Both the position numbers and the translations under genes were made by a program. Of a DNA stretch of 33,965 bases, positions 1 to 33,965 are shown piece by piece. Every line of letters begins with the position of its first letter. The first letter of the stretch is position 1. Origin of the DNA: an uncultured Saprospiraceae bacterium (GTDB lineage: Bacteria; Bacteroidota; Bacteroidia; Chitinophagales; Saprospiraceae). The notes under the pieces are model-generated. The model ran no database searches and was not told where the DNA came from. It was given only the letters and a program-made list of their open reading frames with translations. The DNA lies in the NCBI GenBank assembly GCA_937922815.1, contig CALAJP010000033.1, positions 1 to 33,965 of the forward strand. Direction: 5' to 3'.

Positions 1-136
1 ATTCTTCTTCAATTATATTATGAGATTGCTCAACACAAACTTCGCAAATATGTCCTGTAACACCAGTAATTAGCATCATTGCTTCTGACTCATCTCTACC
101 GCAGAATGAACATTTTAAACCTTTTTTTGATCTCAT
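1..136 (-). CDS. clpX: ClpX N-terminal zinc-binding domain (partial, cut by window edge)
   Basis: ATP-dependent unfoldase subunit that feeds substrates to the ClpP peptidase. Only the first 45 codons are present. They begin with ATG at 136 and read MRSKKGLKCSFCGRDESEA, followed by a second cysteine pair in ICEVC. The CxxC...CxxC pattern is the treble-clef zinc-binding domain that opens ClpX and binds substrates and adaptors. The AAA+ part lies outside the window. It is on the same strand as clpP, but the two are separated by an unrelated gene (213-722) instead of being directly adjacent. The identification rests on the zinc domain and on the neighbouring clpP. Confidence 0.88.
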   Translation of the reverse strand, partial: MRSKKGLKCSFCGRDESEAMMLITGVTGHICEVCVEQSHNIIEEE

Positions 137-212
137 TTTGATGGTGTTTTGCTTATGAAATTGTAAAATTAAATTTAAAAACTTGTTTTAGTAAATTATG
201 GAAAATATAATT

Positions 213-722
213 TTAAACTTTCCATATACAAACTGTACACATAATTTGACTTTTAAAACGATCCTGACTAGTCTTAAAACTCTTGAATTTTGATATTCTC
301 TTGATTTCTGGAAAATGATTTTCTAATTTGGTTATTCTTGGATCATTTTCTTTATCTGTTTCAAATGAATCTACAAGAGCAATAAAATATTTTTCAAAGT
401 TAGAATCAAGCTTTTTTAGCTTATTAATGTCTGCTTTATAAGCATGAATTGTCTGTCTTAATTTTAATTCAAATGCTACAATTTTATCTCCAAGTTGAAA
501 AGCGAAATCAGTTGGACCGCCGTTTTTAAAATCTTTTTCTCTAATCCATTCAACATTTTGGTTAAAGATTAAGAATTCATTTGCTTTAATTATTTTTCCA
601 ATAATTATTGCAACATATAATTCGGGTGAATAGAAGATTCCTTGGCCAGAAAGAATAGAAAACTCCTTATCTTCATTTTTTAGTACTTCATATACTTTAT
701 TATAGAGAATCTCAGAATTCAT
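213..722 (-). CDS. Predicted PD-(D/E)XK nuclease-fold protein between clpP and clpX
   Basis: A 169-residue soluble protein with no signal peptide or membrane segment. The central part has P70-T71-D72, a short strand, then E85-L86-K87 inside the hydrophobic strand VAFELKL. This is the spacing expected for the PD-(D/E)XK nuclease fold. E34 in SPELYVA could be the extra acidic residue on the first helix. The stretch after ELK (RQTIHAYKADINKLKKL) is helical and ends with a hydrophobic strand (YFIALV), as in that superfamily. The C-terminal 40 residues are basic. It lies 76 bp before clpX and 124 bp after clpP on the same strand, so it may be co-transcribed. The function is unknown: it could be a nuclease or an inactive fold relative. 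The fold is inferred from the motif only. Confidence 0.6.
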   Translation of the reverse strand: MNSEILYNKVYEVLKNEDKEFSILSGQGIFYSPELYVAIIIGKIIKANEFLIFNQNVEWIREKDFKNGGPTDFAFQLGDKIVAFELKLRQTIHAYKADINKLKKLDSNFEKYFIALVDSFETDKENDPRITKLENHFPEIKRISKFKSFKTSQDRFKSQIMCTVCIWKV

Positions 723-747
723 TTGTTATAAATCTTAATTTAATATG

Positions 748-796
748 AATATGCTCAAACCAAACGTTACGAATAACAAAATGGAATGAGCATATT
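748..796. other. Inverted repeat between clpP and the nuclease-fold gene
   Basis: AATATGCTCA (748-757) is the exact reverse complement of TGAGCATATT (787-796), with a 29-nt spacer. It lies in the 124-bp gap, just upstream of the nuclease-fold gene on the minus strand. It could be a leader hairpin or an operator for that gene. No T-run follows it on the minus strand. Confidence 0.4.
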
Positions 797-801
797 ATAT
801 G

Positions 802-826
802 ATTTCATTCCTTACGAGAATGAAAT
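802..826. other. Stem-loop just downstream of clpP
   Basis: ATTTCATTC (802-810), a 7-nt loop and GAATGAAAT (818-826) form a perfect 9-bp stem 20 bp past the clpP stop. On the minus strand it lacks a downstream T-tract; the T-run is on the plus side. It therefore looks more like a 3'-end stabiliser or partial attenuator than a strong terminator of clpP. Confidence 0.4.
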
Positions 827-846
827 TTTTGCAAAAGTAATATTTT

Positions 847-1575
847 TTATACTTCTTTTGGCGTTCTAGAGCCACTTCTGTCTAAAACTTCGTCAACCAA
901 GCCATATTCTTTAGCTTCGTGAGATTTCATCCAATTGTCTCTATCACAGTCTTCATGAATTTTATCATAGTCTTGTCCTGTGTGGTGTGCAAGAATATCA
1001 TATAATTCTTTTTGAAGATTTTTAATCAATTTATAATTGATTTCCATGTCAGAAACTTGACCTTGCATGCCACCCAATGGTTGGTGAATCATCACCCTTG
1101 AATGGTATAAACAAGAACGTTTGCCTTTTGTTCCAGCCGTTAGTAAAACAGCTCCCATCGAAGCGGCTAATCCTGTACAAATAGTAGATACATCGGGTGC
1201 AATATATTGCATTGTATCATAAATACCAAGTCCGGCAATTACAGAACCACCAGGAGAATTGATGAACATTTGTACATCACGACTAGCATCAGTAGATTCT
1301 AAAAACAACAATTGAGCTTGAATAACATTAGCCACATAATCATTTACAGGTACTCCCATAAAAATAATTCTGTCCATCATCAATCGAGAAAAAACATCTA
1401 CGCTGGCTACGTTCATTTGTCTTTCTTCGATAACATTAGGCGTGAAACCAGTGATGTTTGGAGATTGAATATTGTTGGCTTGAGCATTATTTGCTTTTGC
1501 ATATTTTTCTAAATGCATACGGGACATTCCCATGTGCTTGGTTGCATATTTTAAAAATTCATCTTTTCCGTACAT
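847..1575 (-). CDS. clpP: ATP-dependent Clp protease proteolytic subunit ClpP
   Basis: Serine peptidase that forms the double-heptamer degradation chamber of the ClpXP/ClpAP proteases in the cytoplasm. The 242-residue product has the complete catalytic triad: Ser139 in GLAASMGA, His164 in MIHQP and Asp213 in DRDNW. The Ser-His and His-Asp spacings (25 and 49) equal those of E. coli ClpP. FINSPGGSV (104-112) forms the substrate-binding strand region. The N-terminus is about 28 residues longer than in the E. coli precursor and is Asn/Gln-rich at 29-38, probably a propeptide or disordered tail. ATG start at 1575. The next upstream gene on the strand is a TPR protein, not the trigger factor gene often seen there, and clpX does not follow directly. 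Confidence 0.96.
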   Translation of the reverse strand: MYGKDEFLKYATKHMGMSRMHLEKYAKANNAQANNIQSPNITGFTPNVIEERQMNVASVDVFSRLMMDRIIFMGVPVNDYVANVIQAQLLFLESTDASRDVQMFINSPGGSVIAGLGIYDTMQYIAPDVSTICTGLAASMGAVLLTAGTKGKRSCLYHSRVMIHQPLGGMQGQVSDMEINYKLIKNLQKELYDILAHHTGQDYDKIHEDCDRDNWMKSHEAKEYGLVDEVLDRSGSRTPKEV

Positions 1576-1660
1576 AATTTATTTATTTTTGACGCTTAAA
1601 TTTTATTTGTATATATAATATGTCAATAGTCTTGCCATTGCATAATTTATTGTCAATTTG

Positions 1661-3511
1661 TCAGTTAGCGGGTATTGAATCCGTTTGAACTTCCTTTTTA
1701 CTAGTGTCGTTGTCACCTCTCAATTCCCTAAAACGTTTTCTTGCACCAAAGGCAAATGTCGAACTGTCATAATCAATAAACAGTTTTTCATATAATGCCA
1801 TTGCCTTTTCTTTGTCTTCAAGTATATAATCATAAATATATGCCATTTCGTTTAATGAATTATCGGCACGTATTCCTTCTGGATATAAATCAATTACTTT
1901 TTGATATTGTTCAATAGCTAAGTTATATTTTTTCTTTTCTTGAAAAATAATGCCTTTTTTGTAGAAAACATCATCTTCTAATGAATGGTTTGGAAAATCT
2001 ATAATTATACTATCCAGTTTTTTGATAGCTTCCTCATGTTTATTTTGAAAAATCATTAAATCTGCTTTTGCAAAATGGCTAACTGCCGCATCGGTCGAAT
2101 CTAAACCGAGGTTATCTGTTATGAAAATAGATAAATCCAAGGCGTCATTGGCAATTAGTTTAGAAGTAGAAGACTTTAATACGTCAAACTGGCTTTGTGC
2201 CCATTCAAAATCACAATTATAATAAGAAAGTTTTGCATTTTTTAATCTTGCTTCATGTCCCATCAATCCTTCTTTGAATGCTTTGTCAACCTGAGAATAC
2301 AATAATGTAGCCTCCCAAATGTTTCCATCAATCAAATAAAAGTCCCCTAATAATAACTTTGCATTTGCCACCACTTTGGACTTTGGTTCCATGCCAGGAT
2401 ATTTAATGATTTTTTCTAAAATCGAAATAGCACTTTCCATATCGTCTAGATAATAAGCTAAGAATTCAGCTTGTTGCATAGAAATATTGGCAGTTCTTTT
2501 GTCTCTACCCAATTCGTCCAAAAACGAATTGTATTTATTTTTAACTTCTAATAATTCCGATTCTTGGTAGTTTTCATTTTCCGTAATGCGCATTCGCTGA
2601 GCATAAAGACTTTTTTGTTGACTTTCGAAATAGTAAGTCGATTGTTTTCCTTTGTCGGCAATTATTTGTTCAAACCCTTTTATTGCTGTATTATAATCTC
2701 CCTCATTCAATGCGATATTGGATAGTTTATAAACCCCTTTCCCATTTCCATTAGTCCTTCGGTCCAATGCTATCATTTGGCGAAGAGCCGCAGCATAATT
2801 TTTTTGTTGAACCAATACCCAACTTAACAATTCGGGATAATGAATATTATCGTTTTTATCTTGAATGATAGCATAAAGCTGTTCGGTAAGTTCGGTAAAA
2901 CCATCTTCGGATAAATACCTTTGAAAAATAGTCTGTAGCCTATCAATAAAACGTTTATTGTTGTTTTTTTCTAAACTGATAAGGTAATTTTCAATCATCA
3001 ATTTTTCATTCCCCAATCTTCGATAAACATCTCCTAGACTATAAGAAAACACATATTCATCTTTTAATAAATCAGCTCCCTTGATGTATGTTTCTGCTGC
3101 CAACTTGTATTTTGTAATAGAGATAAATGAATTGGCAAGTTTAGAAATTGCATAATGTTCTGTGGTCAGTTTATCTATTGCTTTGCGGTATGCCTGGGCA
3201 GCCTTTTCGGGTTGCAACTGCAAGTCGTAAATATTACCCAATGCGACATTTAAGGAAACATTATTTTTCTGTTTTTTAATTTCATTAAGTACAATATTCT
3301 CGGCCTCGTTATATTCGTCAATAGCTAATTTACTATCAATTAGACGTTTAAAATAATGGTCGTTATAATTTTCTGCTAATAGTTCTTCATATAATTGAGC
3401 TGCTTTTTCGTATTCGCCATAAGCGTAATACTGCTGAGCAAGTTTTATTTTTTGAGAGAATAAGGTAAAAGGAAGGCAAAGAATAAACAAAAAATATATT
3501 AGGTTTTTCAT
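1661..3511 (-). CDS. Periplasmic tetratricopeptide-repeat protein
   Basis: A 616-residue exported scaffold-type protein. The first 19 residues (MKNLIYFLFILCLPFTLFS) form a signal peptide with likely cleavage before QKIKLAQQYY. The rest is almost wholly helical, with repeated 34-residue TPR units such as YYAYGEYEKAAQLYEELL at 27-44 and KYNLAIEQYQKVIDLYP near residue 530. Repeats occur at both ends, and the middle (about 200-450) holds more divergent helical pairs. TPR proteins mediate protein-protein contacts; no enzymatic motif is visible. It ends 85 bp upstream of clpP on the same strand and could share a transcript with it. The C-terminal 25 residues are charged and unstructured. The precise partner is unknown. 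Confidence 0.8.
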   Translation of the reverse strand: MKNLIYFLFILCLPFTLFSQKIKLAQQYYAYGEYEKAAQLYEELLAENYNDHYFKRLIDSKLAIDEYNEAENIVLNEIKKQKNNVSLNVALGNIYDLQLQPEKAAQAYRKAIDKLTTEHYAISKLANSFISITKYKLAAETYIKGADLLKDEYVFSYSLGDVYRRLGNEKLMIENYLISLEKNNNKRFIDRLQTIFQRYLSEDGFTELTEQLYAIIQDKNDNIHYPELLSWVLVQQKNYAAALRQMIALDRRTNGNGKGVYKLSNIALNEGDYNTAIKGFEQIIADKGKQSTYYFESQQKSLYAQRMRITENENYQESELLEVKNKYNSFLDELGRDKRTANISMQQAEFLAYYLDDMESAISILEKIIKYPGMEPKSKVVANAKLLLGDFYLIDGNIWEATLLYSQVDKAFKEGLMGHEARLKNAKLSYYNCDFEWAQSQFDVLKSSTSKLIANDALDLSIFITDNLGLDSTDAAVSHFAKADLMIFQNKHEEAIKKLDSIIIDFPNHSLEDDVFYKKGIIFQEKKKYNLAIEQYQKVIDLYPEGIRADNSLNEMAYIYDYILEDKEKAMALYEKLFIDYDSSTFAFGARKRFRELRGDNDTSKKEVQTDSIPAN

Positions 3512-3779
3512 TTGTTTTTTTATTTTCTAAATGCAGTCAAATGGTATTTAGTATGGTACGAAATTCTTGTGTTGTAATACTTTTGATTGTATTAGACATT
3601 ATGTACTAATAATCATTTAATTACTACGATAAAATATTAATAGTAGTTTTGATAAAAGTATTTAATTTTAGCCTCAGAAACTAAATTCTTTAGATAATCA
3701 TTAATAAAGTAACGAAGAAAGTTGAAAATTGATGTTTTATTCTCGGACATTTATCAATTTTTCTTAAAACTTTTGCATT

Positions 3780-4805
3780 ATGCTCAACGAAAATAACAAT
3801 TCTTTTCAATTAAATAATAAAGTTCGTTTTCAGCCTCAGAAACATAGCCAAGCAGAATTTATTGGAGGAATAAAAAATAAAAATAAAACTATTTTGGCGA
3901 AAGCTATTACTTTGATAGAGAGTAAAGAAGAAAATGATATTTCGGCAGCGAACAATTTGTTACAAGAATGTTTTTCGTTGAATCAACATTCTTTTAGAAT
4001 TGGAATTACAGGTCCTCCAGGAGTAGGGAAAAGTACTTTTATAGAACAATTGGTATTAGAACTTCATCATGAATTTAGTGTTGCGGTATTGACCATTGAC
4101 CCTACAAGCACCATTTCGGGAGGAAGTGTATTGGGAGATAAAACGAGAATGGAAAAACTCAATAAACTTGATTCAGTTTTTATTAGACCTTCGCCTGTGG
4201 GCATGATGGAACAAGGTGTTCATCAAAATACTTGCGATGCAATAACAATTTGTGAGGCTGCAGGTTTTGATTTTGTGATTGTAGAAACAGAAGGAATAGG
4301 GCAAACAGAATTAAAACTACAGCACCTTACCGATTTGTTTTTATTACTTCTCTCTCCTGCGGGAGGGGACGATTTGCAAGGAATAAAAAGAGGGGTGATG
4401 GAACTTGCCGATTTAATATTAATCACAAAATCAGATAATGAATGGGAAAAGATTTCGGAACGAAAAAAGACTGAATTATTAAGTGTCACTAAGTTGTTTC
4501 CTCCCAAAATATCAAAATTAGAATTAGAAGTTATGTTGGTTTCGTCTTTGAAAAATAAAGGCATATTGTCTGTTAAAAACAAACTGGTTGAAATTAAAAA
4601 AATGTTTGAAGTGACTAATTATTTTACGCTAAATAGGGAAAAGCAGCTTCAAGAACAATTTCGACTTTCTGTACAAAAGATATGGATACAAGAACTAGAA
4701 AAAAAGAATAAAAACCTTCATACGGCTTACGATAGTTTTAAAGAAAAAAGAATAAACCCAAGGCTTGCGGCGTATACCTTCTTGAAAAACAATAATTTAA
4801 TATGA
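3780..4805 (+). CDS. MeaB/ArgK-family P-loop GTPase, divergent in switch motifs
   Basis: A 341-residue G3E-type GTPase of the MeaB family, whose known members load and protect adenosylcobalamin-dependent methylmalonyl-CoA mutase. Visible: Walker A GPPGVGKS (78-85), IDPTSTISGGSVLGDKTRM (106-124), FIRPSP (135-140), the G3 equivalent ETEG (169-172), SPAGGDDLQGIKRG (192-205) and the G4 site TKSD (216-219). Against the family pattern as I know it (RPSPSxGxLGGVA, ETVGVGQ, NKAD), the switch I segment reads VGMMEQGVHQ, ETVG has become ETEG, and NK is TK. The core is conserved but the partner-facing parts are changed, so it may be a paralogue serving another enzyme. No mutase gene is in the window. 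Its 3' end overlaps the convergent gene by 9 bp. ATG start at 3780. Confidence 0.82.
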   Translation: MLNENNNSFQLNNKVRFQPQKHSQAEFIGGIKNKNKTILAKAITLIESKEENDISAANNLLQECFSLNQHSFRIGITGPPGVGKSTFIEQLVLELHHEFSVAVLTIDPTSTISGGSVLGDKTRMEKLNKLDSVFIRPSPVGMMEQGVHQNTCDAITICEAAGFDFVIVETEGIGQTELKLQHLTDLFLLLLSPAGGDDLQGIKRGVMELADLILITKSDNEWEKISERKKTELLSVTKLFPPKISKLELEVMLVSSLKNKGILSVKNKLVEIKKMFEVTNYFTLNREKQLQEQFRLSVQKIWIQELEKKNKNLHTAYDSFKEKRINPRLAAYTFLKNNNLI

Positions 4806-6191
4806 TATCTTTACTAATTTAATTCTATTTTTAAATTCAGAAGGAAAAATAGCTGTGCTCGAGCTCACTTGTATTCCATCACGAAAGCGAATCTTTAAAT
4901 CAACTTCATCAGTACTCATCACACTATTACGAATAAATGCACCATTTCCTTTAATAATATATTCGTTTACGTTGGTGTTATATTTTATTTCATCATTAAA
5001 AATTAGTTTTAAATGATTAGCTGTTTCCATTAAAAAGAAGCTGCTGAATGCCGCTTGATCGTCAACTGAGGACTGTTTTTTGGGATAAACATCTTGCCAG
5101 TCTAAAGCCCCGTTTTGATTATAACTACAGATGAAAATTTCATCGTTTTTATATTCTGAAATTGGAATAATTTGATTTGTATTTCCACCACTATTTCCGC
5201 TTCTTAAATAAATACTTTCCTCTTCCCCTATTAGCAAAACTCCTCCATCTTTGCGGTGTATTATAGACCGTATCATCGCATCGGAAATTCCTTTTTTAGG
5301 TTTTTTGCGTTTATTCGAATATTTTAAGAGGAATTTGGCACTAAACGGAGTGTAAACCAATTTTTCAATCTTAGTTAAATCTGTAGAGAATATACAAATA
5401 TAGGAATGACTAGAATAACTTCTATTTGATAAAGAGCACACCCCTCCAAGCACTACTTTATTGTTTTTTTCGTCAAAACTTGGTAGCATATTCTGTGCTA
5501 TAAAATCAGGAAATTTAAATTCAATATGTTTAAATCCTGTATTGGAAAAGTGAATAATTTTATTGTTTTTCTTCGAAAAGGTAGGGCTTTGGTAAATTTT
5601 ATAAATGTCTCCTTCGTTACTGACAAAAGTATATTCAACTTCTATATGAGACTCTGTTTGTGGTAATGTAGTTTGAAGAACAATTTCATTGGTTGTTAAA
5701 TCCAATACGAAAGCATTTTTAGGCTTAGAGAACCCATTATTCTCAACAAAAAGTAATTTAGAGAAATCTTCGCTCAGTTCAGTATCAAACCTAAAATCAA
5801 AATTTTTAACTTTTTGACTAATTAAAGTATCTGTTTTTATAGAGTATGCCTGTGCGTTAAAATCTTCTTTAATCAAATGATTGATTCCTTTTTTACGAAA
5901 AGAATAAAGCACTGAAAATCTATCGTTTCTAGGTTGTTTAACAATCCGTTGAATTCTAATGTTTTTGGTATCAAACTCAATTTCTCTTTCCCATACCTTA
6001 TAAAAGTTTTTATTAAAACCAATAATTTGAATTTTATCTTGACTACTTAATGCTACCAAAGTGTTATCCGCCAAATTCGGTAATATCTCGTATTGATCAT
6101 AAGTGAAATTGCTTATTTCTTCGGATATGGTGATGTTTTGAGCATTCAGGGAACAGTAAGTTAAGAATAGGATGAAGTAAGTTAATTTCAT
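4797..6191 (-). CDS. Secreted protein of unknown function, possibly beta-propeller-like
   Basis: I chose the ATG at 6191, which gives 464 residues starting with a clean signal peptide (MKLTYFILFLTYCSLNAQ, cleavage before NITIS). A TTG at 6197 in the same frame would add only two residues. The mature protein is rich in short beta strands with recurring units such as DNTLVALSSQDKIQIIGF and DGGVLLIGEEESIYL, suggesting a WD/kelch-like propeller. No catalytic motif was recognised. There is a basic patch at about 290-305 (KYSNKRKKPKKG). It is convergent with the MeaB-like gene, and the last 9 bp of each overlap. Family unknown; the function is not inferred. Confidence 0.65.
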   Translation of the reverse strand: MKLTYFILFLTYCSLNAQNITISEEISNFTYDQYEILPNLADNTLVALSSQDKIQIIGFNKNFYKVWEREIEFDTKNIRIQRIVKQPRNDRFSVLYSFRKKGINHLIKEDFNAQAYSIKTDTLISQKVKNFDFRFDTELSEDFSKLLFVENNGFSKPKNAFVLDLTTNEIVLQTTLPQTESHIEVEYTFVSNEGDIYKIYQSPTFSKKNNKIIHFSNTGFKHIEFKFPDFIAQNMLPSFDEKNNKVVLGGVCSLSNRSYSSHSYICIFSTDLTKIEKLVYTPFSAKFLLKYSNKRKKPKKGISDAMIRSIIHRKDGGVLLIGEEESIYLRSGNSGGNTNQIIPISEYKNDEIFICSYNQNGALDWQDVYPKKQSSVDDQAAFSSFFLMETANHLKLIFNDEIKYNTNVNEYIIKGNGAFIRNSVMSTDEVDLKIRFRDGIQVSSSTAIFPSEFKNRIKLVKISY

Positions 6192-6271
6192 AAGCAATGG
6201 TTTCTAGTTTTGATTTCAATACGCAACTTTAAAATAATACAAAAAAGAATCATCACCAAATTCACTTAAGT

Positions 6272-6301
6272 GGGATTTAATATTGTTGGGGATTTAATAT
6301 T
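6272..6301. repeat. Short direct repeat upstream of yebC
   Basis: GGGATTTAATATT occurs at 6272-6284 and again at 6289-6301, 17 bp apart. It lies in the 235-bp divergent region between the secreted protein gene and yebC, about 130 bp before the yebC start. The spacing is not quite two helical turns. It could be a regulator site or chance in AT-rich DNA. Confidence 0.3.
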
Positions 6302-6426
6302 TTAGATACGAGAAAAGTTAATTTTTAATGATAAGAATGAATTATTACTATTTCATTTTTTGAAATTAGTCAAATTTACTTTTAAATTGCGTTTCAAATT
6401 CAAAATAATAAACTTCAAAATATAAA

Positions 6427-7140
6427 ATGGGAAGAGCATTCGAATATAGAAAAGCAAGAAAAATGGCACGTTGGTCTAAAATGGCCATCGCATTTACTAG
6501 AATAGGAAAAGAAATTTCTATTGCGGTTAAAGAAAGTGGGAGTGACCCTAGTACAAATTCAAGATTAAGAATTGCTATTCAAAATGCGAAGGCTGCGAAC
6601 ATGCCTAAAGTAAATGTAGAAAGAGCGATTAAAAAAGCGACTTCTAAAGAAATGGAGAATTTTACGGAGTTGTCTTATGAAGGATATGGTCCTTTTGGTG
6701 TTGCGGTTATTGTAGAAGCGGCTACGGATAATACAACTCGAACGGTGGCAAATGTTAGAGCTGCTTTCAATAAATTTGATGGTTCTTTAGGTGTTAATGG
6801 TTCGGTAGACTATATGTTTGAAAGAAAAGCATTCTTTAAAATCAAGAATGAAGGTCAAGACGTTGAAGAACTAGAGCTAGAACTAATAGAGGAGGGGCTT
6901 GAAGAATTAGATGTCGATGGAGATCAAATTATTATTCAAACACCGTTTGAAGATTTTGGTAAAATGCAACAAGCTCTGGATAAACAAAATGTTGAAATTA
7001 TCTCTGCGGATTTAGAAAGAATACCGACAACAACAGTAAGTTTGGATGAGGAACAACGGGAAAAAATAGATAAACTATTAGAACGATTGGAAGAAAACGA
7101 AGATATTCAAAATGTATTTCATAACATCAATGAAGAATAA
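6427..7140 (+). CDS. yebC: YebC/PmpR (TACO1) family protein
   Basis: A 237-residue cytoplasmic protein of the YebC/TACO1 family, described both as transcriptional regulators and as factors that help ribosomes translate difficult stretches. The N-terminus MGRAFEYRKARKMARW is the Bacteroidota form of the family signature. It is followed by FTRIGKEISIAVKESG (23-38), NMPKVNVERAIKKA (58-71) and LSYEGYGPFGVAVIVEAATDN (near 81-101), which cover all three domains. Length is normal. It stands alone on the plus strand and ends 2 bp before the stop of the convergent membrane-protein gene, so there is no room for a separate terminator. ATG at 6427 is preceded by an A-rich leader. Confidence 0.93.
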   Translation: MGRAFEYRKARKMARWSKMAIAFTRIGKEISIAVKESGSDPSTNSRLRIAIQNAKAANMPKVNVERAIKKATSKEMENFTELSYEGYGPFGVAVIVEAATDNTTRTVANVRAAFNKFDGSLGVNGSVDYMFERKAFFKIKNEGQDVEELELELIEEGLEELDVDGDQIIIQTPFEDFGKMQQALDKQNVEIISADLERIPTTTVSLDEEQREKIDKLLERLEENEDIQNVFHNINEE

Positions 7141-7142
7141 TT

Positions 7143-8678
7143 CTATAACTCAATAAGTTTGTAGCCTGCATTTTGAATAATGGTAGGATAGATAGTAGGG
7201 TGATTGATAGGTAAAATGGCATGCGTAATACAATACTTTTGTTTCATGTCATTAATCTTTTGATCATCCATGTTTTTATAAAATGCTAAGGCGTAAAGAA
7301 GTTTTGTCTCTTTTGACTGCCTATCAACTGGATTTATTCCATAAACTGAAATTGTTCTGTCAATCCATTCTGAGCGAAACCATGGCGTTTTGGCTTCGAA
7401 ATAAAGACTCGTTAGCGTACTTCTTTCCGAAACGGGCTTAAAAAAACTAAAGTAAGGCGGGGTGATAAATAAAGAATTGGGTTCCGTTAATATTCTGGTT
7501 TTTTCTGCGATGTCTATTTCTGCTCTTCGGCTTTGGTCTTTCCATGGGAAAACATATAGTTGATTAGAAAAAATAATATTCGGATTAGTTATAAAACCTG
7601 AAAATGCGGTAATGATTGCATAAAATAAATACTTGCCCCCCGTTTCAAATTCCTTTAATATAGAGATTTTAACAAAAGTGTACAACATTTTGAAAATTGC
7701 AATTAGAGTAATTAACTCTAAAATAAAAAGAATGTCAAACCAGCTATGTCCGAAGAAGGTACCTGTTTCAAGAAAAGAGAAGAAGCATATAGCAACTGTA
7801 TACAGCAGAAAGGTTAATATAAAGGTAAGCAGTTTGGTATGATATCTAAAAGTATAAGAACAGACCGAAAAAGATACTACTATATAAAGCAAATACCCTG
7901 AACTTCTATCTAATTCATAAGAGGAACCCTCCTTGAAGTTAAAGAAAATATGGGAAAGTCTTTGCCATAAATATTCGTTTGGAAATAATTGTTTAGAGTA
8001 GAAAACAACCCAAACCGAAAACATTGCAAAAATGAGAAGATGAGGGATTACCCATTTTTTAAAATTAAGAAAGGCTCTTTTTTTTCTTACGAAGTGAAAA
8101 ATAATTCCTGTCGAAATAATCAAAACCCAAAAATGAATGGCTATTAATGGCGTGAAAAAAATAGACATTCCCATCAAAAAGGTGAAAGAAATTGATTTTC
8201 TGGACAACCAACTGATAATTCCCCAAACAATACAGGTTTTTGTAATCAATCCATTACTTAAATAAGGTGTGTATAAGTCTGTAGGCAATAAGCTATGCCC
8301 TTGGAAAGGAGGTATGCATAACACAAAAATTAACAAATAAGGTAGCCATTCATGTTTTAATAAAGAATGACCTAATTTGTAAATGCCAGAAAACAATATA
8401 ATAGAAACAATAAAATGTAAAAAGAAGCCCCATGTTTCTGAAGCATTAAACTGAGACAAAAGGTATGAAATAGTATCAAAGGAATTGAAAAGTGTGTGGT
8501 TGAAATATTCAATTACAAAATCTTCGCTAAACAAAAAATTGAATTGTTTCGATTTTGCATAACTCACTATTTCTGCCATTTCATAACCACCATACACATA
8601 TCCATTTATTACCAATATTGCGAGGTAGCAAAATATTAGTTTGAGAAAATGAATGGTTATTTTTTCAAATTGATTCAA
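7143..8678 (-). CDS. Polytopic membrane protein with C-terminal soluble domain (GT-C-like)
   Basis: A 511-residue inner-membrane protein with about ten hydrophobic segments spread from residue 12 to about 365 (for example IFCYLAILVINGYVYG, FTFLMGMSIFFTPLIAIHFW, LLTFILTFLLYTVAICFFSF). A roughly 130-residue hydrophilic C-terminal domain contains ITPPYFSFFKPVSERS and a WFRSEWIDR stretch. Many helices followed by one soluble domain recalls GT-C-fold polyprenyl-sugar glycosyltransferases and related cell-surface polymer enzymes, but I cannot see a diagnostic acidic loop motif, so this is only a comparison. No ATG precedes the first helix in frame: the start is the TTG at 8678, with an in-frame stop seven codons upstream. 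It is convergent with yebC, 2 bp apart. Confidence 0.7.
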   Translation of the reverse strand: MNQFEKITIHFLKLIFCYLAILVINGYVYGGYEMAEIVSYAKSKQFNFLFSEDFVIEYFNHTLFNSFDTISYLLSQFNASETWGFFLHFIVSIILFSGIYKLGHSLLKHEWLPYLLIFVLCIPPFQGHSLLPTDLYTPYLSNGLITKTCIVWGIISWLSRKSISFTFLMGMSIFFTPLIAIHFWVLIISTGIIFHFVRKKRAFLNFKKWVIPHLLIFAMFSVWVVFYSKQLFPNEYLWQRLSHIFFNFKEGSSYELDRSSGYLLYIVVSFSVCSYTFRYHTKLLTFILTFLLYTVAICFFSFLETGTFFGHSWFDILFILELITLIAIFKMLYTFVKISILKEFETGGKYLFYAIITAFSGFITNPNIIFSNQLYVFPWKDQSRRAEIDIAEKTRILTEPNSLFITPPYFSFFKPVSERSTLTSLYFEAKTPWFRSEWIDRTISVYGINPVDRQSKETKLLYALAFYKNMDDQKINDMKQKYCITHAILPINHPTIYPTIIQNAGYKLIEL

Positions 8679-9141
8679 TTGATAAAAATTAGGTTGCTAT
8701 TTTTTTAGACCATAGGCTCTGTATTACTACTTAAACGAAATTAAAGTTACAAAATGATTTAGGAATTTATAGTATAGGAATACTCCATATATTTTAAAAT
8801 GGTTAGTAAATAATATGTTATATATGATTTATTTATATGTGTTTTATGAAAACACTGTATTTTTTAACTTCTTATTATCGTATTTTTTACCTTAGAAATA
8901 CGTGCAATGCTTAGTTTTTGGGATAAAAAAACAAAAAATGAGAATGTTTAAGCAAAAAACAAACATAATGAAATAATGATATACGTTTATATTGTAATAT
9001 CAAATATAATTTTTTGACAATAAGAAACTGCCAAATATTTTATTGATTTATAGGTTTCTTAAATCTACATAGTATGCTAATGAGATGTACTCATTTAGCC
9101 TGTTATTGTAATTTTTATATCCTACATTTAAACCTTTACTT
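8679..9141. other. 463-bp AT-rich intergenic region before the amylase gene
   Basis: This divergent region has only very short open frames, such as one of 22 codons from about 8847. It has long A/T runs and a weak promoter-like TTAGTTTTTG at 8911-8920. The only structure I find is the hairpin at 9076-9099. It must carry the promoters of both the amylase gene and the membrane-protein gene, but neither can be placed with confidence. Confidence 0.5.
9076..9099. promoter_or_regulatory. Near-palindrome in the amylase leader
   Basis: GCTAATGAG (9076-9084), a 5-nt spacer and CTCATTTAGC (9090-9099) form an inverted repeat with one bulged base, 43 bp before the amylase ATG. It could be a leader hairpin or a binding site for a carbohydrate-responsive regulator. 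Confidence 0.35.
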
Positions 9142-11556
9142 ATGAAAACTAATTACTTTTTTTATTCACTACTATTAAGTCTGTTTTTTTGCGGAAATAT
9201 AAGCGGACAAGGCTCTCAAGTTATGCTCCAAGGTTTTAATTGGGAGTCGTGGAAAGAAGTTTCTTGGTATAACTCTGTATCTAATGTTGCTTCTGAATTA
9301 GGAACGATGGGCATTGATGGCATTTGGCTACCACCAGCTTCTTTATCAACAGGAGGAGCAGGGTATATACCTACTAGTTGGTATGATTTAAATTCAGAAT
9401 ATGGTACAGAGCAAGAATTGAGAAACTTAATTACTAATTTGAATAGTAACGGTATTAAGGCAATTGCCGATATTGTGGTTAATCATCGAGGAGGTACGAC
9501 AGGTTGGTATGATTTTGCGGCTCCATCTTGGAACACTCCTAATGAGACTTGGTCTATTTGTCGTAATTCTTGTCTGAATGCAGATTGTTCTCAGACAGGA
9601 ACAGGTAATTTTGACTATGACCCAGTAAGTGCTGGTTTGAAAAACGCAAACGAAAGTGGTTTATTTCAGGGAGGAAGAGATTTGGACCATTCCAACCCCG
9701 CAGTTCGTCAAGGAATTATTGATTGGTTGCTTTGGTTGAAAAACGACATTGGTTTCGAAGGTTGGAGGTATGATTATGTGCATGGCTTTGATGGTGCTTA
9801 TATTAAACAATATAATGATGCAACAAATCCTTTCTTTTCAGTAGGAGAACTATTAGAAGGCAATAGAAACCGAATTATTAGATGGTTAGATTATACAAAA
9901 GGGGGAGACAGGGATGCTAATTCTTCAGCATTCGATTTCGCTACAAAAAGTACTTTACAAAATGCTTTTAACGACAATAATTTGTCCTACCTAAATGATG
10001 GTACAGGAAAAGCTTCTGGAGTTATTGGTGTTTGGCCAGCAAAAGCAGTTACGATGTTAGATAATCATGACACGGGTGAAGCTCCAAATCAGGCACATTG
10101 GGTCTTTCCCCGTGCTCATGTGACCAAAGGGTATGCTTATATTTTAACGCATCCTGGTACACCAATGGTATTTTGGGATCACCTATTCAATTTTGGCATC
10201 AAACAGCCTATTACAGAATTAATTGACATTAGAAAAAGGAATAACCTTACTGCTACAAGTAATTTGAATATCGTAGAATCGAGACAGGATTTATATGCCG
10301 CTATTATAGATGATAAAGTAGCTATGAAAATAGGTTCTGGAAGTTGGAGTCCTGGTAGTGGTTGGAAAATAGCTACTTCAGGAAATGATTATGCGGTATG
10401 GGAAAAAGATAATGTGACCACCACTGATAATGAATTTACAGTATACTTCAAAAAGCCAAGTTCATGGAGCGGAGTGAATGTTCATTTTTGGGATAGAATG
10501 CCAGGAAGTACGAGTTCTGCATGGCCAGGAAATCAGACGGTATTAGAAAATGGATGGTATAAATTTAATTTTAATAATACAAATTCATCAAATTTATTAT
10601 TTGTTGACCCTAATAACACCAGCAATAAATCAAATGATTTGTCAAGAGATAAAGATGGTTGGTATGAAAACGGAATATGGTATGACGAAGACCCTACCCC
10701 AGAACCTATTGAGGCGGGAGAATTTACAGTATATTTTAAAAAGCCAAATTCATGGAGCGGAGTGAACGTTCATTTTTGGGATAGAATGCCAGGAAGTACG
10801 AGTTCTGCATGGCCAGGAAATCAGACAGTATTAGAAAATGGATGGTATAAATTTGATTTTGACGATACTAATTCATCAAACCTTTTATTCGTAGATCCTA
10901 ATAACACCAGCAATAAATCAAATGATTTATCAAGAGATAAAGACGGTTGGTATGATGATGGCATTTGGTACGATACAGAACCTTCAACTCCAGCCCCAGC
11001 TAATGGGTTAACCGTTCACTACAATAAACCTAACAATTATTCTAACGCTTATATTTATTACTGGGGGCAAGAACCCTCTGGTTGTGCAGATGACGTAGTT
11101 TGGCCTGGCGTTCAGATGACGCATGAAACAGGCAGTTGGTATGAATATACAATTGGTTCATGTATTTCTTCAAATTTGATATTCAACAGTGGAAACGGAC
11201 AACAAACTTTTAATTTGTATCGAGATAGTGAAGGCTGGTATAGTAACGGTTCATGGACCAATTCTATTAATAGTTTTGCCATCAACGCTACTTTTAGTAA
11301 TAACTTGAATAACAAAGCGGAGTTTTATGCTGCTGAGAATGATTTAAATTTAAACTATCCTTTTACTACATCTAATCTATTGAGATACCAAATAATTGAT
11401 CAAACAGGTCGAGTTTTATTAAACGGAGATTTGGGAAATACGATTCCTAATAGTAGTCAGTATTCAATAGATGTTTCTACCTTATCATTTGGGCTATACT
11501 ATTTTAAAGTTAACCACGCTGAAAATAATAAGGTGTATAAATTTTTCAAGCGTTAA
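9142..11556 (+). CDS. Secreted GH13 alpha-amylase with three starch-binding modules and T9SS sorting domain
   Basis: An 804-residue endo-acting starch hydrolase. A signal peptide (1 to about 22, ending NISGQ) is followed by a GH13 barrel (about 24-360) with the four conserved regions: DIVVNHRGG; GWRYDYVHGF with nucleophile Asp211; FSVGELLEG with acid/base Glu236; and MLDNHDT with Asp310. A beta domain follows (about 360-425). Two starch-binding (CBM26-like) modules at about 431-518 and 527-614 are 80/88 identical, and a third, divergent one lies at about 621-705. The last 80 residues (LLRYQIIDQTGRVLLNG ... VYKFFKR) look like a type A T9SS sorting domain, so the enzyme is probably exported by T9SS and anchored or released at the surface. 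Single gene, followed by a shared terminator. No SusC/D genes are nearby. Confidence 0.93.
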   Translation: MKTNYFFYSLLLSLFFCGNISGQGSQVMLQGFNWESWKEVSWYNSVSNVASELGTMGIDGIWLPPASLSTGGAGYIPTSWYDLNSEYGTEQELRNLITNLNSNGIKAIADIVVNHRGGTTGWYDFAAPSWNTPNETWSICRNSCLNADCSQTGTGNFDYDPVSAGLKNANESGLFQGGRDLDHSNPAVRQGIIDWLLWLKNDIGFEGWRYDYVHGFDGAYIKQYNDATNPFFSVGELLEGNRNRIIRWLDYTKGGDRDANSSAFDFATKSTLQNAFNDNNLSYLNDGTGKASGVIGVWPAKAVTMLDNHDTGEAPNQAHWVFPRAHVTKGYAYILTHPGTPMVFWDHLFNFGIKQPITELIDIRKRNNLTATSNLNIVESRQDLYAAIIDDKVAMKIGSGSWSPGSGWKIATSGNDYAVWEKDNVTTTDNEFTVYFKKPSSWSGVNVHFWDRMPGSTSSAWPGNQTVLENGWYKFNFNNTNSSNLLFVDPNNTSNKSNDLSRDKDGWYENGIWYDEDPTPEPIEAGEFTVYFKKPNSWSGVNVHFWDRMPGSTSSAWPGNQTVLENGWYKFDFDDTNSSNLLFVDPNNTSNKSNDLSRDKDGWYDDGIWYDTEPSTPAPANGLTVHYNKPNNYSNAYIYYWGQEPSGCADDVVWPGVQMTHETGSWYEYTIGSCISSNLIFNSGNGQQTFNLYRDSEGWYSNGSWTNSINSFAINATFSNNLNNKAEFYAAENDLNLNYPFTTSNLLRYQIIDQTGRVLLNGDLGNTIPNSSQYSIDVSTLSFGLYYFKVNHAENNKVYKFFKR
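10432..10975 (+). repeat. Tandem duplication of a starch-binding module inside the amylase gene
   Basis: Two 88-codon units begin at 10432 and 10720, a period of 288 bp (96 codons), joined by a linker rich in Pro and Glu. The proteins match at 80 of 88 positions, and the DNA is also highly alike, with identical stretches of many bases. This indicates a recent duplication or gene conversion. Four of the eight differences change Asn in unit 1 to Asp in unit 2. Confidence 0.92.
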
Positions 11557-11601
11557 CCTATTAATTCATTAGTAATAATACCTCTTAAAAGCCTAAATTT
11601 A

Positions 11602-11634
11602 AAAAGCCTTATTCTTTTTTAGAATAAGGCTTTT
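11602..11634. terminator. Bidirectional terminator between amylase and WYL genes
   Basis: AAAAGCCTTATTCT (11602-11615), a T5 loop and AGAATAAGGCTTTT (11621-11634) form a perfect 14-bp inverted repeat. The A-run on one side and T-run on the other let it act as an intrinsic terminator for both convergent genes. It is 46 bp past the amylase stop and 12 bp past the stop of the WYL gene. Confidence 0.88.
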
Positions 11635-11645
11635 GAGTTTCTGAC

Positions 11646-12659
11646 TCATTCACTATATTTCTTAGCCGCATTTTGGACTTTATTTTTAATTATTTTCCTC
11701 AATCTTCTAGGTGAGAGAACTTCTATCGAATCTCCAAACCCTAAAATTAACCTTTCGAGTTCTTTGTTGAGATGAACATAGATTTCAATAATTACTTCTT
11801 TGGTAGGTAGCTTTTCAATCAATTTTTGGGAATGATGCAACGGTTTTGTTAATATGTATGGTGCGTTATCTTTATTGATTTTAAGAACAACTTTTTTTAA
11901 AAAATCTTCATTTAGAACGGTAACTCCTATGGTGTTTTTATAATATTCATCTCCATCAAAATCCGTTTGTTTATAAGGTATCTTCAATTCATAATCTACT
12001 TTTATTATTCTATCCAATGCGAGTGTAAGTAAATGGTTGTGATTGTCTTTTTGTCCCACAACAAACCATCGGTTATTAAACTGTTTTAAGATATAGGGAT
12101 GTAGGGTAATTTCAGAAGGAACTCTTGCTTTAAAGGATTGATATGTTATCCGCAAACACATCTCTTTTAAAATAGATTGGTATAATACATCCAAAAAGGC
12201 AAGTCCTTTTAGTTTTTCATTTTTATCTAAATGAATAATCGCAGGTTTCTTATTTTTTTCAGTATAAACCTTATCCTCTAAACGTTGAATAATTCCATCT
12301 AATTCAGAAAACAACGAAAAGTTTTTGAACTGTTTAAGCATTTCAACAGTTTCTGAAAGCACATTCATATCCGTTTCTGTAATAGGAATATCTGTAATCG
12401 TATAGTTAGGGTCTTCGTATTTATAATATTTGCGTTCATAAACCACGATAGGAGCATTATAACCCAACTTGTCGCTTCTCATAAGTTGAATGTCTAGCTG
12501 GATGGTACGTTTGCTTACGGTTACATCTTTTCCTTCGTATTCGTACAGTGCATCTGAACAGGCCTCTATTAAATCAAGAAGTGACCATTTCTGATAATTG
12601 TTTTGCAAACATTTATCAATCGTTTTATATCGAATAAGTGCATTTTTGTTTTGTGCCAT
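11646..12659 (-). CDS. WYL-domain transcriptional regulator divergent from rtcB
   Basis: A 337-residue regulator. The N-terminal region (about 5-75) looks like a winged helix-turn-helix (ALIRYKTIDKCLQNN ... SKRTIQLDIQLMRSDKLGYN). A WYL domain covers about 165-255, with LRITYQSF, LHPYILKQFNNRWFVVGQ and LALDRI, the pattern of WYL proteins that bind nucleic-acid or nucleotide ligands. A WCX-like C-terminal extension follows to 337 (LERLILGFGDSIEVLSPRRLR). It is divergent from rtcB across a 92-bp gap that contains a palindrome, so it probably controls rtcB and itself. Whether it activates or represses is not shown by the sequence. ATG at 12659. Confidence 0.88.
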   Translation of the reverse strand: MAQNKNALIRYKTIDKCLQNNYQKWSLLDLIEACSDALYEYEGKDVTVSKRTIQLDIQLMRSDKLGYNAPIVVYERKYYKYEDPNYTITDIPITETDMNVLSETVEMLKQFKNFSLFSELDGIIQRLEDKVYTEKNKKPAIIHLDKNEKLKGLAFLDVLYQSILKEMCLRITYQSFKARVPSEITLHPYILKQFNNRWFVVGQKDNHNHLLTLALDRIIKVDYELKIPYKQTDFDGDEYYKNTIGVTVLNEDFLKKVVLKINKDNAPYILTKPLHHSQKLIEKLPTKEVIIEIYVHLNKELERLILGFGDSIEVLSPRRLRKIIKNKVQNAAKKYSE

Positions 12660-12687
12660 ACCACAATTTAAATTATTTTCAGATACT

Positions 12688-12704
12688 ACGCAAAATGATT
12701 GCGT
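12688..12704. promoter_or_regulatory. Palindromic operator candidate in the WYL-rtcB gap
   Basis: ACGCAA-AATGA-TTGCGT is a perfect 6-bp inverted repeat with a 5-bp spacer. It ends 10 bp before the TAACTTTG element of the rtcB promoter, so a bound protein would sit over the upstream promoter region. It is also 29 bp from the start of the WYL gene, so one site could serve both genes. Confidence 0.55.
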
Positions 12705-12712
12705 ATTACTAA

Positions 12713-14164
<1,452 letters not shown>

Positions 14165-14220
14165 TTGTTTACCCAAGATTTAGATAGTGAATGGTTTTAA
14201 ATAAATGTAGTTTAAATTAA

Positions 14221-14262
14221 AAAACGAACTGAAATTCTGAAAAGAGAATTTCAGTCGTTTTT
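14221..14262. terminator. Bidirectional terminator between rtcB and the convergent barrel gene
   Basis: The arms 14221-14238 and 14245-14262 pair over 17 bp with one bulged base, around a 6-nt loop. An A-run at the left and T-run at the right allow use from either side. It is 57 bp after rtcB and 28 bp after the stop of the minus-strand gene. Confidence 0.82.
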
Positions 14263-14289
14263 CAGAATATTAAAACTTATGGATGATTG

Positions 14290-14790
14290 TTATGAGCCAA
14301 AAAAGTAATGAATTCCTCCGCCGAAAGAAAACGCATTGAAATCATAAAAATCAAAATTAACATTGCCGTAGCCAAGCTCAATGTTTATTTTTAATTTTTC
14401 TGTAAACGGTGCATAATACCATTCTAAACCAGCTCCAACTCCAAAACCAAAAACACTTTCTGTGTCATCAATGCTGTTGAAATTTGTGTCGAAACGTTGA
14501 TAATCGTAGCTAAAAAGTCCCGCTTGACCATATGCATATGGTTTATACCTAAAATCATTACCTTTTTCGGTGAAATTATATAAGTATCTACCATAATAAC
14601 TGGAGAAGGGGCCAAAAAGTCCAATTACCGCCTGAGCAGAATGCTTTTCCGTCAAATCTGCTTTTACACTCAAACCTCCACTAGGAAAACTGGACTGAAA
14701 TCCAGCACCAAATCTAGGGTAGTTTGATTCTTGAGAATAGGAGGTCATGAAAACCATGACAAATACAAAGAATAATACAGTTTTTTTCAT
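14290..14790 (-). CDS. Small outer-membrane beta-barrel-like protein
   Basis: A 166-residue exported protein. Residues 1 to about 19 (MKKTVLFFVFVMVFMTSYS, then QESNY) form a signal peptide. The remainder alternates Gly and aromatic residues in strands such as YGRYLYNF, VFGFGVGAGLEWYY and FSFGGGIHYFF, typical of an 8-stranded OmpA/OmpW-type barrel, and the last residues end near an aromatic (FFGS). An acidic loop (FDTNFNSIDDTES) is near residue 115. No ligand or enzymatic motif is seen. ATG at 14790. It is transcribed alone. The fold is inferred from residue pattern only. Confidence 0.7.
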   Translation of the reverse strand: MKKTVLFFVFVMVFMTSYSQESNYPRFGAGFQSSFPSGGLSVKADLTEKHSAQAVIGLFGPFSSYYGRYLYNFTEKGNDFRYKPYAYGQAGLFSYDYQRFDTNFNSIDDTESVFGFGVGAGLEWYYAPFTEKLKINIELGYGNVNFDFYDFNAFSFGGGIHYFFGS

Positions 14791-15187
14791 AATAGTTTGA
14801 ATTATGTTAAATGATACCTACTTCAGTATTTTAGTTGGCTTTTCGGTTTATTCCCAACGTAATATTTACATTAATTAAGTCCATTAGCTTACTGTATAAT
14901 TGAATCCTATATTCAATTATACTCATAAAAATATATGCTTTATAAAGTGGCCTAACCTTTATAATTAAAAGACTTTTTTAACTAAAAGTCGAGATGATTA
15001 AGTTGTGTTTAATTATTGCTTGCAATTGAGAACATTGCGGTGTGCAATATACAAATATATTGTAAATTGTAAAACTTTTTTACGTAAAACAATGCTATTT
15101 ATCGAATAAATTAAAAATACGAGTGTATTAGTGGGTAATACACTCGTATTCAATATGTAAAGAGTAAAGATATAATAAGTGTTTTCT
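14791..15187. other. 397-bp intergenic region
   Basis: It holds the promoter region of the small barrel gene and, near its right end, the terminator hairpin of the methyltransferase gene (15116-15150). The rest is AT-rich without an open frame of note, tRNA-like structure or clear promoter. Confidence 0.5.
15116..15150 (-). terminator. Terminator of the tRNA methyltransferase gene
   Basis: AATACGAGTGTATTA (15116-15130), a 5-nt loop GTGGG and TAATACACTCGTATT (15136-15150) form a perfect 15-bp stem 38 bp beyond the stop at 15188. On the minus strand it is followed by an AT-rich tract (TTTAATTT) but not a long T-run. Confidence 0.75.
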
Positions 15188-15904
15188 TTACATGTTTAAA
15201 TAAAATTCCTTAGTAATTTGGATGTAATCGTGGGTGTAATCATGAGTATTTGTTGTGTTATAGATAACCAATTCCTCTTCAATACAATCTTTTTGAGTAA
15301 GAGAAAATTCTAATAACAACCTTTTAACAGGAGCATTTTTAAAACTTTTAACTTGACAAATTCTAGTGCAAAAAAATGAACTAAATTCTGTTTGCTCTTT
15401 GAATTGCAACCCTTCAATGTAGGGTAATACAACCGCAAATCTTGATTGTTTATGCATTAATTTGTAAGCAGACGTTAATAGCTCGCCTGTGGGTAGTTTA
15501 ATCGTATGGCGGACACTGTTTCTTGCTTCATTGTCAGAAAAAGTACCTCCTGTAAAGAATGGGGGATTGCTTATTATCAAATCAAATTTTTGATTACTTG
15601 TGTTTGCAAAATCCTGTATGGAAGTATTGTAAATGGATAATTGTTGACTCCATTTAGAGTTTTTAAAGTTTTGGTCTGCTTCAATGCTTGATTCTTTGTC
15701 GATTTCTATGCCTGCTACTAAAATTCCTTGAGCCCGTTGTGCCAACATTAAGGCAATAACACCTGTTCCTGTGCCTATGTCAATCGCAGATTTGGTATTG
15801 TTGACCCCAACCCAAGCTCCTAATAGTACGCCATCTGTACCTATTTTCATCTTGACATTTTCTTGAGATATAGAAAACTGCTTGAACTTAAATTCCTTAC
15901 CCAT
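15188..15904 (-). CDS. trmN6: TrmN6-like tRNA1(Val) A37 N6-methyltransferase
   Basis: A 238-residue SAM-dependent N6-adenine methyltransferase; the E. coli homologue YfiC methylates A37 of tRNA1(Val). Visible: the start MGKEFKFKQFSISQ with KIGTDGVLLGAW (20-31), the SAM motif AIDIGTGTGVIAL (40-52), the acidic ribose residue in GIEIDK (65-70), and the catalytic NPPF (113-116) in ISNPPFFTGG. Length is near the family norm. ATG start at 15904. It is divergent from the MarR-GNAT gene (98 bp gap) and transcribed alone, with a terminator beyond its stop. NPPF distinguishes it from rRNA cytosine methyltransferases, though the exact tRNA target is inferred from the family. Confidence 0.88.
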   Translation of the reverse strand: MGKEFKFKQFSISQENVKMKIGTDGVLLGAWVGVNNTKSAIDIGTGTGVIALMLAQRAQGILVAGIEIDKESSIEADQNFKNSKWSQQLSIYNTSIQDFANTSNQKFDLIISNPPFFTGGTFSDNEARNSVRHTIKLPTGELLTSAYKLMHKQSRFAVVLPYIEGLQFKEQTEFSSFFCTRICQVKSFKNAPVKRLLLEFSLTQKDCIEEELVIYNTTNTHDYTHDYIQITKEFYLNM

Positions 15905-15947
15905 AACTAATATTTATGCTTTTGGGGAGTAAAAATATAAAATCAGA

Positions 15948-15978
15948 TTGCAATTTTATGAAATATGTTTTATATTTA
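15948..15978 (+). promoter_or_regulatory. Possible promoter of the MarR-GNAT gene
   Basis: TTG at 15948-15950 and TATATTTA at 15971-15978 are 20 bp apart, close to the Bacteroidota -33/-7 pattern with the last base of TAnnTTTG changed to A. This gives a leader of about 20 nt before the ATG at 16003. Confidence 0.4.
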
Positions 15979-16002
15979 GGATTATAATTTTAAAATAATA
16001 AA

Positions 16003-16911
16003 ATGAAATATCATAATTTAGTAGCCATATCTAGGTTTAGGCAAATCGTTGACAAACTTTATGTAGAAGGAGATAAGGTGTTTAAAGAAAGTAACTTAGA
16101 TTTTAAGATGAGTTGGTTTTCTGTGTACACCACACTTGCCGATACCAATGAAGCAATTAGCGTAAACGAAATTTCGAAGCGATGCGGATTTACCCATATT
16201 GCAGTCAAGAATGTTCTCAGAATGTTTCTTAATAAAGGAATTATCATACAAGAGATAGACCCTGACGATAGAAGATCCAAGTTGAATATGTTATCTACCA
16301 AGGGGAGAAACTTAGAGCTAAAGTTAGAATCAACATGGAAAGGCTTGGAGAGAACTGTGAGAAATTTCTTTATGCCTATTGACCCTCATTTTGCAGATAA
16401 TATCTTGTTATTGAACGATAGTATGGATAAAAATAACATTTTTGATACTTTTTATGCCAAAGAAAAAACGGAACTAACAATTGAAAATATTGTAAATAAT
16501 AAGGAAAATGTTTTGTTTGAAATGTTTAACACCTTCGTTCGTAATGAAAAAAATAGAATCCCTAATGCAGATGAAAAAGAATTATACCAAAACATAAATG
16601 ACTTATCAAAAATCCCCTATGTTATAAAGTTTAATAACCATGAAATAGGAACAGGACTATTGAAATTCAATACAAACAAAGAAAGTGAAGTGCGTTTTAT
16701 TTATTTAAACCCTTCTTATCGAAACTTTGGTTACTCCAAATTTATCATAAATAGAATGTTGTCTCACTCTTTGTCCAATGGTTATACCAAAGTATGGGTC
16801 AAGAATATTAAACCAAGCTCAAACTTAGCTATTTGCTTGCTTCGATTAGGGTTCAATATCTCAAAGGGGAATGATTTAGCAAAAAATGATTTCTTTTTTG
16901 TTTTTGAGTAA
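16003..16911 (+). CDS. MarR-type HTH fused to GNAT acetyltransferase domain
   Basis: A 302-residue fusion. Residues about 30-110 form a MarR-like winged helix (AISVNEISKRCGFTHIAVKNVLRMFLNKGIIIQEIDPDDRRSKLNML, in which DPDDRRS is the wing). A helical linker follows (about 115-190). Residues about 200-302 are a GNAT domain, with EVRFIYLNPSYRNFGYSKFIINRML as the acetyl-CoA-binding motif A and a C-terminal NLAICLLRLGFN segment. The pyrophosphate-binding loop is RNFGYS, with Ser where Gly or Ala is usual. Such fusions probably sense a small molecule and may also modify it. It stands alone on the plus strand. The target genes and acceptor substrate are unknown. Confidence 0.8.
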   Translation: MKYHNLVAISRFRQIVDKLYVEGDKVFKESNLDFKMSWFSVYTTLADTNEAISVNEISKRCGFTHIAVKNVLRMFLNKGIIIQEIDPDDRRSKLNMLSTKGRNLELKLESTWKGLERTVRNFFMPIDPHFADNILLLNDSMDKNNIFDTFYAKEKTELTIENIVNNKENVLFEMFNTFVRNEKNRIPNADEKELYQNINDLSKIPYVIKFNNHEIGTGLLKFNTNKESEVRFIYLNPSYRNFGYSKFIINRMLSHSLSNGYTKVWVKNIKPSSNLAICLLRLGFNISKGNDLAKNDFFFVFE

Positions 16912-16986
16912 TATAAAAGCACTCTAGACAGTTAGTTAAAAAATTGGTTCAATTATTGCTTATTACATATTATTAAAATCTATATA

Positions 16987-17020
16987 TTGATATTAAACGA
17001 CAAAATCATATGTACTTTTG
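16987..17020 (+). promoter_or_regulatory. Promoter of the OmpA-family gene
   Basis: TACTTTTG (17013-17020) is an exact TAnnTTTG element, with TTG at 16987-16989 as a possible -33 box 23 bp upstream. It predicts a long 5' leader of about 175 nt before the ATG at 17201, unusually long for this window. The leader is AT-rich and has no strong stem I can see. Confidence 0.5.
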
Positions 17021-17200
17021 TATTATGGATAACTAATTATAACATTGAGATTTAGTTTTATTAATTCATTTGAATTAAATAATAGAACTTTTTCGCATAT
17101 TGTAAAACAAATTATCCATTTAACCATAAAAATATATAGTAACAGTTTATTACAATTCGAAAAATCTAAAACATCATTAAATTACTAATTCATATTACTT

Positions 17201-18787
17201 ATGAAGTCAATACTTACGTTAGTTTTTCTTACCATAATTCATTTTACATCCGTAGCTCAATGGGAGGGTGGTTTTTTACTAGGCGGTTCCAACTATATTG
17301 GGGACTTAACTCCCGATAATATTGGCGATTTATCACAGACCAGTGTAGGCGGGGGCTTGTATATTAAAAACCATTTCAATAAGAATATTGCTCTTAATCT
17401 AGGCTTGAACTTCATTAGATTGAAAGGTGATGACCCTTCTCAGTTTAGCAATAGAGCTTTTACTTTTACAAACCAATTAGCAGAATTAAGTTTATCTGGA
17501 GACTATTATCCTTTTGGCAACAAAATGGGAAGTACCAAAAAGATAGCTATTGCTCCTTATATTTCGGCAGGAGGCTTAATTGATTTTGTGAACATAGATG
17601 TCGACCATAGAATAAATGTGGGTAATAAATCACAAGAATTTAAAGATAAAATAGGAGAGGACTTAGACAAAATAGAATCTTTAGCAACTGTATTTGGCGT
17701 TCCAATAGGTGGCGGAATCGATTTTGTTCTAAAAAATGGACTTAGATTTGGCGTCAATGGCGGTTATAGATACATGTTTACTGACTTATTAGACGGAGTG
17801 GCTCAATCGGGTAACCCTGACAAGCCTGATAGTTATTACTTTTTTGGAGCAAAAGTAGGATTTTTGCTAGGGGACGAGGAAGTTAAAAAGAAAAAAGAAA
17901 AAGTAGACTTAGTTGTTTTGGATAAAGATGGTGACGGAATAATTGATTCTAAAGATTCATGTCCTGATGTTGCTGGTATCGCTAAACTAAGTGGCTGTCC
18001 AGATACTGACGAGGACGGTGTTGCTGATGCCGACGATGAATGTCCAGACGAGAAAGGTTCATTCGCCGCCAACGGTTGCCCAGATGTTGACCAAGATGGT
18101 ATTACAGATAAAGAAGATAAGTGTCCTAATGAAAAAGGCATTGCAGAATACGGCGGTTGTCCTAACGACCCTAACGATATTGATGGAGACGGTGTACCTA
18201 ATAATGAAGATGAGTGCCCTGATCAATTAGGTACTGCCCAAACAAAAGGTTGCCCAGATACTGACGGAGATGGTGTTGCTGATAAAGACGATAAGTGTCC
18301 TGATGAAAATGGTGGTAATAATGGATGTCCTGAACAAGATACCGACGGAGATGGTATTCCAGACGCTATAGATAAATGCCCTGACAGTAAAGGTGTAGAC
18401 GGGTCCAACGGTTGCCCTAAACTTAAAAGGTCTCATAAAAAAGTATTGGATAATGCTTTAGAAAACGTTCAATTTGGTTATGGTACAGCAACTTTATTAC
18501 CTGAATCGTACCCTGCTTTAAATGCAATAGTCAATTTAATGAAAAAGAGTCCAGAATATCATTTAGAAATTAGAGGACACTCGGATAATACAGGAGCGGA
18601 TAATTTCAACCAGAAACTATCAGAAGCAAGAGCAAAGTCTTGTTACTTGTATTTAAAATTAATGGGGGTAAATATGGAAAAAGTAAAATACAAAGGTTTT
18701 GGAGAATATGAACCTATCGAAACCAATGATACCGAAGAAGGAAGACAGTTGAATAGACGTGCTGAATTCCAATTTGTAAATTATTAA
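17201..18787 (+). CDS. OmpA-family outer-membrane protein with thrombospondin type-3 repeats
   Basis: A 528-residue envelope protein that should link the outer membrane to peptidoglycan. Signal peptide 1 to about 20 (ending SVAQ). An N-terminal beta-barrel-type domain (about 21-230) starts WEGGFLLGGSNYIGDL, a Bacteroidota pattern. Residues about 241-405 hold acidic, Ca-binding TSP type-3 repeats (DxDGDGxxDxxDxCP). The C-terminal OmpA domain (about 415-528) carries RGHSDNTG, NQKLSEARA and LNRRAEF, including the Asp and Arg that bind diaminopimelate. It is monocistronic, with a promoter at 16987-17020 and a palindromic terminator at 18811-18850. Related proteins in Bacteroidota are abundant surface proteins; a more specific role is not evident. 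Confidence 0.92.
   Translation: MKSILTLVFLTIIHFTSVAQWEGGFLLGGSNYIGDLTPDNIGDLSQTSVGGGLYIKNHFNKNIALNLGLNFIRLKGDDPSQFSNRAFTFTNQLAELSLSGDYYPFGNKMGSTKKIAIAPYISAGGLIDFVNIDVDHRINVGNKSQEFKDKIGEDLDKIESLATVFGVPIGGGIDFVLKNGLRFGVNGGYRYMFTDLLDGVAQSGNPDKPDSYYFFGAKVGFLLGDEEVKKKKEKVDLVVLDKDGDGIIDSKDSCPDVAGIAKLSGCPDTDEDGVADADDECPDEKGSFAANGCPDVDQDGITDKEDKCPNEKGIAEYGGCPNDPNDIDGDGVPNNEDECPDQLGTAQTKGCPDTDGDGVADKDDKCPDENGGNNGCPEQDTDGDGIPDAIDKCPDSKGVDGSNGCPKLKRSHKKVLDNALENVQFGYGTATLLPESYPALNAIVNLMKKSPEYHLEIRGHSDNTGADNFNQKLSEARAKSCYLYLKLMGVNMEKVKYKGFGEYEPIETNDTEEGRQLNRRAEFQFVNY
17921..18418 (+). repeat. Thrombospondin type-3 repeat tract in the OmpA gene
   Basis: About seven degenerate units, each coding for a DxDGDGxxDxxDxCP core followed by a Gly-Cys-Pro turn, with irregular spacing of about 60-80 bp. 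The DNA is more GC-rich than its surroundings and repetitive in all frames, which creates false antisense ORFs. Confidence 0.85.
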
Positions 18788-18810
18788 AGAAAGGACAAAC
18801 CAGATTAATA

Positions 18811-18850
18811 AGAACAAAGGCTAAATGAAATTTCATTTAGCCTTTGTTCT
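18811..18850. terminator. Perfect 40-bp palindrome between convergent genes
   Basis: The 20-bp arms 18811-18830 and 18831-18850 are exact reverse complements with no spacer. The right arm is followed by TTTTAC and the left is preceded by AT-rich DNA. It serves the OmpA gene (stop at 18787) and the alpha/beta hydrolase (stop at 18856) at once. Confidence 0.88.
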
Positions 18851-18855
18851 TTTAC

Positions 18856-19647
18856 TTATTTAGAAACCGTGTTTAAAAACATTAATAATTTTTTTCTAAT
18901 TTCATTATTTATAAACGCCCATTCAACTAACTGAATATGCGTCATATCATATTCAATGACTTCATGAAAAGCTTTTATTTTTGTAACGGCTTCCTTTTGT
19001 GTTGAATAGGGAATTAATCCGTCATGCTTGCCTACAAAAAACAAATGAGGAATAGAGCTTGAATCTTTTTTTGATAAATAATTAATGGGCGAAATATAGC
19101 TTACCCAATCCTCATTATAATTATTAGTCAATTTCTTTAAAATTAAACTTTTGGGCATATTTTTTAAATCTATCGGTGTACCACATCCAAAAACACCATT
19201 GATTAGATTCTTTGCTGTTGATTGAAATGATAGAAAAGATGCCAAATGTGCACCCGCCGAAATACCTCCTAATAAGAAATGACTATCTTTTCTTATTGAT
19301 TTGATGTAATCAAATGAATTTAACACATCACTTATCATTTCATCAGAGCGGTGTGATAGCAATTTACGATATCCAACCAAAAAAACTTCATACCCCTGTG
19401 CCGTAAATACAGCAGCATTTTTAATAAACAACGCTGGAGTTCCCATTACCCAACCACCTCCATGAAAATAGATAATTGGATTAGGCTTTGTTATTTTTAA
19501 CGGAGTAACATTTAATATTTTTTGCTGCGAATGACTTCCATAACTAAGTTCATTAATAAAATATTTTGTCTCAATAGCATGCCTTTTCATATACCAATGA
19601 TAGGGCATTAAATGTATGATTTCATGAAACTTAGAACCTTTAAACAT
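18856..19647 (-). CDS. Alpha/beta hydrolase (BD-FAE/HSL-like esterase)
   Basis: A 263-residue serine hydrolase. FHGGGW (61-66) is the oxyanion-hole motif of the hormone-sensitive-lipase/BD-FAE group. Ser130 in GGISAGAH is the nucleophile; Asp209 in GKHDG and His237 in DMTHIQL complete a plausible triad. There is no signal peptide. I chose the ATG at 19647; a TTG at 19653 in the same frame would add two residues and abut the A2M stop. It follows the alpha-2-macroglobulin gene with a 6-bp gap on the same strand, so the two are very probably translated from one transcript. The substrate is unknown; a small ester or lipid is likely from the family. Confidence 0.86.
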   Translation of the reverse strand: MFKGSKFHEIIHLMPYHWYMKRHAIETKYFINELSYGSHSQQKILNVTPLKITKPNPIIYFHGGGWVMGTPALFIKNAAVFTAQGYEVFLVGYRKLLSHRSDEMISDVLNSFDYIKSIRKDSHFLLGGISAGAHLASFLSFQSTAKNLINGVFGCGTPIDLKNMPKSLILKKLTNNYNEDWVSYISPINYLSKKDSSSIPHLFFVGKHDGLIPYSTQKEAVTKIKAFHEVIEYDMTHIQLVEWAFINNEIRKKLLMFLNTVSK

Positions 19648-19653
19648 TAGCAA

Positions 19654-22600
19654 TTAATTTTTTAAAATCTTTATGCTTTTGTTTGCCGTATTTGCCATCA
19701 AAGTTTCGTCGTACATGGCATAAACCCTTTGGACGGGCATTTGATAAACTCCTTCATAAGCCGCATTTACATTAAAAGTGAATGTTTTGGTTGATTTAGA
19801 ACCCATATCAAAATAAGTATAAATTTTATCATCTCGAATATCTTGATATTCAAAATTTTGAGAAGCATTGCCATCACCACCAATTCTACTATTTCTAATT
19901 TCCCATCCTGGAGGAAACACCATTTCTAATGCCATTTCGTCAAGCCGACGATAACGGCTGGTATTAGATTTTATAGTTGCTTGAACCGTAATATCCATAC
20001 CTTGCTCAATTTCATTCAATTGGATTGATTCACCTTCTTTGTCGTAATAGTTAACCGTTAAGCCTAAGTCCTGATTTGTTGATTTCAGAACAGGTTTACT
20101 TGACGGTTTTCCTCCTATTGTCCACGAAACATAAACAGGCTGTTGTGTGTTATTTTTCGCCGACAAATTGCACTGCTCGTCCATATTGGAAGTATAACTT
20201 CTTAATGCTTTGGAAGTATTAATTGTATTTGAAATGGACTCTTTATTGATAGAAATAGCCACATTATCAAGACTAGTATTCTGACTATTAATGACTGATG
20301 ACATTCCAATTAATGCAAAAGCAGTCTCTTGCGTACTTAACCAATTTTTATAATTAAGCCCATCTGAGACTTTAGGTATTAATGTATTTTTGAGTTTATC
20401 GTCTTTTAAAATTGATGAAAGTAATAAGGCAAAAGAATTGTCTCTCAAGGTAGAACCATAAGAATAAGACAATTCTCTATAGTTTTTAGACTCAAAATTG
20501 ATATTATTTGTTATTTCTTTAGCTATTTTTTCTTTACCAACCAGTTGGTAGGAAGCTGCCAGTAATAATGAGGCTAATCCTGATTTCTTTTCATATTCTC
20601 GAAATCTATTCAGTGCTCCCAAATTAGATTCTCCACAAAGTGCAAGTGTAAATAAACGATAGGCGTGTAATACAATATTTTTGTTTTTGTCAAAACTATT
20701 AGATTCGTTAAACTGAAATAATTTCCAATTTTCTATCATTGATTTAGGCACAAAATATCCGAGTTTCTGAGCTTCTAACAAGAAATGCCCTGCATAGGAA
20801 GTTCCCCAATCACTATATTGACCTCCTTGCCAATAAGAAAAACTACCATTTGACATTTGGAATCTACTCAATTTATCAATAGCAGCCTTAACATTTGATT
20901 CCATTAGCTTTGTTTTTTTAGAATCGATATCTATAATCTGATTAACCAATAACTGTGGAAATGCCTTGGAAGTAGTTTGTTCTATACAACCGTGCGGATA
21001 ACGAATAAGACTTCTCAATCGATATTCTAAATTTAGAGGCGGGATTGATGACCATTCTACATTAATCGTATTAGTTCCTTCCAGGCCTATTGCTGTCAGT
21101 GCTTTATCAAGACTTTGCCCAGCAGGTACTTTTTCGAAATTGTTTTGATAAACAAAAGGGTTTGGATTATATACTTTGATTTCAATTTTTTCTTTAGACA
21201 AAGAATTTTTGCTTTTGGTTGCAATTTCTATATTTTCGATTCCTTCTTTATTCAGAATTTTAGCATCGAAGTACACTGTTTTTTCGCCTCTCGATTTGAA
21301 AGAAATATTTTTTTCAGCGTCCTCTATTTTTAAGAACCCATTTTTTGATTTAATAGCAACAGTAACCGATTTATAGTTATCCTCATTTACAAAAACAGTC
21401 ACTGGAATTTTAAGTTCTGAATTTACGTTCAGTACTCTTGGCATCGTGGTGAGCCCCATCACAGGTTTACTCACTTCTACTTGTTTTTCTGCTGAACCAT
21501 AGGCTTCGTTAGATACCGCCGTAACCATCAAACGAACCGCACCTAAATATAAGGGAATATCAACTTGATGATTTTTACTGGCACCAGGTTGTAGGGTGAA
21601 AGTTCCTATTGTTTTTGCAATTGACTTGAACCTATTAGCTTGTTTGTTTTTCTCTGCATTATTAGATAATTCGTCTCCTCCAATCGAAGATATTTTTTCC
21701 ATTTGTCCTGCAAAACCTCCAATGACATTATCATACATATCCCATGTTTTCACTCCCAGTGCTTCTTTTGAATAGAAGGAATGATGTGGGTTAGGCGTTT
21801 TAAAGTTGGTTAATGATAACAAACCTTCGTCAACGACAGAAAGGGTATAAGCCATTTCTTTGCCATTTTTTTCGCTCACTTTTATTGCTAATTTACGCTC
21901 GGGTTCAGTTTTATTGACAGACTCAATGACAGGATTAAGAATTGTATTTTCATTTTCTACCAACACTGATGCAATTCCATAAAGTCGAATAGGGAGATCA
22001 TTTTCTACTTGATTATGAGCTTGTAAATAAGACACATGAATATAAATATTAGGGCTCATTTCTTCAGTAGCTTCAAAACTGACCGTTGTCTGGTTTTCTT
22101 GAGGCTGTTGCCAAAACTTCTTGATTACTTTGTTTCCATTCTCAATAGATACTAGCAGATTGCCAGAGGAATTGGTAGGCATTGAAAATTCAATTTGTTC
22201 CCCTACTTTATATTTCTTTTGGTTTGTTTTAATTAAAGTTCTTGAAGCAGATTTTCTTTTATTTAGAGTCATTCCATCATTTCCAGAATCCCAATAGTCC
22301 CAGCCCGAACCTACATAGAATTTATCGCCCGAACAATGATTATCCCCATCGCAAGCTACTATTAAATAAGGGCCTCTTTCTAAATGGTTCGTTGATATAG
22401 ATGTACTGCCTTTTGAAGAAGTCGTTACCTTACCTTCTTTTACTTTATTTTGATAAATATCATCTGCTAAACCATGCAAGCCAGAATTTTGTCTTTGATA
22501 CCACCAATTATATTTTAGTTTATAGATAGTATAACTAATATTAGCTTTAGTGACAGGAGCACCCTTTTCTGTAACTAGAGCTACTTCTATTTCTTCTTTA

Positions 22601-25212
22601 TCATTAGGGTATAAATATTTCCCGCCATATCTACCTTCGGGGATTTTTACACCGACATAGTTTTTGTAAGGGCTAAATGTAAAATCGAGATATTGTGTCG
22701 AAAAATTGCCGCCCGTCTCGTAACTACGAATTTCTGCAATTGATCGGGTATAGCTTTCGAAATTTTCATTAGATGGTAATGAATACTCAAGTTCTCCTGA
22801 TTCGTTTGTATTTCCTGTCCAAGTGTCAATTCTATTATTTACTTTTAATTCTATAGGATTGTGAAAAATAAAATCATTAAAAAATTGATTATTAGGTTTG
22901 ATTTTTCTTAAGGTATGATCAATGGTTACTTTTGTATTTTGTGCTGGCGTACCCTGCAACCATTTTACATTCATCGGAAGAGGATTGTCAAATTGATTAG
23001 AATAAATCAACCTTTTTTCATCTTCAATTAGTGCAACCATCCGATTAGGCTTAATGGTTTCTACTTTTAAAACCTTAGAAAAAGTAGCTTTCCCTATTTT
23101 TACCTTTGCCATCCAAGCACCTGTAGGGTCAGACGCATTAGTTTTGAACGGAAATGAATACAAATGTTTCTGATGATTACTTTTTACTTTTTTATAATAG
23201 CTTTTACCCGAAGGAGTAAATACTTCAAATATAATAGGGTGACTGGTAGGTATTTTTAGGGTTTTGTCTTGGAGTACAAAATGAGTATAAACAGAATCAC
23301 CAGGTCTCCAAACGCCTCTGTCTCCATAGATATAACCTTTCAAACCTTTCGGAGTTCGCTGCCCTTTAACGTCAAAAGAACCCAACGCTAAGGATAGACC
23401 ATCTTTAAGCTTAATATATTCAATATCATCTCCAAATTTGGCAATAGCGATAAAAGGTGTTTTATTTAGCTTCCCTTCATACAAACCTCCTCCCTCAGTC
23501 GTAAAAGTCTGAATAGGTTGATGGATGTGGTCATAAAAAGTAATAGTTGCTCCGTCCAAAGGTTCTGCGTCTGATATTCTTGTGATGGCTCCAGAAACAA
23601 AATCATTTTCATTCTTTTTGACAATAACTCCTAAGTTAGAACTCAGTACATTCACTGATTTAACAATACTATAAGGACCAAATGAAATTTTTCCACAACT
23701 AGGAGTTTCTTCAGCACTTAACTTATGGTATTCATAATCATAAAATAAATAGTCCATCAGCGAAAGGTCTTTATTATTGTTTTGCCTTGGAATAGGAATT
23801 TCTTTAAACGATTTTTGACAATAAGAGAGAACATCGCTTGGTTCATAAGCAAGTCTCACTTGATAGACGGCTCCAGGCTCAACGTCAACATATTTATTGA
23901 TGTCTATCGAATGAAAATTCCATACATTGGGAGTCGCCTTGTTTTCTGGGCTATTTAAATTAATGCGTTCTTGTTTGACTACTTCTCCGACATATTGGAG
24001 TTCGTAAGCATCCGTATTTCTTATGGAAGATTTTTGTAAAAATTGAAAAGTATTATTAGGGTAAATTTTAAAAATCTCTAATAGTACCTTATTCAAATTC
24101 ATAGTTTTTATGGGTAACAATACCTTGCCATCGGTTGGCGGGATAATATTCCCAACACTTAACATCTGAATTTCGGGCTTTAAATCTTGAAGATTTAACT
24201 CATAGAATATTTCTTCTCCAATCGTATTTCCGTATTTACTTCGTACGGTTGGCGAAACAACAACTTTTTTACTGCCTTGAAGTTTTTTAGCTAAATATAA
24301 GATTAACTGATTCCCTTTTTTTAAGTAGGATATTTCCTCTTTATAACCTTTAATATATACCAAGCCTGTCAAATCTTGATTCTCGGTTAATTCTTCTGAA
24401 AAATATAAATTGACGGTATTGGCGGACTCACTATTAAAATTCACTTCAACTAAGGTAAATTCGCCATCAGCAGCAACAGGCAATTCGTAATTAGTTTCTC
24501 CTTTAGAATCAAAAATAGTGTGATCACAAGTGATTTTTACTTTAGATTTTTCTTCCAAACGCTCAACACCTTTAATAATAAAACTTTGTTTAGCACTCGT
24601 ATTGTCAAAATCAACAATCTGAATATCTAATTTTTTTCCATTCTGTTGTACACTAATTGCATTGGTTAATTCTTCTAAAGAAACAGTATTGGCTTTAGGG
24701 TAAACTATAGTACCCTTCAAATCAAATAAATTAGAAGGGGAGTTGGCTTCAACAATAGGAATATTGGGGACAATAATGGATAAATTAAAATTTTCTGTTC
24801 TACCCGAAAATGTAAAATATTCTAACGTGTTAGAAATACCAGGAAATAGTCTTTTCAGATTTAACGAAAAATAATATACTTCATTCCAGTTCAATGGAGA
24901 CTTTGATTTAAATGCCAATGTATTTGTACTTTCCCAAGATAAATCGAATTTAACCGCAGGGTAACAGCCCAAAATATCTGATTTCAATGAAGGCATATCT
25001 TCAATTTTTTCTGCCAAATGTTCTTTGAACACTATTTTCAAATATTGAGATCTTGATATTTTTGACTCGGGATAAGCGACAATATATTCTTTATACAACT
25101 CGGGATTAGAGGTATTATGTTTTTTGTTTTCTTTACAGCCTATTATTGCCAAAAAGAATAAAAAGCAATATAACCCTACGCATTTGTTTTGGCGAAATAA
25201 TCTAAGTATCAT
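19654..25212 (-). CDS. Alpha-2-macroglobulin family lipoprotein with thioester motif
   Basis: A 1852-residue bacterial A2M-type protease trap. The N-terminus (MILRLFRQNKCVGLYCFLFF then LAIIGC) has a lipobox with Cys26, so it should be lipid-anchored in the envelope. GDRGVWRPGDSVYTHFVLQD near residue 640 is the conserved MG-domain segment. The thioester motif CIEQ is at Cys1409-Gln1412 within RYPHGCIEQTTS, so it should be able to trap attacking proteases covalently. An alpha-helical thioester domain and a C-terminal receptor-binding-like beta domain (near 1750-1850) follow. The partner usual in other phyla, PBP1C, is absent. Upstream is a beta-barrel gene (84-bp gap) and downstream, 6 bp away, a hydrolase. 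ATG at 25212. Confidence 0.92.
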   Translation of the reverse strand: MILRLFRQNKCVGLYCFLFFLAIIGCKENKKHNTSNPELYKEYIVAYPESKISRSQYLKIVFKEHLAEKIEDMPSLKSDILGCYPAVKFDLSWESTNTLAFKSKSPLNWNEVYYFSLNLKRLFPGISNTLEYFTFSGRTENFNLSIIVPNIPIVEANSPSNLFDLKGTIVYPKANTVSLEELTNAISVQQNGKKLDIQIVDFDNTSAKQSFIIKGVERLEEKSKVKITCDHTIFDSKGETNYELPVAADGEFTLVEVNFNSESANTVNLYFSEELTENQDLTGLVYIKGYKEEISYLKKGNQLILYLAKKLQGSKKVVVSPTVRSKYGNTIGEEIFYELNLQDLKPEIQMLSVGNIIPPTDGKVLLPIKTMNLNKVLLEIFKIYPNNTFQFLQKSSIRNTDAYELQYVGEVVKQERINLNSPENKATPNVWNFHSIDINKYVDVEPGAVYQVRLAYEPSDVLSYCQKSFKEIPIPRQNNNKDLSLMDYLFYDYEYHKLSAEETPSCGKISFGPYSIVKSVNVLSSNLGVIVKKNENDFVSGAITRISDAEPLDGATITFYDHIHQPIQTFTTEGGGLYEGKLNKTPFIAIAKFGDDIEYIKLKDGLSLALGSFDVKGQRTPKGLKGYIYGDRGVWRPGDSVYTHFVLQDKTLKIPTSHPIIFEVFTPSGKSYYKKVKSNHQKHLYSFPFKTNASDPTGAWMAKVKIGKATFSKVLKVETIKPNRMVALIEDEKRLIYSNQFDNPLPMNVKWLQGTPAQNTKVTIDHTLRKIKPNNQFFNDFIFHNPIELKVNNRIDTWTGNTNESGELEYSLPSNENFESYTRSIAEIRSYETGGNFSTQYLDFTFSPYKNYVGVKIPEGRYGGKYLYPNDKEEIEVALVTEKGAPVTKANISYTIYKLKYNWWYQRQNSGLHGLADDIYQNKVKEGKVTTSSKGSTSISTNHLERGPYLIVACDGDNHCSGDKFYVGSGWDYWDSGNDGMTLNKRKSASRTLIKTNQKKYKVGEQIEFSMPTNSSGNLLVSIENGNKVIKKFWQQPQENQTTVSFEATEEMSPNIYIHVSYLQAHNQVENDLPIRLYGIASVLVENENTILNPVIESVNKTEPERKLAIKVSEKNGKEMAYTLSVVDEGLLSLTNFKTPNPHHSFYSKEALGVKTWDMYDNVIGGFAGQMEKISSIGGDELSNNAEKNKQANRFKSIAKTIGTFTLQPGASKNHQVDIPLYLGAVRLMVTAVSNEAYGSAEKQVEVSKPVMGLTTMPRVLNVNSELKIPVTVFVNEDNYKSVTVAIKSKNGFLKIEDAEKNISFKSRGEKTVYFDAKILNKEGIENIEIATKSKNSLSKEKIEIKVYNPNPFVYQNNFEKVPAGQSLDKALTAIGLEGTNTINVEWSSIPPLNLEYRLRSLIRYPHGCIEQTTSKAFPQLLVNQIIDIDSKKTKLMESNVKAAIDKLSRFQMSNGSFSYWQGGQYSDWGTSYAGHFLLEAQKLGYFVPKSMIENWKLFQFNESNSFDKNKNIVLHAYRLFTLALCGESNLGALNRFREYEKKSGLASLLLAASYQLVGKEKIAKEITNNINFESKNYRELSYSYGSTLRDNSFALLLSSILKDDKLKNTLIPKVSDGLNYKNWLSTQETAFALIGMSSVINSQNTSLDNVAISINKESISNTINTSKALRSYTSNMDEQCNLSAKNNTQQPVYVSWTIGGKPSSKPVLKSTNQDLGLTVNYYDKEGESIQLNEIEQGMDITVQATIKSNTSRYRRLDEMALEMVFPPGWEIRNSRIGGDGNASQNFEYQDIRDDKIYTYFDMGSKSTKTFTFNVNAAYEGVYQMPVQRVYAMYDETLMANTANKSIKILKN

Positions 25213-25296
25213 TAAGCAGGTTCTTTGAGGTGATTTAGTAAATAATTGATGATGTTTATGGTTTCTTTGACATCCTAAAGTTTAATATTTATACAT

Positions 25297-25803
25297 TTAT
25301 TTCAAAACATATCTCACGGCAAAACTTCCATATCCACCTCCAAAACCATTTGAAAAACCTCCTATTAAAAAAGTAGGAATCCAATCGGCAGAAAAATTAA
25401 TGGGTTGGTTTCTTAGTGTATATGATAAGCCTAAATAGCCTTGTGCACCAAAAACAGTTGTGTTGTCGTCAGTTTCAAAATCAAAGTTCCAAAATAAAGC
25501 CGTTGCCCCAAAACCATAATAATAATTTAGACCTTCAATGCCATCTAAATTAACGGGTTTATGGATTTGATATGCACCACTGAGAGACCACCATCTCCAA
25601 CCATTTCCGTTTACTACATTTCTCTGCCCTCTAGTGCCTGCAAAAAACTCTAATGCTGCAGATTCGGTAATGAATGTTTTATAAGTAACCGATGTCGGAT
25701 AACCTAGCCTTAGTCCAATCGCTGACTTGAATTCTTGTCCATAAATAGATGTCGAACAAAATAAAACACCTAAAAATGAAAGAACTAAAATTTTGTATTT
25801 CAT
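25297..25803 (-). CDS. Small outer-membrane beta-barrel-like protein upstream of the A2M gene
   Basis: A 168-residue exported protein. The signal peptide MKYKILVLSFLGVLFCSTSIYG is cleaved before QEFKSA. Amphipathic, Gly/aromatic-rich strands follow (AIGLRLGYPTSVTYKTF, YYYGFGATALFWNF, TVFGAQGYLGLSYTL, GFGGGYGSFAVRYVLK), as in an 8-10-stranded outer-membrane barrel. It precedes the A2M gene by 84 bp on the same strand and may be co-transcribed. No functional motif is recognised. ATG at 25803. Confidence 0.72.
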   Translation of the reverse strand: MKYKILVLSFLGVLFCSTSIYGQEFKSAIGLRLGYPTSVTYKTFITESAALEFFAGTRGQRNVVNGNGWRWWSLSGAYQIHKPVNLDGIEGLNYYYGFGATALFWNFDFETDDNTTVFGAQGYLGLSYTLRNQPINFSADWIPTFLIGGFSNGFGGGYGSFAVRYVLK

Positions 25804-26249
25804 GTTAGTTTATTTAAGCGGTTAATAATATTTATGTGAGTTAATTAAACAAAAAACTAAATTAGTAATACTTAGTTTTTGTTATTATTAAATTAACGAA
25901 TAGCTATATTTTTAGAATACTGTAACTTAGAATTATAAATATAAATAAAACTTCAATAATGATAGGCGTATAACGGATATTATTAAGAATTGGGTTGTAT
26001 AAGAGGAAAAATAGGAGTTTTTATTTCAATCAACGAAAACACGCAATCTAACCCCCCTCGGTATTAAAATGAGTACTTGACGAACAGCGAAGTAAAAAGA
26101 ACATTTTGTAACCCACATGGGTTCATTCGTAATCATGTCTAACATTTAAATAAAAGAAATTAATCAAAATTTACAAAAAAATGAGAACGAAATCAAAATA
26201 GAATTAGGAACACCTTTTGCTTAGCCTTTTCAATTTCGTAAGTTTGCGA
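25804..26249. other. 446-bp intergenic region before the helicase gene
   Basis: This divergent spacer contains the promoter at 26216-26246, a small palindrome AACCCA-CA-TGGGTT (26110-26123) and otherwise AT-rich DNA. No open frame over 60 codons looks genuine, and I could not fold a tRNA. The stretch near 26040-26100 (GCAATCTAACCCCCCTCGG) is locally GC-rich and unexplained. Confidence 0.5.
26216..26246 (+). promoter_or_regulatory. Promoter of the Pif1-like helicase gene
   Basis: TTTG (26216-26219) and TAAGTTTG (26239-26246) are 19 bp apart, a full match to the Bacteroidota -33/-7 consensus. The predicted start of transcription is within a few bases of the ATG at 26250, so the mRNA would be leaderless. 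The upstream in-frame TTG at 26217 lies inside this promoter and is an unlikely start. Confidence 0.68.
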
Positions 26250-27542
26250 ATGGCATTGAACTTCGATCATATCAAAATATTAAGTCAAGAATTTAAAGAC
26301 ACTTTGTCTGAACTAGAAAACGCTGATGACAACTATTTCATTACAGGTAAAGCAGGGACAGGAAAATCTACTTTATTAAGGTTATTTAGTAGTTCTACGA
26401 AGAAAAAACATGTAGTATTAGCACCTACAGGAATTGCAGCCTTGAATGTGGCTGGACAAACCATTCATTCCTTTTTCTCTTTTCCTCCACGAATTATTCG
26501 TTCCGAAGATATTAAGGTCAAGAAACGGTTTTCTAAATTATACAAAAGTTTAGATTGTATTATAATTGATGAAATATCAATGGTTAGAGCTGATGTTTTA
26601 GATGGAATAAATTGGTTTTTACAACTCAATCGTCAAAATAATGCTCCTTTTGGTGGCGTCCAAATCATCGCTTTTGGAGATTTATTTCAGTTGCCACCTG
26701 TTTTGGGAAAAGGGTCTGAACGAGAAATTATTAAAATGTTATACGGCTCACCGTTTTTTTTCAATGCCGAAATATTACAAACCAACCAATTAATAGGTAT
26801 CGAGTTAAAACATATTTTCAGGCAAGAATCAGCTCTTTTTAAAAATATATTGAATCGAATTCGGATGGGGAGAAGTGATGCCGATGATTTGATATTATTA
26901 AATAATCGTTGTGAGAAACCAAAATCGTCACAACCAATCATCAAACTTTCTACGGTGAATTATAAAGTTGATGCCATCAATCAAAAAGAATTAAGTAATT
27001 TGGATGGTTCTCCAAAAATTTTTATTGCCGAGAAAACAGGAACTTTCCCCGCTAATATTTATCCAACCGAAGAACATTTAGTGTTAAAAAAGGAAGCGCA
27101 AGTAATGTTTATTAAAAATGACCAAGAGGGCAGATTTGTAAATGGGACATTAGGCGTTGTAAAACAAATTGAACCTAATTTGATAATAGAAACGGAAGAA
27201 AAAAATGAACTAATTGCGATAGAAAAAGCAGAATGGGAAAATGTACAATATGTGCCTAGCATAGATTCTTTGACCCCTAAATTTGAAGTAAAAGTATTAG
27301 GCTCATTCAAACAATACCCCCTAAAATTAGCATGGGCAATGACTATACACAAAAGCCAAGGAAAAACTTTTGACCAAGTGAATGTCGATTTGGACAGAGG
27401 AGCTTTTGAACATGGACAAACTTATGTGGCGTTAAGTAGATGTAGGACAATGGAAGGTTTGTACCTTAGTCGTCCTATTCAACCAAAGGATATTTTTATA
27501 TACCCTGAAGTTGTTGATTATTACAAAAATCATATTGAATAA
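26250..27542 (+). CDS. Pif1-like superfamily 1 DNA helicase
   Basis: A 430-residue 5'-3' helicase. ITGKAGTGKST (31-41) is the Walker A motif and CIIIDEISMV (103-112) the Walker B/DExx motif. GDLFQLPPVL (motif III) follows. The C-terminal WAMTIHKSQGKTFDQVNV and YVALSRCRTMEGL are motifs V and VI, matching the Pif1/RecD-like SF1B group. It is a compact form without an N-terminal extension. In eukaryotes and some bacteria Pif1 resolves G-quadruplex and other structured DNA; the exact role here is inferred from the family. I chose the ATG at 26250 over the TTG at 26217, which lies in the promoter. It is followed after 10 bp by the BASS transporter, so the two are probably one transcript. Confidence 0.85.
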   Translation: MALNFDHIKILSQEFKDTLSELENADDNYFITGKAGTGKSTLLRLFSSSTKKKHVVLAPTGIAALNVAGQTIHSFFSFPPRIIRSEDIKVKKRFSKLYKSLDCIIIDEISMVRADVLDGINWFLQLNRQNNAPFGGVQIIAFGDLFQLPPVLGKGSEREIIKMLYGSPFFFNAEILQTNQLIGIELKHIFRQESALFKNILNRIRMGRSDADDLILLNNRCEKPKSSQPIIKLSTVNYKVDAINQKELSNLDGSPKIFIAEKTGTFPANIYPTEEHLVLKKEAQVMFIKNDQEGRFVNGTLGVVKQIEPNLIIETEEKNELIAIEKAEWENVQYVPSIDSLTPKFEVKVLGSFKQYPLKLAWAMTIHKSQGKTFDQVNVDLDRGAFEHGQTYVALSRCRTMEGLYLSRPIQPKDIFIYPEVVDYYKNHIE

Positions 27543-27552
27543 TATAAGATAG

Positions 27553-28455
27553 ATGAATAATATAGATAGTATTGTCATAAATTATGATAGTCAAGCGTTA
27601 TGGATAATGAATATCCTATTAGGTGTAATTATGTTTGGTGTCGCATTAGATTTAAAAGTAGAAGATTTTAAAAAGCTATTCGAAACGCCTAAAAGCATAT
27701 TAGTCGGGTTTTCAGCTCAGTTCATTTTACTACCATTATTTACTTTTATTTTTGTATTACTTTATGAGCCGCACCCCTCCGTAGCACTAGGGATGATGTT
27801 AGTTGCTGCTTGTCCTGGAGGAAATATTTCTAATTTTATAACCTATTTCGGAAAAGGAAATACAGCCTTATCCATCAGCTTAACCGCACTGGCTTCGATG
27901 ACCTGTTTTGTGCTTACGCCTGTAAATTTTCAGATATGGGCATCTTTTTACCCTCCTACACAAAAGTTACTTCAATCTACAGAAATAGGAATATTTGATA
28001 TGTTATTATTGCTGATGGTTATTCTAATTATTCCCCTTTGTATTGGAATGTATGTTCGAACTTTATTTGAAGAATGGTCTATCAAAGTAAATAAAATCCT
28101 CAGTCCACTTTCGTTTTTCGCTTTTATATTACTAGTAATTGTAGCTTGTTATAACAATAAAACTCATTTTTTAGAATATTTTGGATTGGTCTTAAAGTTG
28201 GTGTTTTTTCACAATTTAATTGCATTAATCATCGGATATTCTTGGGGACGAATATGGGGTTTAGACACGCCTTCTGTAAGGACATTAACGATAGAAACAG
28301 GGATTCAAAATTCTGGGCTTGGTTTAGCAATTATATTTTCATTCTTTGATGGATTGGGTGGAATGGCACTAATTATGGCGGGTTGGGGCGTTTATCATAC
28401 CATTTCTGGGCTAACAATTGCAACTTATTTTAGATGGAGAGATAGAAAATCGTAA
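27553..28455 (+). CDS. Bile acid:sodium symporter (BASS/SBF) family transporter
   Basis: A 300-residue inner-membrane protein with about nine or ten membrane helices. MFGVALDLKVEDFKKL (near 23-38) and VAACPGGNISNFITYFGKGNTALS (near 83-106), with the CPGGNxSN crossover motif that binds Na+, are diagnostic of the SBF/BASS family. A second crossover region is ETGIQNSGLGLAI near residue 250. Known members move organic acids such as bile acids or pyruvate with sodium; the substrate here is unknown. It begins 10 bp after the helicase gene and ends 41 bp before trmB, so it may be an operon member although the functions are unrelated. Confidence 0.9.
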   Translation: MNNIDSIVINYDSQALWIMNILLGVIMFGVALDLKVEDFKKLFETPKSILVGFSAQFILLPLFTFIFVLLYEPHPSVALGMMLVAACPGGNISNFITYFGKGNTALSISLTALASMTCFVLTPVNFQIWASFYPPTQKLLQSTEIGIFDMLLLLMVILIIPLCIGMYVRTLFEEWSIKVNKILSPLSFFAFILLVIVACYNNKTHFLEYFGLVLKLVFFHNLIALIIGYSWGRIWGLDTPSVRTLTIETGIQNSGLGLAIIFSFFDGLGGMALIMAGWGVYHTISGLTIATYFRWRDRKS

Positions 28456-28460
28456 ATTTG
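28453..28460 (+). promoter_or_regulatory. Possible promoter element of trmB
   Basis: TAAATTTG matches TAnnTTTG exactly and overlaps the stop codon of the BASS gene, 36 bp before the trmB ATG. The -33 region has only TTTA at a fitting distance. trmB may therefore have its own promoter as well as read-through. Confidence 0.4.
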
Positions 28461-28496
28461 CATTTTTTAGAATTCGAAATAAACATTTTGAGATAA

Positions 28497-29183
28497 ATGG
28501 GAAAAAATAAATTATTAAAGTTTGATCAAATATCACAATTTTCTAACGTAGTAGAGAACTTGAATCGTGAGGATAATTTACTTTCGAGAAACGCTGATGA
28601 ACATTTAGACTTTAAAGGTAAATGGAGTGAATTATTGTTTGGAAATAACAATCCTCTAGTTTTGGAATTGGCTTGTGGAGGTGGAGCATATACTTTAGGT
28701 TTGGCGGAAAGGTACCCAGATATTAATTTTTTAGGGGTTGATATTAAAGGAAACCGTATTTGGCAAGGAGCAAGTGTAGCCTTAGAGAAGGGCATTAAAA
28801 ATGCGGCTTTCTTTAGAACTCGTATCGAGTTTATAGAACAGTTCTTTGAAAAAGACGAGGTATCAAATATTTGGATAACGTTTCCTGATCCATTTCTTCG
28901 AAAAAGTAAATCGAACCGTAGATTAAGTTCTCCGTATTTTATAGGAAAATATAGACATTTTTTAGCACCTACGGGAGCAGTACATTTAAAAACGGACGAA
29001 ATTCAATTGTATGATTTCACACTAGAAGTAATTGAGGAAGATGATAAAGTAAAATCAATCGTACAAAGTGACGATATTTATGCCCAAGACCTAATTCATC
29101 CTGATTTGGATATTAAAACCAAATATGAAATAGATCATCTAGCAAATGGCAAAACGATTAAGTTTGTAAAGTTTAGCATTTGA
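28497..29183 (+). CDS. trmB: tRNA (guanine-46-N7)-methyltransferase TrmB
   Basis: A 228-residue SAM-dependent enzyme that forms m7G46 in the variable loop of tRNAs. LVLELACGGGAYTLGLAERYP (54-74) is the SAM-binding motif I, in the Bacteroidota form; FLGVDIKGNRIW (78-89) carries the ribose-binding acid. WITFPDPFLRKSKSNRRL (126-143) holds the PDPF substrate motif and the conserved basic residues; the consensus is usually FPDPWxKxRHxKRR. The LKTDE segment near 165 is conserved too. Length is normal. ATG at 28497. It ends before a palindromic terminator that it shares with the convergent SCO gene. Confidence 0.93.
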   Translation: MGKNKLLKFDQISQFSNVVENLNREDNLLSRNADEHLDFKGKWSELLFGNNNPLVLELACGGGAYTLGLAERYPDINFLGVDIKGNRIWQGASVALEKGIKNAAFFRTRIEFIEQFFEKDEVSNIWITFPDPFLRKSKSNRRLSSPYFIGKYRHFLAPTGAVHLKTDEIQLYDFTLEVIEEDDKVKSIVQSDDIYAQDLIHPDLDIKTKYEIDHLANGKTIKFVKFSI

Positions 29184-29203
29184 CAATTACGAACTAAAAA
29201 ATA

Positions 29204-29229
29204 AAGAGTAAGGATATATCCTTACTCTT
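29204..29229. terminator. Bidirectional terminator between trmB and the SCO gene
   Basis: AAGAGTAAGGATA (29204-29216) and TATCCTTACTCTT (29217-29229) form a perfect 26-bp palindrome without spacer. TATTTTTG follows on the plus side and an A-rich run precedes it, so it can serve both strands. Confidence 0.88.
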
Positions 29230-29237
29230 ATTTTTGA

Positions 29238-29903
29238 TTAACTCTCCTTTTGTAAAATTTTTATATCGGCTATAAGTTGTTCTATAGAAGCTTTATTTAT
29301 TCCATTGTAAATGCCACGGATATGTTTGTGAGCATCTACTAAAATAAAGTTTTCTGTATGAAGAAATTCATCTTCGTTTCTTTCTAAGCCTAAATCTTCT
29401 TCAACGAAATAACTTTTCCTACCCAAATCATAAATTTCTTTTTGATTGCCTGTAACTAAATGCCATTTCTCAGTAATTACATCATTAGCTGCTGCATAAT
29501 CATTTAATACGCTTACTGAATCTTTCTGAGGAGTAACGGAATGTGATAACAATAATACATTTTTATCGTCCATAAACTCTTCTTGTAGTTTATGCATATT
29601 AGAGGTCATTTTCGGACAAATACCAGGGCAAGAAGTAAAGAAAAAATCAGATACATAAATTTTATCTTTGAAAGTGTTTTCAGTTACTTGTTCTCCATCT
29701 TGATTAATTAAATTGAAAGATGGAATTTTGTGAATACTTTTCACTTTTTCATCTCCAGTTGCTAACCAAAGAGGGGTAAAGGTAGCTTCATTGTAATAAG
29801 GTAATTTACCAGGTCTTCTTTCTCTTTCTTTCGTATTGCAGGAAATTAAAAGTAATGCAAAGACCAAGGTCATGTAAATTGCGTTAATATTGAACTTCTT
29901 CAT
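29238..29903 (-). CDS. SCO1/SenC-family copper-chaperone lipoprotein
   Basis: A 221-residue thioredoxin-fold lipoprotein. The signal peptide ends in the lipobox LLISC (Cys22). FTSCPGICPKM contains the copper/redox pair Cys92 and Cys96, and FLHTENF provides the third ligand, His182. Such proteins deliver copper to the CuA site of cytochrome c oxidase or reduce its cysteines. The middle contains PQKDSVSVLNDYA, as in other SCO proteins. ATG at 29903 overlaps the last 20 bp of the upstream MORN-type gene, so translation is probably coupled. It is the last gene of a three-gene overlapping run. No cytochrome oxidase gene is within the window. Confidence 0.92.
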   Translation of the reverse strand: MKKFNINAIYMTLVFALLLISCNTKERERRPGKLPYYNEATFTPLWLATGDEKVKSIHKIPSFNLINQDGEQVTENTFKDKIYVSDFFFTSCPGICPKMTSNMHKLQEEFMDDKNVLLLSHSVTPQKDSVSVLNDYAAANDVITEKWHLVTGNQKEIYDLGRKSYFVEEDLGLERNEDEFLHTENFILVDAHKHIRGIYNGINKASIEQLIADIKILQKES

Positions 29904-30462
29904 TATCTAATTTATAACAGAGTTGTGATCTTTTGAGACCAAAAATTCTTCCATCTTTTGCTTCATAATTATTATAAAGCTTACCATTTTCTCTCCATGA
30001 TTGCTGCAACCCTTCTTCTTTACCAGCGACAAGGTTTAACTTCTTGAAAATTGTACCTGTTTTATAATACTGTAATTGAATTCCATCGGGAATACCATTT
30101 ACAAAATTGGATTCGCTTCTTAAATTTCCGTTACTCCACCAAGTGAATGTTTTACCACTTTGTTTACCATCAGAATAGTTGGCTTCAAAACTTAAGTTTC
30201 CATTTTTAAACCATTTACGATATAAGCCATCTTTTTTACCATTCTTATAAGTAATGGATGAGGCTGGCACATTATTTTTATAATTGGATAACGCTATTCC
30301 CGTAAATGGGCTTTTGTGGTAAAAGGTTAATCCTTTGTCTTGATCTAAAAAAAGAGCATCAGACAATACAGGTTTTGGTGAACCTAGATCGTTATGTTCA
30401 CCAAAATTGCATTGAAAAAAAATGGCGATTATAATGCCAATATAATATTTATTGTATTGCAT
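29884..30462 (-). CDS. MORN/YwqK-type repeat protein in the SCO operon
   Basis: A 192-residue exported or membrane-attached protein. Residues 1-17 are hydrophobic (MQYNKYYIGIIIAIFFQ, then Cys18), but the site is not a good lipobox, so anchoring is uncertain. From about 55 onward are MORN/YwqK-type repeats, such as KNGKKDGLYRKWFKNGNLSF and SDGKQSGKTFTWWSNGNLR, each with a G-x-W/Y turn. I chose the ATG at 30462; an in-frame GTG at 30483 would put seven polar residues before the signal sequence. The start overlaps the YHYH stop by 14 bp, and its own stop overlaps the SCO start by 20 bp. YwqK proteins are often auto-annotated as antitoxins, but no toxin is nearby. Function unknown. Confidence 0.78.
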   Translation of the reverse strand: MQYNKYYIGIIIAIFFQCNFGEHNDLGSPKPVLSDALFLDQDKGLTFYHKSPFTGIALSNYKNNVPASSITYKNGKKDGLYRKWFKNGNLSFEANYSDGKQSGKTFTWWSNGNLRSESNFVNGIPDGIQLQYYKTGTIFKKLNLVAGKEEGLQQSWRENGKLYNNYEAKDGRIFGLKRSQLCYKLDNEEVQY

Positions 30463-31273
30463 TTGGAGTACCTTGATAGTCACCAGGGAAAATAATATAA
30501 TATTCTCCTAAGTAAGCTTCATTTTGAATATGATAATGATATTCTCCATCTGGATTATGTATTGTAGGTCCAAAATGACCGCCTGACGCATCTAAATCTG
30601 TTGGGTATGTTCCATCATAATCTTTTCTACCATAAATGAAAAAACCATCAGAAATAATACCAACCAATTTATCATCATCATTTGTCCATGCTTTAGGCTC
30701 TAAATGGTAATGATAACTTTGTGGTCCTGTATGAGCAGCAGTATAATCTAAAGACCCCACCGCATTGTCTAATGGTATATTAGGACCTTCTTCATCGTTA
30801 TAGATTACAGAGCCACTAACTGCAAAACCAATTGCGCCCAAACCTGTTGCTGATGAAGAATTAGCCAAAACAGGTTTTGAAGGTACTCGTAAGGTATATG
30901 AACCATTAAAATCATCTATATTTCCAGGTGCCATATTTTCAAAAGAGGTAACTGTAGGAGCTATAAACAATTCATGATTTACTTCTGCTGCATTAGTTTT
31001 AATAATGTTTCCCATTGGGCCACTAAGAGAACGCTCTGTAGTATTTGACCAATATGGTGAAGTATGGTTAGGCAACCCATTGGTTTCAATAACAACCTCG
31101 TCTCCATCTAACATAATAGTGAAGTTATCACTATCAAATTCAGCAAAAGCATCGTGGAGTTCAGTAGTCGGTTCATTCGTTGTGGTGTTTGTATTAGTAG
31201 TGTCATCGTCGTTTTTGCATGACGCTAAACTTAGAGCTATTAAAGCGGAAAATGAGAGGAATTTAAAATCCAT
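30449..31273 (-). CDS. YHYH-domain lipoprotein in the SCO operon
   Basis: A 274-residue lipoprotein. I chose the ATG at 31273 because it begins a signal peptide with a lipobox (MDFKFLSFSALIALSLASC, Cys19). The frame is open upstream to an ATG at 31312, which would add 13 basic residues. After an acidic Thr/Asn-rich linker, the domain contains the two diagnostic motifs SYHYHLEPKAW and EYHYHIQNEA, with GFFIYGRKDYDG between them, typical of YHYH proteins. The His-rich motifs suggest metal binding, which fits the SCO copper gene two genes downstream; this is inference. It opens a run of three overlapping genes. A longer acidic linker is repeat-like (NTNTTTNEPTTE). Confidence 0.82.
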   Translation of the reverse strand: MDFKFLSFSALIALSLASCKNDDDTTNTNTTTNEPTTELHDAFAEFDSDNFTIMLDGDEVVIETNGLPNHTSPYWSNTTERSLSGPMGNIIKTNAAEVNHELFIAPTVTSFENMAPGNIDDFNGSYTLRVPSKPVLANSSSATGLGAIGFAVSGSVIYNDEEGPNIPLDNAVGSLDYTAAHTGPQSYHYHLEPKAWTNDDDKLVGIISDGFFIYGRKDYDGTYPTDLDASGGHFGPTIHNPDGEYHYHIQNEAYLGEYYIIFPGDYQGTPNAIQ

Positions 31274-31366
31274 TTTGTTATTTTTTGGTTTAAAATTTAA
31301 ACGATATATCATATTAGACTTTTTTCTTTGAAAAGGTTTAATTCACCTCTCGATTTTTTTGCAACA

Positions 31367-31398
31367 AAAAAGCCATTCAAATATTTGAATGGCTTTTT
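31367..31398 (-). terminator. Palindromic terminator of the thioredoxin-like gene
   Basis: The 16-bp arms 31367-31382 and 31383-31398 are perfect reverse complements, beginning AAAAAGCC and ending GGCTTTTT. On the minus strand the stem follows the thioredoxin-like stop (31447) by about 50 bp and ends in a T-run. It separates that gene from the YHYH gene. Confidence 0.85.
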
Positions 31399-31446
31399 AT
31401 TTAAAAACTGTCAACCTATTTTAGGACGACTCAAATCGTTAAACTA

Positions 31447-32013
31447 TTATTTCGAATTTTGATAGTCCGTCCAAGAAGTAGTTTTGTATGCTTCTTGATT
31501 AACATAATCCAATTCTTTTTTGAATTGAGGAACTTCCTTAAAACCCGGAGAAACCATTATTCTCTCCAATTTTTTGTTTAAGTAAACTACAGTAGGATAC
31601 GAAGCTCTACCGTCCATTAATGAATAGGCTAATTCATGGATTCCTCTTCTTCCTGCAGCCAAATGTTTAAATTCGTGACCATTCCAGTTTATTGACTCCT
31701 TTTGTTCAGCGTTGAATTTTACTGCATAAAAATTAGCATTTACATACTCGCCAATTCCCTTATCTGAAAAAGTTTTTTTGTCCATTACTTTACACCAATG
31801 ACACCAATCCGTGTATAAATCGATTACAATATCTCTTGGGTTATCAGCATGAAGCTTTATCGCTTCTTCCCAAGTGTACCATTTTATTCCTTTTGTTTCT
31901 TGCTTTACTTCAACAACTGACTCAGTTGGATTTTCTTCAGAGTTTGAACTACATGTGAAAGCGAAAACGAACGCTAAAATTGCCAATACTCCTAATCCTT
32001 TTACTATTCTCAT
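31447..32013 (-). CDS. Thioredoxin-fold lipoprotein
   Basis: A 188-residue envelope protein. The signal peptide MRIVKGLGVLAILAFVFAFTC has a lipobox-like ending (Cys21). A polar linker leads to a thioredoxin-like domain with the active site WCHWC (Cys71, Cys74) in YTDWCHWCKVMDKKTF, the form seen in DsbD/thioredoxin-like DUF255 relatives. YPTVVYL near 140 carries the cis-Pro. It probably acts as a periplasmic thiol oxidoreductase or reductant. It has its own terminator and lies upstream of the YHYH-SCO run on the same strand, so a link to copper or disulfide handling is possible but not shown. ATG at 32013. Confidence 0.88.
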   Translation of the reverse strand: MRIVKGLGVLAILAFVFAFTCSSNSEENPTESVVEVKQETKGIKWYTWEEAIKLHADNPRDIVIDLYTDWCHWCKVMDKKTFSDKGIGEYVNANFYAVKFNAEQKESINWNGHEFKHLAAGRRGIHELAYSLMDGRASYPTVVYLNKKLERIMVSPGFKEVPQFKKELDYVNQEAYKTTSWTDYQNSK

Positions 32014-32117
32014 AAATTTATTTTTTTTTACAATAACTATATTATAAACATAATTATCAAGTTCTATGTTTTGATATTAACAAAATAATAAGTTATTAAA
32101 CGAAATTTTAAGATATT

Positions 32118-32690
32118 ATGACAAAGGGGAGAAAGGTTGTTATCGCTGCTGGTGGTTCTTCAGGAGCTATTTATACTCAATTATTATTTGATAGGATGCT
32201 TGAAATTTCAGATCAATGGGAGCGAGTAGCGGTGGTTATGAGTGATAATGCTAAACTGAACTGGGAATTAGAGCTTGGTGAATTTGATGCTTCTAAATAT
32301 CAAAAATTCGATTTTTATGCTAAAAATGATTTTATGTCACCCATCGCTAGTGGATCCGCACAATACGAAACTATGATTGTTTGCCCTTGTAGCATGGGAT
32401 TATTGGCGAGAATTAGCACGGGTGTATCTAATGATTTGGTAACTAGAGCTGCTGATGTGGTATTAAAAGAAAGGCGAAAACTTATTTTAGTAGCGAGAGA
32501 AACACCATTAAGTTTAATTCATATCCGAAATATGAAAACGGTAACCGAAGCAGGTGGAATTATTTGTCCTGCAACTCCTTCCTTTTATTCAAAACCGCAA
32601 ACCGTAACAGAGGTAGCCCTTACGGTAGTGGACAGAGTACTTGATCTTTGTGGGTTCGAATTAGATACTTATCGTTGGAATGATAAGTAA
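32118..32690 (+). CDS. ubiX: Flavin prenyltransferase UbiX family
   Basis: A 190-residue enzyme that prenylates FMN to make the cofactor of UbiD-type decarboxylases. AAGGSSGAIYTQLLFD (11-26) is the FMN-binding GASGA-like motif. CPCSMGLLARISTGVSNDLVTRAADVVLKERRKL is the conserved core, and VARETPLSLIHIRNM contains the conserved Arg-Glu-Thr-Pro-Leu. PATPSFYSKPQT near 155 is also typical. Length is normal. ATG at 32118 is preceded by an AT-rich leader. No ubiD is nearby. It is divergent from the thioredoxin-like gene and followed by a terminator-like stem and an IS remnant. Confidence 0.92.
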   Translation: MTKGRKVVIAAGGSSGAIYTQLLFDRMLEISDQWERVAVVMSDNAKLNWELELGEFDASKYQKFDFYAKNDFMSPIASGSAQYETMIVCPCSMGLLARISTGVSNDLVTRAADVVLKERRKLILVARETPLSLIHIRNMKTVTEAGGIICPATPSFYSKPQTVTEVALTVVDRVLDLCGFELDTYRWNDK

Positions 32691-32699
32691 CGTTTTTTG

Positions 32700-32723
32700 A
32701 GGTTTTGGGGAACCTGTTTTTTC
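32700..32723 (+). terminator. Terminator of ubiX
   Basis: AGGTT, a loop TTGGGG and AACCT, followed by GTTTTTTC, start 9 bp after the ubiX stop. The stem is only 5 bp, so strength is doubtful, but the T-tract is well placed. Confidence 0.6.
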
Positions 32724-32968
32724 TTTATCGAATAAAATTCTTACACATACTATTCCACTATCAAACAATCCTGAATATATTCCTTCGTCTAACTTATTAT
32801 AATTGGATGGTATTTTTCCGTATTCACTTGGAAAATAGTATACTCTACCCGACAGAAAATAAGAAATTATTTCATACTACTAGACACTAATAGATTTAGG
32901 GCTATTGTAGATGTTGATAGCGTTAGATATTTGAAGAACAACATAACTAGTGCAATAATTTATTAATA
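32724..32968. other. Noncoding or decayed stretch left of the IS remnant
   Basis: No gene is convincing. One frame is open from about 32793 to a stop at about 32961 (…RFRAIVDVDSVRYLKNN…) but lacks a start. It might be the end of a gene broken by the insertion or deletion at 32969. Confidence 0.35.
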
Positions 32969-32986
32969 AACGTGAACTCGAGTAAA
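32969..32986. repeat. Left terminal inverted repeat of the IS982 derivative
   Basis: AACGTGAACTCGAGTAAA. It pairs with the right repeat at all positions but one (T/C at position 15). Confidence 0.85.
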
Positions 32987-32994
32987 AGAAAAGA

Positions 32995-33073
32995 CATAAT
33001 AGGTTAAAAGCGAACAAATTACGATGTTGTAATTGAGAGAAAACATTAATCGTAGCGGCTATAACCTATTATG
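32995..33073 (+). promoter_or_regulatory. Structured leader that pairs with the transposase start codon
   Basis: CATAATAGGTTA (32995-33006) is the exact reverse complement of TAACCTATTATG (33062-33073), and the right arm ends with the transposase ATG (33071-33073). Inside is a second perfect hairpin, AATTAC-GATGTT-GTAATT (33017-33034), and an alternative pairing of TACGAT (33020-33025) with ATCGTA (33049-33054). In RNA this would hide the start codon. Confidence 0.7.
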
Positions 33074-33497
33074 AACATACAATTTACAGAAAAGAAGCTA
33101 ATTGAAGTATATTCTGATATAGATGATTTATACTGTACCCGATGGTTTAACGTTTAAGTAAAAATCTAAAGGTTATAAAGGCGTTATGGTTGGAGATAAG
33201 GGGTATAAAACAAAATTATTTGAATGGTTTTATGAAAATAAGCTTCATATATTAACGAGACCTAGAAAGAATATGAAGAAATTACCTGTAGAAAATAAGT
33301 ATAATATTATGCTTAACAAACGTGGTTGTATAGAATCTGTTTTTGATATTTTAAGCTCAATATGTGATATTGAACATACTAGACATAGAAGTCCAACAAA
33401 TGCTTTTGTTAATATTTTTGCTGCTTTAGCTGCTTATCAACATATGGATCGAAAGCCTGCTTTCTTTGCCAAGAAAAATAATCGTTTGGCTGCTTAA
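33071..33497 (+). pseudogene. Truncated IS982 transposase with internal deletion
   Basis: The 5' fragment (33071-33157) reads MNIQFTEKKLIEVYSDIDDLY, then leaves the reading frame and stops at 33155-33157. The 3' fragment, in another frame from 33162, reads KSKGYKGVMVGDKGYKTKL, contains LTRPRKNMKK and ends with the RGCIESVFDIL...IEHTRHRS block. GDKGY holds an Asp and CIE the Glu of the DDE triad; the first Asp region is missing. About half of the protein is lost, so it cannot be active. An ATG at 33186 opens a 103-residue frame, but it lacks the first catalytic part and is probably not functional. Confidence 0.82.
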
Positions 33498-33498
33498 A

Positions 33499-33516
33499 TT
33501 TGCTCGAGTTCACGTT
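33499..33516. repeat. Right terminal inverted repeat of the IS982 derivative
   Basis: TTTGCTCGAGTTCACGTT, the reverse complement of the left repeat except for one base. It begins 2 bp after the transposase stop. Confidence 0.85.
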
Positions 33517-33544
33517 AAATTTAGAAAAACCTTACGTTGAAGTA

Positions 33545-33965
33545 ATGGCAAACCAAGACTTATTGCCTTCTTGGAGGGATATGTACAAGAAGAATAAAGA
33601 CAATGCTGTTCATTCAAGAAAAAGATCTAATTATATTAGTAATTTTAAGGAGTATGGTAATAGTGCTGCAACAGATCAATTTGTAATTCTCAAGGATAAA
33701 ACCAATGATACAGATTTGGAAAAAGTATTAAAAATAGATAATCAGTCTTTTATTGATGAAATAAACAAGGACGCAAAAACCTTCAGTACACCTATTAAAA
33801 ACGGACATAATTATAGTTATGCAGAAGCATTTGCAGGTCACTTACAAAACACAAAATATGAGACCGAGGACTATGATTATTTCAATGATAAAATAAAAGA
33901 AAATGTCACTGATGGCGATGTTCAGGAATTAATAACCAATCTCATCAACAACTCAGAAAACAAAG
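33545..33965 (+). CDS. Uncharacterised open frame running off the window
   Basis: From the ATG at 33545 the frame is open for 140 codons to the edge: MANQDLLPSWRDMYKKNKD, then a basic stretch (HSRKRSNYISNFK) and a long acidic, Asn/Asp/Lys-rich part (YETEDYDYFNDKIKENVTDGD). The frame also continues upstream through the right end of the IS remnant (NLEKPYVEV before the ATG), so the true start may have been removed by the element. There is no signal peptide or membrane segment in the visible part, and no family is recognised. Composition is hydrophilic and looks coding. It could be the 3' part of a disrupted gene. Confidence 0.55.
   Translation, partial: MANQDLLPSWRDMYKKNKDNAVHSRKRSNYISNFKEYGNSAATDQFVILKDKTNDTDLEKVLKIDNQSFIDEINKDAKTFSTPIKNGHNYSYAEAFAGHLQNTKYETEDYDYFNDKIKENVTDGDVQELITNLINNSENK

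Follow-up and report, generated by a model that had tools for sequence, protein, structure and literature searches.

A start-codon palindrome preserved in pairing across the IS982 family and the antisense RNA gene that it may represent

Introduction

The left end of a small insertion-sequence remnant in an uncultured Saprospiraceae bacterium (contig CALAJP010000033.1; 'the window' below means the whole 33,965-nt stretch analysed) raises the question of why a perfect inverted repeat should end exactly in the start codon of a transposase gene. The original prediction for this locus was that transcripts reading into the element from outside would fold, hide the start codon and so limit transposition. 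A different kind of control, by antisense RNA, is known for IS10 (PMC5006887), IS30, IS200 (PMC12594629) and IS256 (PMC10266640). In IS10, RNA-OUT is a 69-nt antisense RNA encoded near the left end, which ends at nt 47 and overlaps the translation start of the transposase (PMC5006887). IS200 combines an antisense transcript, art200, with a fold of the mRNA that conceals the ribosome-binding site (PMC12594629, PMC3196728), and in enterococci IS256 has a sigma70-driven antisense RNA over the transposase start (PMC10266640). Hairpins in the first 50 bp of Amoebophilus IS elements have been proposed to limit expression (PMC3196728). In P. furiosus, which has five IS982 copies, antisense start sites lie over transposase starts in data that were not split by family (PMC6640164).

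For IS982 itself the open papers searched mention neither a leader hairpin nor an antisense RNA, though an earlier mention elsewhere is possible; the original prediction had likewise been made unaware of any translation-blocking leader in this family. In the 2020 review of the family the start codon goes unmentioned, and its passages on promoters, expression and translation describe no regulation of the transposase (PMC7335449).

Results

The window holds a remnant of an IS982-family element

The 546-bp element (Table 1) proved to be an internally deleted, frame-broken remnant, from which most of the transposase gene is absent and in which the C-terminal DDE domain and good terminal repeats are retained. 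Its assignment to the IS982 family is based on terminal repeats that start with AC, as in the family (ACGTGAACTCGAGTAAA and TTTGCTCGAGTTCACGT), on the match of the transposase to PF13612 (2e-16) and on the 66% identity of its C-terminal part to an intact relative (G102/L019). The single intact transposase gene in an element of about 1 kb is lacking from the 546-bp window copy, and flanking direct repeats of 2-10 bp amount, judged by eye, to at most TAA on both sides. The reading frame of the N-terminal fragment reaches a stop after about 27 codons, and the genome assembly gave one match to the element, so that this is the sole copy found. As the transposase reading frame is broken and no other copy is present in the genome, no functional transposase is masked in the window, and the evidence presented below is carried by intact relatives.

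The neighbouring genes (31447-32690) are ordinary and encode a thioredoxin-like protein (PF03190/PF13899) and a PF02441-family flavoprotein. An open frame with no Pfam match (33500-33964) begins at the right end of the element, which may have inserted into or beside it.

Table 1. Features of the IS982-family remnant and of the palindrome at its transposase start (positions are those of the window).
Feature	Position	Strand	Basis or remark
IS982-family remnant, single copy in genome	32970..33515	+	terminal inverted repeats; DDE_Tnp_1_3 match of C-terminal fragment
Left terminal inverted repeat, ACGTGAACTCGAGTAAA	32970..32986	+	94% pairing, 32969-32986 with 33499-33516; AC start
Pyrimidine/U-rich tract, TCTTTTCTTTTA, directly after the antisense stem	32983..32994	-	possible antisense RNA 3' end
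5' arm (on the antisense strand, 3' half of stem)	32995..33006		inverted repeat, fold
Loop with inner hairpin	33007..33061		predicted native transposase start site here in relatives
3' arm ending with ATG (on the antisense strand, 5' half of stem)	33062..33073		inverted repeat, fold
N-terminal transposase fragment	33071..33142 (end approximate)	+	homologous to L019, L020
Weak antisense -7-like box, TAAATTGT, 4/6 positions	33079..33086	-	decayed or weak in window copy
C-terminal transposase fragment, 103 codons	33186..33497	+	PF13612 2e-16, PF01609 3e-9
Right terminal inverted repeat	33499..33515	-	pairing with left end

The 12-bp inverted repeat was found as described in the original prediction: its arms, CATAATAGGTTA (32995-33006) and TAACCTATTATG (33062-33073), match perfectly and are separated by 55 nt, and the repeat ends in the ATG (33071-33073). 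The inner hairpin that had also been proposed was recovered, with predicted pairs that include 33009-33011/33058-33060 and 33019-33025/33049-33055. On the sense strand the repeat folds with a minimum free energy of -20.3 kcal/mol (z -4.3) and on the antisense strand with z -6.1, values that were equalled by 0/200 shuffles in either case; a stem of equal score at the start codon was seen in 0/60 dinucleotide shuffles of the window leader. Rfam covariance models, RNA-OUT included, gave no relevant match in the window and none in 18 related loci.

Pairing is kept across the family while the letters change

Among the relatives are an intact copy of 301 codons from a different genus of the same family (L019) and two truncated copies (L020 and L021). 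An inverted repeat is present at the same place in these, in quite different letters (TGCTGGTTTTT/AAAAACCAGCA and AAAGATTGATTTG/CAAACCAATCTTT). Leaders were then gathered from Bacteroidota genomes, plasmids and viral contigs; among them are those of the named elements ISEfm1, ISLll1, IS982B, ISLgar3 and ISAba4, and of Pseudomonadota and spirochaete copies. Start codons of unannotated copies were assigned by hand. In relatives from Bacteroidota, Pseudomonadota, Bacillota and Spirochaetota the start-codon region pairs with a segment about 45-75 nt upstream, and the pairing segments have unrelated sequences from one element to another.

Pairing was scored between two segments, one 80-31 nt upstream and the other from -18 to +14 around the start, in 44 leaders less than 80% alike (relatedness was handled by this 80% identity cut alone). 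The mean pairing energy was -17.3 kcal/mol for an element's own arms and -9.1 kcal/mol when arms were swapped between elements. Pairing was significant against dinucleotide shuffles (p <= 0.05) in 32/44 elements, and in 24/44 the element's own partner was the best of all, compared with 0-4 of 38-39 for shifted windows and 0-1/44 for the starts of 115 other open reading frames. An unconstrained search gave a best stem that touched the start codon (+-5 nt) in 30/44, against 9.1 in shuffles. In a search confined to the start region, the 3' arm overlapped the start codon in 29/42 stems and lay within 4 nt of it in 9 more. Several elements (L054, L077, L087 and L106) had no clear stem. In L110 (a Leptospira noguchii plasmid), L032, L044 and L118 the 3' arm begins at the start codon or has it near its centre, and the stem thus extends into the coding region.

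Letters that change while pairing stays are expected of a structure under selection, and on this comparison the hairpin is a recurrent feature throughout the IS982 family, preserved in pairing with different letters. The original prediction had been made to depend on the conservation of the arms in other copies and on changes that preserve their pairing, and on this point it is borne out. These results are also what would be expected if the palindrome acted through the sense strand alone, with read-through transcripts folding, hiding the start codon and remaining untranslated while native transcripts, which would begin in the loop, avoid this fate. Preserved pairing in changed sequence, a 3' arm that contains or adjoins the start codon and a stable sense fold (mean z -3.55 across elements) all agree with such a sense-strand mask.

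Mismatches, stability and a U-rich tract point to the antisense strand

A hairpin of the sense RNA is expected to tolerate G.U pairs and to reject A.C. The isolated mismatches in tight stems of intact elements were counted against a background set by composition. In intact representatives there were 26 A.C and 7 G.T mismatches where composition alone would give about 3:2 (one-sided p = 0.019), a small sample whose pattern suggests action on the antisense strand, because each A.C of the sense strand corresponds to a G.U pair in the antisense strand. Loosely extended stems gave an unclear result. The pattern is thus the reverse of that expected if only the sense RNA mattered. The same asymmetry bears on the idea of a palindrome that works as DNA, either as an operator for the transposase or a host protein or as a cruciform. 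An inverted repeat near the end to which the transposase binds would suit this idea, but mismatches differ between the strands, and the arms are unrelated between elements and yet paired, whereas the terminal repeats share a common sequence; we regard a DNA-level role as very improbable.

Two further properties concern the same strand. The antisense strand was the more stable in 32/47 elements (p = 0.0015), and the antisense folds of ISAba4, ISLll1 and ISEfm1 were near-continuous stem-loops; for the inner loop alone, antisense folding was no better than sense by z-score. The nine bases past the antisense stem contain 61% U compared with 41% elsewhere in the leader (Stouffer 9.3), an enrichment to which the inner edge of the terminal repeat, rich in A, or the sense promoter may contribute. 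A stable antisense stem-loop with a terminator-like tail, as in RNA-OUT-type systems, is therefore present. A sense-strand mask leaves the U-rich tract unexplained. A stem followed by such a tract could also be a leftward intrinsic terminator, which would halt bottom-strand transcription before it reached the left end and would have no part in antisense control. Loops of this length (20-55 nt) would be unusual in a terminator, and the constant overlap with the start codon and the promoter at the antisense stem base described below would be left without explanation; a simple terminator therefore seems to us a poor candidate, if a somewhat better one than a DNA-level palindrome.

Antisense promoter signals lie in the first transposase codons

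The -7 consensus of Bacteroidota promoters is TAnnTTTG (PMC7366714). A perfect match on the antisense strand was found within codons 2-20 in 14/31 Bacteroidota elements, against 2.6 under synonymous recoding with the same amino acids and the gene's own codon usage, and 14 was reached in 0/400 simulations. Control codon windows elsewhere in the gene had no excess of the antisense box (z -1.2 to 1.0). In 8/30 stems the perfect box begins 12-15 nt before the antisense stem base, where about 0.07 would be expected from the background density in the gene body (0.0006 per position), and across 11 perfect motifs the position of the box tracked that of the stem base (r = 0.86), with three of the 11 sitting 18-25 nt from it. 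Codon bias was considered as the source of these boxes because GAC/AAC precede a conserved Lys, and was excluded by the synonymous recoding. As a separate observation, in the gene body of Bacteroidota elements (codons ~20-280) TAnnTTTG is found at none of 22,678 sense positions, against 14 occurrences on the antisense strand; its absence from the sense strand is perhaps due to avoidance of internal sense promoters, or to a codon effect.

Outside the Bacteroidota, the distance of the -10 hexamer from the stem base showed no significant peak in 15 stems, which makes the promoter evidence weaker there. The positional profile was replaced for these elements by the synonymous-recoding test, in which the antisense sigma70 score of 21-22 elements exceeded the recoded genes with z ~3.5 (0/100), or ~2.5 in a stricter run (1/150). 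A predicted antisense promoter near the transposase start is thus a feature of family members; the window copy matches the -7 box at 4/6 positions and its relative L019 at 5/6. The excess over synonymous recoding is not accounted for by a sense-strand mask, and with the reversed mismatch pattern and the U-rich tract it leads us to consider masking as the sole function unlikely. Taken together, the stability of the antisense fold, the U-rich tract and the antisense promoter indicate an antisense RNA gene.

A native transposase start is predicted in the loop

Sense promoter signals were also present in the leaders. In non-Bacteroidota elements, sigma70 promoters with a start 45-20 nt before the ATG scored 120 against 70 +- 12 in shuffles (0/60), and in Bacteroidota leaders perfect sense TAnnTTTG occurred 5 times where 1.1 were expected. 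The predicted start lies in the loop, so that the native mRNA should begin there and lack the 5' arm. Two consequences follow: the sense hairpin would be formed by read-through transcripts only, and the proposed antisense RNA would carry in its loop the complement of the native mRNA's 5' end. The first of these is the arrangement that a sense-strand mask would also need.

The exact sequence GTTACNACAC occurs in the loops of five distant elements (L023, L055, L056, L118 and L145), about 35-24 nt before the start codon, and is absent from most others. It is possibly the native mRNA 5' end and the recognition loop of the antisense RNA. As a conserved loop motif it was rejected: five elements match at 9/9 and the mean is hardly above that of shuffles, and for this reason it was not counted as evidence.

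Discussion

We consider it rather probable that the inverted repeat forms the stem of a small antisense RNA, encoded in cis and built on the general plan of IS10 RNA-OUT. From the sequence features, an antisense RNA gene laid out like RNA-OUT is the simplest account of the covarying pairing, the position of the start codon, the U-rich tract, the excess of promoter signals on the antisense strand and the signal for a start site within the loop; we infer that such an RNA is made, that it ends at the U-rich tract and that it represses. The window copy is in this respect a dead remnant with a weak promoter match.

In the mechanism that we propose, a bottom-strand promoter inside the first transposase codons would direct transcription from the stem base or a few nucleotides before it, giving an antisense RNA of about 60-90 nt that would form a long stem-loop and end in the U-rich tract adjoining the left terminal repeat. 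The native transposase promoter would straddle the 5' arm, with its predicted start in the loop. The native mRNA would then be complementary at its 5' end to the antisense loop and at its start-codon region to the antisense stem. Pairing of the two RNAs would prevent translation or lead to decay, an effect that would grow with copy number.

Sense transcripts reading into the element would also fold and conceal the start codon, since it is covered by the stem, and such masking may be an additional effect of the palindrome. The masking geometry of the original prediction is indeed present family-wide, with a 3' arm that overlaps the start codon or lies no more than 4 nt from it in 38/42 stems of the search around the start, and with the predicted native start between the arms; as the main reason for conservation, masking gives way to the antisense RNA in view of the mismatch counts, the antisense promoter and the U-rich tract. 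More broadly, and with less confidence than for the antisense stem itself, we suggest that most IS982 elements, in at least four phyla, may carry one fast-evolving palindrome that serves both as an antisense brake on the native mRNA and as a start mask in read-through transcripts.

Compared with RNA-OUT, the predicted IS982 RNA similarly covers the start codon and would end about 25-45 nt from the left end, with its loop facing the predicted 5' end of the native mRNA. It differs in belonging to another transposase family, and here the start codon lies within the base of the stem itself; no sequence similarity to RNA-OUT is claimed. IS200 has an unrelated tyrosine (HUH) transposase, and the two roles found there appear to be filled in IS982 by one palindrome. 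The antisense RNA of IS256 resembles the one proposed here in lying over the transposase start; it belongs to another family, and the passages that describe it do not report conservation of a start-codon palindrome (PMC10266640). The Amoebophilus hairpins are listed for ISCaa2, 9, 10, 14 and 15; the IS982 member ISCaa5 is not among these, and the passages on the hairpins contain no comparative or strand analysis (PMC3196728).

The arms change fast, so each lineage would have a private antisense code, and the RNA of one element would leave unrelated IS982 elements that share its host cell unsilenced. In Acinetobacter, Enterococcus and Bacteroides, resistance genes are mobilised and activated by members of this family. 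If the proposal is true, a family-wide antisense RNA conserved in structure would explain how IS982 elements limit their copy number, and the family would serve as a model for tracing, across phyla, how an antisense RNA and its target coevolve.
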